From an uncultured delta proteobacterium (GTDB lineage: Bacteria > Desulfobacterota > Syntrophia > Syntrophales > Smithellaceae): DNA of 64,000 nt. Below are positions 1 through 64,000 of the stretch, one piece after another. The DNA is taken from the NCBI GenBank assembly GCA_903907985.1, contig CAIVQG010000043.1, forward strand, positions 1 through 64,000, in the 5' to 3' direction. How positions within the stretch are numbered: the stretch's first letter is position 1; every line of letters begins with the position of its first letter. A program made the position numbers and the translations under genes. Under the pieces are notes generated by a model, which was not told the origin of the DNA, did not search any database, and saw only the letters and a list, made by a program, of their open reading frames with translations.

Positions 1-14
1 CCTGTAAATTGCGC

Positions 15-43
15 TTGACAGCTCCTCTTAATTGGGCTAAACA
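15..43 (+). promoter_or_regulatory. Probable sigma70-type promoter of rpsT
   Basis: A consensus -35 hexamer TTGACA (15-20) is followed after 17 nt by TAAACA (38-43), about 36 nt ahead of the rpsT start. The hexamers are seen directly; promoter function is inferred. Confidence 0.55.
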
Positions 44-78
44 ATGCCGCCTTATTAATAAAACCTAGGAGGAATCTT

Positions 79-345
79 TTGGCAACGCATAAATCAGCAG
101 AAAAACGTGATCGTCAAAGCGTAAAACGCCGCGAGCGTAATGTCGCCGACAAGTCCGCGATCAAAACAAAAATCAAATCGGTACTTAGCGCTGTAGTGGC
201 TAAAGATAAAGAAGCATCCGCCAAAGCTCTCCAAGCAGCTATTCCGGCGCTCGACAAAGCCGCAGTTAAAGGTGTAATTCACAAGAATAATGCCTCGCGT
301 AAAATTTCCCGGCTGACCAAAAAAATAAACGCTCTTCAAGGCTAA
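79..345 (+). CDS. rpsT: 30S ribosomal protein S20
   Basis: Small-subunit ribosomal protein that binds 16S rRNA early in 30S assembly. The 88-residue, very lysine/arginine-rich product begins MATHKSAEKRDRQ and has the helical S20 pattern (SAEKR near the N-terminus, HKNNASRKISRL near the C-terminus), and its length is normal for the family. The start is TTG at 79, preceded by a strong AGGAGGAA ribosome-binding site at 67-74; no ATG gives the family N-terminus. S20 genes often use a non-ATG start, and the TTG may help autogenous translational control. It is monocistronic here: a promoter lies just upstream and a terminator-like hairpin just downstream. Confidence 0.97.
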   Translation: MATHKSAEKRDRQSVKRRERNVADKSAIKTKIKSVLSAVVAKDKEASAKALQAAIPALDKAAVKGVIHKNNASRKISRLTKKINALQG

Positions 346-351
346 TAAGTG

Positions 352-400
352 ATGAAGCTGCTAACCTTTTATGGCGGGTAGCTTCATTGCTGTTTTCTCT
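352..400 (+). terminator. Rho-independent terminator-like hairpin after rpsT
   Basis: ATGAAGCT (352-359) pairs perfectly with AGCTTCAT (380-387). A partly paired inner stem (ACC/GGT) closes the loop, and a T-rich stretch (391-400) follows. It sits 7 nt after the rpsT stop. Confidence 0.6.
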
Positions 401-991
401 TCTTCCCTTTTCCCTATAGCGCTCCCTTTGTTGGCTCAAAGTCGGCTTCATCGGCGTATTTATGACGTGGGGCTTCAGGTTATCAGGTTATACACTTCGT
501 TTTGGCGAGGGGAGTCTCCTTGCCGCCGGAGTGTCATCTTTAAACGGGAAATGGAATCAAATCCGTGCGAAATTAGTTGTTTAGTGGTTTGATCTGATCC
601 CAGCCGCAGCTTATAATTAAGTGCAGATGATGAAATGACCAACTTATTTGTTCCTTCTTCTTAAAAAAAGACAACTCCACTTTTTAAAATGAGTTAATGT
701 CTCCGCGTATAAGTCGATGCAGATATGCTTGACGCCTGATTATATTGCGGCTTACAAACCAAAGGCTATCTTTTTATTGATATTCACAGCTGTATCGGCT
801 ATCTGTAAACAAATATAATTCCAATTCTCCATCGCGCCAGCTTTGTTTGGCGTTGTCGGCTTTCCCAGAGGAGGTATAAATACGCCTCCTCCCGGCCGAT
901 GCGATATCGTCATTGATTTAGAAATGGATTAAGGGTTTATCTGAAAACTAATTGCGAAGATTTTCTAATTATGTTGGGGAGGATGAGTTAC
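401..991. other. Intergenic stretch with one structured element
   Basis: No convincing gene is seen; a 73-codon frame at 371-592 overlaps the terminator and has no ribosome-binding site or recognisable sequence. The only clear structure is an imperfect hairpin at 855-898: GAGGAGG (868-874) pairs with CCTCCTC (885-891) and an outer TCGGC (855-859) with GCCGA (894-898). It has no T tail, so it could be an RNA element or a relic. The last bases carry the ribosome-binding site of the next gene. Confidence 0.4.
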
Positions 992-2569
992 ATGAAACTA
1001 AGTAATTTGCGCAGTGGGAATGTAATCGGGGCATTGTTTGTTGCCTTGGTGCTCGTTGGTTGCGCCGGCGCGCCGCAGGTTAAGTCTTTTACAGTCAATC
1101 CCGTAAAGGTCGAAAAGGGTTCGCCGGAAAAAAGTTTCTGGCGCGATCAGGTAACTTATCCTTTTGCTGTTAAATACACCAAAGCAAAAGACTCCAAAGG
1201 CATTGTCTGGGAAGTTGCCTATATGGATGAGTATTATGGTCTTAATCCCCATCCGAAGGTTCTTGTGCTCATCCACGGCAAAGGAGCTTTTGGCGCTTAT
1301 TTTGGCCATGTGATGAAAGTTGCCCTGGAAAATGGTTTTCGGGTCATCGTGCCCGATTTGCCCCATTTTGGCAAATCCATTCCCGGCAACCTGGATAAGC
1401 CACTGTCCCGCAGCCTGCAGGATACACGGGAGGTTCTGTACGACATTATTGTGAAGCAGTTGGGAGTGAAGGAAGCTACTTATTTAGGCCACTCACTGGG
1501 CGGTCAATGGGTTCTTGGTTATGCTTTAACTTATCCGGGTGCAGTAGAAAAAATAATTCTGGAAAGTTCGGCCGGGCTGGAGGAATATCCGACAATAATT
1601 AAGATGGGCGATAAAGAATTACTCCTGTTTGATGAATCGCAAAAGGACATGAAGTCCTGGGAAATTGTCTGGGGAGATCGTTTGAAACAGGGGTTAATGC
1701 AGGATGAAGAATATTGGAGAAATTTTGCTTATTTCAGGCATAAAAATCCGAAGACCGGCAAGATTGAACCGGCAAAAACAGGTTTTTTTATTAATGATAC
1801 GGAATATGCAAAATATTTCACCGAAATACGAATTGCCCTGAACTACGGTAATAAAAGAGAACATTACAATTACTGCGCGGAAGATGCGCGGGATCTTTAT
1901 TCGCTGGGAGTTGAAGTGCGCAGGGAAGATCCGGGGAGCCTTAACAAGAGAATAAAGAATATCAAGGTGCCCATATTCCTGACTTATGGTGATAAAGATC
2001 CGATTATACCCACACCGCTTAGCTCGAAGAGCAATTTGCGCTGGGAATTAATTAAGCCCTTTTATGATGACTTGAAGAAAGCGGGCAATCCGCCTCTAGT
2101 CAAAATATATTCCGGGGCAGGCCATTTCATTCACACTGATTTTCCGGAACTGTATTCTCAGGACGTGGTCAGTTTTGTCCTGCAATCAAAGGCCAGCGGA
2201 CCGCTGGAAGATGTTGATGGTTACAAATCACCGGAAATTAAGCTTCCGGAAGATGTGCAGTCTTTCCTCAATCAATTTAAGAAAGATATGCTGACTTATG
2301 ATATAAAAAAAATAAGTATGCATTATGCTGCGGATTTTAAACAAGACGGTTACGACAGGAAAGCTTTTCTCGAAGTATTGAGTAAGACGGTCAACTTTAT
2401 AACCAAATACGAGATTAAATTGACAAGATTTGAAGTGTTTAAAAATAATTCTGCTATCGTGCTCATTGATGGTTCAGTTGATCTGGGTTCGATGACAGTG
2501 CCTTTCGCTGATCGTTCCCTGATGATTAAGGAAAACGGTGTATGGAAATGGTACGGTAATCAAAAGTAA
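992..2569 (+). CDS. Alpha/beta hydrolase lipoprotein with C-terminal NTF2/SnoaL-like region
   Basis: Probable envelope-anchored hydrolase; substrate unknown. The N-terminus (MKLSNLRSG, hydrophobic stretch, LVGC lipobox) predicts a lipoprotein. The alpha/beta hydrolase core shows an oxyanion-type HGKG (His95), the nucleophile elbow GHSLGG (Ser168), an acid region YGDKDP and a late GAGHFIH supplying the catalytic His. The last ~110 residues follow a linker and look like a small NTF2/SnoaL-type alpha+beta domain. ATG 992 is preferred over the upstream ATG 971 because GGGGAGG (976-982) lies 9 nt before it and the signal peptide then begins correctly. The gene stands alone, with no operon partner to suggest the substrate. 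Confidence 0.8.
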   Translation: MKLSNLRSGNVIGALFVALVLVGCAGAPQVKSFTVNPVKVEKGSPEKSFWRDQVTYPFAVKYTKAKDSKGIVWEVAYMDEYYGLNPHPKVLVLIHGKGAFGAYFGHVMKVALENGFRVIVPDLPHFGKSIPGNLDKPLSRSLQDTREVLYDIIVKQLGVKEATYLGHSLGGQWVLGYALTYPGAVEKIILESSAGLEEYPTIIKMGDKELLLFDESQKDMKSWEIVWGDRLKQGLMQDEEYWRNFAYFRHKNPKTGKIEPAKTGFFINDTEYAKYFTEIRIALNYGNKREHYNYCAEDARDLYSLGVEVRREDPGSLNKRIKNIKVPIFLTYGDKDPIIPTPLSSKSNLRWELIKPFYDDLKKAGNPPLVKIYSGAGHFIHTDFPELYSQDVVSFVLQSKASGPLEDVDGYKSPEIKLPEDVQSFLNQFKKDMLTYDIKKISMHYAADFKQDGYDRKAFLEVLSKTVNFITKYEIKLTRFEVFKNNSAIVLIDGSVDLGSMTVPFADRSLMIKENGVWKWYGNQK

Positions 2570-2638
2570 ACTTTGAGAGATCAGTTGACACCTTTGTGTT
2601 TATTGGTGCGAGGTAGTTGTCCTGACGATTAATTGCTA

Positions 2639-3412
2639 ATGATACAAACAAAGAGCCATCAGTTTAATCTGTCTTCTTTCCGGCAAGAGTTCCGGCACAG
2701 CAGTCTGCCTCTGACTGATCTGGTGTGCGCAATTGGGAATTACTTCCTGGGATATCCTTATCTACCGGCTACTCTGGAGGCAGGTGGTAAAGAAAAATTA
2801 ATTGTTAACTTTGCCCAATTTGATTGTTTTACTTTTGTGGAAACAGTGCTGGCGCTGAACAGATGTGTTGTTAACGGAAAAATAACAAACTCCGAATTCC
2901 GGTGGGCATTACAATTGATCCGTTATCGTCAGGGTATAATTGATGGCTACTCTTCGCGCTTGCATTACTTTACCGACTGGCTGCGGGATAATGAACAAAA
3001 GAAAATAATAAGTGATATTTCCCGCCAGCTCGGAGCGGTTAATCAGCGAAAAAAAATAAATTATATGACCGCTCACCGCAAAGCATACAGTGCCTTGCAT
3101 GATGAAAATGAATTTAACAAAATGCAACTTGCGGAGAAAAATATCTCCCGCAGGATTATGCAGGTAATTCCCCAAGATGAAGTCAACCGGCAAATGGACA
3201 AAATTAAAACAGGCGATATTATTGCTTTTCCTGCCACTAAGGAAGGACTGGATGTTGCCCACGTAGGATTCGCCCTGTGGCGGGGAAAAAAATTACATCT
3301 TCTGCATGCCTCCAGTAACGAAGGTGCGGTGGTTGTCTCGGGAAAAACGCTCGGTGCTTACCTGAAATCAAATAAAAATTTTACCGGTATAATCGTCGCT
3401 CGTCTTTTCTAA
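2639..3412 (+). CDS. DUF1460 family NlpC/P60-fold protein
   Basis: Resembles the DUF1460 family of cysteine amidase/peptidase-fold proteins, thought to act on peptidoglycan peptides. Seen are the family signature YPYLPATLEAG, then FDCFTFVE carrying the presumed catalytic Cys, and later GDIIAFPA...DVAHVGFAL with the presumed catalytic His and an LLHASS segment. About 257 residues. An in-frame TAA at 2630-2632 limits the start to TTG 2633 or ATG 2639, and neither has a clear ribosome-binding site. Most relatives are exported, but no signal peptide can be recovered here, so it is either cytoplasmic or has lost its leader. It lies about 70 nt after the hydrolase and may be cotranscribed with it. 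Confidence 0.75.
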   Translation: MIQTKSHQFNLSSFRQEFRHSSLPLTDLVCAIGNYFLGYPYLPATLEAGGKEKLIVNFAQFDCFTFVETVLALNRCVVNGKITNSEFRWALQLIRYRQGIIDGYSSRLHYFTDWLRDNEQKKIISDISRQLGAVNQRKKINYMTAHRKAYSALHDENEFNKMQLAEKNISRRIMQVIPQDEVNRQMDKIKTGDIIAFPATKEGLDVAHVGFALWRGKKLHLLHASSNEGAVVVSGKTLGAYLKSNKNFTGIIVARLF

Positions 3413-3479
3413 TATTTATGCGCCGACTATATACTCTTTACAATCTTTTGCTGCGCCAAAATAAAGAAATAAAAATGGC

Positions 3480-3508
3480 TTGACAATTATTGAGCATATG
3501 ATTAGTAA
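3480..3508 (+). promoter_or_regulatory. Probable promoter of the tetR-RND efflux operon
   Basis: TTGACA at 3480-3485 is followed after 17 nt by TAGTAA (3503-3508). The -10 region lies inside the left arm of the large inverted repeat at 3498-3539, as expected for a repressor-controlled promoter. Confidence 0.5.
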
Positions 3509-3539
3509 TGCTGATCAAACGATCAGCATTACTAATCAT
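3498..3539. promoter_or_regulatory. Perfect 19-bp inverted repeat, probable TetR operator
   Basis: The arm ATGATTAGTAATGCTGATC (3498-3516) is repeated exactly inverted at 3521-3539 around a 4-nt AAAC spacer. It lies ~70 nt before a tetR-family gene and overlaps the predicted -10. TetR dimers bind such palindromes, so autoregulation and control of the efflux genes is the natural inference. Confidence 0.7.
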
Positions 3540-3607
3540 TATGGTTTCGGTGACGATAATATGGCAGCACTATAGTTGCGAAGAGACCAGAAAGCTGAAA
3601 TATAAGT

Positions 3608-4249
3608 ATGAATGAAAACCGTCAGAACATCATTTGCGCCACCGAACGCCTGTTACAGACAAAAGGTCTGGCCCAGATGACCACTCGCAATATCGCCCGT
3701 GAGGCGGGGGTTGCGGAAGGTTTAATTTATCATCACTTCAAGGATAAGGCTGAATTAATCCATGAGGTGGTTGAGCAACGCATGCATGTTGCCAAGAATA
3801 TTCTGGAAAAGCTGCCTTTGCAGGTAGGATTGCGCAAGGTAAACGAAAATCTGGAAGAAGTGCTTCAGGTGGCTTATGATTCCCATTATCAGATCATACC
3901 CATCATTTGCTCTGTTTTCGCCGATCATCAGTTGCAAATCAGTATCCAGAAAATAATGAAGGAACGAGAACTCGGCCCGCAACTTGCCATTGAAACCCTG
4001 GCCTTGTATCTGGCCGCCGAACAACGATTAGGAAGAATTGCCGGAGATGTTCTTCCTCTGTCCGCGGCAAAGCTTCTCTGGATGGTGGCTTTTCAACTCG
4101 CGCTGGATGACCAGTTCATGGGGCGGAAAAGCGATTTATCCAGAGCACGTGAAGATATCCGGGAAGCGATCGGGACCATTTTAATCGCTTTGGAACCGCG
4201 ACTTACGGTCAAGCAGAAAACAAACTTGAAAAAGAGATCAAAGTCATGA
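3608..4249 (+). CDS. TetR/AcrR family transcriptional repressor
   Basis: One-component regulator, 213 residues, normal for the family. The N-terminal helix-turn-helix is clear (ERLLQTKGLAQMTTRNIAR, then EAGVAEGLIYHHFKDKAEL, residues about 12-45); the rest is the variable ligand-binding helical domain. Its 3' end overlaps the outer-membrane-factor gene by 4 nt (ATGA), so the two are translationally coupled. It very probably represses its own operon through the 3498-3539 palindrome and is released by a substrate of the pump. No strong ribosome-binding site precedes the ATG, consistent with low expression. Confidence 0.9.
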   Translation: MNENRQNIICATERLLQTKGLAQMTTRNIAREAGVAEGLIYHHFKDKAELIHEVVEQRMHVAKNILEKLPLQVGLRKVNENLEEVLQVAYDSHYQIIPIICSVFADHQLQISIQKIMKERELGPQLAIETLALYLAAEQRLGRIAGDVLPLSAAKLLWMVAFQLALDDQFMGRKSDLSRAREDIREAIGTILIALEPRLTVKQKTNLKKRSKS

Positions 4250-5739
4250 AGTCATTTTTCGTAAGCATATTCTTTGTTGTAATAGTTGTCGTTATTATGA
4301 GCAGTTGTGCCGTCGGACCGGATTTTCGTTCTCCGGAGCTCGCTCCGCCTGGGCATTATACAGCAGTGCCTCTGCCCATACAGACGGCCAGTGTGCTGGA
4401 ATCCGGCGGAGCAGCCCAGTATTTCGCCTTCACTGAAGACCTGCCCGGTGAGTGGTGGAAACTCTTTCGCTCGCCGGAACTAGACGGGCTGATCAAAAAG
4501 GGACTTGAGGACAGTCCGACTTTGACTGCCGCCCAGGCGGCGCTCCGCAAGGCCGAGGAAGACCTGCGCGCGACGAGCGGATCGACGACGTATCCGGCTG
4601 TAAATGCCGGTTTGCAGGCGACACGCCAGCAAACTTCCGGCAATGTGACCACGGGACCAAGTAACACCTATAATCTTTATAACGCTTCGGTCAGCGTTTC
4701 CTACACCCTTGATTTTTTCGGCGGCGGACGCCGCCAGATCGAAGCATATCAGGCGCAGGTCGATTATCAACGCTATATCTTTGAAGCGACCTATCTGACT
4801 CTTACCGCCAATATTGTGACTACGGCTATTTCGGAAGCGTCGTTACGGGCGCAGATTGACTCCACTAAAGAGGTTATTGCGGCGCAGCAGAAACAACTTG
4901 CTGTAATAAAAAAACAATATGAACTGGGCGCGTTATCCCTTGCGGCGTTGCTGTCGCAAGAAACAGAACTGGCCATGACGGCCGCAACGCTGCCCCCCCT
5001 TGAAAAGCAACTCAATGCCACCCGTCATGCCCTGGCGGTGCTGATCGGGCAGTTCCCAGGCGAAGGAAAACTACCCGAATTCAATCTTGCTTCACTGCAT
5101 TTGCCGGAATCGCTGCCGGTAAGCCTGCCCTCGCTTTTGGCGCGTCAGCGTCCCGACATTCGCGCCTCCGAAGCATTATTACACCAGGCCTGTGCAACAG
5201 TCGGTGTAGCGACAGCAAATCTCTACCCGCAGATCACCCTGAGCGCTGGTTATGGGTTTCAGGCAATAGCTACAGACCTGCTGTTCAACGGGCAAAGTGT
5301 TGCCTGGAATCTGGGTGCTGGTCTTTTACAACCAATCTTCCGTGGCGGCGAGTTGGCTGCTAAGCGGAAGAGCGCTATTGCTGCCTATGATCAGGCAACG
5401 TCCCAATACCGGCAGACTGTCCTGAAGGCTTTTCAGGATGTGGCGGACGTTTTGCGCGCTCTGGAAACAGATGCCCGGACCTTACAGGCGCAAACGGAAG
5501 CTCAGATTGCCGCTAAAGCCACGCTGGATTTAATCGAAAAGCAATATGAACTGGGCGCGGTGAACTATCTGGCGCTGTTGATTGCCCAGCGTGATTTTCA
5601 GAAAATACGTATTAATGTGATTGCAGCCCAGGCGCAGCGGTATGCGGATACTGCCGCTCTTTTCCAGGCATTAGGCGGTGGCTGGTGGAACCGAAAGGCG
5701 GTGTCCACCGATTCCCCCGTGGAAAAGGCCGGGGAATGA
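4246..5739 (+). CDS. RND efflux outer membrane factor lipoprotein (NodT/OprM family)
   Basis: TolC-like outer membrane channel that completes a tripartite efflux pump. The 497-residue product starts with a lipoprotein signal (MSSC, Cys21, then AVGPDFRSPE as in OprM/NodT). It carries the two repeated TolC-type halves, each with a long helical segment; the KKQYELGALSLAALL and EKQYELGAVNYLALL motifs mark the same point of each repeat. ARQRPDIRASEALL and ANLYPQITLSAGYGF are typical family blocks. It overlaps tetR by 4 nt and precedes the fusion protein and pump genes. Confidence 0.93.
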   Translation: MKSFFVSIFFVVIVVVIMSSCAVGPDFRSPELAPPGHYTAVPLPIQTASVLESGGAAQYFAFTEDLPGEWWKLFRSPELDGLIKKGLEDSPTLTAAQAALRKAEEDLRATSGSTTYPAVNAGLQATRQQTSGNVTTGPSNTYNLYNASVSVSYTLDFFGGGRRQIEAYQAQVDYQRYIFEATYLTLTANIVTTAISEASLRAQIDSTKEVIAAQQKQLAVIKKQYELGALSLAALLSQETELAMTAATLPPLEKQLNATRHALAVLIGQFPGEGKLPEFNLASLHLPESLPVSLPSLLARQRPDIRASEALLHQACATVGVATANLYPQITLSAGYGFQAIATDLLFNGQSVAWNLGAGLLQPIFRGGELAAKRKSAIAAYDQATSQYRQTVLKAFQDVADVLRALETDARTLQAQTEAQIAAKATLDLIEKQYELGAVNYLALLIAQRDFQKIRINVIAAQAQRYADTAALFQALGGGWWNRKAVSTDSPVEKAGE

Positions 5740-5781
5740 TCGTCCCGTAGCGGCTTATGTTATCTAAAGAGGAGATGAAGA

Positions 5782-6912
5782 ATGACTAAGCGTATGATAA
5801 TAATGCTGATAATTGTCGGCGTGATTTTCGGCGGTATTTTCGGATATCAGGGATTCCAGACATACATGATGAAAAAGTACATGTCTGCGGGGTCGGAACC
5901 GGCAGTTCAAGTGTCGGCTTTCAAGGCCGCAAGTGAAGAATGGCAGGAGCAAATTCAGGCGGTAGGAACCTTGCGGGCAGTACGTGGCGTTGATGTGGCC
6001 AGCGAGACTGCCGGTGTGGTACAGAGTGTACATTTTAAATCCGGAGACAATATTAAAGCAGGCCAGCTCTTAGTGCAAGTCAACGCAGATACCGACATCG
6101 CCCAGTTAAAAGTGCTTGCAGCGGCAGCAGAACTCGCAGAGAGTATTTATGAGCGCAATAAAAAACAGTTTCTGGCCCAGGCCGTAAGCAAGGCATCGCT
6201 GGATGTAGATGCCGCCGATCTCAAGGGCAAGAATGCTCAGGTTAGACAGCAGCAGGCCCAGGTTAACAAAAAAACAATTCGGGCACCCTTTGCCGGCCGC
6301 CTCGGTATAAGCTCCTTGAATTCGGGACAGTACTTGAACCAGGGAGACAAGATCGTTACTCTGCAGGCGCTGGATTCGATTTACATTGACTTCTACCTGC
6401 CGCAGCAAGAGCTCTCCCGTCTATTGGCTGGTCAGGAGGTTGCCGTCGTCACCGACACATATCCCGATAAAAAATTTAAAGGTAAAATATCCGCCATCAG
6501 TCCGAAAATTGATCCGCAAACGCGTAATGTCCAGATTGAGGCAATTGTTGCCAATCCGCGTCATGAATTGTTGCCGGGCATGTATGCGACAATCAAGGTT
6601 CGGGCAGGCACAGCCAAACGCTATCTGACAATCCCCCGGACAGCAGTGACATTTAATCCTTATGGAGAAACCGTTTACATTGTGGAGGCAAAAGGCGCAG
6701 CTAAAGACGGGAAGGCGTCGCAGTTTGTCCGGCAGACCTTCGTCACTTTGGGACCGGCTCGTGGTGATCAGGTGGCGATCATTAAAGGTATCAAAGAAGG
6801 TGACCTTATTGTTACCAGCGGTCAGCTTAAGCTGCGTAGCGGCAGTCAGATAATCGTCAATAATCAGGTGCAGCCTGCAAATGATGCTAATCCTGTTCCG
6901 GCAGAGCAGTAA
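5782..6912 (+). CDS. RND efflux periplasmic adaptor (membrane fusion protein)
   Basis: Links the inner-membrane pump to the outer-membrane channel. The 376 residues comprise an N-terminal membrane anchor (about 5-22), a split lipoyl/barrel-sandwich domain (ASETAGVVQSVHFKSGDNIKAGQLL ... TIRAPFAGRLGI) around a short helical hairpin, a beta-barrel domain (IDFYLPQQELSRL...) and a membrane-proximal domain (LTIPRTAVTFNPYGETVYIV). No lipobox is seen, so it is anchored by the uncleaved N-terminal helix. GAGGAG at 5770-5775 is the ribosome-binding site. It lies 42 nt after the channel gene and 17 nt before the pump gene. The family matches MexA/AcrA-type HlyD proteins of the HAE1 class. Confidence 0.93.
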   Translation: MTKRMIIMLIIVGVIFGGIFGYQGFQTYMMKKYMSAGSEPAVQVSAFKAASEEWQEQIQAVGTLRAVRGVDVASETAGVVQSVHFKSGDNIKAGQLLVQVNADTDIAQLKVLAAAAELAESIYERNKKQFLAQAVSKASLDVDAADLKGKNAQVRQQQAQVNKKTIRAPFAGRLGISSLNSGQYLNQGDKIVTLQALDSIYIDFYLPQQELSRLLAGQEVAVVTDTYPDKKFKGKISAISPKIDPQTRNVQIEAIVANPRHELLPGMYATIKVRAGTAKRYLTIPRTAVTFNPYGETVYIVEAKGAAKDGKASQFVRQTFVTLGPARGDQVAIIKGIKEGDLIVTSGQLKLRSGSQIIVNNQVQPANDANPVPAEQ

Positions 6913-6929
6913 ATGGAGAAGCAAGAATC

Positions 6930-9900
6930 ATGAAATTTACCGACATTTTCATCCGTCGTCCCGTTCTCGCTACTGTAGTCAGCCTGCTGATTCTGGTGCT
7001 GGGTCTGCGCTCGATTGATCTTCTCCCTGTCCGGGAATATCCGGCAACCCAGAATGCGGTGGTGACTGTAACAACCATCTATACCGGTGCCGATCCCGAA
7101 CTGGTATCCGGTTTCATCACCACACCGCTGGAAAACTCCATTGCCCAGGCTAACGGTATCGGCTACCTGACCTCGTCGAGCTCGCAAAGCATGAGCAACA
7201 TTACCGCCAACATGCGCCTTAACTATGATGCCAACAAAGCGCTTACCGAAATTAACACCAAGGTCAACGCGGTGATCAATCAATTGCCCAAAGGATCACA
7301 GCAGCCGGTGATAAGTATCTCCACCGGCGAGGACATCGGTGCCCTGATCATCGGCTTTTACAGCGAAGTATTGCCCACAAATAATATTACCGACTATTTA
7401 ATCAGGGTCGTGCAGCCCAAGTTGCAGGCCGTGGAAGGCGTTCAAACCGCCGAGATTCTGGGCAAACAGGAATTTGCCCTGCGGGCATGGCTTGACCCGG
7501 AAAAGATGGCTGCCCAGGGTGTGACAGCTGCGGATGTCAGCAACGCGTTGGCCGCCAATAATTTTATTTCTGCTCTGGGACGGACCAAGGGACAGATGGT
7601 GACTGTGGATCTCACAGCTGCCACCGGTCTGCACTCAGTAGATGAGTTCCGTAAACTGGTAATCAAATCGGTAGGGGGTGCGATTATCCGCATCGGAGAT
7701 GTTGCCAATGTGACTCTCGGCGCGGAAAATTACGACTCGTCGGTACGCTTTGACGGCAAGGCGGCCGTGTTTATAAGTATCAAGGTTGCGCCCAATGCTA
7801 ATCTGCTTACTGTTGCCAAGGCTGTTGCCACTGTTTTTCCCCAGATTGCTCAGAATCTGCCCCAAGGTCTGGAAGGTCGCATCGTCTATGACGCTACCGA
7901 GTATGTTAACAGCTCCATTAAAGAGGTTGTCATTACTCTTGTCGAGGCGCTGCTTATTGTGACCTTGGTCATTTTTCTTTCCTTGGGTTCGGTACGCTCT
8001 GTGATCATCCCTACTGTGGCCATTCCCCTGTCGCTGGTCGGAGCATTCTTTATTATGATGATTCTTGGTTACACTATCAACTTGATGACCTTGCTTGCCC
8101 TTGTTTTGGCTATCGGTCTGGTTGTAGATGATGCTATTATCGTGGTGGAAAACGTGCATCGCCATATGGAGGAAGGAGTACCTCTTCTACAGGCGTGCCT
8201 GCGCGGTGCCCGAGAACTGGGTGGACCGATTGTTGCCATGACAGTGGTACTGATCGCCGTATATGTGCCCATCGGCTTTATGGGCGGTCTCACGGGTGCA
8301 CTATTTACCGAGTTTGCTTATACGCTGGCCGGTTCAGTGCTTGTCTCCGCCATTATTGCCTTGACTCTTTCACCTATGATGTGCTCGCGCTTTCTTAAGG
8401 AACCAGCTCCGAATGAGCGGCATCGCTTTACCGAGTTTATCGACCGCCAATTTAACCGTCTGCGGAACGGTTATGCAGGAATTTTGCACAATTCGCTCAA
8501 CTCACTTCCCGTAGTTGTGGTATTTGCCGTGATTATTCTGGGCAGCAATTACTTTCTCTTTGCCAGCTCCAAAAGTGAACTCGCGCCTCAGGATGACCAG
8601 GGATTTATGATGGCCATGCTGACGGCGGCACCCGATGCCACCCTGGCACAGACCCAGCTCTATTCGCTGCAATTAGCCAAAATACTGGAACCGATACCGG
8701 AAATCGAACATCTTTTTCAGGTCGAAGGATTTTCAGGTCTCAATTCGGGATTTGCCGGTCTGGTGCTCAAACCATGGGATGAACGGAAGCGCACAACCAA
8801 GGTGCTCCAGCCGGAGATTCAAAACAGACTGGGCGAGATAGCCGGAGCTAATGCGGTGATATTCCAACCTCCACCTCTGCCCGGCACGGGGCACGGACTG
8901 CCCGTTCAATTCGTAATCGGTACTACTGAATCGTTCCCCAGACTCAATGATGTATCCCAAATATTTCTGGACAAGGCGCGCTTAAGCGGTATGTTCATGT
9001 ACGTGGATACAGACCTTAAAATTGATAAACCGCAGACCATTGTAGAGCTCGACCGGGACAAAATGGCGCAGATGGGGTTGACGATGCAGGATGTAGGCAG
9101 CTCCCTGGCTTCCATGCTGGGCGGAGGCTATGTCAACTACTTCAGCATGTCCGGCCGCTCCTACAAGGTGATTCCCCAGGTCAAACAAAATGAACGGCTG
9201 ACTGCCGATCAGTTAAATAATTACCACATTAATACAGCCGGCGGTCAATCCATTGCTGTTTCCACCATTGCCAGCCTTAAGACCACCGTTGTGCCCGAGT
9301 CCATTAACCACTTTCAGCAGCTCAATTCCTCAACCATATCCGCAGTTCTGACGCCCGGCGTCACTCTGGGACAGGCGCTCGATGGACTCAAAAAGATTGC
9401 CCGGAAGGTTTTGCCCGATGGTTACAGTGTCGATTACGCGGGTGAATCGCGGCAGTACATGCAGGAGTCCAGCTCACTGCTCATAACATTCGTTTTTGCA
9501 CTGATCATCATCTTTCTTGTACTGGCAGCATTGTTTGAAAGCTTTCGTGACCCGATCATTGTTCTGATCAGTGTGCCCATGTCTATGTGCGGGGCACTGA
9601 TTTTCATCAGCCTCGGCATCGGCGATGCCAGCTTGAACATCTATACCGAAGTGGGTCTTATAACACTCATTGGTCTTATCAGTAAGCATGGTATCCTTAT
9701 CGTACAGTTCGCCAATGACCTGCAACGTGAAGGCAAAAGCAAGCGCGAGGCCATTGAGCAGGCCGCTGCCGTTCGCCTGCGGCCCATCCTTATGACCACT
9801 GCGGCGATGGTGCTGGGCGTGCTGCCCCTGGTTTTTGCGTCCGGTGCCGGCGCCGCGGGCCGCTACAATATGGGGCTGGTCATCACCACCGGCATTTCCA

Positions 9901-10022
9901 TCGGCACATTATTCACGCTTTTTGTTGTTCCGGCAATGTACTTGCTTTTGGCTTATGATCATCAGGCCCAAAAAGCCCATCTAGACGAAGAGAGGATGAC
10001 ACCTGGCGCCGCAACGCATTAA
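6930..10022 (+). CDS. RND family multidrug efflux pump, HAE1 class
   Basis: Inner-membrane proton-driven efflux transporter of the AcrB/MexB/MexF type, 1030 residues, normal length. Visible are the N-terminal MKFTDIFIRRPVLATVVSLLIL helix, the two large periplasmic loops, the TM4 proton-relay block GLVVDDAIIVVENVHRHME with its Asp pair, and the mirrored second-half helices ending TLFTLFVVPAMYLLL. The first half begins 17 nt after the adaptor gene. Sequence alone does not define the substrate. Control by the upstream TetR protein is inferred from operon structure. Weak similarity to an operator is not seen internally, so transcription probably comes from 3480. Confidence 0.95.
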   Translation: MKFTDIFIRRPVLATVVSLLILVLGLRSIDLLPVREYPATQNAVVTVTTIYTGADPELVSGFITTPLENSIAQANGIGYLTSSSSQSMSNITANMRLNYDANKALTEINTKVNAVINQLPKGSQQPVISISTGEDIGALIIGFYSEVLPTNNITDYLIRVVQPKLQAVEGVQTAEILGKQEFALRAWLDPEKMAAQGVTAADVSNALAANNFISALGRTKGQMVTVDLTAATGLHSVDEFRKLVIKSVGGAIIRIGDVANVTLGAENYDSSVRFDGKAAVFISIKVAPNANLLTVAKAVATVFPQIAQNLPQGLEGRIVYDATEYVNSSIKEVVITLVEALLIVTLVIFLSLGSVRSVIIPTVAIPLSLVGAFFIMMILGYTINLMTLLALVLAIGLVVDDAIIVVENVHRHMEEGVPLLQACLRGARELGGPIVAMTVVLIAVYVPIGFMGGLTGALFTEFAYTLAGSVLVSAIIALTLSPMMCSRFLKEPAPNERHRFTEFIDRQFNRLRNGYAGILHNSLNSLPVVVVFAVIILGSNYFLFASSKSELAPQDDQGFMMAMLTAAPDATLAQTQLYSLQLAKILEPIPEIEHLFQVEGFSGLNSGFAGLVLKPWDERKRTTKVLQPEIQNRLGEIAGANAVIFQPPPLPGTGHGLPVQFVIGTTESFPRLNDVSQIFLDKARLSGMFMYVDTDLKIDKPQTIVELDRDKMAQMGLTMQDVGSSLASMLGGGYVNYFSMSGRSYKVIPQVKQNERLTADQLNNYHINTAGGQSIAVSTIASLKTTVVPESINHFQQLNSSTISAVLTPGVTLGQALDGLKKIARKVLPDGYSVDYAGESRQYMQESSSLLITFVFALIIIFLVLAALFESFRDPIIVLISVPMSMCGALIFISLGIGDASLNIYTEVGLITLIGLISKHGILIVQFANDLQREGKSKREAIEQAAAVRLRPILMTTAAMVLGVLPLVFASGAGAAGRYNMGLVITTGISIGTLFTLFVVPAMYLLLAYDHQAQKAHLDEERMTPGAATH

Positions 10023-10284
10023 AATATGTATTTTGTTATTAGGAATATGCAAAGTAATATTAGCTTTCAGCTTGCGCGAAATTGTCTTTCCATTGACAGC
10101 CGTATACTGAACTTCCGGGATAAGAGAATGCTCTGCCCATATCAAAAAGGGGGCAATATTTAATTGACATAAAAAAAGCGTTGTTTTTATACTCCCGCCC
10201 GGCAGAAGGAAGTTCTTGTCAAAAGAAGTTGCCGATGTTAGTATCCGCGGCGGTTCAATAATTATATAATAAAGGAAACTGTTA

Positions 10285-11133
10285 ATGGCGCTTACCGCAG
10301 ACATTAAAGGCGGATCTGAAAATGAGATAAAGGGGGGGGCGGGGCTGCTCGTTTCCCGGCCATTCGCCTTTATTGGACGGAATGCCCTCGGCTGGATCAA
10401 TCGTCTGGGCGCGGCGGCCATTTTTCTCTGTATGGCGTTTCTGAGTACCATAGGGCGTAAGCAGCTTTCAAAAACGGTACAACAGATCTATTACATTGGG
10501 GCAAGATCCATAACCATCATTATGCTGGTAAGCTTGTTTACCGGTATGGTTCTGGGGCTGCAATCTTACCATTCGCTGCTCAAATTCGGTGCGTCTGGCG
10601 CGGTCGGTTCTCTGGTTTCCCTTTCCCTTATTATGGAGTTGGGGCCGGTGCTTACAGCGATCATGATTACGGCGCGGGCCGGTTCGGCCATAGCTGCTGA
10701 AATCGGCATCCAGCGCATCAGCGAGCAGATCGACGCTCTGCACACCATGCGGATCAATCCCATCCGGTATCTTATCAGCCCTAAAATTACCGCGGCTATC
10801 ATCAGCTTTCCCCTGCTGACGGCCGTGTTTGACCTCATCGGTATTCTGGGCGGCTATATTTCCGCCGTGGTGCTTTTGGGGTTGAATGGCGGTGTTTACC
10901 TGCACAGCATCAACACTTACGTGGTCATGAGCGACATAACAAATGGTTTTGTTAAATCGATTGTTTTTGCAATAATTGTTGCTACCGTTTGTTGTTATCA
11001 GGGATATTTCGCCCATTTGCGCAAGGACAGCCACGGCGCTCAGGCGGTCGGGCTGGCAACGACTTCGGCGGTAGTAACTTCCTGTGTGCTGATTCTGGTT
11101 TCGGACTACGTCGTGACTTCATTATTGGCATAG
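10285..11133 (+). CDS. mlaE: MlaE-type phospholipid ABC transporter permease
   Basis: Permease of the Mla/MCE system that moves phospholipids between outer and inner membranes. The 282 residues include the MlaE block LGPVLTAIMITARAGSAIAAEIG with the conserved E, then the coupling motif EQIDALHTMRINPIRYL and several membrane helices. It has an N-terminal extension of about 60 residues compared with E. coli MlaE, largely a hydrophilic leader followed by a hydrophobic stretch. It starts an apparent operon mlaE-F-D-C-A with 9-nt, 5-nt, 19-nt and 18-nt spacings. The 262-nt gap upstream probably holds the promoter, though I see no convincing hexamers there. The stop codon is TAG, used here as an ordinary terminator. 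Confidence 0.93.
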   Translation: MALTADIKGGSENEIKGGAGLLVSRPFAFIGRNALGWINRLGAAAIFLCMAFLSTIGRKQLSKTVQQIYYIGARSITIIMLVSLFTGMVLGLQSYHSLLKFGASGAVGSLVSLSLIMELGPVLTAIMITARAGSAIAAEIGIQRISEQIDALHTMRINPIRYLISPKITAAIISFPLLTAVFDLIGILGGYISAVVLLGLNGGVYLHSINTYVVMSDITNGFVKSIVFAIIVATVCCYQGYFAHLRKDSHGAQAVGLATTSAVVTSCVLILVSDYVVTSLLA

Positions 11134-11142
11134 AAAGACTTT

Positions 11143-12429
11143 ATGGATATACCACTCATCGAATTTAAAAATGTTACCAAACGCTTCGGCACGAAAACTG
11201 TGCTGCAACGGGTTAATTTACAGATATATGAAGGGCAGATCACAACCATCATCGGACTTTCCGGATCTGGTAAAAGCGTCATGCTCAAGCATATCATCGG
11301 ACTGATTCAGCCTGACGAAGGTGCTATTTATTTCCGGGGCAAACCGATTGCCGAGATGAAAAAAACGGAGATTGCCGCAGCCTTCGCACAGATCAGCTAT
11401 ATGTTTCAAGGCAATGCCCTGTTTGATTCCCTGACTGTTTATGACAATATCGCGCTACCGCTACGGGAAACGACCAATTTGAAAAAAGCGGAAATCGACC
11501 GGCGGGTAATGAACAGAATCGAACAAACGGAACTTTCCGAGGCCATTTACAAATATCCGTCGGAGCTATCCGGCGGCATGCAAAAGCGGGCTGCGCTCGC
11601 GCGTGCACTGATAACCGATCCGCAAATCGTTCTTTTTGACGAACCGACGACCGGTCAGGACCCTGTCCGGAAAAATGCTATTTTGGGGATGATAGCACAG
11701 TACCAGAAAAAATTTAATTTTACCGCCATACTCGTCAGCCATGAAATTCCGGATGTGTATTTTATCTCCAATCGCGTACTTGCCCTTTATGATCGGCAGA
11801 TTGTTTTTCAGGGAACGCCGGAGGAACTGGAAAATTTCGATCACCCGTTTATGGATGAAGTCATCAGCAGCCTGGAATCACTGCAAAAAGAATTAACCGG
11901 TCTTTACTCTAAACGACAGTTTAAAGTTTTAAATCATGTTCAGCTGGAGCATAGAAGAAAGCCTAACAAGGTAAGTCATGTTCAAATAGAGCGCAGAAAA
12001 TCAGGTGAAAGTTATTGTGTCGTAGTTTTTACTCTGTCCGATCTGGATGCAATTATTTCTAATTTAGGTTACGATGCGGCACAGGAAGCCATCCATTCGA
12101 TGGGAGTATATATTGATAAAAACTTTGGCACTATCGGCGGATTTTCCATGCGCCACAAGTCGAATGAAATTATTACGGTACTGCCTTTTTCCAATCTTGA
12201 GGAAGCCGAGAATATTTTGAAGAATTTTGTTAATGATTTTCAGGAACAGGGGTTACGCGATATTTGGACCGAAACTCAAAATCAGGCATCTGCGGATAAA
12301 TGTGTTGATTTCGTCATCCGTGCTGGAGTTGCTCAGGGGCAACCTATTGACGAAATAGACTCCATCATCCAGTCGGCAAAATCCAGACAAACAGAAATCG
12401 GGCGGCTTCATTGCGCCGCGGGGGAGTGA
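11143..12429 (+). CDS. mlaF: MlaF-type ABC ATPase fused to a degenerate GGDEF-like domain
   Basis: ATPase of the Mla lipid transporter. Residues 1-240 form a complete ABC domain: Walker A GLSGSGKS (38-45), signature ELSGGM, Walker B VLFDEPT and switch His in LVSHE. MlaF proteins normally end near residue 270, but this one has 428 residues. The extra part starts with LTGLYSKRQF (from Leu251), which is the classic opening of a GGDEF domain. It continues with a CVVVFTLSDLDAI strand, and RHKSNEIITVLPF where GGDEF would stand (HKSNE, 338-342), ending in a VIRAGVA strand. The loss of the GG(D/E)EF residues predicts no cyclase activity, so it may be a nucleotide-sensing or structural module. Fold assignment is by eye. 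Confidence 0.85.
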   Translation: MDIPLIEFKNVTKRFGTKTVLQRVNLQIYEGQITTIIGLSGSGKSVMLKHIIGLIQPDEGAIYFRGKPIAEMKKTEIAAAFAQISYMFQGNALFDSLTVYDNIALPLRETTNLKKAEIDRRVMNRIEQTELSEAIYKYPSELSGGMQKRAALARALITDPQIVLFDEPTTGQDPVRKNAILGMIAQYQKKFNFTAILVSHEIPDVYFISNRVLALYDRQIVFQGTPEELENFDHPFMDEVISSLESLQKELTGLYSKRQFKVLNHVQLEHRRKPNKVSHVQIERRKSGESYCVVVFTLSDLDAIISNLGYDAAQEAIHSMGVYIDKNFGTIGGFSMRHKSNEIITVLPFSNLEEAENILKNFVNDFQEQGLRDIWTETQNQASADKCVDFVIRAGVAQGQPIDEIDSIIQSAKSRQTEIGRLHCAAGE

Positions 12430-12434
12430 AATAA

Positions 12435-12908
12435 ATGAAAAAGTATAATATGGAGACCATCGTCGGCATTTTTGTTGTTTTCGGGCTGATCTGTGTCGGA
12501 TATATGACCGTAAAACTCGGCAAAATTAATATTCTGGGAGATAATTCCTACTCGCTTATTGCCAAGTTCACAACGGTTACGGGCTTGAGAACTGGCAGTC
12601 CGGTGAATGTTTTAGGAATTGAAGTCGGACGCGTGGAACGAATCACCATGGATCAGGAAAACCTGAAGGCGGCGGTGGAAATACGAGTTAAAAAAGATAT
12701 CAAAGTATATGATGATGCCATTGCCTCCATCAAAACCGAAGGACTTATTGGCGACAAGTATCTCAGCATTGACCCGGGAGGTGGAGGTGACCTACTCAAA
12801 CCAAATGGGGTGATCAAGGACACGCAGGCGGCTATGGATATCGAGGAACTCATCAGCAAATATGCCTTTGGTGAAGTAAAAAAGGAAAAGAAAGAAGAAA
12901 AGAAATAG
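12435..12908 (+). CDS. mlaD: MlaD-type MCE domain lipid-binding protein
   Basis: Inner-membrane-anchored MCE protein that forms the periplasmic hexameric ring above MlaFE. The 157 residues comprise an N-terminal anchor helix (METIVGIFVVFGLICVGYMTV) and one MCE domain with the family core FTTVTGLRTGSPVNVLGIEVGRV. A hydrophobic central segment (IASIKTEGLIGDKYLSIDPG) follows, then a charged lysine/glutamate tail. Length fits single-MCE MlaD. It begins 5 nt after mlaF. Stop codon TAG. Confidence 0.93.
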   Translation: MKKYNMETIVGIFVVFGLICVGYMTVKLGKINILGDNSYSLIAKFTTVTGLRTGSPVNVLGIEVGRVERITMDQENLKAAVEIRVKKDIKVYDDAIASIKTEGLIGDKYLSIDPGGGGDLLKPNGVIKDTQAAMDIEELISKYAFGEVKKEKKEEKK

Positions 12909-12927
12909 GTTGCAGGAGGCTTAAATA

Positions 12928-13524
12928 ATGAAGAAGCTGTTCGCAGCAGTAAACATATTGATTGTTGTTCTTATATTATCCATTCCGGTATATGCCGGAG
13001 TTCCGATGGCCACAGTTGACGCCACAGTCAATAGGGTGCTCGATGTGTTGCGCGATCCTAAGCTGAAAACACCTGCCGCCAAAGAAATAAAGAAAGAAAA
13101 GCTCCGGGTAATCTACAAAGACATGTTTGATGAGATGGAATTTTCCCGGCGCACGCTGACGCGCAACTGGAACAAGTTTTCTCCCGATCAGCGTGTGGAG
13201 TTTGTCAATCTCTTTGAGAAGGTACTGGAAAGAACATATATCGATAAAATCCTGGATTACTCTAACGAAAAAATCGTTTTTTATAAAGAAACAATGTTGG
13301 CGGAGAATCAAGCTGAGATTCAATCCAAGGTTATCACATCTTCCAAGGAAATTCCTATATTCTACCGCATGATCCTGAAAGACAGCAAATGGAAAGTTTA
13401 TGACGTTGTTGTGGAGAATGTTAGTCTGGTGCAGAACTACCGCACCCAATTCAATGATATCCTGAACAAGAATACACCCGAGCAATTGCTGGAGATTCTG
13501 CGGAAAAAGGTGAAGGAACATTAA
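12928..13524 (+). CDS. mlaC: MlaC-type periplasmic phospholipid shuttle
   Basis: Soluble periplasmic carrier of the Mla pathway (Ttg2D/MlaC family), 198 residues. It has a cleavable signal peptide (hydrophobic 8-20, cleavage near VYAG). The MlaC fold is recognisable in VLRDPKLKTPAAKEIKKEKLRVIYKDMFDEMEFSRRTL, the WNKFSPDQRVEFVNLFEKVLERTY block and the C-terminal WKVYDVVVENVSLVQNYRTQFNDIL. AGGAGG at 12914-12919 is a good ribosome-binding site. It lies between mlaD and mlaA, the expected operon position. Confidence 0.93.
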   Translation: MKKLFAAVNILIVVLILSIPVYAGVPMATVDATVNRVLDVLRDPKLKTPAAKEIKKEKLRVIYKDMFDEMEFSRRTLTRNWNKFSPDQRVEFVNLFEKVLERTYIDKILDYSNEKIVFYKETMLAENQAEIQSKVITSSKEIPIFYRMILKDSKWKVYDVVVENVSLVQNYRTQFNDILNKNTPEQLLEILRKKVKEH

Positions 13525-13542
13525 AAAATAGGCTGAAGACTG

Positions 13543-14505
13543 ATGGCTGAAGAAAAAAGCACGTCGGACTGCTCATGCAACGCTGATAAGGTAGTTAATA
13601 TAAGACTAATGAATATTATCTGTTACGTAAAGCATTTTGCTAGGCTGGTTGCATTTTTTGTTTTTTTGGCGACGGGCTGTGCCCACAGCCCTGTTCAGAC
13701 TGCTTCTACGGTGTCGGCCGGAGATGTGTCCTCCCCGCCACAGGTGACCGAAGTGGTGAGTGCGTCTTTGACCAGCCCAGCGGAAATACCTGACAAACCA
13801 GAAAATAAAAGCAATGGCGATGAAGAGTATCCTGACGACATAAAGGACGAACAAACAGCGACAATTGCCGATCCTTTGGAACCCTTTAACCGGGCCATGT
13901 ATCATTTCAACGATAAATTATACTTCTGGATGCTCAAACCTGTAGCGCAGGGTTACAGTAGTGTTGTTCCGGAACCGGCGCGGGTAAGCGTAAAGAATTT
14001 TTTTTCCAACCTCGGATTTCCGATCCGTTTCTTAAGTTGCCTGCTCCAGGCTGATTTCCGCGGTGCGTCCACAGAATTGGGACGTTTCGGCATCAACACT
14101 ATCTGGGGTATCGGGGGCCTGATGGACCCTGCGGCAAACAAGGAATTGGATCTGCAAAAACAGGATACAGACCTTGGTTTGACCCTGGCATCCTATGGAG
14201 TAGGGCACGGGTTCTACATTGTCTGGCCGGTACTCGGGCCTTCCAGCCCGCGGGATTCGGTAGATATAATCGGCGAGTCTTTTTTGTATCCCGTTTCCTA
14301 CATTAATCCCTGGTACTACTGGTTGTCAGTAAGAAGTTCGGAAGTGGTAAATGCTACATCGCTAAGGATTGGTGATTATGAGTCTCTTCAGAAGGCAGCC
14401 ATTGACCCCTATGTGGCATTTCGTGACGCTTATATTCAATATCGGCTGAAGAAAGTTAAAGGAAGAAACCAGTCACCAGAGAAAGCTAAGCCGCAGGACA
14501 AGTGA
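13543..14505 (+). CDS. mlaA: MlaA/VacJ family outer membrane lipoprotein
   Basis: Outer-membrane component that extracts mislocalised phospholipids. The conserved VacJ domain is plain: DPLEPFNRAMYHFNDKLYFWMLKP, NLGFPIRFLSCLLQADFRGASTELGRFGINT, GIGGLMDPA and DLGLTLASYGVGHGFYIVWPVLGPSSPRD. The lipobox LATGC appears after an internal Met. The frame opens at ATG 13543, but the signal peptide would begin properly at ATG 13609 (MNIICYVKHF); neither has a strong ribosome-binding site, so the true start is uncertain. A low-complexity linker separates the lipid anchor from the domain. It closes the Mla operon, which in E. coli has mlaA elsewhere. Confidence 0.92.
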   Translation: MAEEKSTSDCSCNADKVVNIRLMNIICYVKHFARLVAFFVFLATGCAHSPVQTASTVSAGDVSSPPQVTEVVSASLTSPAEIPDKPENKSNGDEEYPDDIKDEQTATIADPLEPFNRAMYHFNDKLYFWMLKPVAQGYSSVVPEPARVSVKNFFSNLGFPIRFLSCLLQADFRGASTELGRFGINTIWGIGGLMDPAANKELDLQKQDTDLGLTLASYGVGHGFYIVWPVLGPSSPRDSVDIIGESFLYPVSYINPWYYWLSVRSSEVVNATSLRIGDYESLQKAAIDPYVAFRDAYIQYRLKKVKGRNQSPEKAKPQDK

Positions 14506-14601
14506 TGTCCGTTACAATGGGTGTAAACTCACAGGCTTCAATTGCTTTGCTCGCAATGATTGCTAAAGCTCCGGGCTATGAAAAAAAGAGAGGATAATTA
14601 G

Positions 14602-15390
14602 CTTACGAAAAATTTTACGATTTTCGCAATCTCGGCATTACTAATAATTGTGTTTCAGGGAACCTCTGCAGCGGCCGGACTGTTTGGTCCGCTGCAAACT
14701 GTTTCCCGGGATGCCGGAGGATTGAATACGGCCATCGGTTACTGGTATCATGAGGATAAAATTAAAAACGGTTCCGAATATATAATTCGACAAAATGAAG
14801 TTTATTCGCAGGTGTCTTACGGAGGCAACAGTCGCTGGGAAATATATGGACGAATAGGCGTAGCGGATTTAAAAATCTTCGATGCTTTCAGTTCCACCAA
14901 TGCCGCAACAAACATATCTTCCTCCAGCGATTTCACGGAGAACTGGAAGTTTTTCGGCACTCTGGGAGCAAAGGGATTTCTGCCGATCAACAAAATATTG
15001 GGAATCGGTACTTTTTTTCAGGGAACATATTACTTTAATAACTTTACCGGAGATGCTGCCGGAACGAATGCCGGTGCGCCTTTTACGGCTGATCTCAAGG
15101 TGCATAATATGTGGGATGTAAATTTCGGGATCGGTTTCCAGGCGACGGTCCCCTATGGCATAAAGTTATATGCCGGACCATATATCTATTATTCGGAGGC
15201 CAAGGCATGCCTGTCGGCGAATATTCCGGGAATAGGATTTGGAAGGGAAAATGTTTTGCTGAAAAACAAGACAATTGCCGGAGGGTTTATCGGAACCGAT
15301 ATACCGCTCGCCAAAGGATTCCACTTGAATATTGAAGGACAATATTCAGAGCGGTTTTCTGTGGGGGCTGCAATTAGTTATACATATTAA
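14602..15390 (+). CDS. Outer membrane beta-barrel protein with unclear start codon
   Basis: Predicted exported barrel protein of unknown role. The body has alternating beta-strand patterns (EVYSQVSYGGNSRWEIYGRIGVADL, FFQGTYYFNNFTG, MWDVNFGIGFQATVPYGIKLYAGPYIYY) and ends in aromatic-terminated strands with a C-terminal SYTY. The first usual start in frame is GTG 14650, but that falls inside what is clearly a signal peptide: the frame reads TKNFTIFAISALLIIVF then ASAAAG-like cleavage from codon 14605 on. AGAGAGGA at 14586-14594 is spaced for a start at codon 14602, which is CTT. Either a rare start is used or the start codon is mutated. The frame is closed upstream by TAG 14599. Confidence 0.65.
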   Translation, partial: LTKNFTIFAISALLIIVFQGTSAAAGLFGPLQTVSRDAGGLNTAIGYWYHEDKIKNGSEYIIRQNEVYSQVSYGGNSRWEIYGRIGVADLKIFDAFSSTNAATNISSSSDFTENWKFFGTLGAKGFLPINKILGIGTFFQGTYYFNNFTGDAAGTNAGAPFTADLKVHNMWDVNFGIGFQATVPYGIKLYAGPYIYYSEAKACLSANIPGIGFGRENVLLKNKTIAGGFIGTDIPLAKGFHLNIEGQYSERFSVGAAISYTY

Positions 15391-15627
15391 GTAACGGAGG
15401 CTCGCTGAAAACAACCCGCATCTAAGATTGATGGCATTCGCCAATCTTTACAACTTTGCTATTTCTGATAGTTCTGTATCATTTACGTGATGTTTAGAAA
15501 AATTGTCTTGACTTTATGATTGTATTAGACAAGCGTGCAGCAAGAAAATATAAATAAGGCATCGTCGTTCGGTCAACAACTATTTTCAACCCTGTTTTTT
15601 AGGGAGCGATACCATGATGAGATTACT

Positions 15628-15660
15628 AAAACCCTGTTTTTCAAAAGAGAGCGGGGTTTT
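15628..15660. repeat. Hairpin upstream of the PAS kinase gene
   Basis: AAAACCC (15628-15634) pairs with GGGTTTT (15654-15660) around a 19-nt loop. ACCCTGTTTTT also occurs a second time at about 15590. With T-rich ends it could be a terminator or an attenuator-like leader 20-40 nt ahead of the kinase start. Confidence 0.35.
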
Positions 15661-15699
15661 GTCGTTTCCGGGTAGCAATAAGTGCCGGAGTTTCCTGAA

Positions 15700-18600
15700 A
15701 TGAAAGATGAATCCAAGACAAAAAAGCAACTGATAAGTGAACTTGACGAATTGCGCCGGCAGTTAGCCCATGTGCAAAGCTCTGCAGAGGAATTCCAACA
15801 GCTGAAGGAAAGTAATGAGAAGTTTGTAAAAGCTTTCCTGCAAAACTCGATTCCCATGGACATCACCCTGTTAAGAAGCGGGAGATATGTTGACGTCAGC
15901 GAGGCTTTGCTAATATTTATGGGGCGAAGAAGAGACGAAGTCATAGGGAATACTGCTACTTCCTTAGAATTAATTACTGAAGAACAAAAATCAATATTTC
16001 TTAATGAACTAAACTCGAAGGGCCGGGTGGAAAACCTGGAACTGCAAGTTAAAACAAAAGGCGGAGAACTGAGAGACGGATTATTCAATGCGGTAATGAT
16101 GACTCTCAACAATGAAAAGTATCTGTTGACAGTGATGGCAGATATCACCGATCGCAAGCGGGCGGAAAAGACGCTGCACGAGAGCGAGGAGAAATCCCGG
16201 GCTTTGACGGAAAGCACATCCATGGGCATCTACCTTATTCAGAATAATAAATTTGTCTATATCAATCCGTCCTTCCAGTCCATCACCGGTTATTCGCAAA
16301 CTGAACTGGACGACATGCTTTTTTGGAACATCGTTCATCCTGATTTTCGGGAAATGGTTAAGGATAGAGGGATCAAACGTCAAAAAGGAGAAGAGGTGCC
16401 GCAACGGTATGATTTTAAGATCATTGCCAAGGGCGGGCAAGAAAAGTGGATTGACCTGTCAGTCACATACATCGACCTGAATGGCAAACCAACCATAATG
16501 GGATCAATGTCTGACATCACTGAGCGCAAGCGGATGGAGGATGCGTTACGGGAGAGTGAAGTGCATGTCCGGACAATATTGGAAAATGCACCACTGGGTA
16601 TCGTAAATTATGATAAGAACGGAGCGATAATCGACTGTAATGCAAACTTTATCCAACTGATTGGTTCATCTCGCGAAGCTCTCCTCGGTCTGAATGTTCT
16701 GAAACTGAAGAACGAAGATGTAGCAAATGCTCTGCGTATTTCTCTTAATGGACATATATCAGCAGTGGAAGGTGAATATCGTTCTTACACGGCCGATAAA
16801 GTTACAAAAGCGAGAATGGTCTGCGCCCCATTTTTCTCGCAGAAGGGAGAGATCACTGGAGGAATTGCGATTACCGAAGATATCACTTCCCGCAGAAGGG
16901 CGGAAGAGGCGCTGCGAGAGACGGAAGATAAATATCGCCTGCTGGTGGATAATGCCAGCGACATTATCTGTCGGACGGATTCCCGGGGATACTTCAATTT
17001 TTTGAATCCCGCCGCCATGAAGTTCACCGGGTATGCCGAGGCCGATCTTATTGGTAAACACTTCAGTGAGCTCATTCATCCCGACTGGCGTGCCGATGTG
17101 GAGCGATTCTGCGGCCGGCAGTTTGTTAAGAATATTCCCAGCGCTTGTTATGATGTCCCCCTGCTCACCAAAGATAATAGACAGGCCTGGTTGGAACAAA
17201 ATGTCCAGCTCATCATCGATAATGGTCAGGTTGTCGGCTTTCAGGCCATTGCCCGCGACATCACCGATCGCAAGCAGGCTCAAGAGGCGCTGCGGGAGAG
17301 TGAAGAAAAATATCGGGCCATCCTGCAAAGCATTGAAGACGGCTACTTTGAGAGTGATTTAGCCGGATGCTTTACCTTCTTTAATGATTCCCTATGCAAA
17401 ATATTAGGATATTCCAGAGATGAATTGATAGGGATGAACAACAGACGGTTACTGGATAAAGAAAATGCCCGAAAAGTATTTGCAATATTTAATAAAGTGT
17501 ACACGACCGGAAAGGCTTACCGACCATTTGAATGGAAGTTCATCACCAAGGAAGGTGTCGAACGTTTTGCGGAGAGCTCTATATCGTTAAAGCGGGACAG
17601 AGAAGGCCGGCCGACAGGATTTCAGGGTATTGTGCGCGAAGTTACTGAGCGCAAGAGAATGGAGGATAAGTTGAAGGAGAGCGAGGAGAAATTCCGTATA
17701 CTCATGGAATCTTCCCCTACGGCCTTCCTGATGTACCAAAACAATACGTGGGTATATGCGAACCCCGCAGCAACGGAGATCACAGGCTACACTAGTCAGG
17801 AGCTCCGGGACATGCCTTTCGCGTACTTTGCACACCCCGATGACAAAGCAATGCTTCAGGAGCGGGCCCAAAGGCGTCAAAGAGGCGAAATCAAGACAAA
17901 TCTCCGTTATGAGGTCAGAATTATTGCTAAAGACGGCACTATCAAATGGATCGATCTTTCCAGTACTTCTGTCTTCCACAAAGCCTGTCCTGCCGGAGTA
18001 GTTTCGGTTGTGGACATAACCGAGCGAAAGCGGATGGAAGCAGAATTGCTCAAAGCCCGGAAACTGGAGTCTGTGGCTACCCTGGCCGGGGGGATCGCCC
18101 ATGATTTCAATAATCTGCTGGCGGGAGTTTATGGCTATATTGAAATGGCGCAATTGGATCTTCCTTCCGGGAGCCGTGCCCATGACTACTTACTCGCCGC
18201 CGAGAAATCAGCAAAACAGGCGGCAGATCTGACCAAACGCCTGATTACATTTGCCCGAGGAGGGGGGCCGGTAAGGAAGCAAAGTGACATTGGTGAACTT
18301 GTCAAAGATACAGTCCAAAGGGCTTTGATAGCGATACCAGTGGAAAAGAAAGTCGTCGTGGCCGATGACCTTTGGACGGCGGAAATAGATGCGGGTCAGA
18401 TTCGCCAGGCAATCATAAGTATAATAGCCAATGCCGTGGAAGCGATGCCGGAAGGTGGTTTGCTTACAGTCAGCGCCCAGAATGTAATCGTGTTCCCCAA
18501 CCAACTCCCGGTGTCTGAGGGGCCATATGTGCGGATTACAGTCAGCGACACGGGAGGAGGTATCTCGGCGGAAGATTTGCCCCTCATCTTCGATCCCTAT

Positions 18601-19065
18601 TTTTCCAGAAAGCAAAGGGGAACACAAAAAGGAATGGGCATGGGTCTGTCAGTTTGTCACTCTATTGTCAGCAAGCACAACGGCTGTATCAGCGTAGAAT
18701 CGACACCGGGCCGGGGAAGCTCTTTTTATGTCTATCTTCCCGCGATTACCAGGGTAAAATCAGAGGAAAGAGCGCCCCGCCAGCAAAGTATGCTGGATGT
18801 CCAGAGGCGAATTCTGGTCATGGATGATGAAGAGGTGATCCGGGAGATGATTGAGGAATTATTAAAAACCATGGGCTGCCAGGTGACAACAGTACAAGAT
18901 GGTCTCTCGGCTATTGACTTGTATATAAAAGCCAGGGAAACAGATCAATCTTATGATCTGCTAATCCTTGATCTGACGATTAAGGGCGGGATTGGCGGTG
19001 TGGAGACCATGAAAAGACTCCGGGAAATTGATCCCGAGGTCAAGGCGATCATCTTCAGTGGCTAG
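15700..19065 (+). CDS. Six-PAS hybrid histidine kinase, receiver domain cut by in-frame TAG
   Basis: Cytosolic sensor kinase (no membrane helices). After an N-terminal coiled coil come six PAS repeats, then HisKA with His in GGIAHDFNNLL (codon 18100-18102), a HATPase domain (NAVEAMPEGG, DTGGGIS, GMGMGLS) and a receiver with acceptor Asp in LLILDLTIKGG. The frame stops at TAG 19063-19065 after IIFSG. The same frame then continues without interruption to TAA 19171-19173, reading TDDPVIENYTQYGFRG and MKPFNREEL, which is the missing end of the receiver including its conserved Lys. Relatives and the sibling kinase at 38648 have Tyr at the TAG. Start ATG 15700 is chosen over GTG 15682 because GGAG (15687-15690) is spaced for it. 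Confidence 0.9.
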   Translation: MKDESKTKKQLISELDELRRQLAHVQSSAEEFQQLKESNEKFVKAFLQNSIPMDITLLRSGRYVDVSEALLIFMGRRRDEVIGNTATSLELITEEQKSIFLNELNSKGRVENLELQVKTKGGELRDGLFNAVMMTLNNEKYLLTVMADITDRKRAEKTLHESEEKSRALTESTSMGIYLIQNNKFVYINPSFQSITGYSQTELDDMLFWNIVHPDFREMVKDRGIKRQKGEEVPQRYDFKIIAKGGQEKWIDLSVTYIDLNGKPTIMGSMSDITERKRMEDALRESEVHVRTILENAPLGIVNYDKNGAIIDCNANFIQLIGSSREALLGLNVLKLKNEDVANALRISLNGHISAVEGEYRSYTADKVTKARMVCAPFFSQKGEITGGIAITEDITSRRRAEEALRETEDKYRLLVDNASDIICRTDSRGYFNFLNPAAMKFTGYAEADLIGKHFSELIHPDWRADVERFCGRQFVKNIPSACYDVPLLTKDNRQAWLEQNVQLIIDNGQVVGFQAIARDITDRKQAQEALRESEEKYRAILQSIEDGYFESDLAGCFTFFNDSLCKILGYSRDELIGMNNRRLLDKENARKVFAIFNKVYTTGKAYRPFEWKFITKEGVERFAESSISLKRDREGRPTGFQGIVREVTERKRMEDKLKESEEKFRILMESSPTAFLMYQNNTWVYANPAATEITGYTSQELRDMPFAYFAHPDDKAMLQERAQRRQRGEIKTNLRYEVRIIAKDGTIKWIDLSSTSVFHKACPAGVVSVVDITERKRMEAELLKARKLESVATLAGGIAHDFNNLLAGVYGYIEMAQLDLPSGSRAHDYLLAAEKSAKQAADLTKRLITFARGGGPVRKQSDIGELVKDTVQRALIAIPVEKKVVVADDLWTAEIDAGQIRQAIISIIANAVEAMPEGGLLTVSAQNVIVFPNQLPVSEGPYVRITVSDTGGGISAEDLPLIFDPYFSRKQRGTQKGMGMGLSVCHSIVSKHNGCISVESTPGRGSSFYVYLPAITRVKSEERAPRQQSMLDVQRRILVMDDEEVIREMIEELLKTMGCQVTTVQDGLSAIDLYIKARETDQSYDLLILDLTIKGGIGGVETMKRLREIDPEVKAIIFSG

Positions 19066-19173
19066 ACTGATGATCCGGTGATCGAGAATTACACTCAGTA
19101 TGGTTTCCGGGGTGCGCTGATGAAACCATTTAACAGGGAAGAATTACGGACCATCCTGGAAAAAAAATTGTAA
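19066..19173 (+). pseudogene. C-terminal receiver remnant, in frame after the TAG
   Basis: This 35-codon piece continues the hybrid kinase frame past the TAG and supplies the beta4-alpha5 part of the receiver, with the conserved LMKPF Lys. Its conservation shows that the interruption is recent or is read through. It has no start or ribosome-binding site of its own. Confidence 0.8.
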
Positions 19174-19231
19174 TGAATGCTGATTTCCTGCACATAATCC
19201 ACATGTCCCGGATAACCACATGCCGTAATCG

Positions 19232-20275
19232 TCAGTGGCCATCCCTATCTTTCCTCAGCGCTTTCTTGGCTGGCAGGATAGATACCCACAGGATAATTGT
19301 CACGACAACGGCAGAAGCCAGGCAAAAAGCGCATGTAGCGCCGATGACAAATGGTTCCAGGAAAGTCAGATATGATGAAAATAGCACACTGAAGATAGCC
19401 ATTCCCCAGAGAGCAATTCCAGTTAGTCTTTTGATGGGCACCGGCCCGAATTGTCGGAAAAACCAGACTATAATGATGGCGACATATCCCAACATGCCCA
19501 TAACTGGGATGGGCAAAATGCCAAGCAGCTTTGCATAGGGACTGTTTTGCACCGCATTGCAATTTCCCACTGGTCCGCAGACCGCGCGCGTTTCGGAAAC
19601 TTCGACATAGGAAAGATAAACAGCTATTCCCAGACCGATCACCGCCAGAAGCGGGATAATCCGGCTGGGCAAAAAGGTCAGAACTTGCGGGGCTTTTACA
19701 GCGGACAGGGTAATTACCAATGCGGCGATCAAGCTCGCAATCATGATGGCCAGAAGAATTACGGCGATGCCGTTAGCAAGCGGGTCTTGTTTGAATTTAT
19801 AGGTCATATACTGCCAGGTAGAAAGATTCTCCAGTTGAAGGTTGCTCTGGGCGACGAACTGCGCATACAAACCCGGCAGATCAGGCAAATCTAAGCCGCC
19901 TTTGGAAAGTGCCGTGTCAATGAGGCCGGAAATTTTTTCGGGAATTTCCACAGTGCCGACGAGAAATGTTTCACCGATGATGAGGGTTGGAACTCCTATG
20001 CGGTTTTCGGTAATCTTAAACCGCTCCAGAGCCTTTTCGTATATCCTGCTTCCGGCTGCGCTGATGACGTTCAAACGGAAGATCACTAACTTTTTGCCAT
20101 ATTTCCCCTGAAGCGTTGGCAGGACTTCCCTGTCCAGTTTAGCGCAATGCGAGCAGGTAGGAGAATAAAATAACACTGCATGAACAACTGCGTCTTTGGC
20201 TGTGGCAGATTTTACAGCAAGAAAGCTTCCCCAGATTACTGCTATTATAAGCACTAGTGGCGTCCATCGTTGCAT
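19232..20275 (-). CDS. Thioredoxin-like / vitamin K epoxide reductase (VKOR) fusion
   Basis: Predicted inner-membrane disulfide-forming protein. After an N-terminal signal-anchor, a thioredoxin/DsbA-like region carries CSHC (41-44) and a cis-Pro-like GVPTLIIGE loop. The second half has membrane helices and VKOR motifs: loop cysteines in AVCGPVGNCNAVQNSPYAK and the quinone-proximal CxxC in GATCAFCLAS. VKOR would pass electrons from periplasmic thiols to quinone, in place of DsbB. In the best-known bacterial fusions VKOR comes first and thioredoxin last; here the order is reversed. It follows the formate dehydrogenase operon on the same strand, beyond a terminator, and may be transcribed alone. 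Ribosome-binding site GGGAGATAATGCC precedes the ATG. Confidence 0.87.
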   Translation of the reverse strand: MQRWTPLVLIIAVIWGSFLAVKSATAKDAVVHAVLFYSPTCSHCAKLDREVLPTLQGKYGKKLVIFRLNVISAAGSRIYEKALERFKITENRIGVPTLIIGETFLVGTVEIPEKISGLIDTALSKGGLDLPDLPGLYAQFVAQSNLQLENLSTWQYMTYKFKQDPLANGIAVILLAIMIASLIAALVITLSAVKAPQVLTFLPSRIIPLLAVIGLGIAVYLSYVEVSETRAVCGPVGNCNAVQNSPYAKLLGILPIPVMGMLGYVAIIIVWFFRQFGPVPIKRLTGIALWGMAIFSVLFSSYLTFLEPFVIGATCAFCLASAVVVTIILWVSILPAKKALRKDRDGH

Positions 20276-20602
20276 GGCATTATCTCCCTATGTCTTTTAG
20301 AATCAGGAAAAACATAAAAAGCCAAACATATTACCGGTTCATTTTGCAGTCGAAGGTTTCGGTAATGTCATGGTTATGATAACATGAACTATATAGATAA
20401 TTTAGAGCATGGAGCCGGGATATTGTCAAGATATGCGTTTGATAAATGATGTCTTCTTGAAAATGCAATCTGTCAAACATTGACGAAAAAAGTAATCCTA
20501 TTTCTAATCCCAAAGTCAACTTTGAAGACCACAACTATAAATAAAAAAGGCCGGGAAAGTGCCTCCCGGCCTTTTGAAAAATTAACGTCATTACTTCGGA
20601 CT
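20276..20602. other. Intergenic stretch between the VKOR gene and the formate dehydrogenase operon
   Basis: No gene is seen. The stretch contains the terminator at 20545-20575 and presumably the promoter of the VKOR fusion (minus strand), but I can point to no clear hexamers. Confidence 0.5.
20545..20575. terminator. Bidirectional rho-independent terminator after fdnI
   Basis: AAAAGGCCGGGA (20545-20556) and TCCCGGCCTTTT (20564-20575) form a perfect 12-bp stem with a 7-nt loop. On the minus strand it is followed by a run of T, 28 nt after the fdnI stop, so it ends the fdnGHI transcript. Confidence 0.88.
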
Positions 20603-21256
20603 TTATTTTTCCCCGTCGGAAACTATAAGAGTTCCCTCATGCTCCATTTCTTTGAGCCATCCCGGATGCTGCTTCTTCAACCAGTTGCGGGTTACCCAGC
20701 CGCTGATCATTGCCTGAACAGTTCCGGGGTTGCCGATGGTGCCCAGATACAGATGGACAAAGAAGAACGCGAAAATTACCAGAAAGCCCAAAGCATGCAG
20801 CGGATACAGCCAGCGCAGCATCTCTGTACTTAAAGGAAAGTATCCCGGAAACCACATAAAAAAACCGGTGACAAACATGAGTAGGCCAAAGGCCGCCACA
20901 GTCAGGAAGAACATCTTCTGACCGGGATTGTATTTGCCTGTTTCGGGTACTTTGTCCACATGCCACAGATAACCGCCTGCCGTCATAATCCAGTTAATAT
21001 CTTCCGGAAAAACAAACACACCGGCTTCTTTCCACCACATCTGTATGGCCAGAAGAAGCGCCACTCCGAAAACCACACCCGTAAAGTTATGCACAACTTT
21101 CAAACCCTTCAATCCGCCCATAACGGCGCCGAAAAAGTTCAGATAGTCATACATCATCCCCATTCCTGTGTAACACAACAGCAGACAGGAAATGGCCAGC
21201 ATCCAGTGCACAAATCTTTCGTAGCCGGAAGTTACTTTAATCATTCCTTTTTTCAT
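20603..21256 (-). CDS. fdnI: Formate dehydrogenase gamma subunit, cytochrome b556
   Basis: Membrane diheme cytochrome b that carries electrons from the periplasmic formate dehydrogenase to the quinone pool. About 217 residues with four membrane helices. Candidate heme/quinone ligands lie in ERFVHWMLAIS, KVVHNFTG, YPLHALGF and FFFVHLYLG, as in FdnI/FdoI. ATG 21256 (MKKGMIKVTSGYERF) is chosen over the longer frame starting at 21325 because GGAGGAAAG lies just upstream and the family N-terminus matches. The start follows the beta-subunit stop by a single base, so translation is coupled. Confidence 0.93.
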   Translation of the reverse strand: MKKGMIKVTSGYERFVHWMLAISCLLLCYTGMGMMYDYLNFFGAVMGGLKGLKVVHNFTGVVFGVALLLAIQMWWKEAGVFVFPEDINWIMTAGGYLWHVDKVPETGKYNPGQKMFFLTVAAFGLLMFVTGFFMWFPGYFPLSTEMLRWLYPLHALGFLVIFAFFFVHLYLGTIGNPGTVQAMISGWVTRNWLKKQHPGWLKEMEHEGTLIVSDGEK

Positions 21257-21257
21257 T

Positions 21258-22058
21258 TTACTTTCCTCCTTCCGTCTTTTCATCAGTTGGCTCCGGATCA
21301 GGTCTCTTGGGCCCGTGCAGAACATAATGGAGGAAGGATCCTGCCAGAACTCCTCCCGCGGCCAGCAGACTAAGCGGCTTTAACCAGTTCTTCCAGACAG
21401 TAACCGAGAAAGGCACTTTCGGGTCCTTCATAAGTCCTGAGTAAACGGCCGGATTTTCTTTCAAGACGTACATGAAATGTGTTCCGCCCACGAACTTGTC
21501 ACCATAAGTGGAGGCAACGGCGCCTAAATATTCCTTACGTTTGGCTGCTGTGCCCAGCATTGTTTCTTTATCCCCCCATTTAAGGGCTCCGGTGGGACAA
21601 GCCTTGACACAAGCCGGATCAAGGCCATTAGTAATGCGGCTTTCACACATATCGCATTTATAAACTTTCTCTGTTTTGGTATCATAACGGGGAACTTCAA
21701 ACGGACAGGCTGCAACACATTCCTTACAGCCAATGCACTTGTCATGGTTTAACCCGACGGTCTTAAATTCTTTATTGTAGTAAAGAGCGCCACTGGGGCA
21801 AACCGTTACACAAGCCGCGTTGGTACAATGCATACAAGCTTCTTTGCGGAAAAGCCATTTCACATCACCCTTGGGATCAACATAATCCTGATAGTGGATC
21901 ATCATATAGGTATTAGGCTGCAAAGAAGGCGGATTCTGGTATGTGCCGGTGTTTGCCGTCTGTCCGGCTTTCAGTCCATTCCACTGTTTGCAGGCCAGCT
22001 GACAACCGCGACAAGCGGTACATTTGGAATCATCGTATAGTTTAATTTTCTCGGCCAT
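21258..22058 (-). CDS. fdnH: Formate dehydrogenase beta subunit, four-cluster FeS protein
   Basis: Electron-transfer subunit between the selenocysteine/molybdenum alpha subunit and cytochrome b. Its 266 residues contain the four cysteine sets expected for four 4Fe-4S clusters: CTACRGCQLACKQW, CMHCTNAACVTVCPSGALY, CIGCKECVAACPFEVPRY and CDMCESRITNGLDPACVKACP. A C-terminal hydrophobic segment (SLLAAGGVLAGSFLHYVL) should anchor it in the membrane, as in FdnH. It lies 1 nt after the alpha gene and 1 nt before the gamma gene. No Tat signal of its own is seen, so it is presumably co-exported with the alpha subunit. Confidence 0.94.
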   Translation of the reverse strand: MAEKIKLYDDSKCTACRGCQLACKQWNGLKAGQTANTGTYQNPPSLQPNTYMMIHYQDYVDPKGDVKWLFRKEACMHCTNAACVTVCPSGALYYNKEFKTVGLNHDKCIGCKECVAACPFEVPRYDTKTEKVYKCDMCESRITNGLDPACVKACPTGALKWGDKETMLGTAAKRKEYLGAVASTYGDKFVGGTHFMYVLKENPAVYSGLMKDPKVPFSVTVWKNWLKPLSLLAAGGVLAGSFLHYVLHGPKRPDPEPTDEKTEGGK

Positions 22059-22059
22059 A

Positions 22060-25000
22060 TTACTTCACCCCCTTCTTTGCAACATTGACCATGAAAGCTT
22101 TGCTTTCCGGGATCATGGTGTTAGCGTCACCAATGGTCGATGTTAAAATATTCGCCGCATCACCGAAGGTGTGTACTTCCGGCTTCTTGTCATTTGGTTC
22201 ATATTTCCTGTCGGCCGTCGTGATCCAGCCATAATGCCAGGGAATGCCAACCTCATGAATTGTGTTTCCATCAATGTTAAATGGTTTGAAACGGGGAGTG
22301 ACTATCGCCGTTGCTTCTACTTCGCCCCGTGCGGACTTAACTATGCACTTATCTCCGTTGACAATACCTCTTTCTTTGGCCAGTTCCTGGCTCATCTCTA
22401 CAAACATGCCCGGCTGCATTTCCGCCAGCCACGGACACCAACGGGTGAGAACACCGGTTTGCCAATGCTCGCTGACACGATAAGTTGTGCCGATGAAAGG
22501 GAAACGCGGATCACAAGTTGTCACGCCGGAATAAACATCCATATCGGAACCGACGCCGCTGGCGTCGAACCGTTTAATGACCGGATTGTTCTTCTGCGGC
22601 GACATGATATTCTTCTCCACAGGACACTCCATCGGTTCGTAGTGTTCGGAGAAAGGACCGTCGGCTAAGCCCGGACCATAGAGACTAGCCACACCGTCCG
22701 GTTTCATGATAAACGGCGGCCGACCGGAGCCGGGATTACCGACACCATCGGGAACATCACCGGTCCATTTTTCACCATCCCATTTGATAACCGCCCGTTT
22801 AGGATCCCAGGGGTTACCTTTAGGATCAACCGAAGCGCCATTGTAAATAATGCGGCGGTTAATCGGCCAGCACCATGCCCACTCGGAATGCAAACCGATG
22901 CCCGAGGTATCTTTGGAAATTCTGCGCATGGCGAGATTAGCTTTTTCATTAACGGAACCGCAGTAAACCCAGCAACCGGAAGAAGTGGAACCATCAGCCT
23001 GGAGCCAGGCGAAAGTCGGAACAAGGTCTCCCTTTTTAAATTCCTTGAACTCACCTTTTTTCGTCGGATTTTCCAGCTTCTTATCTTCCAGGAAATAGCC
23101 ATTAATCTCCTTGGCTACTGTGCGGGGTTCGTAATGGAATTCATGACCTACTTTTTTGCCATATGGCCAGGTAAGTTTCGTGATCGCTTCCTTCAGCGGA
23201 CCGCCCTGCTTGACGTAGAGATCCTGAATCTTGAAGTGAAGCTCGCTCATGATATCCCCATCCGGCTTGGATGAACCAACCGGATTGATGGCCTTATAGC
23301 GCCACTGCATTAAACGGCTGCTGTTGGCTATGCTGCCCTCCTTTTCGATAGAAGAAGCGGCGGGAAGCATAAAGACTTCCGTCTTGATTTTGGTGGGGTC
23401 CATTCCCGGACCGCGCCAGAAGGAGCCGGTTTCGTTGTCAAACAAGTTGACATTAACCATCCAGTCGAGTTTGGTCATGGCCTGGCGAGTTTTATTGGAA
23501 TGGGCACCGCTACAGGCCGGATTCATGCCCCAGGCAAAGAAGCCGGTGAACTTGCCTTTATACATCTGGTCGAAGATCGTCAGCCATGAATAATTCCCGC
23601 CGTCATCGAGTTTGGGCATAATTTGATAGGCATCATCAATGGTCAGATTTGTTCCGTACATGGAACGCAGGAAGCTGGCCGAATATTTGGGAGTATTTTT
23701 CCACCAGTTAAGGCTGTCTTTCTCCTTGGTTTTCGGAGTCCGCTTTTCATTAAAATCTTTAAGTGTCTTTAGTGATGCCGTAGGAGCACCCAGATAGCCG
23801 GGCCAGATATGGAACAAAAGCCCGTGATCAGTAGAACCCTGAACGTTGGATTCACCTCTCATGGCTGCGACTCCACCGCCGGCGATACCCATGTTGCCCA
23901 GAAGCAGCTGGATGATGCACATAGTCCGGATATTTTGCACACCTACAGTATGCTGCGTCCAGCCCATCGCGTAAAGCTCAACACCGGCTTTGTCCGGTTT
24001 TCCCGTGGAGCCGTAAATTTTGTAAACTTCCAGAAGTTTGTCTTCGGGTGTTCCGGTGATCCGCGAAACAAGTTTCGTATTATAACGGGAATAGTGTTTT
24101 TTCATCAGCTGGAAAACACAGTTGGGATCTTGCAATGTCTTGTCTTTTTTAATGACCCCTTCTGCGTCCGTCTGATACGACCAGGTGTCTTTTTCATACT
24201 TGCCGGACACCAATCCGGAAAACACACCGTTATTCTCTCCCGGCATTTTAAATGCCGGATTCACCAGGAAAGAAGCATTGGTGTAGCTGACAACATATTC
24301 ATGGTGAATCAGATTTTTATCCAGTATAAATTTGATCATACCGCCCAGGAAAGCGATATCGGTGCCTGATCGCAGGGGGGCATAGAGGTGAGCTTTAGCA
24401 GCCGATTGCGTGAACCGTGGGTCCACACAGATCAGTTTTGCGCCTCTCTTGTCGATAGCCTCCTGGATCCACTTGAAAGCAACAGGATGGTTGGAAGCCG
24501 GATTGCTTCCCATAATCAGAATTACGTCACTGTTTTTAAAATCATTCCAGTGGTTGGTCATTGCGCCGCGTCCGAACGACTCTGCCAGAGCCGGTACAGT
24601 TGGACTGTGTCAGATGCGGGCCTGATGTTCAATATAAACAAGGCCCAACCCCCTCAGGAATTTTTGGTACGTAAAGCATTCTTCCAGGTCCATCGCCGCG
24701 CTGCCGACAGAAGCAATACCCTCTGTACGATTGACGACTTCTCCTTTATCGTTGGTCTTCTTAAAGCTGATGTCTCTGCTTTTCTTCACGTTTTTAGCGA
24801 TTTTGTCCAGTGCCCATTCCCATTCAACTTCTTTCCACGCAGTAGCGAAAGGAGCGCGGTAAAGCGGTTTGCCCAGACGATTCTCGTTGACGGCCATCTG
24901 ATAGATCGAACCGCCCTTGCTGCACAGAGAACCTTTGTTGATGGGACTATCGGGATCCCCCTCGGTATTGATGACCTTGCCGTCGCGCACGGATACGATA

Positions 25001-25167
25001 ATACTGCATCCCACGGAACAATAAGGGCAAACGGTAGTGGTTTCTTTGGCGTACTTGATTTTCAAGGGCTGGGCGTGAGCGGCGATCGGTTTAAGGCTGA
25101 TGCCTAACCCGCTTGTTGCCACCACAGCTCCGGAAATCTTTAAGAAACCTCTTCTGGTGACGTTCAT
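22060..25167 (-). CDS. fdnG: Formate dehydrogenase alpha subunit, selenoprotein (periplasmic, Tat-exported)
   Basis: Catalytic molybdopterin subunit that oxidises formate to CO2 in the periplasm. A Tat leader (TRRGFLKISG) opens the 1035-codon frame, followed by a 4Fe-4S motif CPYCSVGC. At codon 186 an in-frame TGA (24610-24612) stands within IEHQARI-U-HSPTVPALAESFGRGAMTN. E. coli FdnG has selenocysteine at exactly this place, so it should be read as Sec and the 185- and 833-codon frames are one gene. A bSECIS-like stem-loop follows the TGA. The family's molybdopterin-dinucleotide-binding region ends the protein. Ribosome-binding site GGAGAAGG. First gene of fdnGHI. Confidence 0.95.
24579..24600 (-). 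promoter_or_regulatory. Candidate bacterial SECIS element of fdnG
   Basis: Directly after the TGA, minus-strand ACTGTACC and GGCAGAGT form an imperfect stem around a GGCTCT loop. The position and the GG-U-type loop resemble the E. coli fdnG SECIS. The stem has two mismatches, so it is weaker than the one in the second formate dehydrogenase. Confidence 0.5.
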
Positions 25168-25393
25168 GAAATCCTTCTCCTTTCATTATGATTTATAAAT
25201 ATTATTTTATGATCTTTAACCTTTGCGAGACAGTCGCTTCCTGGACTGCAAATGGTTTTCAGTCAAAAAGCTGTTTGGGAAAAACCTGAGGATAAAGAAC
25301 ACGGCTTTTTTCTCAAAAATATCGCTTTAACAAGGTAAAAACATATATAGTTAATGAGGGCTGTTGTCAACGGTAAAAAATGAGTAAATTCAT

Positions 25394-25421
25394 CTACTTA
25401 TGTCATTTATGACATAAGTAG
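25394..25421. promoter_or_regulatory. Perfect 12-bp inverted repeat with ATGTCA/TGACAT half-sites
   Basis: CTACTTATGTCA at 25394-25405 is exactly inverted at 25410-25421 around TTTA. The half-site is shared with the palindrome at 33835-33846 ahead of the second formate dehydrogenase, so both operons may answer to the same regulator. Confidence 0.6.
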
Positions 25422-25560
25422 AAAAGAATAATGAGATCGTGGTCATGCAGCATCTTTTGAACTGCCAGAAATAAGACAAATGACTTTTATTCATAAAAAA
25501 ATAAAAACGAAAGAAAAGTTCAATTTGACCATTTTATATTTTACGGTCGTTATTAAGTGA

Positions 25561-25589
25561 TTGACATACAAAATTGACAACTTTATAGT
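25561..25589 (+). promoter_or_regulatory. Near-consensus promoter of the Mo-storage-like operon
   Basis: TTGACA at 25561-25566, 17-nt spacer, TATAGT at 25584-25589. It lies 28 nt ahead of the ATG at 25618. The ATTTTACGGTCGT element ends 10 nt before the -35. Confidence 0.65.
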
Positions 25590-25617
25590 TCAACCATTGA
25601 CACCAAGGAAAAGAAAA

Positions 25618-26349
25618 ATGCGAGTTTATATCGGTTTTGATGATACGGATGTTCTGGGATCGGATATGGGAACCGGAAAGCTGGCCCGACTATTTGAACA
25701 GTTCCTCCCTGCGGGATGTAAAATGTGGGGTGTTGTCCGGCAGCAGTTGCTTGTTGACCCGAGGATACCTTATACATCCCATAACAGTGCGGCCTGTGTG
25801 GTGATAGAATGTCATGATGTGTCTTTTGTCGAATCGTTGAAAAAAATAGCGATCACTCATCTGGAAACCATGTCTTCACCGGGAAGTGATCCCGGTATTT
25901 GTCTGGTTGGCGAAGGTCATCCGGCCCTGTCTGCGCTGGAGTCATTCGGACTCTTGTGCACGGCTAAAGTCGTATCCCAACACGACGCCAAGCAAGCGGT
26001 GGGTGCAGCCCATCTATCGGGTCACGGCGGTACAAACGACGGTATAATTGGAGCCGCCGCGGCAGTCGGCCTTACGGCATCGGGCTGGACCGGCCGCTTT
26101 ATCGAGTATGCAGGTCTGAGAACATTTCCTGCTCTGGTGGCCGTTTCAGCGTTAATGCAAAAAGGCATTCGTGTTGTTTCTCTGGATCGGGACGCCTGTT
26201 GCCCTTGTCCGGAAGATGTGGTGGATACAAAAGGTTGGCTCAGACCCAGGCTTTGGGGGCATGCCATTGTGCTTCCAGTAAAACCAGCAGGCGCTGGCCG
26301 CTGGGAAAGCCTGGGAAAAAAAAGAAACCCGAGCAAACAAAAGATTTAG
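25618..26349 (+). CDS. TiaS-like DDTD-motif protein of unknown role
   Basis: The 243-residue product starts MRVYIGFDDTDVLGSDMGTGKLAR. This matches the N-terminal kinase-like domain of archaeal TiaS (agmatine-tRNA-Ile2 ligase), with the IGxDDTD motif at residues 5-11. The OB and zinc-ribbon tRNA-binding domains of TiaS are absent, so tRNA modification is unlikely. A central GVGAAHLSGHGGTNDGIIGAAAAVGL-like glycine-rich segment could bind nucleotide. ATG 25618 is chosen over 25561 because AGGA lies upstream, the motif sits at the start as in the family, and the longer version would overlap the promoter. It heads an operon with a 75-residue protein and a Mo-storage-like protein, which suggests a metal or cofactor role. 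Confidence 0.7.
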   Translation: MRVYIGFDDTDVLGSDMGTGKLARLFEQFLPAGCKMWGVVRQQLLVDPRIPYTSHNSAACVVIECHDVSFVESLKKIAITHLETMSSPGSDPGICLVGEGHPALSALESFGLLCTAKVVSQHDAKQAVGAAHLSGHGGTNDGIIGAAAAVGLTASGWTGRFIEYAGLRTFPALVAVSALMQKGIRVVSLDRDACCPCPEDVVDTKGWLRPRLWGHAIVLPVKPAGAGRWESLGKKRNPSKQKI

Positions 26350-26361
26350 GGAGGTGTATTT

Positions 26362-26589
26362 ATGTCAGGGAAAATATTTTATCGCGAGCGGCATAAAGTG
26401 GGAACCAAAGAAAAGAAACCACGCTTCAAACTGGTGGCCGTTGCTAATGTGGGCATCACTTTTTATGCCGACCACCTGAGGAAAAAAGAGCTGGAAGAAA
26501 TTGCCGAATCTGTGGGGGCAGATCTGATCCTGCTCAAGGCTCCCAAAGATGGCAAAGTAAAGGAAGACGAGATTGTGGTTAAGGAATAA
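26362..26589 (+). CDS. Small conserved-looking protein in the Mo-storage operon
   Basis: A 75-residue protein I do not recognise. It is basic at the N-terminus (MSGKIFYRERHKVGTKEKKPRF). The middle has a beta-alpha pattern (KLVAVANVGITFYADHLRKKELEEIAESVG), with strand LILLKAP and an acidic tail. No cysteines or membrane segment. GGGAGG at 26349-26354 is a good ribosome-binding site. It lies 12 nt after the TiaS-like gene and 3 nt before the kinase-fold gene, so it is tightly cotranscribed and probably works with them. Confidence 0.7.
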   Translation: MSGKIFYRERHKVGTKEKKPRFKLVAVANVGITFYADHLRKKELEEIAESVGADLILLKAPKDGKVKEDEIVVKE

Positions 26590-26592
26590 GTT

Positions 26593-27423
26593 ATGGCGCT
26601 ATACAGAGAACGAGACGGACGAAGGCTGCATGTGAAAAGCAAACTCATGGGGGAGAGTTTAGTGGGCAAGACATTTATGGAAAGCCTTAAGATTGCTCCC
26701 CAGCAGCGGCTTTTTCCTGATGTTAATGTCGTTAAGATCGGAGGACAATCCATTTGCGATCGAGGCGTAAAGGCATTGCCGGCGATTTTAAAAGAAGTCG
26801 TGTCTAACAAGAAAAAGCACAAGATCATTCTGACGACGGGCGGCGGTACGCGCAGCCGACATATTTATTCCATAGGGCTGGAATTGGGTATGCCGACCGG
26901 CATAATCGCCAAATTCGGAAGTTCCGTCTCCGAACAGAACGCACTGCTGGTTTCGACACTCCTGGCCCCCTGGGGCGGCATTAAGATTGGCCATGACGAA
27001 ATCACGAAGCTATCAAATTACTTTGCCCAGGATTGTATTCCTGTGATGCACGGTATGCCGCCTTACGACTATTTTGCTCTACCCGTTACAAAGTCTCGCA
27101 TTCCCATTCATCGTACCGATGTGGGTACGCTGATCATCGCCAATTTAATCGGCGCCCGCAGCTGCATTTTCGTCAAGGACGAGAGGGGGCTTTATACGGA
27201 TGATCCGAAGAAAAACAGCAAGGCATCGTTTATACCTGAAATCAGCGTGAAAGATCTTCTGGCAAGGGAACTGGATGATCTGGTCATCGAACGGCCCTGT
27301 CTGGAAATCCTTCTCAACAGCGAGGTTCTCGATAAGATTCAGATCATTAACGGCCTGGCGAAGGGCAACCTTACAAAGGCCCTGAATGGAAAGCCTGTTG
27401 GCACAGTCATTTACAGGTCATAG
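26593..27423 (+). CDS. Amino-acid-kinase-fold protein, molybdenum storage protein (MosA/MosB)-like
   Basis: The 276 residues match the length and fold of the Azotobacter molybdenum-storage subunits, which use a UMP-kinase-like fold and ATP to build polyoxomolybdate clusters. Visible are the N-terminal KIGGQSICDRG strand-loop, the glycine-rich TTGGGTRSRH nucleotide loop, HRTDVGTLIIANLIGARSCIFVKDERGLYTDDPKK (the kinase-fold core) and C-terminal INGLAKGNLTKAL. MoSto is built of two related subunits, but only one is encoded here, so a homohexamer is likely. The surrounding mod, moe, mob and formate dehydrogenase genes support a Mo/W role over uridylate kinase. Stop codon TAG. Confidence 0.8.
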   Translation: MALYRERDGRRLHVKSKLMGESLVGKTFMESLKIAPQQRLFPDVNVVKIGGQSICDRGVKALPAILKEVVSNKKKHKIILTTGGGTRSRHIYSIGLELGMPTGIIAKFGSSVSEQNALLVSTLLAPWGGIKIGHDEITKLSNYFAQDCIPVMHGMPPYDYFALPVTKSRIPIHRTDVGTLIIANLIGARSCIFVKDERGLYTDDPKKNSKASFIPEISVKDLLARELDDLVIERPCLEILLNSEVLDKIQIINGLAKGNLTKALNGKPVGTVIYRS

Positions 27424-27479
27424 GGATAATCGAAGCCGGCGGGGAATTCATTCTTGACCACTGATGATAAAAAGCCAGG

Positions 27480-28244
27480 TTATAATATCAAATTCACAAA
27501 GTGCAGATAGGGCCGCAGGGCTGGAGTTCCTCCACCCTCCGAGATAATCTGGAACGCTCGCCCGGTATCGGCGACGCGAGCGCCGCCGAGGTGCGTGACC
27601 GGCGTATCTTGGAAAATTGCAGACTGTAGCGGTGTGGATGGTCCCAGAAGAACGACGGAGCGTGGCTTGCCCAGACAGTTAATAGTTTCCTCAAAGGTGC
27701 CATTTAAAAGTGTGGTGGCGGTGATGATCGCGACATTGCAATCCCGGAGCGCTCGTTGTTTTTCCGCCGCCGAGAGCAATTCCAGGCGTTGAGGATTTTT
27801 TTCGATCACCGTCAGGATGGCGCCGGTAGCCCGGATTCGTTCCGTAAGCGGTGCGAATAGTCCAACCATGGCTACTTTTTCGCCAGGCTGAAGGTTTAAA
27901 TAGCTGGTTGCTTCACGATCTTCCCTGCTGTCGGCAGAACACTTGATGAGGGCGTTGGCCGTAGCCAGGCCGATGGCCAGATGTAGGGAGTTTTTGCCGG
28001 CAATAAGACATTTCAGTAAATGGGACGCATCAGTACCGGCGCAGCGGCTTCTGTCCGGTAAAACGGTGCGGTCCCCGTGTGCAACGTCTGGCAGGATTGC
28101 GGCGATACCAGCCACATGATTATCCAGTTTCACCCCCACATAACTTAATCCTACGCACAGATCGGCAATCCGCCTTTTTTTTGCCGAGGATTCTGTTTTT
28201 TTGTAAAGGCGCTTCAGGGTATCGCCTAGTTTGAGCATTGCCAT
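27480..28244 (-). CDS. DUF4213/DUF364 family putative heavy-metal chelation protein
   Basis: A 254-residue protein of the DUF364 group, annotated as putative heavy-metal-chelating and often found beside Mo/W or metal-uptake genes. The N-terminal half includes RIADLCVGLSYVGVKL. The C-terminal DUF364 half has a Rossmann-like VAMVGLFAPL segment, a strand ILTVIEKNPQ and the typical NVAIITATTLLNGTFEETI and VVLLGPSTPL blocks. It is the last gene of the run fdhA-modABC-fmdE-DUF364, 6 nt after the FmdE gene. The function is not established; a part in Mo/W handling is inferred from the neighbours. Confidence 0.8.
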   Translation of the reverse strand: MAMLKLGDTLKRLYKKTESSAKKRRIADLCVGLSYVGVKLDNHVAGIAAILPDVAHGDRTVLPDRSRCAGTDASHLLKCLIAGKNSLHLAIGLATANALIKCSADSREDREATSYLNLQPGEKVAMVGLFAPLTERIRATGAILTVIEKNPQRLELLSAAEKQRALRDCNVAIITATTLLNGTFEETINCLGKPRSVVLLGPSTPLQSAIFQDTPVTHLGGARVADTGRAFQIISEGGGTPALRPYLHFVNLIL

Positions 28245-28250
28245 CGTGTT

Positions 28251-28859
28251 TTAACAACCGGCACATTTTTGTTTTGCTTCACTGAGGCGAACCACGTCCG
28301 TATAAGGAGTTTCGCCCTGACAGTTGCGGCAGGAATCGCCATCTTTCGAGGGATAAGCCTCGCCGCAAACCGGACAAATACCTGACGGACCCATTTTCTT
28401 GCGGCGAACTTTTTCCGGCTCGACTTGTACACGCTGGATGCCCAGCAGTCCGTGTCCTGCCTCCTTGATTTGCGCCAGGAGAAGATCAGGATCTTGTTCG
28501 CTCTTTTTTTTCTTTTTCAGATACCAGTCGCGCACTTCCGGCCAGGCATTCAGTTTTTCGGTGTCCAGATAAACCCGTACACCTTTGCCGGTGTATTTCT
28601 CATACAGGGTGACGGCAAACCGGCCGAAAGGAACAATGGAGAGCCAACCGTTGCCGATAGTGCAATGGGTTAAAATCTGAACAGCGTCGGGAAGACAAAC
28701 CGGCGTTTCGCAGATGGCATCAAAGAATTCCCCTTCCGGTAGATTTTTCATTGCCAGATCAACGATAAAACCGCCGATAATCAGTCCCGGCGCGAGATGG
28801 CCGTGAAAAGATTTGACCAGATGGAGATATTCTTCGTAGGAATAGGTACAGATGTTCAT
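28251..28859 (-). CDS. fmdE: FmdE-family protein with C-terminal zinc ribbon
   Basis: Matches the FmdE family, first named from the molybdenum formylmethanofuran dehydrogenase operon of methanogens. The 202 residues begin with the family block YLHLVKSFHGHLAPGLIIGG. A conserved Cys region ICETPVCLPDAVQILTHCTIGNG follows, and the protein ends with a Cys4 zinc ribbon (CPVCGEAY...CRNCQGE). Bacterial FmdE proteins occur beside molybdoenzyme or Mo-transport genes; their biochemical role is not known. Here it lies 23 nt after modC. A last Cys pair in QKCAGC could add metal ligands. Confidence 0.88.
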   Translation of the reverse strand: MNICTYSYEEYLHLVKSFHGHLAPGLIIGGFIVDLAMKNLPEGEFFDAICETPVCLPDAVQILTHCTIGNGWLSIVPFGRFAVTLYEKYTGKGVRVYLDTEKLNAWPEVRDWYLKKKKKSEQDPDLLLAQIKEAGHGLLGIQRVQVEPEKVRRKKMGPSGICPVCGEAYPSKDGDSCRNCQGETPYTDVVRLSEAKQKCAGC

Positions 28860-28882
28860 AAAATATGGAGCTCCTTTAATTT

Positions 28883-29596
28883 TTAGTATACCAGCGCCAA
28901 TCTTGGTTCGCGCGCCGCGCGGCTAGATCCTTCCGTTGCCGGTTCGCGGGTAATACTGCGCTGCAGCCATTGGTCGTCATTTTTACCGTCAACGACAGGC
29001 ATAATTTCATCAGCCAGAAATAGCGCCTCATTAATATCATGTGTCACATAAATAATGGGGCACGAAAGCGTGCCTTTCAGGTTCTTGAGTTCTTCGCGTA
29101 AGCCCCGGCGCGTGATCACATCGAGGGCGGAAAACGGTTCGTCCAGCAACAGCAGCCGGGGATGCCTGGCCAGCGCCTGGCAAAGCGCGCAGCGCTGACG
29201 CTCGCCGCCGGAAACCATGTGCGGCTTGCGTTTTCGCAAATGACTAATTTTGAACAGATCAAAGAGGTCATCGACTTCTTTTTTGTTTGCTGCGGCAAAC
29301 GCTGCGTTGTCATAGAGATTGAGATGAGGGAAAAGCGTGTAATCCTGAAACACATAACCCAAACGGCGTTTCTGCGGCGCAATATTAATGCGGTCCGCTG
29401 AATCAAACCAGACTTCATCGCCAAAGGTCACCCGCCCTTCATCCGGTGTTGTAAGGCCCGCCAGCATGCGGATGATGGTTGTTTTGCCGCCGCCGGAGGG
29501 GCCGATCATAACCATCATGCTTTCCGTCGCGCAGGTAAACGATATATCCAGATCAAAGTATTGCAATCTCTTCTTAAAAGAAGCGGAGATGGTCAT
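28883..29596 (-). CDS. modC: Molybdate/tungstate ABC transporter ATP-binding protein
   Basis: ATPase of the oxyanion importer. The 237 residues contain Walker A GPSGGGKTT, the Q-loop YVFQDYTLFPHL, signature VSGGERQRCALCQALA, Walker B LLLLDEPFSALD and the switch His in VTHDINEAL. The C-terminal TOBE/Mop oxyanion-sensing domain of full-length ModC (about 350 residues) is missing, so trans-inhibition by molybdate should not occur. It overlaps modB by 4 nt. An alternative is a tungstate-selective Wtp/Tup-like system, which sequence alone does not exclude. Confidence 0.9.
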   Translation of the reverse strand: MTISASFKKRLQYFDLDISFTCATESMMVMIGPSGGGKTTIIRMLAGLTTPDEGRVTFGDEVWFDSADRINIAPQKRRLGYVFQDYTLFPHLNLYDNAAFAAANKKEVDDLFDLFKISHLRKRKPHMVSGGERQRCALCQALARHPRLLLLDEPFSALDVITRRGLREELKNLKGTLSCPIIYVTHDINEALFLADEIMPVVDGKNDDQWLQRSITREPATEGSSRAAREPRLALVY

Positions 29597-30252
29597 GTGC
29601 GGGAGTCCTCGTTGAGTTTATTAATCAATAATAAAAAGGCGTAACTGACTGGAATGAAGCTGAGCGCGATCATGCCTGCGGCCGAATAATTCATGGTTTC
29701 CACTGCTTCGTAGATGGCGATGGAGGCAACCTTGGTTTCTCCCGGAATACTCCCGCCGACCATCAAGAGAACTCCGAACGCCCCGATACTGTGCAGAAAA
29801 ACTAAAACAGCGGCGGCGGCAATCCCGCTTACAGAGTTGGGAATGATCACCCGAAAAAATGCCGTCCGCTTGGACAGACCGAGAATATAGGCAGCATCCA
29901 GGAGGCGTTGGTCGATTTTCTGGAATGCCGCCTTCATCGGCTGGACAGCAAAGGGAATAGAGTAAATAATCGAAGCGATAGTGATTCCCAGGAAGGTGAA
30001 GAGCAGAGATCCTCCGGTGATGGTTTCCCAGGCCTGTCCGGCAAATCCTTTCGGCCCCATTACCACCAGCAGATAAAAACCGATGGCCGTCGGCGGCAGC
30101 GCCATCGGCAAATAGATCAATGCCTCCATCAGCGACTTTCCCGGGAAACGGGTGTAGGCCAGCAGATAAGCGATGGGGGCAGCGATCAACATCAGAAAGA
30201 TCGTTGTAAACGAAGCGAGTTTTAATGTGACGTAAAGCGCGAGATAATCCAT
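29593..30252 (-). CDS. modB: Molybdate/tungstate ABC transporter permease
   Basis: Inner-membrane permease, 219 residues with about five to six helices. The EAA-like coupling loop is RLLDAAYILGLSKRTAFFRVIIPNSVSGI. The start ATG abuts the modA stop (TAAATG), and the 3' end overlaps modC by 4 nt, so modABC is tightly coupled. Assigned as ModB by operon context and loop sequence. Confidence 0.92.
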   Translation of the reverse strand: MDYLALYVTLKLASFTTIFLMLIAAPIAYLLAYTRFPGKSLMEALIYLPMALPPTAIGFYLLVVMGPKGFAGQAWETITGGSLLFTFLGITIASIIYSIPFAVQPMKAAFQKIDQRLLDAAYILGLSKRTAFFRVIIPNSVSGIAAAAVLVFLHSIGAFGVLLMVGGSIPGETKVASIAIYEAVETMNYSAAGMIALSFIPVSYAFLLLINKLNEDSRT

Positions 30253-31014
30253 TTAACGGTATCCAAATTTTGTTTTAATCTTTTGGGTCTCCGGCGAACT
30301 TAAAAATGCCGCGAACTGTTCCACTAATGTGCGGTTTTTTGTCCTTTTCAAAATACAGGCCGCTTGAACAATATCCGGGGCTTGTGCAAGCAGATAGAAG
30401 CAACCGCTCTTTCCTTCAGAGCTGGCCGTGACCGACAGTGAACAGAAACCGGCGTCAACCGCCGATGTGCTCGCATATTGAAAAGACTGAGCAATGTCCT
30501 GGGCGTTGACCAATTTGCTTTGCAGAGCATCCGCCAATCCGGATTTTTGCAGTGCCTCTTTAGCAGCGGTTCCGTAAGGGGCGGTCAGAGGATTGGCTAT
30601 CGCAATCTTTTTGATCCGGTTGTTTTTCAAAGCGTCCTGCCAGGTTGCTGCTTTGCAGAAATCCTTATTGGCCGACCAAAGAATCACCTTTCCCCGGGCG
30701 TAAATGAAAGTTCCTTCTGTCAATCCCTCTTTTTGTAGAAGAGCAGGCCTTTGTTCATCGGCGGAAAGAAACAGGTCATAAGGGGCGCCGTTTTTTATCT
30801 GGCTGTATAGATTGCCAGCGGAAGAAAAAGTACCCTCGATTTTTACTCCCGTTTTTTTCTCAAAGTCAGCCGCAATTTCCTGGAAAGCGGAAATAAAGTT
30901 TGCCGCTACCGCCACGGAAATTTTTTCCTTGGCCAAGGCGGAAAAGGGACTCAGCAGGGTGATCAGAATAAGCGCAATAACAATCCGGCAATTATTCATA
31001 GTTACTACTTTCAT
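30253..31014 (-). CDS. modA: Molybdate-binding periplasmic protein
   Basis: Solute-binding protein of the importer. A signal peptide (MNNCRIVIALILITLLSPFSALA) leads into the ModA opening EKISVAVAANF, FEKKTGVKIEGTFSSAGNLYSQIKNGAPYDLFLSADE and KIAIANPLTAPYGTAAKEAL, all typical of class II oxyanion-binding proteins. 253 residues, normal. AGGAATAC lies 7-9 nt before ATG 31014. It follows fdhA by 84 nt across a strong terminator hairpin, so it may need readthrough or its own promoter. Confidence 0.93.
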   Translation of the reverse strand: MKVVTMNNCRIVIALILITLLSPFSALAKEKISVAVAANFISAFQEIAADFEKKTGVKIEGTFSSAGNLYSQIKNGAPYDLFLSADEQRPALLQKEGLTEGTFIYARGKVILWSANKDFCKAATWQDALKNNRIKKIAIANPLTAPYGTAAKEALQKSGLADALQSKLVNAQDIAQSFQYASTSAVDAGFCSLSVTASSEGKSGCFYLLAQAPDIVQAACILKRTKNRTLVEQFAAFLSSPETQKIKTKFGYR

Positions 31015-31057
31015 TTAAAAGTATTCCTGTATGTTATTAATAGCATATAAGTTTGCA

Positions 31058-31090
31058 AAAAACATCCCGCTATTTTCGCGGGATGTTTTG
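31058..31090. terminator. Strong hairpin terminator after fdhA, before modA
   Basis: AACATCCCGC (31061-31070) pairs perfectly with GCGGGATGTT (31078-31087); the minus strand continues with a run of six T. Located 8 nt after the fdhA stop, it should end or attenuate transcription from fdhA into modABC. Confidence 0.85.
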
Positions 31091-31097
31091 ACCTCTT

Positions 31098-33800
31098 CTA
31101 TTTAAGTTTATCAATCCTTACGGCGCAAGCTTTGTATTCCGCTGTCTGGGTAATCGGGTCATAGACCGGATTGGTGAGCCAATTGGCGCAGGCTTCCCGG
31201 AAATGGAAGGCCATCCAGACCAGTCCCTGCGGAACCTGCGAGGTTACACGAGCCTTGACTGTGACCTCACCGCGCCGCGATTTTACGGAAATCATCTCTC
31301 CGTCGGCAATGCCCTTGGACTCGGCATCTGCTGCGGAGATATCGGCTGTTTCTTCACTTAGTAATTCATTAATACCCTGGCAACGTCCCGTCTGTGTCCG
31401 AGTGTGGTAATGGTACAGACGTCTTCCGGTGGAGAGCACCATTGGATATTCTTGATCGGGAACTTCCGCCGGTGGTATCCAGTCGATGGGTTTGAGCACG
31501 CCCAAGCCGCAGGTAAAACAACCATCCTTATGCAGCGTAGCGGTGCCGGGATGATCTTCGCTGGGAGCCGGCCACTGGATTCCGTCATTTTCCAGTCGGG
31601 CATATTTTATTCCGGCCAGCGCCGGAGCGAGCACCGATACTTCGTTATCCCATATTTCCTCGGCACTATCCGATTTCCATTTGTGTCCCATTCTCTTGGC
31701 TATTTCTTTGAATATCCACCAGTTGGGCTTGGCCTCGCCCGGTGGTTGACTAACCGTGCGCACGCGGTTGACGCGCCTCTCCGAACTGGTAAAGGTGCCG
31801 TCATTCTCACTCCAGGCTGCCGCCGGCAGTATTACATGCGCAAAACGCGTTGTTTCTGTAGGGAATATATCCTGACAGACCAAAAATTCCGCCGATTCCA
31901 GGCAATGTTCAACATGATGAATATCCGGCTCGGTGTTGGCCAGGTTCTCACCGAAGACATAAAATGCTTTAATTTTTCCGGTGGTCAAACCTTCCATCAT
32001 CGTGGGCATCATCATGCCGGGCTTATTGGGAAGAGATTTAACTTTCCATGCCTTCATAAATTTCTCTTGAGCCTGCGGGTTATCGACCTTTTGATAGCCG
32101 GGAAAGACATTAGGCAGCGCGCCCATATCGCAAGCGCCTTGAACGTTGTTCTGGCCGCGCAGCGGATTGACGCCGCCGCACTCAAAACCAACATTGCCCA
32201 AAAGCATCTGGAGATTGGCGCAGGACATAACGTTGTTTACGCCACAAATATGTTCGGTGATACCCAGGGTGTACATCAGCATTGCCGGTTTGACTGCGGC
32301 CAGCCTCCGGGCAAGATTACGAATCGTATCGGCGGAAACGCCGCTTATTTCGGCAGCGCGTTCGGGCGGATACTCCAACACCTTCTTTTTGAGCTCATCA
32401 AACCCCATCGTGCAGGAGTCAACATAATCTTTGTCGTAAAGATTTTCGCTAATGAGTACATTCATGACACCATTGATCAGAGCCACATCGGAGCCGACTT
32501 GAATTTGCACATGAAGCTGAGCGAAATCCACCAGATCCGTACGCCTAGGATCGACAACGATCAACTGGGCGCCGCCAACGGCTGCGTCTTTCACAAATGT
32601 TGCAGCAACCGGATGCGCTTCGGTCATATTGGAACCGATGACCAAGATCATCTTGGCCTTCATAAAATCAGCAAAAGAATTGGTCATTGCACCGGACCCG
32701 AATGAAGTCGCGAGACCCGCGACAGTGGGAGCGTGTCAGGTACGGGCGCAGTGATCGATGTTGTTTGTTCCGATCGCCGCGCGGAAAAGTTTCTGCATTT
32801 GATACGAATCTTCGTTGATGCTGCGGGCGCAGCTGACACCGGCAATGGCGTCCGGGCCGTCTTTTTTAATAATCTCTTTGAATTTTTTGGCGACCAGATT
32901 GAGGGCTTCATCCCAGGAGGCCTCGCGGAACTCTCCATTGGTTTCCCGAATCAGCGGTGTTTTAAGCCTTTCTGCGGAATAAATAAAGTCGTAGGCGAAA
33001 CGGCCTTTCACGCACAAACGGCCCTGATTGGGATGGGCGTCTTCGACGGCGGTGATTTTGGCAATTTTGCCGTCATGGACATGCAACCACTGTTGGCAAC
33101 CCACGCCGCAGTAGGGGCAGGTGGTGCGGATTTTCTTCGTTTCCCAGGGGCGGCCCAGGCCTTTGGCTTTCTTCTCCGTGAGCGCACCAACCGGGCATAC
33201 TTCCACGCACTGGCCGCAGAAAACGCATTCGCTTTCATCGTAGGGTCTATCGCCGCCGGTGACAATTTTGCTTTTTGCACCGCGATAGCCCTGGGAAATT
33301 GCCCGATTGACAACCAAGTCATTACAGGCCTGTACACAACGTCCGCAGAGAATGCAACGACTGAAATCGCGGACGATAAAGGGATTTTGATCCTCCGTCG
33401 GATAAATATCCTTTTCATCCTTTTCTTTAAATCGCAGTTGAGTAATTTTATAGAAATAGGCCAGATCTTGCAGGCGGCAATTGCCGTTGGCTTCGCACAT
33501 CAGGCAGTTATGCCTGCCGCTCGCCAGCAGTAACTCGACGTTCATTTTTCTGGCACGATGGACAAGATCGGTATCGGTGAACACTTCCATTCCCGGCGAT
33601 ACCGGTGTGGAACAGGCCGCCATCAGTGATCGCGCGCCTTTAACCTCGACGAGGCAGATCCGGCAGGAACCGGTGGGCGAAGCACCCTTCAGATAGCACA
33701 GAGTAGGAATTTCAATCCCGCCATTGCGTGCCGCATCCAGAATCATTTGTCCCGGTTTAAATCCGGTCTCTTTCGAGTTTAGAATAAATGTGTCGTTCAT
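31098..33800 (-). CDS. fdhA: Formate dehydrogenase alpha subunit with NuoG-like N-terminus, selenoprotein
   Basis: Cytoplasmic-type formate dehydrogenase catalytic subunit (no signal peptide), 900 residues. The N-terminus has a 2Fe-2S domain (CYLKGASPTGSCRICLVEV...MAAC), a His-Cys FeS site HNCLMCEANGNC, two ferredoxin sets (CILCGRCVQAC and CVFCGQCVEVCP) and the CPYCGVGC cluster of the molybdopterin domain. Codon 355 is an in-frame TGA (32736-32738) in [27 protein letters not shown], the exact Sec site of the family. A near-ideal SECIS hairpin follows. The NuoE/NuoF-like or HydB/C partners such enzymes usually have are absent nearby. Ribosome-binding site AGGAGAA. Confidence 0.95.
32707..32723 (-). 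promoter_or_regulatory. Bacterial SECIS hairpin of fdhA
   Basis: On the minus strand GTCGCG and CGCGAC form a perfect 6-bp stem closed by a GGTCT loop, starting 12 nt after the TGA. The E. coli fdhF SECIS has the same GGUCU loop and a similar distance (11 nt), which supports SelB binding and Sec insertion. Confidence 0.9.
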
Positions 33801-34124
33801 GCTCAGTTCTCCTATAAATCATTTCTGACAATAATGACATATGTCAAATGTGGCATACGCAATGATCGTTTTCATACAAAACTATTGTCTTTATGTCAAC
33901 GCACAAAGGTCTTAATTCGTGTAATTTGCATAAAACCTTCCGATATCTATGTCAAATTTGGTCTATGTCAACTGCAGCATAAAAGACCGAAAGTCACAAA
34001 AAAGTAAATATGTTACATAAAGCACAGTCATAAAAAAGATTTGGCTGACAATTAATTTTATTGACATTTTATGGTCATCGCCCTTATAAGAAAAATGACC
34101 AGGGCAGAGGAGTGGTCGTAAGCT
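33801..34124. promoter_or_regulatory. Divergent control region between fdhA and the ModE-like gene
   Basis: No gene is seen. It carries a perfect palindrome TGACATATGTCA (33835-33846), a TTATGTCAA site near 33891 and a direct repeat TCTATGTCAA at 33946-33955 and 33962-33971. A promoter with TTGACA lies at 34061-34090. Overlapping it, ATTTTATGGTCAT (34066-34078) nearly repeats the element at 25538. At least six ATGTCA/TGACAT half-sites in this gap are unusual and suggest multiple regulator contacts. Confidence 0.65.
34061..34090 (+). promoter_or_regulatory. Probable promoter of the ModE-like gene
   Basis: TTGACA (34061-34066) and TATAAG (34085-34090) with an 18-nt spacer, about 35 nt before the ATG. 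The spacer contains the TGACATTTTATGGTCA imperfect inverted repeat, which fits autoregulation. Confidence 0.55.
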
Positions 34125-34466
34125 ATGGAAATCAAGTATAAAATCTGGATTGAAAAAGACGGGAAAGTGGTTTTCGGCAGGGGACGAGACAATATTCTCC
34201 AGGCCGTAGATGAGCAGAAGAGCCTCAATGCCGCCGCCAAAAAACTGGGAATGTCTTATCGGGCCGCCTGGGGCAGATTAAAAGCCTCGGAAGAACGGAT
34301 GGGGATGAAACTGGTTGATATTGGCGTGCACGATAAGTCCATGCAATTGACCGAGCAGGCCCGGGCGATTATCACCCGGTTCGAAGAACTAGAGAAAGAT
34401 GTCGAGAAACTCCTGCACACAGCTGATCAGGATTTTCAGAAATTAATCCGGAAGGCTGGGAAATAA
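34125..34466 (+). CDS. Single-domain ModE-like winged-helix regulator
   Basis: 113-residue protein equal to the N-terminal DNA-binding domain of ModE, a LysR-type winged helix: residues 24-60 hold the helix-turn-helix (LQAVDEQKSLNAAAKKLGMSYRAAWGRLKASEERMG). A wing strand and a C-terminal helix (ITRFEELEKDVEKLLH), which would dimerise, follow. The molybdate-sensing Mop/TOBE domains are missing, so the effector, if any, must come from elsewhere or be absent. The gene is divergent from fdhA and converges with moeA. It is the best candidate for binding the operator-like elements in both control regions. Confidence 0.87.
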   Translation: MEIKYKIWIEKDGKVVFGRGRDNILQAVDEQKSLNAAAKKLGMSYRAAWGRLKASEERMGMKLVDIGVHDKSMQLTEQARAIITRFEELEKDVEKLLHTADQDFQKLIRKAGK

Positions 34467-34481
34467 ATATTATCCCCTGAT

Positions 34482-35654
34482 TTACAGGAAGATAACATCA
34501 ACATTTTCGCCTTTTTTAATTTCCAACACACCTACCGGGAAAGAAATAATCCCTTGGGCAAAGCATAAAGCATTTATATGCGCGGAACCATGGAATTCCA
34601 GTGGGAATACTTTACCGTTTTCAAATCTAACGGGGACAAAAGACCGGCGATCACTTTTTTTGCGTTTAAAATCGGTTCCGGTGATCAGAGGAAAAGTCTG
34701 GGGAGCATAGTCATGCCCCATTAATTTGTAAATAAAGGGTTTGGCCATAATTTCAAAGGGGAAGAAAACAGAAACCGGATTACCCGGGAAAGCGAATATC
34801 GCGGTTTTATCCTTAGTCCCGAATGTCATTGGTTTGCCGGGCTGCATGGCAACTCTGTCAAATAGAATGTTGACGCCATTGGCCTTCAGTACCGCCGGAA
34901 CCAGATCATAATCACCCATGGAAACACCACCGGAGAGAAGAACCACGTCGCTTGTCTGCAAAGCCTTCCGGATCAGCTGATCTAATAAATCTTCCGTATC
35001 GCCGGCAATCCCCAGATATTCTGGCTGAATAAACATTCTTTGCACCTGCCCGATCAACTGGTAACTGTTGCTGTTGCGGATGCAGCCCGCCGGTAGGGCT
35101 TCTCCCGGTTCCTTAAGTTCGCTTCCCGTAGTGATAATGCTGATGCGGGGCTTTTTGTAAACGGGGACATTGCTGATCCCGGCATTGGCCAGCATAGCGA
35201 TATGCTGAGGTAAAATCAATGCACCCCGGGAGAGGACAACTTCACCGAGTTGAATATCTTCCCCCTGATAGCAGATATTGTCCGGAATATTACTATCCGT
35301 GATCCGGACTTTATTTTCCGGGAGGGTTTGAGTGTTTTCCACATTGACTACGCAATCAGCTCCCCGGGGTACTATCGCCCCTGTCATTATCTTCGAACAT
35401 TCATTCTTGGAAACAGTTTTTTGCGGGCTGCGACCGGCCGGAATGATTTCGATGACGCTGAGAATTTCCTGTAAATCCGCTCTGCGGCAGGCATAGCCGT
35501 CCATCGCGGATTTATTAAAGGGGGGCATGTCGGTATCCGATTGGATGTCGCAAGCCAGCACTCTGTTTAGTGAATGAAATAGTTCTACAGCTTCCATTTC
35601 CATTGTAAAAGCGGAATTTATGATTATGGTAAAAGCTTCTTCAAAAGAAATCAT
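34482..35654 (-). CDS. moeA: Molybdopterin molybdenumtransferase MoeA
   Basis: Inserts molybdate (or tungstate) into adenylated molybdopterin to make active cofactor. The 390 residues include the family motifs DMPPFNKSAMDGYA, TGAIVPRGADCVV, the active-site LLSGGVSMGDYD and PGKPMTFG, followed by FAFPGNPVS and a C-terminal barrel domain. Length is normal for a MoeA without added MoaB or Mop domains. It lies 22 nt after mobA on the same strand and ends 15 nt from the ModE-like gene, which faces it. Confidence 0.95.
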   Translation of the reverse strand: MISFEEAFTIIINSAFTMEMEAVELFHSLNRVLACDIQSDTDMPPFNKSAMDGYACRRADLQEILSVIEIIPAGRSPQKTVSKNECSKIMTGAIVPRGADCVVNVENTQTLPENKVRITDSNIPDNICYQGEDIQLGEVVLSRGALILPQHIAMLANAGISNVPVYKKPRISIITTGSELKEPGEALPAGCIRNSNSYQLIGQVQRMFIQPEYLGIAGDTEDLLDQLIRKALQTSDVVLLSGGVSMGDYDLVPAVLKANGVNILFDRVAMQPGKPMTFGTKDKTAIFAFPGNPVSVFFPFEIMAKPFIYKLMGHDYAPQTFPLITGTDFKRKKSDRRSFVPVRFENGKVFPLEFHGSAHINALCFAQGIISFPVGVLEIKKGENVDVIFL

Positions 35655-35676
35655 AATTATCTTCTACCCGGGACAA

Positions 35677-36297
35677 TCATTGTTTAATGTATTTTTTGTA
35701 GTCTTCCATCGTATTCAAATTCTTGTACCATTTCACCTCATCCGGCAACGGCATATATTTAACATCCGTTGACTGGAACAAAAGGCTGATTTTTCTTTGG
35801 TCTGCGGCGAGCAGTTTTTTTATATTATCCAGAATTGACTTTCTGTAAACCGCAAATAAAGGTTCGTGTTTCCCATTTTTCCAAGTGGGGATGACTATTT
35901 GGTGATCTTTTGCCTGCCGGATTAACTCCTTAATATATTGAATATCCAGATCCGGAATATCACAGGCCACCACAAAATTTATTTCATGGTTGGAACGCAA
36001 TAACGTTGAGTATATCCCCATCAACGGCCCTTTGCCTTCTTCCAGATCCGGAATAACCGGCAAGTTTAAAAAGCGGTATTTTTCTAGATCATTGGCGCCG
36101 ATAATAATTTCCTGGAAATGATCTTCCAGCTGAGAAACGATTTTCCCGATCAGAGTAAGGTTGTTAGCGGAAAGAAGGCTTTTATCCTGGCCCATCCGGC
36201 TGCTTTTACCTCCGGCAAGAATAATCGCGGTGGCATTTTCTTTTAGTGACAGGCGGCCGTTTACAGAATTAACGCCCTCGGCTTCAATTTTATTCAT
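35677..36297 (-). CDS. mobA: Molybdenum cofactor guanylyltransferase MobA
   Basis: Attaches GMP to Mo-molybdopterin, giving the bis-MGD cofactor that formate dehydrogenases use. The nucleotide-binding N-terminus is classic (IILAGGKSSRMGQDKSLL), then PDLEEGKGPLMGIYSTL and VVACDIPDLD as in MobA. 206 residues. About 20 residues precede the first strand, slightly longer than usual. A likely operon mobA-moeA reads away from the redox-protein genes upstream (gap 40 nt). Presence here fits its clients, the two formate dehydrogenases. Confidence 0.93.
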   Translation of the reverse strand: MNKIEAEGVNSVNGRLSLKENATAIILAGGKSSRMGQDKSLLSANNLTLIGKIVSQLEDHFQEIIIGANDLEKYRFLNLPVIPDLEEGKGPLMGIYSTLLRSNHEINFVVACDIPDLDIQYIKELIRQAKDHQIVIPTWKNGKHEPLFAVYRKSILDNIKKLLAADQRKISLLFQSTDVKYMPLPDEVKWYKNLNTMEDYKKYIKQ

Positions 36298-36337
36298 CGG
36301 TTGCTACTACTTACCGGCTGATCTGACGATAGCCAAT

Positions 36338-36928
36338 TTATTTGTTCAGTTTTTCCAGTTCCCGCACCAGGTCTTCCAGGCGGGGACGTTGATTAATATT
36401 ATGGATGTCAATGTAGCGGATAAGGCCTTTTTTATCAATCACGAACAGTGCTCTTTCTGCTGTACCGTCGGAACGCAACACGCCGAAGCTTGCTGCTACT
36501 GTCCCATGCGGCCAGAAATCAGAAAGAACTTCAAACCACAGTTTCCCCATCTGGTTTGTCCAGGAAAAAAGAGTGGGAATATTATCCACTGTAATTCCCA
36601 ATAAAACAGAATCATTGCTGGTGAATATATCCGCAATAATATTGTAACCCGGCCATTGATCGGAACAAACCGGTGTCCATGCCGCGGGCACAAAGGAAAC
36701 TACCACATTCTTCCTGTCGCGAAAATCCTGAAGAGAAACTGTTTTGCCACTAATGGATTTTAGCGTGAAATCGGGAGCAATCTGCCCCACTTTGACTTTT
36801 AATACGCTATCTATCGGCTGGAGTTCTCCGGGGTTATAAATATTGTTTTTAAAGGCATCGGATGCGGCATAAGCGCTACAAGCGAAAAAACAAACAACTA
36901 AGGCAAGCAGAATTGCCGTTTTTTTCAT
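36338..36928 (-). CDS. Exported peroxiredoxin (AhpC/TSA family)
   Basis: Predicted periplasmic thiol peroxidase. A signal peptide (KKTAILLALVVCFFACSAYA) is followed by a peroxiredoxin fold: VGQIAPDFTLKSISGKTVSLQDFRDRK, then FVPAAWTPVCSDQ with the peroxidatic Cys88. I see no second (resolving) Cys in the mature part, so it is of the 1-Cys or externally resolved type. ATG 36928 is the second of two adjacent Met codons. It starts 6 nt after the thioredoxin-like gene, which probably reduces it. Confidence 0.87.
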   Translation of the reverse strand: MKKTAILLALVVCFFACSAYAASDAFKNNIYNPGELQPIDSVLKVKVGQIAPDFTLKSISGKTVSLQDFRDRKNVVVSFVPAAWTPVCSDQWPGYNIIADIFTSNDSVLLGITVDNIPTLFSWTNQMGKLWFEVLSDFWPHGTVAASFGVLRSDGTAERALFVIDKKGLIRYIDIHNINQRPRLEDLVRELEKLNK

Positions 36929-36937
36929 CATCTCCTC

Positions 36938-37513
36938 CTATTTCAGTCCAGCTGATCTTACAAGCCCTGCCAGAAAAAGATCAATATTTTCCAGTGCACC
37001 CAGGCGTGAATAGATGACCTCCGTGTGTCCGCCGGTTATCTTCACGGCGATAAAGTATGGCGTTCGCACCTCACCCATAATCTTATGGATTTTAAAATCT
37101 TCATCAGGAATCAGCGGAAAGGCGACTGCATATTTCCTCTTATAAGTTCCAACTTCAAATGCAGTGTTGCCAGCGCCAATGCCGATAATTTTAACTTGAT
37201 CTTTCAGAGCCGGATTGTTCTCGATCAATCCGGAAAGACGGTTGACATTGGGAGCCTCGGCCTGGCAATAAGGGCAGTACATGCTGTATATTTGTAAAAT
37301 TACAATTCTTGCTTTTATCTGGCTGATCTGGAATGTTTTTCCGGAAGATCGCAATCCCAGATATTTAAGCTCGCCAGAATTATTCGGCAGTAGTAATTCC
37401 ATTTCCGGCAGGGGCCTTCCCACGGGGGGTGCTGTGTTTTCCGCAGCTCCGGTTACATTCGCCATAAAGATAACCAACATGGCTGTGGCTAACCCGAAAA
37501 TCTTTTTGAACAT
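36938..37513 (-). CDS. Exported TlpA/ResA-like thioredoxin-fold protein
   Basis: 191 residues with a signal peptide (FKKIFGLATAMLVIFMANVTGA) and a redox motif CPYC (80-83) in IYSMYCPYCQAEAPNVNRL. Later comes the cis-Pro region in RTPYFIAV and GGHTEVIYSRLGAL, a TlpA-type ending. A periplasmic thiol-disulfide reductant is the likely role. It is cotranscribed with the peroxiredoxin, suggesting a reductase-peroxidase pair guarding periplasmic (selenium-containing?) enzymes; the latter part is speculation. Confidence 0.85.
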   Translation of the reverse strand: MFKKIFGLATAMLVIFMANVTGAAENTAPPVGRPLPEMELLLPNNSGELKYLGLRSSGKTFQISQIKARIVILQIYSMYCPYCQAEAPNVNRLSGLIENNPALKDQVKIIGIGAGNTAFEVGTYKRKYAVAFPLIPDEDFKIHKIMGEVRTPYFIAVKITGGHTEVIYSRLGALENIDLFLAGLVRSAGLK

Positions 37514-37531
37514 AACATGCTCCTGAACTGA

Positions 37532-38527
37532 TTATTGTGTCATCCTTCTGGCCACGATCTCTTTTAAGATACTTACAAGTTCCGCCGGGCTTGGTTTGGC
37601 GAGTTGGCAGTCGGCGCCCACGGATTCACCCTTGTGGCGCAATTTGTCTGTGATCAGGGAAGAAAAGAGAATAACGGGCAGTATTATAAGGTCAGAGTCG
37701 CTTTTAATTTTTTGGCACAGATGGTAACCGTCCATTTCCGGCATTTCAATGTCCGAAATAACGACATCGAGAAAATCGGTAACAGGCTTATTCTCCGTAA
37801 CGGCCTTTTTCTTCAAGTCTTCCAGGTATGTCCAGGCTTCTCTGCCATCCACCACCGAAGTAACGATGAATTCTTTCTCCTCTTCGAGGAGTTGCTTTGT
37901 TGCCCTGCGTATCATTCCCGAGTCGTCAGCATGGAGAACCTTCAAGGGGTATTTCATTGCGGTAGTCAGCGCCTCAGATGCTGCCGCCTCGTTTCGGCCT
38001 TCCGGAAGTTTGGGTACGGCTAGACGGGGATCGAGCTCACTGATGATCCTTTCGAGGTCGAGCATAAGAACTGTTTTGTTCTCCAGGAGAATCATGCCTG
38101 TAATTGCTTCCGAGAATCTTTGCAGGTAAACATCCAAAGGTTTGATATTGGCCCAGCTGGTGCGGTGGATTCTCGTGACCCCGGAAACCAGGAATGCGGA
38201 TGTGACTTGGTTGAACTCCGTGATGATGACAATCGGAGGTTTCTCCTGGGAGCGTTCTTTGCCCAGCCAGATAGCGAGGTCCACAAGGATGATGACCTTG
38301 TCGCGGTGGTTGAAAACGCCGGCAACAAAGTTGGCTGCATTAGGTGGTTTATGGATTTGGGCGGGCAGGCTGATAATTTCGACCACCTTTGCTACGTTGA
38401 CACCGTAGTAACCGCGATATCCACCATTACCACCATTACCACCATCCTCATCGACATAAAGCTCGATTATCTCTAATTCGTTGGTACCGCTTTCCAACAA
38501 GATTCCTTTATTGGCTGTTATTGCCAT
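37532..38527 (-). CDS. cheV: CheV-type chemotaxis adaptor (CheW-receiver)
   Basis: Coupling protein of chemoreceptor arrays. It has a CheW domain (ILLESGTNELEIIELYV...YYGVNVAKVVEIISLP; NFVAGVFNHRDKVIILVDLAIWLG) and a C-terminal receiver with acceptor Asp in DVVISDIEMPEMDGY and Lys in QLAKPSP. 331 residues, somewhat long: the N-terminal strand is interrupted by a DGGNGGNGGYRG insertion encoded by a short repeat at about 38420-38450. No other chemotaxis gene is nearby, and the gene follows the Cache-PAS kinase on the same strand. Confidence 0.93.
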   Translation of the reverse strand: MAITANKGILLESGTNELEIIELYVDEDGGNGGNGGYRGYYGVNVAKVVEIISLPAQIHKPPNAANFVAGVFNHRDKVIILVDLAIWLGKERSQEKPPIVIITEFNQVTSAFLVSGVTRIHRTSWANIKPLDVYLQRFSEAITGMILLENKTVLMLDLERIISELDPRLAVPKLPEGRNEAAASEALTTAMKYPLKVLHADDSGMIRRATKQLLEEEKEFIVTSVVDGREAWTYLEDLKKKAVTENKPVTDFLDVVISDIEMPEMDGYHLCQKIKSDSDLIILPVILFSSLITDKLRHKGESVGADCQLAKPSPAELVSILKEIVARRMTQ

Positions 38528-38647
38528 AGCTGTCCTTCCTTTCCCAATTGATAACTACATTCCTAAAAATATTCATTGCCCGAAACTCAGATGGGCAATG
38601 AATTAACACATTCTGCTGTCAAAAACCAGAATGTTCATCTTGCTTTT

Positions 38648-41600
38648 TCAGTCCAATACCTCCCGAACCTTGCCGGCGAGTTCATTCAGGCGAAAGGGTT
38701 TTTGGATGAAGCCATTGCAGCCGCGATTCATGATTGTCTGGGCTTCTCCATTGAGGCTGTAACCACTCGAAAGAAGAACCCGGATTAGCGGATTGATTTC
38801 CCGGAGGTGATCAAATACCTCGGAGCCCTGCATTCCCGGCATGATCATGTCCAGAACAATCAGGTCTATTTTGTCTTTCTTCTCCATGTAAACAGCAATA
38901 GCCTCTTGACCGCTGCCGGCCGCATAGACCTTGTATCCCAGTGTCTCCAGAAGTTCCTTGTTGACTTCCAGAACTGTAATTTCATCATCCACCAGCAGGA
39001 TCGTTTCCGTGCCCCTGACGATTTTCCCGGCTGCCGTCTTTTCCTGCATCACGTCCTTTTCCGATGCGGGCAAATAGATGGTGAATGTTGTTCCCTGGCC
39101 GGGTTCGCTTTCCACATTGATTATGCCCTGGTGCCCTTTAATGATTCCATATACTGTCGCCAGTCCCAGACCGGTACCTCGTCCCATTTTCTTCGTTGTG
39201 AAAAATGGTTCGAAGATGCGCTCTCGAGTCTTCTCATCCATTCCTATGCCGGTATCGGTTACTGTTGTTTTCACGTATTTCCCCGGCTGCACGGAGTAGA
39301 GAAGAGCTTGCTCAGCGTTCAAAAGAACATTCTGGGTAGCAAGATAGATATTCCCACCCCCAGGCATGGCTTGCCAGGCATTTACATACAGATTCAAGAA
39401 TACCTGTTCCATTTGTCCGCGGTCAACTTCCACGCTCCAGAGGTCTTTGCCCGATTGCCGGTGAAGGGAGATTTCTTTTTTTGTTCTGCCGAACATGGAG
39501 GATGTATTTTCAAGAATTTCGTTCATGTCGGTGGGCTTGATTTCATATCTTCCCCCACGGGCGAACCCCAGAAGTTGCCGGGTTAAATCAGCCCCGCCTT
39601 GCACCTGTTCCTCAATTCGTAAGAGCATCTCATAAGCAGGATCATTTTGACTTAGGTGTCGCAATATCAGTGAAGCATAGCCCTGAATCCCCATGAGCAG
39701 ATTATTGAAGTCATGGGCGATGCCACCGGCCAGGATGCCTATAGCTTCCATCTTGTCTGCCTGCTGCAGGCGCTCTTCCAGAAGCCGTTTGTCTTCTGCG
39801 GCCTGCTTTCTGTCGGTAATATCTTCTGCCACTCCTTCTATCCAGCCCTTAGCAGGAATTAGTTTAGCGGAAAAACGAATCCACTTGACTGAGCCATCGT
39901 TACGTCTGAACAATGCTTCATAGTTATCGCACTGACCATGCTCCTTTATGATTGCCAGCAGCTTCTTCCGAGCTGACGGATCAGCGTATCGTTCTGCAAT
40001 ATTGAAGTTGCCGGACAAAAGCTCTTCCCGATTTTTATATCCGACAAAGCGAGCATAACTATCATTGGCTTCAAGCACTATGCCTGTTGTCGTATCTGCC
40101 CGATATATTCCGATCTGAGCATTCATAAAAATGTTTCGATATGTTTCTTCTGCGGCTTTCAATTTTTCTTCCGCTCGCTTGCGGTCGGTGATGTCGGTCA
40201 AAAAACCTTCCAGATGCAAAGGAATGCCGTCGGCAGACCTGATGGCTCTGGAGTTCAGGGAAATCCAGCAGATACTGCCATCTTTACGGTGCATTTGTGC
40301 TTCAAAGCCATTCACGGCTCCCTTTTCATTGATCAATTTCAAGTATTCTTCGCGCGCTTCGGGGCTGACATAAAGCTGCCTGCGGATATCTGTCACCGCA
40401 GCCATCAGGTCGTCCGGTGATTCATAGCCGAGAATATGGGTGAAGGCAGGGTTGACGCTCAGGAAACTACCATCCATAGTGGTCTGAAAAATACCTTCCA
40501 CGGCATTCTCGACAATGGATCGATAATTTTCTTCAGCCTCCCGGCGTTTTGCCTCCACTTGCAGTCGCTTCGTTATATCCCGACCGGCAAAGATAGCACC
40601 TATAGCTTTCCCTTGTGAATCAGTCAATAATCGGACTCTGAGTTCCATTGGTATATAGTACCCATCCTTGTGCCGTGTCCTCGTTTCAAATATTATTTCG
40701 CGCCAATTTTGCTTAATACCATCCAGGTAAATTTGCGCAATCCGTTCCAGATCATCCGGATGTGTAAGGCTAAGTCCTTTAATGCCAATCATGTCTTCAG
40801 GGTCATATCCAAGAGTTTCTCTGTACGAGGGCGTCACGTACTGATATGCGCCTGTTGAGTCCACTAAAGAAACGCAATCCGACATGTTTTCTGTGATCAG
40901 ACGTAATTTCTCTTCCGACTTCAACAGTAACTCTTCGGCCTGTCGGCGCTTCTCTCCTTCCGAGATGATAAACCAGGCTTTGAACCCAAAGTAAGCAAAT
41001 ACAACTCCAGCCAGCAGCAGAAAAGCGATGAGTACGATGAGTTTGTCCCGGAAATCCTTCAGAGAAGAGAGAATTTCCTCTTCCGAGGAGGCAACAACTA
41101 TCGACCAGAAAGTATTCCCGATTTTTATGGGCGTGTACACGGCATTTTTCGTGACGATCTCTACCTTATTCCCCCGGATGTTATCAAAGGTGTAGGTGGT
41201 TAAGCCCTGATGACCCTTGAGCATATCTTCGGCCATGACCAGGATAGAGGGAAAATCCTTACAGTTATCAAAAACAGATTTCCCGGTATGGCCGGGAACG
41301 GGGCAGTATAGTTCCGTGCCATCCCGGCTGATCATCCAGGCATAGCCCGTATTCCCTATCTTTATGTCTTCGAGGTATCGCTTTGCCAGAGCCTGAAAAT
41401 TGACAGTGATGGCAATCGTGCCCTGGTAGGTATTGTTCCTGAAAACGGGAACATGGATGGCAACCGTGTCGTATCCTTGTACAGCGAAAAATACATCACT
41501 GACAACGGGCTTATGAGTGCTCATAATCTCGCGGACATGCTTCTGGTTAGAGATATTTCTACCGATGGCGTCGCGATTAAAAGGAAAAGTGTAAATAATC

Positions 41601-41911
41601 ACGCCTGCTGCATCTACACGGGTGATCGCTTTGATCTTGTCCTGATTTACCCGAAACAGGAGTTTGATGTCTTCTTTGCCCTCCTTGTCCATATCGATGA
41701 TCGGGTCCGATTCCGCCAGGGCGTTCAGGGTACGCGTCCAGTTGTCAAAAAAGTCTTCTATACCCCGTGCCGCCTGCCGGGCATGGATAAACTGTTCGCT
41801 ATTAATACGATTGACGGCTTCCCGTTTGGCCTGGTTATAGAAGGAAGTGAAGAGAAAAATACAAATTCCCAGCATCACAGCAAGGAAAAGAAGCCTGTAC
41901 CGAAGTTTCAT
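38648..41911 (-). CDS. Cache/PAS hybrid sensor histidine kinase
   Basis: Membrane sensor kinase, 1087 residues from ATG 41911 (RBS AGAAGGGG); the longer frame from 41947 lacks a signal. A first membrane helix (YRLLFLAVMLGICIFLFTSFY) and a second at about residue 310 enclose a double-Cache periplasmic domain. Three PAS domains follow, then HisKA with GGIAHDFNNLLMGIQGY, HATPase with NLYVNAWQAMPGGG, DTGIGMD and GTGLGLATVYG, and a complete receiver with VLDMIMPGMQGSE and GFIQKPFRL. The receiver has SSGYS, with Tyr encoded TAC, where the kinase at 15700 carries TAG. Ligand and output partner unknown. Confidence 0.93.
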   Translation of the reverse strand: MKLRYRLLFLAVMLGICIFLFTSFYNQAKREAVNRINSEQFIHARQAARGIEDFFDNWTRTLNALAESDPIIDMDKEGKEDIKLLFRVNQDKIKAITRVDAAGVIIYTFPFNRDAIGRNISNQKHVREIMSTHKPVVSDVFFAVQGYDTVAIHVPVFRNNTYQGTIAITVNFQALAKRYLEDIKIGNTGYAWMISRDGTELYCPVPGHTGKSVFDNCKDFPSILVMAEDMLKGHQGLTTYTFDNIRGNKVEIVTKNAVYTPIKIGNTFWSIVVASSEEEILSSLKDFRDKLIVLIAFLLLAGVVFAYFGFKAWFIISEGEKRRQAEELLLKSEEKLRLITENMSDCVSLVDSTGAYQYVTPSYRETLGYDPEDMIGIKGLSLTHPDDLERIAQIYLDGIKQNWREIIFETRTRHKDGYYIPMELRVRLLTDSQGKAIGAIFAGRDITKRLQVEAKRREAEENYRSIVENAVEGIFQTTMDGSFLSVNPAFTHILGYESPDDLMAAVTDIRRQLYVSPEAREEYLKLINEKGAVNGFEAQMHRKDGSICWISLNSRAIRSADGIPLHLEGFLTDITDRKRAEEKLKAAEETYRNIFMNAQIGIYRADTTTGIVLEANDSYARFVGYKNREELLSGNFNIAERYADPSARKKLLAIIKEHGQCDNYEALFRRNDGSVKWIRFSAKLIPAKGWIEGVAEDITDRKQAAEDKRLLEERLQQADKMEAIGILAGGIAHDFNNLLMGIQGYASLILRHLSQNDPAYEMLLRIEEQVQGGADLTRQLLGFARGGRYEIKPTDMNEILENTSSMFGRTKKEISLHRQSGKDLWSVEVDRGQMEQVFLNLYVNAWQAMPGGGNIYLATQNVLLNAEQALLYSVQPGKYVKTTVTDTGIGMDEKTRERIFEPFFTTKKMGRGTGLGLATVYGIIKGHQGIINVESEPGQGTTFTIYLPASEKDVMQEKTAAGKIVRGTETILLVDDEITVLEVNKELLETLGYKVYAAGSGQEAIAVYMEKKDKIDLIVLDMIMPGMQGSEVFDHLREINPLIRVLLSSGYSLNGEAQTIMNRGCNGFIQKPFRLNELAGKVREVLD

Positions 41912-42413
41912 TTTATACCCCTTCTGAAGGATCGTTCCAACTAACATCCCTACCCGTGATTCAGGGCCTAGTTCATGATTGCCTCAAGATTCATGGTGCA
42001 GACAGTTCTCGCTTCCAGAACGAAAGCGCTTCGCTCTAATGCAGGACTGCCCGGATGTTCTGCTTGGATAATGAATTTTCTTCGAGGAGTTCTTGATTTG
42101 TTCCGGGTTGATCTTTCATCTGCTGCTCCCCTGTTGTTATAAGCGATAAGGCTTGTAAGCAAGAAGGAACGATAATAGGAAAAGGCAGGGACATTTGCCT
42201 TGCCATACAGCTGTTGTCATTGATTTAATCCGCGAATTATCCCTCGGTGCCTGAATTTTGATGATAGCAATTCACGGTAGAACTATAAGAAACTCGGTCT
42301 TGTAAGTCAAGGGAATATTGGCCAGAGGACGAGGGGATGTCGTGTTGCGGGAGAAGGTGATTTGCAGAGGTATTAATAGTCAACAATTATAGCGCTTTTA
42401 TTTAGAATCGGGA
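41912..42413. other. Intergenic stretch, no recognised feature
   Basis: No gene, RNA or strong repeat is seen between the kinase start and the alr stop. A 64-codon minus-strand frame at 41968-42162 has no supporting signal. The kinase promoter (minus strand) presumably lies in the last 200 nt. Confidence 0.4.
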
Positions 42414-44369
42414 TTAAATATCCCAGATGAAAATGACGCCGCTGGTGGGAAAAATCCATTCCTTATCGGATACATTAATCTCTATGAATTTTCCCTTGTC
42501 CCGAATTATCGAAGGAGAAGGGTGCCTGCCGGCAAAAAAACTTTCCACCCGTACGTTTTTCAAATCGGCCTTTTCATAATTAAAAGTAATACCGACGCCG
42601 CGCGTCGGATATACAAGGTAAATCGGGAAGATATTATTGTTCTTGGCCTTCTTGGTGACAATATCTATGGCAATTTTAACTTCTGAATTGATTTTTTTCT
42701 TCAGGTTATCGTTCCCGCACCAGACCTCGTAACCACGCTCGGTTATTTTGGCGGCGGTAATCGGAATATCTTCATCATCAATACGTACTCGTTCGACGTG
42801 GAAATCCTTTTCCATGACCAATTCCTCTCCGCCACCCAAAAGCCAGCGATATTCACAGCGCGGGTCTTCCAGCAGGGCGGACAATTGTTGATTGTTCTGA
42901 GCGCAGCCGATCATGAAAACATTGTTTTTGATGGTTTTCCTATATTCAATATGGGCGCCGACCTGAAAATAAGCGCCAAAACGCGATGTCTTCTTGGTTG
43001 CTTCGGGTAATTGAGTAATCTTGATATCATAGCGGAAGCCGGTCCGCAATTCCAGCTGCCGGTCTTCTTTTCCAAACAGAGTTTCAAACATTTCATAGTA
43101 GATGGCATCGCCCAGCTCTTCGTTGTGTGTTCGGGCCTGGAAACAATGCCGGATGATGTTGTCGATGCGGGCGAGGGATTTTTCCTCCCCGGGAATATAG
43201 ATTCGCCGCAGCCGCGGCTCAACCGCGTCGGTTTTACCTTTTTGTAAAAAAACACGGGGTGCCCGCTTGCCCAAAGCGCAAAGTACTTCGTAGCTGATCG
43301 TTTGCGCTTTGGCGGCAATTTCATTCGCGCTGATATATTCATCGCCCTGTTTACCCAGAAGAACAACTTCATCTCCCACAGCACATTCGGGAATATTCGT
43401 GACATCAATAGTGCACAAATCCATGGAAATTCGCCCGACCAGAGGCGCCCTCTTGCCTTTGATTAGAGCCTCGCCCTGGTTAGAAAGAATAAAGCCGTAC
43501 CCGTCGCCGTAGCCAACAGGAATAGTGGCAATGCGCGTCTTTGATTTCGTCACGTAAGTGCTGTTATAGCCAATGCCATATCCGGGAGGAAAATCCTTGA
43601 TTAAGACGATAGTTGTTTTAAAAGACATTACGGGGCTAAGCCCGGTTTTGGTTTCCGTACCGGGTGAAGGATAAATACCGTAAGTCATGATTCCCGGACG
43701 CACCATATCTAAATTAAATTGCGGATAATTTAAAATACCGCCGCTGTTATCCATGTGTCGCAGAGGTATCTTGATGTTCAGCTCGTCTAGCCTTGCCAGT
43801 AAATTGGAAAACAACTGCCACTGCTGATCATTATAGGGGGCGATTGTTTCACTCGATGCCAGATGGGTGAAAATTCCTTCCAGTGTGATTTCCGGAAGCG
43901 CCAGGACATTGCGGATAAGTTCGATGGCTTCGCTGTGCATAGTGCCGCCGCGTCCCATGCCCGTATCAACTTCGATATGAACAGACATGTTGCCGTCTGT
44001 GGACTTTGCCGCTTTTTGCAGTTTCCACGCAAAGTTCAGGTCGGAAATGGACGGCGTCAGATTATATTTGATGATTTCTTCGATTTCCGATTCCGTGGAA
44101 GGTCCGAGAATGACAATCGGTGCTTCAATGCCGCTGACACGCAGCTGCACTCCTTCATCGGCATTGGCGACACCCAGCATCCGGGCGCCGTTTTTCAAGG
44201 CAATGTTGGATATTTCAATGGCGCCATGGCCGTAAGCATCAGCCTTGACTGCCTGCATGAAATCAACATGTGGCCCGATTAATTTTTTTATTTCTTTCAA
44301 ATTGCCGATGAAATTGTCAAGATCAACTTCGACCCAGCTGCGATATTTATGCTCTTTTTTTAATCCCAT
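42414..44369 (-). CDS. alr: Alanine racemase with large unknown C-terminal domain
   Basis: The first ~375 residues are a complete alanine racemase: PLP lysine in MQAVKADAYGHGA, MGRGGTMH region, GIGYNSTYVT, TIPVGYGDGYGF and VGRISMDLCTIDVT, ending SYEVLCALGKRAPRVF, the usual C-terminus. It makes D-Ala for peptidoglycan. Another ~275 residues follow without a break, a length unusual for Alr (about 370 total). The extra part is mixed alpha/beta: RIDNIIRHCFQARTHNEELGDAIYYEMFETLFG, then strand-rich segments ending EWIFPTSGVIFIWDI. I do not recognise it. It lies 22 nt after the adenylate cyclase gene. Confidence 0.9.
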   Translation of the reverse strand: MGLKKEHKYRSWVEVDLDNFIGNLKEIKKLIGPHVDFMQAVKADAYGHGAIEISNIALKNGARMLGVANADEGVQLRVSGIEAPIVILGPSTESEIEEIIKYNLTPSISDLNFAWKLQKAAKSTDGNMSVHIEVDTGMGRGGTMHSEAIELIRNVLALPEITLEGIFTHLASSETIAPYNDQQWQLFSNLLARLDELNIKIPLRHMDNSGGILNYPQFNLDMVRPGIMTYGIYPSPGTETKTGLSPVMSFKTTIVLIKDFPPGYGIGYNSTYVTKSKTRIATIPVGYGDGYGFILSNQGEALIKGKRAPLVGRISMDLCTIDVTNIPECAVGDEVVLLGKQGDEYISANEIAAKAQTISYEVLCALGKRAPRVFLQKGKTDAVEPRLRRIYIPGEEKSLARIDNIIRHCFQARTHNEELGDAIYYEMFETLFGKEDRQLELRTGFRYDIKITQLPEATKKTSRFGAYFQVGAHIEYRKTIKNNVFMIGCAQNNQQLSALLEDPRCEYRWLLGGGEELVMEKDFHVERVRIDDEDIPITAAKITERGYEVWCGNDNLKKKINSEVKIAIDIVTKKAKNNNIFPIYLVYPTRGVGITFNYEKADLKNVRVESFFAGRHPSPSIIRDKGKFIEINVSDKEWIFPTSGVIFIWDI

Positions 44370-44391
44370 TTTTATATTCAGCCTGAAAGTC

Positions 44392-46542
44392 CTATTTTCT
44401 GGTCATTGTAAAGACGCCATCCCATGATTCCGGCGGCGGGTTTTCTTTCAGGTTATTGCAGCGCTCAATATATAATTTGGCAGCTTCATCTTCCGGCCGG
44501 ATACCCAGAGTTTTTTGGAATGCGGCTATTGCCTCATCCCACCGGGAAGCGCGATAAAGCGCCAGCCCTTCTTCGAAAGCAGCGATGAGCTCTTTGAACT
44601 TGCTTTCGTCCTTCTTCTCAGCCAGTAATTCGTAAATCTTTACGGGTAATTTTTTGCCCTTAACTTTTACCCAGTCCAGTTCGCGGCAGCACATGGAGTC
44701 TTTAACGGCATTATAAGTGAATTCACTGAAAATTATATTGGAGCCATATTCCTTGTTAATGCCTTCGAGACGTGAGCCCAGGTTGACCATGTCACCCATG
44801 ACCGTATAGTCAAAGCGCATTTCCGAACCCATGTTGCCCACAACCATATCACCGCTGTTGACGCCGATGCCGATATTTAATACCGGCTTGCCTTCAGTTT
44901 GCCACTTCTTTTGCAGCCGGTGGAGTTCGCTCATCATTTCTAATGCTGTTTGGCATGCCCGCCGGGCATGATCGGGTTGATCCAGCGGTGCGCCAAAGAC
45001 GGCCATGATCGCATCACCCATGTACTTATCGAGCATTCCATCATGTTTGAATACAACATCGGTCATGGCGGTAAGATATTCATTGAGCAAATGAACCAAT
45101 TCTTCCGGAGTAAGTTTTTCCGAAATAGTCGTAAAGCCGCGAATATCGGAAAACAAAACCGATAAATCTTTCTTGTCACCGCCGAGTTTCAGTTTGGTTG
45201 GGTCTTTGAGCATTTCGTTGATGACGGAGGCGGTCAGATAATACTGGAAGGCTCCGCGGATTTTCTTCTTTTCCTGCTCTTCCTTAATGTAGTGGTAAAC
45301 GGTGATAGCCAAATAAATAACGGCCATAGTGAGAGCGGGGTAGATGAGATTCAACCAGACATTGAACTTCGAAAAAATGAACACGTTGACAGCCACGAAA
45401 ATACTAAGAATAAGCAGAGCAAAGAAAATGCCCGTTACTGCCCGCAGGCGGGGAATAATCAAGCCCATCAGCAGGCCAAACAGGATAATGGAGCAAAGAT
45501 CGATAAATCGGGTGAAGCTGGAGTGCGTTAAAAAATTGCGGTGCAGGATGTTGTCGATTACATTTGCATGAATTTCTACTCCGGGATAAGTGGCGCCAAA
45601 AGGAGTTACCCGCAAATCATAAATGCCGATCGCAGTGGCTCCCACGATAACAATTTTATTGCGGATTTTTTCGGCCGGAATTCTTCCATTGAGAATATCG
45701 GACACTGAATAGTGCGGGAATGTCTTGGCCGGTCCCAGAAAATTAACTAAAAGCCTTCCTGATTCGTCGGTCGGAATCGTAGTATCGCCGATTTTTACAC
45801 TTTCCGCACCATAGCCGGCTAAATTTAACGAAAGCAGCGGCCAATCCAGATATTGTTGTAAAATAGACAAGGGCAGTGATGAATAATAATCGTTGCCGAA
45901 TTTAATTACCAGCGGCGCCCAGCGCATGGAACCGTCAGTATCGGGAATCATGTTAAAATAACCGCTGTTGACGGCAGCGGCGGAAATAATCTTAAGGTTG
46001 GATTCCGGAGCATAAGCCTTGATTAAAGCATAATCATCCGGATTTTTTTCCGTAGAGTTAATTATCGGGTAGCGCGAATTTTTAATGTTATCGGCATCTG
46101 CGGCAATTTCTTTTTCTGACAAATGCGCGACATCTCTCTTGGACAGGTGGAAAAAGTAGCCTAGAGTCACATTGTCGGCGCGCGCAATTGATTTGGCCAG
46201 GGCAGCATCCGCATTAGCCGTCTCTTTTTCTGAAAAAATAACATCAAAGCCGATAGTTTTTGCACCCGATGCCTTCAACTTATCCATCAGCTTTGCAATT
46301 GTCGTGCGCGGCCACGGCCAGCGCCCCAATTCCGTCAGGCTCTTTTCATCGACAACCGCAATTATGACTTCCCCACCTGTCGGCAGCGCACCACGCGATG
46401 CTATGCGCAAATCAAGGGTTTTTAATTCTATGAAACGCAGGAAGGGAAAATCAAAAAAGAAGAGAATCAGTGCCAGAAAAATGACCAAGGTGGTGATCTT
46501 CAAAGGTGTGACCTGGAGATGTTTTTTTATGTATTCTTTCAT
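44392..46542 (-). CDS. CHASE2-domain adenylate/guanylate cyclase
   Basis: Membrane class III nucleotide cyclase. An N-terminal helix, then a periplasmic CHASE2 domain (DLRIASRGALPTGGEVIIAVVDEKSL...LGRWPWPRTTIAKLMDKL, typical), three membrane helices (e.g. LMGLIIPRLRAVTGIFFALLILSIFVAV), and a catalytic domain with LFSDIRGFTTISEKLTPEELV and GDAIMAVFGAP. A C-terminal TPR-like tail (EEGLALYRASRWDEAIAAF) closes it. About 716 residues from ATG 46542, chosen over 46626 for AAAGGGATAACC and the correct N-terminus. The product is probably cAMP; the CHASE2 ligand is unknown. Confidence 0.93.
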   Translation of the reverse strand: MKEYIKKHLQVTPLKITTLVIFLALILFFFDFPFLRFIELKTLDLRIASRGALPTGGEVIIAVVDEKSLTELGRWPWPRTTIAKLMDKLKASGAKTIGFDVIFSEKETANADAALAKSIARADNVTLGYFFHLSKRDVAHLSEKEIAADADNIKNSRYPIINSTEKNPDDYALIKAYAPESNLKIISAAAVNSGYFNMIPDTDGSMRWAPLVIKFGNDYYSSLPLSILQQYLDWPLLSLNLAGYGAESVKIGDTTIPTDESGRLLVNFLGPAKTFPHYSVSDILNGRIPAEKIRNKIVIVGATAIGIYDLRVTPFGATYPGVEIHANVIDNILHRNFLTHSSFTRFIDLCSIILFGLLMGLIIPRLRAVTGIFFALLILSIFVAVNVFIFSKFNVWLNLIYPALTMAVIYLAITVYHYIKEEQEKKKIRGAFQYYLTASVINEMLKDPTKLKLGGDKKDLSVLFSDIRGFTTISEKLTPEELVHLLNEYLTAMTDVVFKHDGMLDKYMGDAIMAVFGAPLDQPDHARRACQTALEMMSELHRLQKKWQTEGKPVLNIGIGVNSGDMVVGNMGSEMRFDYTVMGDMVNLGSRLEGINKEYGSNIIFSEFTYNAVKDSMCCRELDWVKVKGKKLPVKIYELLAEKKDESKFKELIAAFEEGLALYRASRWDEAIAAFQKTLGIRPEDEAAKLYIERCNNLKENPPPESWDGVFTMTRK

Positions 46543-46848
46543 GGTTATCCCTTTTATTGATTTTGAGAAATTATAATAATTATGACAATTCGTGACCCAG
46601 CTTCTCCTGATTTGCGCAAGATTCATTACAGTTCAGGGTGCCAAGATAATATCAAACCAACACCTACGAAGTCAAGCTGTCTATACAGATGTCTATACAG
46701 ATGAATTGTTTTCAATTTTATGCTATCTCTAGCCACTCAAAGTGCACTGCGTGCTGGCAAGATCACAAGGGTGCATAATGCAGGGTCCCGGGAAAGCAAA
46801 TAATCCCATTGGCTTTTGGGAAAATATGGCCAAGAGCGCAGGAGAGAG
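46543..46848. promoter_or_regulatory. Divergent region with tandem 12-bp repeat
   Basis: No gene is seen. TGTCTATACAGA occurs twice head-to-tail at 46678-46689 and 46690-46701; each copy contains the CTGT...ACAG inverted ends. The repeat lies between the divergent cyclase and FeS-protein genes and could be an operator for either. The remainder shows nothing I can name. Confidence 0.45.
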
Positions 46849-47748
46849 ATGAGACCATCGACGAAAGTCTTAATGTCTAAGCACGGCTGGCGGATTGATA
46901 AAGCCATTCACAATTACATCTATTTTGCGTTTTATTATCCTTATGTCTGGAGCATAACCCAGTTTGTCGTGAAGGTGTCGCCGTATTTAGCCTGGTGCAA
47001 ACTCCTGAATCCGATTCTGCGGATGATTGTTAACCGCTACCACGCAAAAATACTGTCGGGATCAAATGTGACGAAGGTTTTGGAATTGCAGGAGGATGTC
47101 AGTGCCGTTACGGAGCGCAACAAGAAAATTATTCCTTTTGAATACGCCCACAAAATCCTGCTGCAAAATCCCCAATATATCGCTGTCATGGATTGCCCCT
47201 GTAAAAAAGCACTGAAAAGCGATCCGGACAAGATAAATTCCTGCATCTGCGTGGGGAAGAAGACCGCCGAGTTTTGGATAGATCGTTGCGGAAAAAAATA
47301 CAATGCCCGGCAGATTACTCAAGCCGAGGCCCTTGAGCTGGTCAAAAGGTTCCGCAAGATGGGCTATGTCACGCAGGCATTTTTTAAGGTGGCTACCGGG
47401 GGCTCTACAGGGATCATCTGCAGTTGTCATAAAAACGATTGCACTGCTTTGCGGGCGCATTTTCAACTTCAAAAGTATCACCCCTCGCTGCGCATGACGG
47501 CTGAATCGGGCTATTCAGTCAAGTTTGGCGAATCTGCAAATTGCAAATCCTGCGGAACTTGTGCGAAGATCTGCCAATTTGAAGCCATTGAATTTAAAAA
47601 CGGCGCGCGCCATTACAACCGGCAAAGCTGCAGCGGTTGCGGTCTTTGCATGGAGCATTGCCCCGGAGGTGTTATTGAGCTCTATCGGGACACAGAAAAA
47701 TCCGTGCCCCTGGATATCGATGTGGTCCGTCAAGAGTACTTAAGTTAA
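46849..47748 (+). CDS. 4Fe-4S dicluster ferredoxin-domain protein
   Basis: 299 residues with an amphipathic, aromatic N-terminus (YIYFAFYYPYVWSITQFVVKV) that may associate with the membrane. The middle is Cys-rich (MDCPCKKAL, INSCICVG, IICSCHKNDC), not matching a standard ferredoxin and perhaps holding an additional metal site. The C-terminus has two 4Fe-4S sets (CKSCGTCAKICQFEAIEF and CSGCGLCMEHCPGGVIEL). Start ATG 46849 is chosen over TTG 46816 because GGAGAG lies just before it. It sits 52 nt ahead of the GMC-type flavoprotein and probably passes electrons to or from it. Confidence 0.83.
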   Translation: MRPSTKVLMSKHGWRIDKAIHNYIYFAFYYPYVWSITQFVVKVSPYLAWCKLLNPILRMIVNRYHAKILSGSNVTKVLELQEDVSAVTERNKKIIPFEYAHKILLQNPQYIAVMDCPCKKALKSDPDKINSCICVGKKTAEFWIDRCGKKYNARQITQAEALELVKRFRKMGYVTQAFFKVATGGSTGIICSCHKNDCTALRAHFQLQKYHPSLRMTAESGYSVKFGESANCKSCGTCAKICQFEAIEFKNGARHYNRQSCSGCGLCMEHCPGGVIELYRDTEKSVPLDIDVVRQEYLS

Positions 47749-47800
47749 AGGCATTAAGGCCGGCCAATATAATCAACCGGAAAAAGGGAAGGATAAGTTG

Positions 47801-49087
47801 ATGAACAAGAAAGAATACGACGTAATTGTTGTCGGTTCCGGTGTCGGCGGATCAACCGTTGCCCGGGAGATGACCCGGAGAGGAAAAAAGGTGCTATTGC
47901 TGGAGTCCGGATCCAGGGTAGATATGCTGGGCAGTATTTTGACTCTTCCCCTCATGTTAAGACATTTCGGCATAACACCGAGCCGGGAGGGTTATTTTGT
48001 CAATTTTGCCAAAACCTACGGTGGAGCATCAATTATAGCCGCCGGCTGCGCGTTTCCGGCGCCGAAATCCATGTTTGATCCTTTCGGGATCGACCTGACG
48101 GAAGAAACGGAAGAGGCCCGAAAAGATCTTTGGATTGGGAAACTGCCCGACCGGCTCATCGGCTCGGGCAATCTCCGGCTGCTGGAGGCGGCCAATGAGG
48201 CGGGTGAGAACTGGGGCAAGATGGACAACTTCATTGATCCGAATCTGTGTGTGGAGGGTTGTGCGGACTGCATGGTAGGGTGCAAGCGGGGGGCAAAATG
48301 GACGGCCCGCATTTTTGGCGACGAGGCGGTGAAAAACGGAGCGGATCTGAAGCTGAATATGACCGTAAAGCGAGTTCTCACCGAAGGTGGCAAGGCTGTC
48401 GGTGTGATGACATCAAAAGGGGAACAATTTTACGGTAAAGCGGTTGTCTTGTCCGCCAGCATATCCAATGCTTATTTTCTGCGCGATCTGGGCATCAGCG
48501 AAGCGGGCAGAGGCTTCTGCTGTGACTGGCTCCAGTTCGTTGGTGCCGTTGTTCCGGGAATTAACACTACCACTAAGGACAATCCGATGACCGTCGGCTC
48601 GGCCGAGCATTGGGAAGGTGATGGTTTCGTGCTGGTTCCGGTTATGCCCAACTGGCTTTTGTTCGGCGGGCTACTGCTTTTTCAACCGTCCACGCTGGGT
48701 CATTTCCGGGATTTCTGGCGAATGTCGGGCATCATGGTCAAGATCAGGGATGAAACGCAAGGAGAGCTCCGGGGCGGCACATCCTTCTCCAAACCGATTA
48801 CCCGGCAGGATCAACTGAAGCTGGATAAAGGGGTAAAGATTATCAAGAAAATATTGAGAAAAGCCGGGGCAAAGAACAACAGTTTTGTCGAGCTGAAGCC
48901 TTTGGGTGCTCATCCGTCCTGTACCTGTCGCATTGGAGAAGTTCTGGACTCCAATCTGGAGACAAAAATTCAAAATTTATATTGTTGTGATGCCAGTGTT
49001 CTACCCGCAGCAATGGGTGCGCCGGTGGTCTGGACACTGGCGGCGTTAGGAAAACGGCTGGCAAAACATCTTGCGGCGCGTCTTTAA
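47801..49087 (+). CDS. GMC-type FAD-dependent oxidoreductase
   Basis: 428-residue flavoprotein. A Rossmann FAD motif starts it (DVIVVGSGVGGSTVAREMTRRGKKVLLLESG). The GMC C-terminus is present (GAHPSCTCRIGEVLDSNL, NLYCCDASVLPAAMGAPVVWTLAALGKRLAKHL). A Cys-rich motif CVEGCADCMVGCKRGAK (around residues 148-165) occurs in this anaerobic branch and may bind a cluster. The substrate is not clear; GMC enzymes oxidise alcohols or other CH-OH groups. ATG 47801 is preferred to TTG 47798 for GGAAGGATAAG just upstream. It is in an operon with the FeS protein, so ferredoxin rather than O2 is the probable electron partner. Confidence 0.87.
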   Translation: MNKKEYDVIVVGSGVGGSTVAREMTRRGKKVLLLESGSRVDMLGSILTLPLMLRHFGITPSREGYFVNFAKTYGGASIIAAGCAFPAPKSMFDPFGIDLTEETEEARKDLWIGKLPDRLIGSGNLRLLEAANEAGENWGKMDNFIDPNLCVEGCADCMVGCKRGAKWTARIFGDEAVKNGADLKLNMTVKRVLTEGGKAVGVMTSKGEQFYGKAVVLSASISNAYFLRDLGISEAGRGFCCDWLQFVGAVVPGINTTTKDNPMTVGSAEHWEGDGFVLVPVMPNWLLFGGLLLFQPSTLGHFRDFWRMSGIMVKIRDETQGELRGGTSFSKPITRQDQLKLDKGVKIIKKILRKAGAKNNSFVELKPLGAHPSCTCRIGEVLDSNLETKIQNLYCCDASVLPAAMGAPVVWTLAALGKRLAKHLAARL

Positions 49088-49159
49088 AATTGGGACGGAG
49101 AAATAATCCAGCTGCCTTCAAAAGGGAATTTCATTTATTATTTTTACTGCCTTTTTCAA

Positions 49160-49189
49160 TTGACTTACAAAATACTTTTGTCTTATATT
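49160..49189 (+). promoter_or_regulatory. Probable promoter of the thioesterase gene
   Basis: TTGACT (49160-49165), 18-nt spacer, TATATT (49184-49189). The spacer contains a perfect inverted repeat ACAAAA-TAC-TTTTGT (49167-49181), which might be an operator. Confidence 0.5.
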
Positions 49190-49262
49190 CGCACGCACAA
49201 CTGTGGATTTATGAATAATTGAATGTAATATGATTTTGTAAATATTACGGTAGGAGTAATTA

Positions 49263-49655
49263 ATGTTCAAGAAAAACATTACACCACGAATATCTGAGAT
49301 AAACGGAGCGGGGCACGTCGGGCACAATATAATACCTGTCTGGTTGGAGGAAGGTTACATCGAAATATTAAAATTGTTTAATCCTAATTTTCGTGGGAAA
49401 ACGAATGTGTTCATGGTCAATATAAATATCGATTACATGCATGAAATAATATTAGGCAAAGATGTTGAGGTCATAACGGGGATAAAGAAAATCGGTAAGG
49501 CCAGCTTTGTTTTGAATCAGAAAGTATTTCAGGCAGGAAAACTATGTGCAAAGGGAGCAACTACTTTTGTTAATTCCAGCAATATTTCCAAAAAATCTAA
49601 AGCAATCCCCCTGCATGTTATTAAAAAACTCCAAGAGCATATCCTGGAGGACTGA
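49263..49655 (+). CDS. Hotdog-fold thioesterase superfamily protein
   Basis: 130 residues with the 4HBT-type acyl-CoA thioesterase layout: RISEINGAGHVGHNIIPVWLEEGYIEILKLFNP contains the typical N-H-xx-N/H at the active site, then FMVNINIDYMHEIILGKDVEVITGIKKIGKASFVLNQKVFQAG. Substrate unknown (short or medium acyl-CoA). It stands alone behind its own promoter and converges with hldD. Confidence 0.8.
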   Translation: MFKKNITPRISEINGAGHVGHNIIPVWLEEGYIEILKLFNPNFRGKTNVFMVNINIDYMHEIILGKDVEVITGIKKIGKASFVLNQKVFQAGKLCAKGATTFVNSSNISKKSKAIPLHVIKKLQEHILED

Positions 49656-49764
49656 GAGTGGTTCATTGTCGTCGGCACGGACTTGTTAATATCGAGAACC
49701 GTTTTCCGGGAGCAGGCGACTTTTTTTGTGAAGGCATGCAACTTGAACCGTCCCAATGGGAAAA

Positions 49765-50742
49765 TCATTTTCCCAAATGCTGGTCGGTATTCTGCAAGTA
49801 GCTCACTACATAATCCCGCACGGAATCTTCCAGAGAAGAAAAAGAAACCGGGCAGCCGGCCGCCTGGAGCTTGGCCATTTTCGCCTCGGTGAAGTACTGG
49901 TATTGATTGCGCAATCCTTCCGGCATCTCGATATATTCGATATTGGTCTTCTTCCCTAACGCCGCAAAAACAGAGCCGATTAAATCGTTCCAGGATCTGG
50001 CTTTACCTGTCCCCAAATTAAAAATACCGTTGGCAGACGGATGCTGCAGCAACCACCACATGGTGTTGATGCAATCTTTGACATAAACAAAATCACGCAA
50101 TTGTCCACCGTCTTGATATTCCGGCTTGTACGATTTGAATAGTTTTACTTTGCCGGTCTGGTTAATCTGGTGAAAGGCTTTGAAGATAACACTGGTCATA
50201 TCTTCTTTGTGATATTCATTGGGGCCGAAGACGTTGAAAAACTTGATGCCGGAGATTTTGCCCTCCAGCGAATTCTTTAATACCCACAGATCGAAAACCT
50301 GCTTAGAATAGCCGTACATATTGATCGGCTGGAGTGCCTCAATTTTATCGTGGTCATCAGAAAAGCCCTGGGAACCATCACCATAAGTGGCGGCGGAACT
50401 GGCGTAAATAAAACGGATACCGCGTTTTATCGCCCATTGGGCTAGGTTCCGGGTGTAAACATAATTGTTTTGCCAGAGATAATCGGCGTCGCGCTCGGTT
50501 GTGGAAGAGCAGGCACCCATGTGAATTATCGCGGTTACGTCAAAAGGTATGCGGTCTTCGCAAACCATCTTCAGGAAGTCGTCTTTGTGGATAAATTCGG
50601 CGAAGCGCCGGTTGACCAGATTCTTCCACTTGTCCTTGGTGCCCAAACGGTCAACAATAATAATATCATCAATGCCTTCCTGGTTTAGTTTCCAGACAAA
50701 AGCGCTCCCGATAAATCCCGTACCACCTGTAACGATAATCAT
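49765..50742 (-). CDS. hldD: ADP-L-glycero-D-manno-heptose-6-epimerase
   Basis: Last step in making the heptose donor for the LPS inner core. 325 residues. The NADP Rossmann motif starts it (MIIVTGGTGFIGSAFVWKLN), then HMGACSSTTERDADYLWQNN, the catalytic YGYSK (Tyr/Lys), FFNVFGPNEYHKEDM, as in HldD. ATG 50742 is used rather than GTG 50748 because AAGGAG is 8 nt away and MIIVTGG is the family start. No other LPS genes lie next to it. It reads toward the thioesterase gene; an 8-bp hairpin (TGGGAAAA/TTTTCCCA, 49757-49775) overlaps its stop codon. Confidence 0.95.
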   Translation of the reverse strand: MIIVTGGTGFIGSAFVWKLNQEGIDDIIIVDRLGTKDKWKNLVNRRFAEFIHKDDFLKMVCEDRIPFDVTAIIHMGACSSTTERDADYLWQNNYVYTRNLAQWAIKRGIRFIYASSAATYGDGSQGFSDDHDKIEALQPINMYGYSKQVFDLWVLKNSLEGKISGIKFFNVFGPNEYHKEDMTSVIFKAFHQINQTGKVKLFKSYKPEYQDGGQLRDFVYVKDCINTMWWLLQHPSANGIFNLGTGKARSWNDLIGSVFAALGKKTNIEYIEMPEGLRNQYQYFTEAKMAKLQAAGCPVSFSSLEDSVRDYVVSYLQNTDQHLGK

Positions 50743-50912
50743 TGGCACTGCTCCTTAACTTTTTTCAACTCGATAGGCTTTAGTAATACTGAAAAGAATT
50801 GCTGTCAATAAAGAAAATGTATTAAATAACTTATCAATCTGATAGCGTAACATAACTCCATAAGTGTATTGGTTGACAGTCACACATTACTGATTATTCT
50901 TCATTCCTCCGA

Positions 50913-50942
50913 TTGACAATTGTTTCCCCTTTTGCCTATAAT
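50913..50942 (+). promoter_or_regulatory. Consensus sigma70 promoter of the small coiled-coil protein
   Basis: TTGACA (50913-50918) and TATAAT (50937-50942) are both perfect hexamers, with an 18-nt spacer, 43 nt before the ATG. AAGGAGA precedes the start. High constitutive expression is implied. Confidence 0.7.
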
Positions 50943-50984
50943 CCATAAAATAAAGAATCTAAAATACGCTTAAGGAGAAAACAT

Positions 50985-51326
50985 ATGAAACGAGTACTGA
51001 TTTGTCTGGTTGCCGTTTATTGCCTTCTCTGTTTTAGTATGACCGTATCCGCCTCAGATGAGGTTAAAAAAACTTCTGACGAAGGTATTTCCGCTGATGC
51101 CAAAGAAGTAAAAGCGGACGCAGTAAAAATCTACAAGGAAAGTAAGGACGCTATTGTCCGCGATGTCACAGAGATAAAAGAGAACGTTCCGAAAGATTTG
51201 AAAGAAGCAAAAGACTCATTAATTCAACAGTCCAAGGAAATTAAAGAAAGCGCCAAGCAGGAACTCAAGGAAATCCGCGACAATATGAATAATCCTTCGC
51301 TGAAACCGAAAGAGGATTGCAAGTAA
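50985..51326 (+). CDS. Small exported LEA/apolipoprotein-like coiled-coil protein
   Basis: 113 residues with a signal peptide (KRVLICLVAVYCLLCFSMTVSAS). The mature part is almost wholly helical and highly charged: repeated K/E/D-A pattern such as ADAKEVKADAVKIYKESKDAIVRD, KENVPKDLKEAKDSLIQQSKEIKES. The 11-residue spacing of Lys-Glu pairs is that of LEA-like or apolipoprotein-like amphipathic helices. No catalytic residues. A periplasmic stress or envelope-stabilising role is possible; I know no exact family. It has its own strong promoter. Confidence 0.72.
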   Translation: MKRVLICLVAVYCLLCFSMTVSASDEVKKTSDEGISADAKEVKADAVKIYKESKDAIVRDVTEIKENVPKDLKEAKDSLIQQSKEIKESAKQELKEIRDNMNNPSLKPKEDCK

Positions 51327-51369
51327 CTTCTATTCAGTTGAGTCGAAAAGACTCGACCGAACGGCTCGT

Positions 51370-52224
51370 TCATTCCCGCCAATATACCTTGTTATTCAGA
51401 GTGGTAACCGTACAGGGTTTTGTTTCTTTAATCATCATAAAATTAATTTGCCGACCAGTAATGCCGCCGGAGCCCCGGTGTGAGAAAAAGATGTCCTGAT
51501 TGCACATGGTGCAATAACCGGATAACTCGATATTCGTTTCCGGAACGCCACAATTCAATATCTGTCTTCGGTTGGCTTCGGGTAAATCCAGCAGCCATTT
51601 GTTTTTTGCCGTTTGTGGAAACAGAAAAGATTCTTTGTCTTTTTGTGTTCCGAAAGCATCAGCGGTAATGGAATCAACTTCATAACAGCAACGGCCTATA
51701 GATGGTCCTATGGCTGCAATAATATTCTGCGGCAGTGAGCCATATTGATCCTGCATTAACCGGATGACTTTGACGCAGATAGCCAAAGCAGTGCCCCTCC
51801 AGCCCGCGTGAACTACCGCGATGACTCGCTTAACTTTATCAACAAGAAAGACCGGCACGCAGTCCGCAGTTTTAATACAAATGGCCAGGCCCGGACGATT
51901 GGTCACAATGGCATCGTAATTGAGCTCATTGTGCGAGGGGAAATTAAGGTCCTGCGGCTTGATAACAAAAATGCCATCGCCATGGACCTGATTGAGAACC
52001 AGAAACTGTTCCAGAGGAATTGCAAAAGCATCCGCCAGTTTCGACCAGTTTTGCAATACAAGGAATTCCTCATCGCCTTCGCGGAAACTCATATTGAGGC
52101 TGGCATAATCTTCCAGGGACGTGCCACCCTGCCGTGTGCAGAAAGCATGGGTGAGAAAGTCGCATTCTGCAAAGACTGACGCCTGTAGTGAGGGCAGGGA
52201 ATTATTTTGAGCAAGGGGGAACAT
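51370..52224 (-). CDS. pgeF: YfiH/PgeF family polyphenol oxidase (laccase-domain) protein
   Basis: 284 residues of the DUF152/YfiH family, called purine-nucleoside or peptidoglycan-editing factor. Family motifs: LVLNQVHGDGIFVI, AICIKTADCVPVFLVD, VIAVVHAGWRGTALAI and IGPSIGRCCYEV, which hold the conserved His and Cys metal-binding set. C-terminal YCTMCNQDIFFSHRG is also standard. It lies 18 nt after rluD on the same strand, a common arrangement (rluD-pgeF). Confidence 0.93.
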   Translation of the reverse strand: MFPLAQNNSLPSLQASVFAECDFLTHAFCTRQGGTSLEDYASLNMSFREGDEEFLVLQNWSKLADAFAIPLEQFLVLNQVHGDGIFVIKPQDLNFPSHNELNYDAIVTNRPGLAICIKTADCVPVFLVDKVKRVIAVVHAGWRGTALAICVKVIRLMQDQYGSLPQNIIAAIGPSIGRCCYEVDSITADAFGTQKDKESFLFPQTAKNKWLLDLPEANRRQILNCGVPETNIELSGYCTMCNQDIFFSHRGSGGITGRQINFMMIKETKPCTVTTLNNKVYWRE

Positions 52225-52242
52225 AAATTTCTTATCCGCTCC

Positions 52243-53232
52243 TTATGCCGTTTTTGCTAAACGGCTCAGATGATTACAAAGGTTGGCCATGTCTTCCGGC
52301 ACTTCCGCGGTAAAAACAATTCTCTCGTTATTAGACGGATGCATAAAAGAGAGCCGGGCGGCATGCAGGGCCTGTCTGTCCAGTGCTTTGAGTTGCGCCT
52401 TCAAAGCAGTGTCGGTAACAGCACGGATCTTGGAAGCATTTCCATAAACGGCATCGCCGACAACCGGATAGCCCCGGTCGGAAAGATGCACCCGGATTTG
52501 ATGAGTCCGGCCGGTCTTGATTTCCACGTCCAGCAGCGTTGCTATGCCATACCGCTCTTTCACTTTCCAGAGGGTGAGGGCAGCTCTTCCGCGCTTGCTT
52601 TTTGTGGACATTTTTTTGCGGTCACCCGGATGCCTGCCCACGGGCAATATTATTTCTCCCTGATTGCCCTTTATGTCGCCCCAGACCAGTGCCCGGTATG
52701 TTTTCTCCACCTCATGGTTTTTGAATTGAGCCGTCAGATTGCGGTGCGCGGCATCGGATTTGGCTGCCACGATCAATCCGGAAGTTCCTTTATCCAGACG
52801 ATGAACAATTCCCGGACGAAGAACGCCGCCAATCCCGGACAGATCATGACAATGAAAAAGCAACGCATTAACCAGCGTCCGATCGTAATTACCCGGCGCG
52901 GGATGGACAACCATTCCCGCTTCTTTATTGACGACAATAATTGCCGCATCTTCATAAACTATATTTAAGGGAATTTCCTGCGGGACGGCAATTGACTCCT
53001 GAGCCGGTCTCAAAATGAGCCTGATTATGTCGCCTTCTCTCAAGCGCAAGGCGGGCTTGGGCGTGAGATTGTTGACCAGGACATCTCCTTCTTCAATCGC
53101 ACGCTTCACCTGGGATCGCGACAAGGACGGATCGTTTTGCGGCAGAAATATATCGAGCCGTTGGCCACTTTGATTATGGCCAACCGTAAATAGGTGAGGT
53201 GACGGATTAGCAGCAGTCATGTTTTTCTTCAT
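52243..53232 (-). CDS. rluD: 23S rRNA pseudouridine synthase RluD
   Basis: RluA-family enzyme modifying 23S rRNA helix 69 in the RluD case. An S4 domain (RLDIFLPQNDPSLSRSQVKRAIEEGDVLVNN) comes first, then the catalytic core with RPGIVHRLDKGTSGLIVAAK (catalytic Asp), ALVWGDIKGNQGEI, and KTGRTHQIRVHLSDRGYPVVGDAVYG. 329 residues, normal. The start is ATG 53232 or the internal ATG 53220; no ribosome-binding site decides. It pairs with pgeF downstream. Confidence 0.92.
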   Translation of the reverse strand: MKKNMTAANPSPHLFTVGHNQSGQRLDIFLPQNDPSLSRSQVKRAIEEGDVLVNNLTPKPALRLREGDIIRLILRPAQESIAVPQEIPLNIVYEDAAIIVVNKEAGMVVHPAPGNYDRTLVNALLFHCHDLSGIGGVLRPGIVHRLDKGTSGLIVAAKSDAAHRNLTAQFKNHEVEKTYRALVWGDIKGNQGEIILPVGRHPGDRKKMSTKSKRGRAALTLWKVKERYGIATLLDVEIKTGRTHQIRVHLSDRGYPVVGDAVYGNASKIRAVTDTALKAQLKALDRQALHAARLSFMHPSNNERIVFTAEVPEDMANLCNHLSRLAKTA

Positions 53233-53276
53233 GCCCTCGGAATACAGAACACAGCTAAACTTTCAAGAATAACCGG

Positions 53277-53906
53277 TTATGGTTTTTGATTATTTAACTG
53301 GCTTTTCAGATCGCGTTTGACTATTTCCGCGCATTCGGGGCAATAGCTGTGGCTGAATAAAGCCTCGGAATGTTCGCTGATGTATGATTCCAATTGTTTC
53401 CAGTAGCCCTGGTCATCGCGTATTTTTTTACAGGATAAACAAATCGGTAACAAACCGCTGAGGGTTTTTACCTTGCTCAGCGCTTCCTGCAATTCAATGA
53501 TTAGATTTTCCCGCTCGATTTCAGTTTTCTTTTGCCTGATGGAATAACGTATCGAGCGGATCAGGCTTTCGCTGTCCAGGTGACCCTTTATCAGATAATC
53601 TGTGGCGCCTTTTTTCATTGCTTCTACAGCGATTGTTTCATTGCCGTGTCCGGTTAAAAAAATGATTGGTTTATTTTTCGAAGCCATGTGTTCTAACAAT
53701 TCCAGTCCGTCCGCATCCGGAAGACGGTAATCAAGCAAAATACAATCAACGTCCTTTTCCTCAAATAGTTTTAATCCGCCGGCGCCGGAATCTGCTACCA
53801 GAATCAGAAAGGAATAATCCATGGATTTCAGAAGCAATCTTTTATAAGTGACAATATCTTCAGGGTTGTCGTCAATTACGAGAATCGACAATTTTTCGTT
53901 TTCCAT
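53277..53906 (-). CDS. Response regulator with C-terminal Cys-rich module
   Basis: 209 residues: a receiver (ILVIDDNPEDIVTYKRLLLKS, phosphoacceptor in CILLDYRLPDADG, Lys in YLIKGHL) followed by a helical linker and a short CxxC-type module: LSGLLPICLSCKKIRDDQGYWKQLE... and SYCPECAEIV. Cys pairs suggest zinc binding. Similar tails occur at the ends of many receiver and PAS proteins of this group, but their task is not known to me. It has no DNA-binding domain. It follows the CheY-like gene by 5 nt and so belongs to the same operon as the interrupted kinase. Confidence 0.88.
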   Translation of the reverse strand: MENEKLSILVIDDNPEDIVTYKRLLLKSMDYSFLILVADSGAGGLKLFEEKDVDCILLDYRLPDADGLELLEHMASKNKPIIFLTGHGNETIAVEAMKKGATDYLIKGHLDSESLIRSIRYSIRQKKTEIERENLIIELQEALSKVKTLSGLLPICLSCKKIRDDQGYWKQLESYISEHSEALFSHSYCPECAEIVKRDLKSQLNNQKP

Positions 53907-53911
53907 ATTCC

Positions 53912-54364
53912 CTATTTCTCATCTTTGGGAAGAATAACAATTTCAAACCAGTAATCTCTGAGCCGTTGGATGGCGACCATCAGGCCGTTAAGATCAACCG
54001 GTTTATTAATATAACTGTTTGCACCCTCTTCATAGCACTTTTCAATATCGCGCTCATCACTGGAAGTGGTCAAGACAACTACCGGTATTTTTTTCAGAAG
54101 AGGATCATTTTTTATCGCCTTTAACAGATCTCGTCCGTCCAGCCCCGGCATGTTCAAATCGAGAAGAATAATTCCCGGCCGGGGCGATTTTATCGGATCA
54201 GCATAAGCGCCGCGGCGGTATAAATAATCAAGCGCTTCTTCACCATTTTCACAACGATTGATGGAATTGGCCAGTCCTGCTTTTCGAAAAGCACGCACTG
54301 TTGCTTCATAATCTTCCGGACTATCCTCAATAATTAAAATCGTTTGATTTTGCTTAATGGACAT
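53912..54364 (-). CDS. CheY/Rcp1-like response regulator
   Basis: 150-residue single receiver of the Rcp1 type, commonly found beside phytochrome-like or other histidine kinases. ILIIEDSPEDYEATVRAF, acceptor Asp in GIILLDLNMPGLDG, TTSSDERD and KPVDL are all present. ATG 54364 is chosen over 54451: MSIKQNQTILIIE is the natural N-terminus, and the longer frame would overlap the kinase deeply. It overlaps the kinase 3' end by 11 nt. Confidence 0.9.
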   Translation of the reverse strand: MSIKQNQTILIIEDSPEDYEATVRAFRKAGLANSINRCENGEEALDYLYRRGAYADPIKSPRPGIILLDLNMPGLDGRDLLKAIKNDPLLKKIPVVVLTTSSDERDIEKCYEEGANSYINKPVDLNGLMVAIQRLRDYWFEIVILPKDEK

Positions 54365-54977
54365 TTTTTTCTCCTTGCAGGGTAAAATAAAAGGTTGTGC
54401 CTTCTGCCGGCATTGATTCCAGCCATATTCTCCCGCCGTGGCGCTCGACAATCTTTTTTACGATGGTTAGCCCCGCGCCCGTTCCGCCACCAAACATATC
54501 CCGGGCATGTAATCTCTTGAAGATAGTGAAGATGGAAGTAAAAAATTTCTTATCGATGCCGATGCCGTTATCCCGAACATAAAAAGTATAATTATTGGTG
54601 GACGCACTTTCATCGTTATTATAGCCGATTTCGATCCATTTGTCAGTTTTGTTATTGTATTTAACGGCATTCGATATTAAATTTTGCCATACTTCCTCAA
54701 TCTGGTGATTATCACATTTTACTGTGGGCAGGGACCGGGGAATGCGGATGTCAACATGCTCTTTTTCCAGAAGTGGTTTGAGGATGGTTAGAGCATCTTT
54801 CACCACCTCATCTATTTCTGTCTCCGTCAGCGATAGAGAAACTCTGCCGACTCGCGAGAATTTAAGCAGATCGTTGATAAAATCTTCCAGTCTTTTCGTA
54901 AGATAAACCAATGTTTTCAGCTTGTCCTTACCGTCATTATCCAGTTTGTCTGTATAGTCTTCCAGCAGGAAGGAAGA
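54354..54977 (-). pseudogene. C-terminal catalytic part of histidine kinase, in frame after TAG
   Basis: This part continues the frame of the 54978-56108 gene beyond the TAG. It begins SSFLLEDYTDKLDNDGKDKL and continues to LVYLTKRLEDFINDLLKFSRVGR, i.e. the rest of HisKA, and then the HATPase domain (EEVWQNLISNAVKYN, VRDNGIGID, GTGAGLTIVKKIVERHGG). Without it the upstream gene has no kinase activity. An internal Met (54911) could give a short product but no strong ribosome-binding site is seen. All catalytic motifs are intact, so the break is recent or bypassed. Confidence 0.82.
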
Positions 54978-56108
54978 CTAATTATGAATTCCCCGCAGTG
55001 GCTCTTTCAAGTCATGGGAAGCGATGTAAGCGAAATCGTCGAGCTCTTTATTGCTGCGTTCCAGTTCCCGGGCTGTGAGGGCAATCTTTTCCTCGGATTT
55101 TTTGCGCTCCGCAATTTCGATATTCAATAACTCATTGATATTGATTAATTCTTCGGATTGCTTTTTTACTTTATAAATGAGCTGGGCATTGATGATCGAT
55201 CCGATAATCGCAATTAGTACGGTTATGATTATTATCACGGTAAAGGTTATGTTTATTTGATATAGGAGGCTGAAAGCTTCTCTTGAATTCTTGGATACAA
55301 CTACACCCTGCGCAAAGTCTTGCAGCGGGATAAAGACAAATATTTTTTCTTGATTATCATCAGGATCTTTTCCTTCGTAAGTTCCTTCTTTGCCCTGAAG
55401 CAGCATTTGCACTTCCGGTCGTTCTTTATAGTCGACAAGCTTGTCAAATTTGATTCGGGAATGATAAAACACATGACCGTGTTTATCGACAATGTAAGTG
55501 GCGATCTTCTTGCCAAACATTTCCGGCTGGATTGTTTTTTCCAGAAAATCAGATGCTGGAACTACATTCATAATAGCAAGTAATTTGCCATTATCTCGTA
55601 TGGGGATACTGAAAGAAAATGTGTATCGCTGTGGTTTTGCCTGAGTTAAGAAAAACTCGGATACTCCCGGCTTTCCTGTTTTTATGGCAAGCTGATACCA
55701 ATCCCTGTTACTGAAATCAAAGCCGATTGAACTTAGGGTAAGTAAGCCTGAGTGAATTACTATTCCGGCGGGATTGGTTATTACAATACGATCTATATCC
55801 GGAATACCTTCAATAAAGGATTGCAGATGCTGCGTAACTTCTTTTGTCTTGCCTTTTTTTATCGCCGCTATTAATAAAGGCCTCTTGGCAAAAGTAGATG
55901 CTGTCGCAATTGTTAATTTTATTCTGGACTCCAGTGCGTGAGCTATGGCACGGCCTTCAATTTTTTGAACCCGGATGCTTTCCTCTTTTAAATAATTTAA
56001 TAAACTGAAATTGATAAAAACGCTCAGTGCGACTATCGGCAATAAAGCAAAGACCAGATAAATGGCAATTATTCTAGGTTTTGTTTTGGTTAAAAAGTTA
56101 TTGAGCAT
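54978..56108 (-). CDS. Membrane sensor histidine kinase, N-terminal part ending at in-frame TAG
   Basis: 376 codons: a membrane helix, a dCache-like periplasmic sensor (residues about 40-280), a second helix (FTVIIIITVLIAIIGSIINAQ), a coiled coil and the first half of HisKA with the phosphoacceptor His in YIASHDLKEPLRGIHN. It then meets TAG (54978-54980). Kinases of this type continue with NYSxFLLEDY, so the stop replaces the Tyr. The following codons keep the frame through the whole catalytic domain (54354-54977), giving 584 residues if read through. First gene of an operon with two response regulators. It may be a pseudogene, a polymorphism or a readthrough gene. Confidence 0.88.
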   Translation of the reverse strand: MLNNFLTKTKPRIIAIYLVFALLPIVALSVFINFSLLNYLKEESIRVQKIEGRAIAHALESRIKLTIATASTFAKRPLLIAAIKKGKTKEVTQHLQSFIEGIPDIDRIVITNPAGIVIHSGLLTLSSIGFDFSNRDWYQLAIKTGKPGVSEFFLTQAKPQRYTFSFSIPIRDNGKLLAIMNVVPASDFLEKTIQPEMFGKKIATYIVDKHGHVFYHSRIKFDKLVDYKERPEVQMLLQGKEGTYEGKDPDDNQEKIFVFIPLQDFAQGVVVSKNSREAFSLLYQINITFTVIIIITVLIAIIGSIINAQLIYKVKKQSEELININELLNIEIAERKKSEEKIALTARELERSNKELDDFAYIASHDLKEPLRGIHN

Positions 56109-56249
56109 ATTTTATCCTGTGTTATTACGTGGACATAACACCTGTTTCTATTTTCACGTTTTCTTGCTTACCAAGATAAATCCACCAATCATTCACCATT
56201 CCAGTAGCAACTGAATTATTTTCAACAGACTGCACAACAGCTAGCCTCT

Positions 56250-56594
56250 TCAATTGTGCGGTGTCCAGAAATTTACCTGTTGAACATGCACTAATTCTAG
56301 AAGAAGCTTTCTTATGTCCTGTTTTTCTTCACTTTCCGTCACCGGCTCAATATCGGATGTATCGTTGCCGTCGTCGGTTTTGCCGTTTTTCCAGTTTGTT
56401 ATGTATCCGGCGACAAAGGCAAATCCGCATCCCCCCGGTCCGCAGCAAGAGGTATCAATAATGCTGTAACCTGTATAATAACAAACCTGCCGGCCATTGT
56501 AGGTAAACTGACCCTCTTTCTCCAACGAATAATGACCGGAAATAGCCTCTATCTCTTCGCCCAATGCATGATGTGTATATTTGTAAATAGTCAT
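56250..56594 (-). CDS. Small protein with CCGPGGC motif, function unknown
   Basis: 114 residues, no signal peptide. The first half has beta-like segments (GHYSLEKEGQFTYNGRQVCYYTGYSIIDTS), a compact SCCGPGGCGFAFVAGYI motif (Cys-Cys and a further Cys with glycines), then a polar linker and a C-terminal helix (EKQDIRKLLLELVHVQQVNFW). The Cys/Gly block could bind metal or a cluster. I do not recognise the family. It is transcribed away from the histidine kinase operon and lies 120 nt after the cytochrome gene. Confidence 0.65.
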   Translation of the reverse strand: MTIYKYTHHALGEEIEAISGHYSLEKEGQFTYNGRQVCYYTGYSIIDTSCCGPGGCGFAFVAGYITNWKNGKTDDGNDTSDIEPVTESEEKQDIRKLLLELVHVQQVNFWTPHN

Positions 56595-56714
56595 GTCTGC
56601 CTTTTCGCTATAAGATAATTATTAAATTAGGCGGTCTATTCCGGGGATGCCTAATTTGGCTTATCTGTCTCATCTTAGAATCTGACCCTGTTTCTGTGTG
56701 CGGATTTTAACCTT

Positions 56715-56981
56715 TTATTTACTGGTGTACCTCTTTGCCAGAACATCCATGACTTCCTTCTCTTCTTCAGGCGTCACCTTCATGCCGCGGGCTTTCATAC
56801 CGAATACCAAACGATCCCACTCGTTCAGGGAACGTTTGTGCTTGTAAACCACGGACGAATCATGGCAACTGCCGCATTTTTGCTCAATGATCAGGGGCTT
56901 TCCCTCGCACCCGGATAGAACAACTACCACTAAAATCAATACCGGCATGATGAAATAGCCACTTCTGAGTATTTTGTGCAT
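56715..56981 (-). CDS. Small c-type cytochrome lipoprotein
   Basis: 88 residues: an N-terminal signal with a lipobox-like Cys (VVVLSGC), then one CxxCH heme site (KCGSCHD), a helix YKHKRSLNEWDRLVFGMKARGMKVTPEEEKEVMDVL with Met residues that may provide the axial ligand. A monoheme periplasmic cytochrome anchored in a membrane is likely. Partner unknown. Confidence 0.82.
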   Translation of the reverse strand: MHKILRSGYFIMPVLILVVVVLSGCEGKPLIIEQKCGSCHDSSVVYKHKRSLNEWDRLVFGMKARGMKVTPEEEKEVMDVLAKRYTSK

Positions 56982-57122
56982 TATAAAGCCTCCTTTCGGA
57001 TAATTATTTTAGCTTGATCATTCGTCTTTCACTTGAAGCGGCGGAGATATTCCCCCTTTTCCTAAAAGAGAAGCAAAGGTGATTTTTCGCTTGTTTTACT
57101 GAAATATAGTTTCCCCTTATCT

Positions 57123-57137
57123 CTCTTTGGGAAAGAG
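57123..57137. terminator. Hairpin after selA
   Basis: CTCTTT-GGG-AAAGAG forms a perfect 6-bp stem, with G/C-rich flanks that extend it imperfectly (57112-57140). It lies 34 nt after the selA stop on the minus strand and lacks a clear T run, so termination is uncertain. Confidence 0.35.
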
Positions 57138-57170
57138 GGGATTGAATCATGCCGGTACCGGAGCATCTTG

Positions 57171-58580
57171 CTAGAGACACTTGCGAAAACCTTCAATAAT
57201 GAAGCCAAATTCATCTTCGGTTACCGTCCGTAAGTCGAGCAGAATTTCATCTTTATCCACGCGCACGATAATTGGAACAGCCGCTTGGCGCAGTCTTGCT
57301 TCCAGTCGGTTGGCAGAGAGATTTTTATTTTTCACGCCTACTAAAACAGTGGGGATTTTTTCCAGAGGCAGAGAGCCTCCGCCCGCCGACGAAAAGGAAT
57401 TATTTAAAGAATATTCCAGCGAGGTAAATTTCTCTTTGCGCAGTATGCTGATCAGTTTGGAGGCGCGTTTTTTTACATCGGTGACCGGTTCAGTCAATGA
57501 TTTCAGTGGCCGTAATGCAGATACAGCCTGATCCGGATTGAGGTAATGTATCAGTGTTGCCTCGAGTGCCGCCAGAGTGAATTTGTCAATTCGTAGCGCC
57601 CGGTTGAGCGGATTTCTCTTAATCAGTTCCAGAATATTTTTTTTGCCAACAATGATGCCCGCCTGCGGTCCGCCGAGCAGTTTATCCCCGCTGAAGGTGA
57701 CCACATCAATGCCGGTGGCTACAACCTCCCGCACAGTAGGTTCGTGTTGCAAACCGTACTTTTCCAGGTCAAGGAGACAGCCGCTGCCCAGGTCATCCAC
57801 CACCGGAATACCTTTTTTCTTTCCCAGAGCAGTAAGTGCAACAATATCTGCTTCCTCGGTAAAACCGATAATGCGGTAATTGCTGGTGTGGACTTTTAGA
57901 ATGAGACCGGTAGCGGCACAAACGGCTTTTTCATAGTCACTCAAACGGGTGCGATTCGTTGTTCCTACTTCCCGCAGAATTGCCGCGCTTTTCTGCATGA
58001 CTTCCGGGATGCGAAACTCACCACCTATTTCGATGAGCTCACCGCGGGAGACTATTGCTTCTTTTCCTTCGGCTAAAGTATTTAAAACAAGCAGAACGGC
58101 GGCGGCGTTATTATTGACAATCAAGGCATCTTCCGCACCGGTCAAGGTACAAATTATATCCCGGACATGGTCATAACGGTTGCCCCGTTCTCCGCGGATC
58201 AGGTCGAACTCCAGGTTGGAATAGCCCGAGCCTACCTCTAAAATTCTTTGCAGAGCTTCGGGACTAAGCGGCGCGCGTCCCAGATTCGTATGCAGGATGA
58301 CTCCGGTGGCATTGACTAACCGCTGCAAACGGCAGGACTGCAAATCTTTTATCAATTTTTCTACTGTTTGCGCAACATTAGCTGCATCTAAGTTGGATTT
58401 CATTTTTTCTGTTGGAGAAGAATTGACGATTTCATCGCGCAATTTCTGCACAACTTTCTGGCTCATTTCTTTGACAATTTCGCGCGAGGCCCGCGAATAA
58501 ATATCTTTCTTTTCCAGCAGCAGAATCACTTCGTCAATTTTCGGCAGGCTTTTCAATAAAATTTTTCTTTTTTCATCCAT
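57171..58580 (-). CDS. selA: L-seryl-tRNA(Sec) selenium transferase SelA
   Basis: PLP enzyme that converts Ser-tRNA(Sec) to Sec-tRNA(Sec), needed for both formate dehydrogenases in this window. The 469 residues match SelA in length and order: N-terminal LLKSLPKIDEVILLLE, VNATGVILHTNLGRAPLS, GAEDALIVNNNAAAVLLVL, EIGGEFRIPEVM, VHTSNYRIIGF, DDLGSGCLLDL and the PLP lysine (Lys300) in FSGDKLLGGPQAGIIVG. RBS AAGGAAC. Neither selB, selD nor the tRNA(Sec) gene is next to it, unlike the usual selA-selB pair; they must lie elsewhere. Confidence 0.97.
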   Translation of the reverse strand: MDEKRKILLKSLPKIDEVILLLEKKDIYSRASREIVKEMSQKVVQKLRDEIVNSSPTEKMKSNLDAANVAQTVEKLIKDLQSCRLQRLVNATGVILHTNLGRAPLSPEALQRILEVGSGYSNLEFDLIRGERGNRYDHVRDIICTLTGAEDALIVNNNAAAVLLVLNTLAEGKEAIVSRGELIEIGGEFRIPEVMQKSAAILREVGTTNRTRLSDYEKAVCAATGLILKVHTSNYRIIGFTEEADIVALTALGKKKGIPVVDDLGSGCLLDLEKYGLQHEPTVREVVATGIDVVTFSGDKLLGGPQAGIIVGKKNILELIKRNPLNRALRIDKFTLAALEATLIHYLNPDQAVSALRPLKSLTEPVTDVKKRASKLISILRKEKFTSLEYSLNNSFSSAGGGSLPLEKIPTVLVGVKNKNLSANRLEARLRQAAVPIIVRVDKDEILLDLRTVTEDEFGFIIEGFRKCL

Positions 58581-58600
58581 AAAATGTTCCTTGATAGCGG

Positions 58601-59860
58601 CTAGTTAATGTTGGCCTGCTTACGGCAATACTCACGGAAATTATTCACGGCAATAAAAAATTCCCGCATCATGATTACCCAGAAATACCGCCCCCGTGGC
58701 GTTAAATATAAATTCGGTGAAAAATAACGGAAAGATCCGGCCAGAATAAAAGCAATCATTTCCTTCCACAGCGATTTTAAAAACTTTCCGTCATATTTTT
58801 CTTCCAGCGCCTCTACATTTATTTTCGTGCTGAATAATTTCATCAGGAAGTCGTAGCTCATTTGATCCTGGCGATTGAACCTCCGGGAAGCCATGAGGGG
58901 CGGTATATTTTGCTCAAGGCAAGCAATATACTGGTTAATATCGAAGGTGTTGGCGTAGCAAATTCCCTGGAGATAGCCAATGGCGCCGCTCCCCAGACCT
59001 GCATATTCATCATAATCGACCACATATTCATCAATCAGTGCTTTTTTGCTTTTCTTTCGCGAGAAGCACCACGCCGAAGAATAATCATAATTGTGTTCCA
59101 GGCGGCTAGTAATGAGGTTATATAATTTTTTTTCACGGTTAAAATTAACCTCTCCAATTGTCTTATTCATCAGGCCCTGCGTGATCGTCGAAACCATCAA
59201 TGGATAAAATGTTATTTGTTCCATTTTTAATTTCTGCAAAATATCCAGATCCTCACCTAGCTTTTGGTTTGTTTGCGTGGGGAAATTGAAAATCATGTCG
59301 GCATTGACGGTATCAAAACAGCTTTGCATGTCACCTAGCTTTTCGGCAATTACTTTTCCTGATCCGTATTTTTCGAAGCGGCCGATTTTTTTCAGCAGGT
59401 CGTCATTAAAGGTCTGAACACCAACGGAAAGACGATTTACCCCGGCCTGCTGCAAAAGCGCAATGTTTTTCGGTGTCAGATGGTTGGGATTTGTTTCCAC
59501 CGATATTTGCCGGATGGGAAAGTTCTCCCTGGCGCATTGCAGCACATTCGCTAATTCATCAATCAAAATGGTTGGCGTTCCTCCGCCTACGTAAATTCCG
59601 TTAAAGGAGTAATTATGTTCCCGGTAAAGTCGAATTTCGGTGATTAGCGCCCGGAAATATTTACGGGTCAGCGCTTCGTCGAAGCGCACCCGGTGGAAGG
59701 AGCAATAGGGACAAAGCTCTTCGCAAAAGGGGATATGAATATAAAGCAGACGCTGCTTGTCGTCATTACAGAAGGGCAATGCAGGCGTAATTCCTTCTTC
59801 AAAATTCAGTGCACGGGCAAATTGATTCTTGGCAATTTTAGTGATTATTTGATTAAGCAA
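58601..59860 (-). CDS. HemN/HemW-like radical SAM protein
   Basis: Radical SAM enzyme of the coproporphyrinogen dehydrogenase/heme chaperone group. The 4Fe-4S motif CEELCPYCSF (CX3CX2C) follows YIHIPF. Later GIYVGGGTPTIL, SVETNPNHL and RLSVGVQTFNDDLLKKIGR are standard HemN/HemW motifs. 419 residues, between HemW (~380) and HemN (~450). Its N-terminal stretch before the motif (about 40 residues) is longer than in HemW. TTG 59860 is the start, with GGAGAGG upstream. HemW-type heme trafficking is likelier than oxidative decarboxylation, but this cannot be settled by eye. Confidence 0.85.
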   Translation of the reverse strand: MLNQIITKIAKNQFARALNFEEGITPALPFCNDDKQRLLYIHIPFCEELCPYCSFHRVRFDEALTRKYFRALITEIRLYREHNYSFNGIYVGGGTPTILIDELANVLQCARENFPIRQISVETNPNHLTPKNIALLQQAGVNRLSVGVQTFNDDLLKKIGRFEKYGSGKVIAEKLGDMQSCFDTVNADMIFNFPTQTNQKLGEDLDILQKLKMEQITFYPLMVSTITQGLMNKTIGEVNFNREKKLYNLITSRLEHNYDYSSAWCFSRKKSKKALIDEYVVDYDEYAGLGSGAIGYLQGICYANTFDINQYIACLEQNIPPLMASRRFNRQDQMSYDFLMKLFSTKINVEALEEKYDGKFLKSLWKEMIAFILAGSFRYFSPNLYLTPRGRYFWVIMMREFFIAVNNFREYCRKQANIN

Positions 59861-60179
59861 ATGTCAACCTCTCCATATTGAAAATAATGATACTCGACCG
59901 CAATGGCAACTATACTTGCCAAAAGGTAATTGCAAGTGAATTGATGTATTTCCATTTCTCAATCCAAGATGATACCGTGGCGGCGAGAAGGAGGCGACGA
60001 GGCGTATATTTTACTCCTTTGAGGAAGCCGCCAACTACGCCAACAAAGATAGCGCTTGATTGATAATTGGTATAAGATGTTTAGCAAAAGAAGGGTTATA
60101 ATTGCAAGCTACAATTCCTTGAAATTGCGAAGAATAGATGTTATAGCCCCAGGCGAAATATTCAACGGGTGACAAAATA
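59861..60179. other. Intergenic stretch containing one copy of a dispersed repeat
   Basis: No gene is seen; a 61-codon plus frame at 59878-60063 lies mostly in the repeat. The repeat copy spans about 59985-60056 and is described under the repeats. The rest appears plain. Confidence 0.45.
59985..60056 (-). repeat. Dispersed repeat, copy A (inverted relative to copy B)
   Basis: The minus strand reads GCGCTATCTTTGTTGGCG, then GTAGTTGGCGGCTTCCTC, ending with TACGCCTCGTCGCCT. Copy B on the other side of def (60788-60888) has the same outer blocks in the opposite orientation. The two flank the def gene. Confidence 0.6.
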
Positions 60180-60740
60180 ATGGCTAAAAACAGAGTTTTA
60201 ACGTTGTGGGATGAAGAAGGTGTCAACGAAAAAGATACTGCCGTTTTACGTAAAAAATCTGCCGAAGTTCCTGTGCCGCTGGATAAAGAATCCCGTAGTG
60301 CGGTCCAAACGCTCATTGATTCATTTGTAGGCAGAGATGATGCTTCCGGCCTTGCCGCTCCGCAAATCGGCATTTCGAAGAGAATTATCGTTTTTCGGAA
60401 TAAAGGTTTTGATGAAAAAAGAAAGGTAACCCCCGATGATTTTGAGGTGCTGATCAATCCGCGCATTACTCAGGCACGCGGTGAAAAAGTGACGATGTCT
60501 GAAGGTTGTTTATCCTGCCCTGAAATCCAGATAGAAGTCAGCCGCTTTCCGGAAATTAAAGTACGCGCCCTTAATGCTCAAGGAGAAAAAATAAGCAAAC
60601 GATATCTGAATTATGTCGCCAGGGTTATTCAGCATGAGATCGACCATCTGGATGGCAAGTTAATTGTTGATTATGAGGGGGACATCTATTACCCCAAGAG
60701 CAAAGAAAAACTCTTTAACAAGCTCTTCGGTGGAACTTGA
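60180..60740 (+). CDS. def: Peptide deformylase
   Basis: Removes the N-formyl group from nascent proteins. The three metal-site motifs are present: GLAAPQIGISKRI, EGCLSCPE and QHEIDHLDG. 186 residues, slightly longer than many Def proteins by a short C-terminal tail. No fmt gene is adjacent, unlike in many bacteria. The gene stands alone between two inverted repeat copies. Confidence 0.96.
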   Translation: MAKNRVLTLWDEEGVNEKDTAVLRKKSAEVPVPLDKESRSAVQTLIDSFVGRDDASGLAAPQIGISKRIIVFRNKGFDEKRKVTPDDFEVLINPRITQARGEKVTMSEGCLSCPEIQIEVSRFPEIKVRALNAQGEKISKRYLNYVARVIQHEIDHLDGKLIVDYEGDIYYPKSKEKLFNKLFGGT

Positions 60741-61102
60741 CTCGCCAAGGGTATGAAACCTGAAACAAGCTAATGCAATTTTCTTGCCTCGCGCTACCTT
60801 TGTTGGTATCGTCGGCATCGACAAAGCATAACCTGATAACATGAACGTCACGCGAGGTCATGGTAGCATTAAGACGCCTCGTCGCCTAGGCCGAGCCAAC
60901 GCTAAGGTGATAATCCGGCTAACTAATATTCATATACTTCGCTTTTGAAATTGAAGTTTCACAATCAAATTCCCGTACTGTTTTATTTCACCGAAATTTC
61001 TTGACTAAATCTTGAAATCTATTCTAAGTTGTAATAGTTTTTGCGGATGAGTGCTAAAATTTAATTGTAGTTTCATTATCTGTTTTCCCCCGGAGAGTTT
61101 TT
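60741..61102. other. Intergenic stretch with dispersed repeat copy B and possible promoter
   Basis: No gene is seen. Repeat copy B lies at 60788-60888. A weak -35 TTGACT (61001-61006) with TAAGTT 18 nt on (61025-61030) could serve the zinc-ribbon/gcv genes. No glycine riboswitch structure is evident. Confidence 0.4.
60788..60888 (+). repeat. Dispersed repeat, copy B with internal insertion
   Basis: Starts with CGCGCTACCTTTGTTGG and GTCGGC, ends with GACGCCTCGTCGCCT, matching copy A (59985-60056) inverted. Between them lies a segment with AACATGA and GTCACGCGAGGT (60838-60857), which is shared with the third occurrence at 62565-62612. Confidence 0.6.
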
Positions 61103-61435
61103 ATGCTGAAAATCCATTGTCCGGAGTGCAAAAAATCTTTCTTGTGGACAGATGATATGCCGACAAAGGGTAAATGCCTGAACACGGACTGTGAAGCCAA
61201 TTATGATATCCACTCCGCATTGAAGCAAAACATCGACAGGCTTGCGGTGGTCGCGGAGAAGAAGATTTTACTTTGTCCATCCTGTGGCGAGGAAATATCT
61301 TCCCACTTTACCATTTGTCGAAATTGTCGTCATGTGGTGCTGGACACTATGTTTATCAAGGAAAGTCATTTGTTTATGGGGGTATGTATTCTCCTGATTG
61401 TGTTATCTCTTATTCTTAAATATCTGGTTAACTAA
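61103..61435 (+). CDS. Zinc-ribbon membrane protein of unknown function
   Basis: 110 residues: an N-terminal CxxC pair (HCPECKKSF, then KCLNTDC) and a second ribbon (LLCPSCGEEI...CRNCRH). A single C-terminal membrane helix (FMGVCILLIVLSLILKYLV) ends it. The stop is 3 nt before gcvT, so they are cotranscribed, but no link with glycine cleavage is known to me. Similar zinc-ribbon proteins with a tail anchor are often annotated as hypothetical. Confidence 0.7.
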   Translation: MLKIHCPECKKSFLWTDDMPTKGKCLNTDCEANYDIHSALKQNIDRLAVVAEKKILLCPSCGEEISSHFTICRNCRHVVLDTMFIKESHLFMGVCILLIVLSLILKYLVN

Positions 61436-61437
61436 AA

Positions 61438-62556
61438 ATGAAAAAAACGCCCTTGTATGAGAAGCACGTTGCCTTGAATGCCAAAATAATTGATTTTGGC
61501 GGTTGGGCTATGCCCGTTCAATATACGAATGTCATTGAAGAGCACAAGGCGACCCGCAGTGCCGCCACCCTCTTTGACATTTGCCACATGGGGGAAATTG
61601 TAGTCAAGGGGCCGCAGGCCTACGATTTGTTGCAGTTTGCCCTGACCAGAAATTTGCAAAATCAGGAAATCGGGCAGATTAAACTTTCCGCCCTGCTCAC
61701 CGACGATGGCGGCATAATCGATGATTTAACCGTATATAGGATAGCGTCGGATTTCTATTTACTGGTTACCAACGCTACGACCTGTGAGAGCGATTGGCAA
61801 AGGATTAATTCTCTGCGGGATGCCCAGGGGTTTGATTGCAAACTGGAAAATATCAGTGAAAATGTTGGTAAACTTGATTTGCAGGGTCCGTCTGCTCAGG
61901 CAATTTTCTCGACTCTTACCAACTATGATTTAAATAGTCTGCGCTATTATCATTTTATGGAATTGAAAGTGTCGGGTCAACCGGCATTAATATCCCGTAG
62001 CGGTTATACCGGTGAAGATGGTTTTGAAATTTATGCTCCAGCCAAGATCATCGGCGATATCTGGGATAGAATTATGAAAGCCGGTCTTGACTTTGGTTTG
62101 AAGCCGGCAGGTTTGGGCGCCCGTGATACCCTACGGCTGGAATCCGGCATGATGCTCAACGGGCAGGACATCAGTGAAAGTGTGAGCCCCCTGGAAGTAC
62201 CATACAGTTGGCTTGTGGATTTTGATAAGGAATTCGCCGGTGCCGCCGCACTTCGAGCTTTACAGCAATCCGGTATTAAGAAAAAACTGGTCGGACTGGA
62301 AATGACCGGACGGGGCATTGCCCGGCACGGCTATAAAGTTTTTCTCGGGGATAAAGAAATCGGTATTGTTACTTCGGGAACCTTCGCGCCGACTTTAAAT
62401 AAAGCTATTGGTTTGGCTTTCGTTGATATCGATTACAGCTCACCGGATACCGAAATATCCATTGCTATCCGCGACACTCTTAGTCCGGCAAAAGTTGTAA
62501 AAATGCCCTTTTATAAAAGATTAAAAAATACCGTTGTCAAAAGACCGGTAGACTAA
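61438..62556 (+). CDS. gcvT: Glycine cleavage system T protein, aminomethyltransferase
   Basis: Transfers the methylene group from H-protein aminomethyl-lipoate to tetrahydrofolate. Motifs: KTPLYEKHVALNAKIIDFGGWAMPVQY, TRSAATLFDICHMGEIVVKG, DLTVYRI, and GYTGEDGFEIYAP as in GcvT. 372 residues, normal. Lies 3 nt after the zinc-ribbon gene, then a 133-nt gap with a repeat before gcvH. Confidence 0.96.
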   Translation: MKKTPLYEKHVALNAKIIDFGGWAMPVQYTNVIEEHKATRSAATLFDICHMGEIVVKGPQAYDLLQFALTRNLQNQEIGQIKLSALLTDDGGIIDDLTVYRIASDFYLLVTNATTCESDWQRINSLRDAQGFDCKLENISENVGKLDLQGPSAQAIFSTLTNYDLNSLRYYHFMELKVSGQPALISRSGYTGEDGFEIYAPAKIIGDIWDRIMKAGLDFGLKPAGLGARDTLRLESGMMLNGQDISESVSPLEVPYSWLVDFDKEFAGAAALRALQQSGIKKKLVGLEMTGRGIARHGYKVFLGDKEIGIVTSGTFAPTLNKAIGLAFVDIDYSSPDTEISIAIRDTLSPAKVVKMPFYKRLKNTVVKRPVD

Positions 62557-62564
62557 CGCCCTGG

Positions 62565-62612
62565 TAACCTGACCACATGATAACCTGAAGGTCACGCGAG
62601 GTGGCGCGAGGG
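62565..62612. repeat. Third occurrence of the dispersed repeat between gcvT and gcvH
   Basis: AACCTGACCACATGA and GGTCACGCGAGGTGGCGCGAGG share blocks with 60829-60857 (AACATGA, GTCACGCGAGGT), and the inverse of GGTGGCGCGAGG resembles CCTCGCGCTACC at 60788. It separates gcvT and gcvH. Confidence 0.5.
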
Positions 62613-62689
62613 CACAAGGGACGGAATACTGAAGGTTTAAGACATTAAGTTGCAAAGTATAAAAAAGAAATAAATTCAGGAGAACGAAG

Positions 62690-63088
62690 ATGTCCAAACA
62701 AAACTTGAATGATAGACGCTATTCCCGTGATCACGAATGGGCGAAGGACAATGGTGATGGCACAGTTCTGATCGGCATCACCGATTATGCGCAGGAGATG
62801 CTCACAGATATCGTTTTTGTCGAACTGCCCCCGATGGGAAAAAAAGTTGTTAAAGGTGAACCGATGGCCGTTGTGGAATCGGTAAAATCAGTATCCGATA
62901 TTTATGCTCCGGTCAGTGGAGAGGTCATTGCCATTAATAGTAAATTGGAAGAAGAACCGGCCCTCATTAATTCAGATGCCTTCGGTGAAGGTTGGATTGT
63001 CCGGATGCGCATTGACGATGCCGCTGAACTTGCTTTGCTGCTGGATGCCGCAGCCTATGATTTACTTATTTCCGAGGACAAGCACTGA
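62690..63088 (+). CDS. gcvH: Glycine cleavage system H protein
   Basis: Lipoyl carrier that shuttles the aminomethyl group between GcvP and GcvT. The lipoylated Lys66 is in VESVKSVSD, preceded by VELPPMGKKVVKGEPMAVV and followed by IYAPVSGEVIAIN. 132 residues. GGAGAACG precedes the ATG. Its stop overlaps the gcvPA start by one base (TGATG). Confidence 0.97.
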   Translation: MSKQNLNDRRYSRDHEWAKDNGDGTVLIGITDYAQEMLTDIVFVELPPMGKKVVKGEPMAVVESVKSVSDIYAPVSGEVIAINSKLEEEPALINSDAFGEGWIVRMRIDDAAELALLLDAAAYDLLISEDKH

Positions 63089-64000
63089 TGGATTATACGC
63101 CTCATACGGAGGAAGATATTATCCAAATGAAGGCAGCTGCCGGTATTGCCGATATCGAGGAGCTGTTTGCCGATATTCCCGCAAAATACCGCCTTGCGCA
63201 ATTGCCGGATATTCCTGCGCCTCTGGCCGAACAGGAAACTATTGCTCTCATGAACAGCCTGGCCAGGAAAAATAAACTGCCGCGTTTGACCTTGACCGGC
63301 GCGGGAGCTTACCATCATTTTATCCCGGCAGTTGTCGGCCACATAATAAACCGCGCTGAATTTTATACCGCCTACACCCCTTATCAGGCGGAAATCAGCC
63401 AGGGCGTCCTACAGGCTATTTACGAATACCAGACAATGATTGCGCACCTCACTGGGATGGAAATAGCTAACGCTTCGATGTATGATGGTGCTTCGGCCAT
63501 GGCCGAAGCCGCAATCCTCTCCGCCAAAACACTGAACCGTTCCAAAATTGTTATTGCCCGGAGTGTCCATCCTGAATATCGGGCTGTTGTGCGCACCTAC
63601 TGCTGGTCTAATGGTTATGAGGTATGTGAAATACCATTTGTGAAGTCCGGACAAATTGATCTGGATTTGCTCCAAAAAGAATTGGATGAAACTGTGGCGG
63701 CCGTTCTGGTGCAAAGCCCCAATTTTTTCGGGAGTATTGAAGATATCGCACCTCTTGCCGATGTGGTTCATGCCAAAGGCGCACTGCTTGTTGCCGGTTT
63801 TACCGACGGCACAGCGCTGGGTATTCTTCAGCCGGCGGGAGAATTAGGAGCTGATTTTGTAGTGGGTGAGGGCCAGAGTTTCGGCAATCCGCTTAATTAT
63901 GGCGGCCCTTATCTTGGCGTTTTTGCCGCCCGCGAAAAATTCCTGCGCCGGATTCCCGGACGTCTGGTTGGAGCTACAGTGGATAAAAACGGCCGGCGCG
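63088..64000 (+). CDS. gcvPA: Glycine dehydrogenase subunit 1 (decarboxylating), partial at window edge
   Basis: N-terminal subunit of the split P-protein, cut by the window end after about 304 residues of an expected ~440. It begins MDYTPHTEEDIIQMKAAAG and includes TGAGAYHHFIPAVVGHIINRAEFYTAYTPYQAEISQG, typical of GcvPA, and the PLP-domain segments NASMYDGASAMAEAA and GEGQSFGNPLNYGGPYLG. The start overlaps the gcvH stop by one base. gcvPB presumably follows beyond the edge. Confidence 0.95.
   Translation, partial: MDYTPHTEEDIIQMKAAAGIADIEELFADIPAKYRLAQLPDIPAPLAEQETIALMNSLARKNKLPRLTLTGAGAYHHFIPAVVGHIINRAEFYTAYTPYQAEISQGVLQAIYEYQTMIAHLTGMEIANASMYDGASAMAEAAILSAKTLNRSKIVIARSVHPEYRAVVRTYCWSNGYEVCEIPFVKSGQIDLDLLQKELDETVAAVLVQSPNFFGSIEDIAPLADVVHAKGALLVAGFTDGTALGILQPAGELGADFVVGEGQSFGNPLNYGGPYLGVFAAREKFLRRIPGRLVGATVDKNGRR

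Follow-up and report, generated by a model that had tools for sequence, protein, structure and literature searches.

In-frame TAG codons in two sensor histidine kinases of a Smithellaceae genome are most likely young nonsense mutations

Where TAG is translated as pyrrolysine, the genes that bear it are usually those of methylamine methyltransferases, and here they encode kinases. Among the Deltaproteobacteria there are organisms that use pyrrolysine (in the part of PMC8318568 drawn on here), and in-frame stop codons are frequent and short-lived in bacteria at large, according to the sections of PMC7918605 (2021) that we have used. A literature search for premature stops, amber codons or readthrough in the receivers of histidine kinases gave nothing related. 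We have analyzed 64,000 nucleotides of DNA from an uncultured member of the Smithellaceae (this whole stretch is the window), in which two kinase genes each carry an in-frame TAG. The first kinase has a single in-frame stop in a gene that is intact in relatives, as expected of a nonsense-interrupted gene. We consider it likely that its TAG replaced a tyrosine codon by a recent nonsense mutation, in a sensor kinase that evolves fast and is expendable. Taking both kinases together, they are most likely young nonsense alleles, whether fixed, polymorphic or mis-assembled.

In the first kinase the TAG directly follows the sequence IIFSG, and the frame then remains open for 35 codons before the next stop, exactly as a sequence-only reading of this DNA had described. 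That reading had called the protein a six-PAS hybrid kinase, and Pfam indeed finds six PAS_9 stretches followed by HisKA, HATPase_c and a receiver. When the receiver is read through the TAG it matches PF00072 with 77.7 bits over positions 1-110 of the 111 in the profile, compared with 49.2 bits over positions 1-77 if it is ended there. The tail, which keeps the motifs TDDPV, QYGFRG and MKPF, therefore finishes the receiver as had been claimed; it is genuine receiver sequence and not an open frame arising by chance. An intact sibling kinase in the window has TAC at the matching position (38759-38761), also in agreement with the earlier reading. The coordinates of all features are collected in Table 1.

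Table 1. Positions of the interrupted kinases and of the features compared with them
Feature	Position	Strand	Basis or detail
Six-PAS hybrid histidine kinase, ended at TAG	15682-19065	+	1127 aa, from the GTG start of the mechanical ORF list
In-frame TAG at Tyr position behind FSG motif	19063-19065	+	sequence and homolog alignment
Tail behind the TAG, 35 codons that finish the receiver, up to TAA 19171-19173	19066-19173	+	open frame
C-terminal receiver domain PF00072 holding one TAG	18811-19158	+	81.9 bits
Intact sibling hybrid kinase, TAC at matching Tyr	38648-41947	-	ORF and sequence
Second interrupted kinase, dCache_1-HisKA-HATPase_c read through TAG	54354-56108	-	Pfam
In-frame TAG at aromatic (Tyr/Phe) position early in HisKA	54978-54980	-	sequence and homologs
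Perfect 9-bp inverted repeat, 8-nt loop, first three bases TAG	54955-54980	-	fold z -3.73
Third hybrid kinase, single TAA inside receiver, frame otherwise intact	G000:C22:5296-5625 (L095)		
Formate dehydrogenase-N alpha, in-frame TGA 24610-24612	22060-25167	-	TIGR01553 read through
Formate dehydrogenase alpha, in-frame TGA 32736-32738	31098-33800	-	TIGR01591 read through

Close homologs of the first kinase were sought in 59 genomes, and three were positive besides the source genome. The codon at the site is TAT in a congener (G003) and TAC in two genomes of the same order, so that the look at relatives proposed with the sequence-only reading found TAY and no stop. The congener kinase is an ortholog by position, being followed by a cytochrome b561 gene and then formate dehydrogenase genes as in the window (88% and 97-98% identical, respectively); the VKOR gene that adjoins the kinase in the window is absent there. 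Over 45 homologous loci the residue at the site is tyrosine in 43, asparagine in one and lysine in one, which upholds the claim that family members have tyrosine after FSG or SSG. No stop lies inside the aligned receiver at any of these loci, and no in-frame stop is shared across species at this position in any homolog examined. When receivers were compared with those of the congener, stops occurred only in the two from the source genome among the matches listed, out of 240.

The tail is identical to that of the congener at 25 of its 35 residues. Over the 391 codons before the TAG the comparison gives dN = 0.163 and dN/dS = 0.267, and over the 35 codons only that follow it dN = 0.164 and dN/dS = 0.223; relaxed selection past the stop is thus not seen over this short length. 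A tail released from constraint for the whole of the branch should have a higher dN, so either the stop is younger than the branch or translation still reaches the tail. The lack of relaxation makes an old pseudogene less likely and leaves a young nonsense allele unaffected, and intact constraint in the tails would also fit readthrough. From these comparisons the first TAG appears to be a young stop, where recent is judged against other species.

The kinase itself is evolving rapidly, its dN of 0.16 against the congener comparing with 0.07 for the cytochrome b gene and 0.01 for formate dehydrogenase; a gene at 27480-28244 has about the same value as the kinase (0.16). As a separate observation, the formate dehydrogenase segment at 22060-24561 is 97.8% identical to its counterpart in the congener (L160:2934-5432) with a dS of 0.21, while the nearby kinase is 71% identical with a dS of about 0.6. 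The high identity and low dS of the formate dehydrogenase suggest recent transfer or recombination.

If the TAG is truly present in the organism, as we infer, then release factor 1 (RF1) would end translation there, and we expect that the truncated kinase is made, with only the usual low leak past the stop. The predicted product retains the sensor and the catalytic core intact, together with the phospho-acceptor half of the receiver. The part lost is what we take to be beta5, the conserved lysine and alpha5, and a receiver without these elements should not switch.

The sequence-only reading had also stated that a second kinase in the window shows the same thing, and this is borne out. Here the TAG lies within GIHN*SSFLLEDY with 207 open codons behind it, and if the protein is ended at the stop no HisKA or HATPase_c match is left. 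A stop at this point is predicted to give a dead kinase. All 29 homologous loci have an aromatic residue at the site (tyrosine in 14, phenylalanine in 15) and none has a stop; the homologs reach no more than about 46% identity, which leaves no proven ortholog among them. Seven homolog matches had been flagged as containing stops. We rejected these as interior stops because they fall at the C-terminal end: in six the aligned kinase core is free of stops, and in the seventh the stop is its natural end.

The second TAG forms one end of a perfect inverted repeat. With a tyrosine codon in its place, the longest perfect repeat passing through that base is 5 bp. When the third base was changed to G in each of the 277 tyrosine codons of the window, a perfect arm of at least 9 within 150 nt resulted at just one, and there the arms are more than 100 nt apart. 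The second TAG was probably generated by a template switch correcting a quasipalindrome at an imperfect inverted repeat. There is no inverted repeat of that kind at the first TAG.

Examination of the whole genome places the two kinases in a broader pattern. Two of its 88 receiver domains contain a stop, one being the first TAG and the other a TAA in a third hybrid kinase on contig C22; none of the 59 HATPase_c domains does, the TAG of the second kinase preceding that domain. A search for kinases gave 144 matches, four of which held stops. These comprise the second kinase, the genuine TAA on C22, and matches on C47 and C58 that we rejected as interruptions since the stop is a natural kinase end or the match bridges into the next gene. 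The TAA on C22 lies in LDVA*DLL, at a position where, by eye, the sibling kinase from the window carries lysine. Since TAA interrupts this kinase, and at a position other than tyrosine, the pattern is specific neither to TAG nor to tyrosine, and this points to nonsense decay rather than a TAG/tyrosine code. At least three kinases of this genome thus carry one clean nonsense codon each. Changes of tyrosine to TAG make up 5.5-8.4% of the stop-creating single changes per gene (computed after seeing the data), and finding two of them within a single 64-kb window is slightly unusual.

Interrupted genes were surveyed in 464 kb, made up of the window and 20 sampled stretches (400 kb outside the window, from a genome of 3.41 Mb). 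This gave 91 candidate pairs of open segments, of which only pairs lacking a stronger rival frame were listed and judged by eye. Apart from the two kinases and two probable selenocysteine sites, the listed pairs were rejected as antisense shadows or as ordinary adjacent genes with a start codon close to the stop. The 400 kb sampled outside the window contained no further gene clearly broken by a nonsense codon, and the two TAG kinases therefore cluster.

A first alternative is that the stops are not in the organism's own genes, which would have tyrosine and be intact, and that the TAG is an assembly or sequencing error or the base of a minority strain. The source is a draft genome of 83 contigs with a contamination estimate of 4.52, and the undecayed tail of the first kinase is what such an error would leave. 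Against this, three separate kinases are each hit by a single clean substitution with the frame kept, and the 400-kb sample contains no general excess of interrupted genes. We consider this explanation unlikely, yet the most serious of the rivals.

The ability of the cell to decode TAG bears on the remaining alternatives. The best match to pyrrolysyl-tRNA synthetase (PylS) in the genome scores 29 bits, where the cut-off is 178.15, and at E 1e-15 there is none in 39 genomes of the family, the source included, under conditions where the positive control, Methanosarcina acetivorans, passes. In a survey of tRNA genes with RF00005, in which 150 of 162 candidates were scored, there were 46 matches, 45 of them given an anticodon. 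The search for an amber-suppressor or pyrrolysine tRNA that had been suggested earlier came up empty, as none of the 46 has the anticodon CUA, and the sole tRNA-Tyr found carries GUA. RF1 is intact (538.6 bits against a cut-off of 423.25), and TAG terminates 79 of the 428 coding segments in the 464 kb sampled. The median extension to the next stop is similar for the three codons, at 17 codons for TAG (n = 79), 15.5 for TAA (n = 214) and 13 for TGA (n = 133). TAG thus serves as an ordinary stop in this genome, with neither the avoidance of TAG nor the loss of RF1 that would accompany sense reassignment.

Two tRNA-like sequences were rejected as suppressors. One, of 35.7 bits (L046:194-265, at G000:C57:100193-100264), is not called by ARAGORN, and by eye its loop reads GCT, not CTA. 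It also seems to have a poor anticodon stem and no U33, and is possibly a degenerate tRNA. The other is a second tRNA-Sec-like gene, whose anticodon is TCA (L151:1501-1593, minus strand, at G000:C40:42026-42118; 51.8 bits, cut-off 47). It is flanked by a cysteine desulfurase/selenocysteine-lyase-like gene and yedF, and could represent a non-standard tRNA-Sec that acts in selenium metabolism.

A second alternative is functional readthrough, whereby a leaky TAG would give mostly truncated protein and a little full-length hybrid kinase as a dosage device. It would account for a tail under no less constraint than the sequence ahead of the TAG and for TAG at tyrosine or aromatic positions in two kinases, and in-frame stops have been proposed as a short-term regulatory device in the part of PMC7918605 consulted. 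Against it, TAT in the congener shows that such a device is not conserved, and unless its TAG were read through the second kinase would be inactive. We computed folds for six stretches at four sites. At the first TAG they are unremarkable (z = 1.06 over 47 nt and -0.74 over 101 nt), while a strong hairpin starts at the second (z = -3.73 and -2.13); with six stretches folded, one strong value is a picked result. That hairpin encloses the stop codon itself, and would presumably be melted by any ribosome whose A site is occupied by UAG. We regard functional readthrough as improbable; were it true, sensor kinases would join a small set of bacterial genes under leaky stops.

The sequence-only reading had left truncation and readthrough side by side. 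The former gains from the TAT of the congener, the prevalence of tyrosine, the lack of stops in homologs and the constrained tail, while nothing positive was found for readthrough: TAG is used as an ordinary stop, RF1 is present, and neither PylS nor a CUA tRNA turned up. A broader form of the leaky-stop idea, that the lineage tunes several sensor kinases by amber codons at aromatic positions so that receiver-less and full-length proteins coexist, is a speculation that we would give little credence; the reader of TAG would then probably be a near-cognate tRNA-Tyr or tRNA-Gln. Dedicated amber decoding, by pyrrolysine, by a tRNA-Tyr(CUA) or other suppressor, or by code reassignment, could draw on the tyrosine or tyrosine/phenylalanine positions of both TAGs and on the pyrrolysine users among Deltaproteobacteria, but given the PylS, tRNA and RF1 results above it is extremely improbable, and pyrrolysine is rejected.

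The window provides its own contrast with the nonsense alleles that we favor for the kinases. Two formate dehydrogenases are full-length when an in-frame TGA is read through, scoring 1320 and 824 bits, both above the cut-offs, and a tRNA-Sec is present in the genome (77.4 bits). On this evidence, and on the motif that characterizes the selenocysteine site of such enzymes, these codons are very probably selenocysteine sites. Plain ORF calling splits both genes in two at the TGA. In a look for a SECIS hairpin behind each TGA, a scan of the window gave no Rfam family at gathering score, and the 47-nt folds from each TGA have z = 0.49 and -0.70. With two TGA codons very probably recoded and two TAG codons most likely not, this locus is a clean example that an open frame past a stop is no proof of recoding.

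The locus resembles the dual code expansion of Deltaproteobacteria, as far as described in the part of PMC8318568 used here, in having in-frame TAG together with selenocysteine decoding in one genome. It differs from the pyrrolysine users there in that neither PylS nor a CUA tRNA was found, and TAG is abundant as a stop. The second TAG is like the quasipalindrome template-switch mutations in the part of PMC7202029 considered, in that it makes an imperfect inverted repeat perfect. Unlike in those systems, the event in the second kinase is deduced from the repeat, and the first TAG has no such repeat. The closest likeness lies with the interrupted genes in the sections of PMC7918605 that we have used. 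The large-scale part of that study employs stops present in at least two genomes, whereas here there is one genome with an ortholog in a congener lacking the stop. Like the cases described there, the first kinase has a single in-frame stop, here TAG, in a gene that is otherwise intact and constrained, consistent with a short-lived interruption.

Follow-up and report, generated by a model that had tools for sequence, protein, structure and literature searches.

The window analysed here is a 64,000-nucleotide stretch of DNA from an uncultured member of the Smithellaceae (contig CAIVQG010000043.1), and it contains a compact operon of three genes encoding a TiaS-type kinase-domain protein (the TiaS-like protein), a small basic protein that we call p75, and Mos, a single-gene homologue of the molybdenum storage proteins (Table 1). 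The three open reading frames are those proposed in the initial annotation, all on the plus strand, with gaps of 12 nt between the TiaS-like and p75 genes and 3 nt between p75 and Mos.

Table 1. Features of the operon and its flanks, in window coordinates.
Feature	Position	Strand	Basis or remark
Second formate dehydrogenase alpha subunit, in-frame TGA = selenocysteine 186	22060..25167	-	divergent from operon
28-nt operator-like palindrome CTACTTATGTCAT-TT-ATGACATAAGTAG	25394..25421	.	between divergent formate dehydrogenase and operon
Sigma-70-like promoter TTGACA-17-TATAGT	25561..25589	+	consensus match only
TiaS-type kinase-domain protein, 243 aa	25618..26349	+	ORF, profile, PDB and model matches
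p75, basic 75-aa protein, no named family	26362..26589	+	ORF
Mos, single-gene molybdenum-storage-protein homologue, 276 aa, amino-acid-kinase fold	26593..27423	+	MosB similarity
DUF4213-DUF364 protein	27480..28244	-	convergent with operon
FmdE-family protein	28251..28859	-	convergent side of operon
ModC, ModB, ModA molybdate/tungstate ABC transporter	28883..31014	-	ModB from position and similarity to relatives
Formate dehydrogenase alpha subunit (FdhA), in-frame TGA = selenocysteine 355	31098..33800	-	
ModE-like HTH_1 regulator, 113 aa	34125..34466	+	

The operon and its surroundings

The minus-strand genes facing the operon encode DUF364, FmdE, ModC, ModB, ModA and FdhA, so the list of convergent genes in the initial annotation (fdhA-modABC-fmdE-DUF364) was correct. 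The other flank, which was missing from it, carries a second, divergent formate dehydrogenase. Both formate dehydrogenases in the window have one in-frame TGA, which lies within the U-H-(S/A)-P-T-V motif of selenocysteine enzymes; plain ORF lists break both alpha subunits at this codon. The promoter upstream of the operon had been described as near-consensus and agrees with the consensus at 11 of 12 positions, although it is the best of seven promoter-like sites in a region where 3.4 are expected by chance. An Rfam scan around the operon gave no match.

The palindrome in Table 1 is the sole zero-mismatch match in the window's genome. Its core, TTATGTCA-N4-TGACATAA, occupies the same place in four related loci (L078, L083, L102 and L110), and among the relatives it is found roughly 20-250 nt upstream of fdhA, modA and other molybdenum or tungsten (Mo/W) genes. 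Further sites occur at 33823-33842 of the window and at L078:4314, L083:11741 and L079:12084. The palindrome cannot be assigned to the operon alone because it lies at a similar distance from the formate dehydrogenase start. Common to formate dehydrogenase, modA and related Mo/W promoters, it is a candidate regulon operator, and the ModE-like HTH_1 regulator is a possible reader of the site between the formate dehydrogenase and the operon.

Sequence and predicted structure of the three proteins

Mos was described from the start as resembling MosA and MosB, and sequence searches agree: it matches MosB over its full length (E 2.9e-64), followed by MosA (3.5e-43), with the best UMP kinase at 2.9e-6. 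Lys48 and Lys195 of Mos correspond to Lys42 and Lys189 of MosB, its ATP-site lysines, and both are kept in all 46 single-gene proteins, whereas MosA has Glu or Val at the position equivalent to Lys189. In the cavity, Mos has Gly133/His134 and Asp159 where MosA has Glu129/His130 and His156, other His, Asp and Lys residues being conserved; Glu129 and His156 are presumably oxide-cluster ligands of the alpha subunit. In MoSto, the Azotobacter molybdenum storage protein, octamolybdate is bound covalently via His and Glu (PMC6294228). With these cavity residues differing, the oxide-cluster chemistry of Mos need not be that of MosA.

Mos shares its fold with UMP and isopentenyl-phosphate kinases of the amino-acid-kinase family and weakly matches UMP kinase models, which is what would be seen if it were an ordinary enzyme of that kind in an incidental Mo/W setting. 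Both model matches, however, fall under their cut-offs (TIGR02076, 49.9 against 158.05; TIGR02075, 31.3 against 243.9) and stand against the full-length match to MosB, and the separate weak matches in relatives are likely to be true UMP kinases. This identity was rejected on the scores and we find it scarcely credible.

The 75-residue protein had been reported as unrecognised, and it matched no family in Pfam or NCBIfam and no PDB entry. A predicted model of moderate quality (pLDDT 65), with the order beta-beta-alpha-beta, resembled no known fold in structure searches (Foldseek best E 0.21; VIA best Z 3.8). Across an alignment of 64 sequences Ile5, Arg8, Arg10, Pro20 and His38 are invariant, and residues 1-25 of the window copy include nine Lys/Arg and two Glu.

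The top curated NCBIfam match of the TiaS-like protein is TiaS (E 3.8e-9; 35.6 bits against a cut-off of 600), in an alignment that stops at model position 169 of 422. Residues 1-165 align with TiaS in the PDB (E 3e-5), where D8, D9, T10 and D11 pair with identical residues and T19 pairs with Thr18, a residue with a role in TiaS autophosphorylation. These four residues form the DDTD ATP/Mg motif; all 70 TiaS-like proteins compared share them and T19 without exception, and 10 of the 70 match Pfam TiaS_TCKD. The predicted model (pLDDT 93) matches TiaS at Z 20.8 with an rmsd of 1.9 A over 146 residues, the next, unrelated folds reaching Z 7. Similarity to TiaS ends between residues 165 and 219 of the 243, and the part after about residue 165 is a segment of its own in place of the OB fold and zinc ribbon; the tRNA-binding part is missing, as had been claimed. 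An apparent TiaS-Mos fusion in L102, a draft genome, seems to stem from an in-frame deletion and was discarded, and the 470-aa frames of L239, L240 and L245 hold a normal-sized match within a long open frame and were left out as evidence of fusion.

The retained TiaS fold and kinase residues, and the rank of TiaS among NCBIfam matches, would also suit a tRNA-modifying enzyme acting on tRNA-Ile2 or another RNA and sharing the operon by chance. We consider this very unlikely. The window's genome has tilS (164.8 bits against a cut-off of 93.6), so that AUA decoding is covered; the parts with which TiaS binds tRNA are absent; and the context of TiaS-like genes tracks Mo/W transport genes in several phyla. 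As a main explanation, tRNA modification was dismissed on the presence of tilS and the absence of the tRNA-binding domains.

Distribution and genomic context among relatives

A scan of named genomes yielded 271 TiaS-like relatives, 80 of which were kept (from Syntrophales, other Desulfobacterota, Synergistota and Actinomycetota). Both p75 and Mos lie near the TiaS-like gene at 57 of these 80 loci, in Desulfobacterota and Synergistota, and the commonest gene order is TiaS-p75-Mos in one operon; the close relatives L078, L083 and L110 have a layout near-identical to that of the window. Rather than being found mostly apart, the outcome that the initial annotation named as counting against a common unit, the three genes co-occur and are usually adjacent. 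Mos is present as one copy in the window's genome and as a single gene in 22 of the 26 Mos-bearing genomes in a sample of 395 genomes across the phylum. Among those 22 single-Mos genomes p75 is found in 22 and the TiaS-like gene in 21, compared with 2 and 9, respectively, of the other 373. The four genomes of this sample with a two-gene, mosAB-type system have neither, and neither is annotated beside the mosB-mosA pair of Azospirillum. In a second sample, of 155 genomes across the order, Mos occurs in 41, accompanied by p75 in 39 and by the TiaS-like gene in 40; the two Mos genomes without p75 have broken or truncated copies.

The sequence distances of the TiaS-like protein, p75 and Mos correlate with each other above 2000 permutations (r = 0.41-0.70), values that a shared species tree alone could produce. 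The correlation is strongest for p75 and Mos (0.70), and this pair is the tightest link of the unit. The association of the three genes is beyond chance.

In the Mos tree the single-gene proteins form one well-supported clan (99/93) apart from the two-gene pairs, in a topology where some deep joins on long branches are uncertain. Within the clan, type I is same-strand with proteins of 276 aa, and type II is convergent with proteins of about 285 aa. A gene for a PadR regulator is found next to and opposite p75 at the type II loci. Duplicated p75 genes are seen in L148, L149, L159 and L160, the last of which has two Mos genes of different type, with one p75 for each. At L283:6039-12509 (G418), TonB, TiaS-like, PadR and p75 genes accompany an ECF cassette, and no Mos was found in the genome.

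The neighbouring PadR gene raises another reading of p75, in which it would bind RNA or DNA and regulate the operon instead of taking part in storage, and the small, basic protein with its Lys/Arg-rich N-terminal half would fit such a role. We think it unlikely, as neither the model nor the family searches gave an HTH or a known nucleic-acid-binding fold, there is often a distinct regulator of PadR or ModE type, and L160 keeps a p75 of its own for each Mos copy.

Of 38 long loci, 20 have specific Mo/W markers (transport, formate dehydrogenase and cofactor genes) nearby, compared with 1 of 40 random windows (Fisher 2.5e-7, a value that overstates independence since the genomes and loci are related, as do the other P values), and 18 of the 38 have none of the markers used. 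Mo/W genes are thus found near homologues, the second point on which the initial proposal was open to refutation. The transporters vary by locus and include ModABC, WtpABC (WtpA above cut-off) and TupABC.

Neither p75 nor Mos accompanies the TiaS-like gene at 20 of the 80 loci. Nine of these are cassettes of a TonB-dependent receptor and an ECF transporter, and others have TupABC, mobA and moeA. The TonB/ECF cassettes, with fused ATPases, a T component and an unnamed S component, were seen with TiaS-like genes at L170:5789-11324, L158, L282, L279, L101, L103 and L104, and are candidate Mo/W importers. A divergent TiaS-like subfamily sometimes replaces the TiaS-like gene and lies beside a Peripla_BP_2 (BtuF/MolA-like) ABC transporter (L242:1441-3331 and L288:6466-8281); in L288 it also adjoins Mos, p75, PadR and a moeA-like gene.

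Of the 30 phylum-sample genomes that bear the TiaS-like gene, 9 lack Mos, and at those 20 loci it has neither p75 nor Mos beside it, so it is not strictly a storage part. The locus may join two modules, one of the TiaS-like gene with transporters and one of p75 with Mos, in which the TiaS-like protein would be a general enzyme acting after import on Mo/W, or on a metal chelate or cofactor precursor, and storage by p75 and Mos would be one of several fates. The Mos-free loci beside TonB/ECF transporters or TupABC-mobA-moeA point this way, as do the divergent subfamily next to a BtuF-type binding protein, the close covariation of p75 with Mos, and L168, where TupABC-p75-Mos stands apart from the TiaS-like gene. 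Yet nearly every single-Mos genome has a TiaS-like gene somewhere, and a single operon of all three is the commonest arrangement. We take this reading seriously while holding it to be less likely than not.

A putative molybdenum and tungsten storage module

The initial annotation proposed that the three proteins could together store, release or modify Mo/W or its cofactor. As a Mo/W module the three genes stand, on their co-occurrence, adjacency, marker neighbourhoods and covarying distances. We infer the storing, releasing or modifying itself, and with it the metal content and oligomeric state of Mos, the function of p75 and the substrate and reaction of the TiaS-like protein. A one-subunit, MoSto-like storage of Mo/W with p75 and a TiaS-like enzyme is, in our judgement, the likely joint explanation, and the operon would serve as a storage-and-supply module for the surrounding selenocysteine formate dehydrogenases.

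Given its homology to MoSto, Mos most plausibly acts as an ATP-dependent cage for storing oxyanions, which would most likely be built of one subunit type, a homo-oligomer replacing the alpha-beta hexamer of Azotobacter, and would load molybdate or tungstate as oxide clusters using ATP. Since p75 is present with the single-gene Mos and absent where there are two subunits, it probably supplies the second subunit's share, for example polyanion contacts or gating. With its strongly cationic N-terminal hairpin, p75 would be an obligate partner of Mos whose probable task is to bind the polyanion or to act as cap and gate of the cage. The TiaS-like protein would be an ATP-dependent phosphotransfer enzyme of the same metal path, most likely placed between import and storage or release. 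Its kinase core is kept and it follows unrelated Mo/W transporters, so that it probably acts on the oxyanion once imported, on a carrier, or on the storage complex; it would phosphorylate the oxyanion or carrier, or switch p75 and Mos. More speculatively, a TiaS-type kinase domain may have been recruited to metal-oxyanion metabolism, activating molybdate, tungstate or a carrier with ATP after import by unrelated transporters and, with p75, handing it to a homomeric cage. Such an activation, if real, would add a new step to the biochemistry that leads from metal uptake to cofactor insertion.

The open-access literature searched gave no description of a TiaS-like/p75/Mos unit, nor of TiaS with molybdenum, TunR with tungstate, or a TonB/ECF system with molybdate or tungstate. 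If syntrophs, sulfate reducers and Synergistota do have a one-subunit relative of MoSto that depends on a small partner, metal-oxide storage would be a broader strategy among formate dehydrogenase-dependent organisms, including those central to methanogenic consortia. The single-gene Mos could also offer a simpler system for protein-built oxide clusters, the TiaS-like protein becomes a candidate for catalysing a so far unrecognised step of Mo/W handling, and an unnamed TonB/ECF transporter type is marked as a candidate Mo/W importer.

Archaeal TiaS, the tRNA-Ile2 agmatidine synthetase (kinase domain PF22641), is like the TiaS-like protein in fold over about 146 residues, in the DDTD motif, the Thr18 equivalent and the GxIGA loop. 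The protein described here differs in having its own C-terminal segment instead of the OB fold and zinc ribbon, and in being bacterial, encoded in a tilS-bearing genome and linked to Mo/W genes. Methanogenesis marker protein 11 (TIGR03280), a methanogen family of unknown function, shows weak similarity to 47 of the 70 TiaS-like proteins, apparently through the same kinase-type domain, although they score far under its cut-off (15.7 bits against 255.8 for the window's protein). The MoSto of Azotobacter vinelandii (MosA/MosB) resembles Mos in full-length homology, strongest for MosB, and in the amino-acid-kinase fold, the ATP-site lysines of MosB and the Mo/W gene context. In contrast to its mosA-mosB pair, with two paralogous subunits in an alpha-beta hexamer, there is one gene here, with p75 and TiaS-like companions that are absent from the two-gene loci examined, different residues in the cluster pocket and a clan of its own in the tree. 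The Tub tungsten storage protein of Eubacterium limosum has likewise been proposed to store oxyanion for formate dehydrogenase and similar enzymes, but it belongs to the TOBE-domain proteins, is not related to Mos, and binds tungstate as single anions (PMC11980592). The unit would work like MoSto storage and is not the canonical two-subunit MoSto; it is a variant with two partners.
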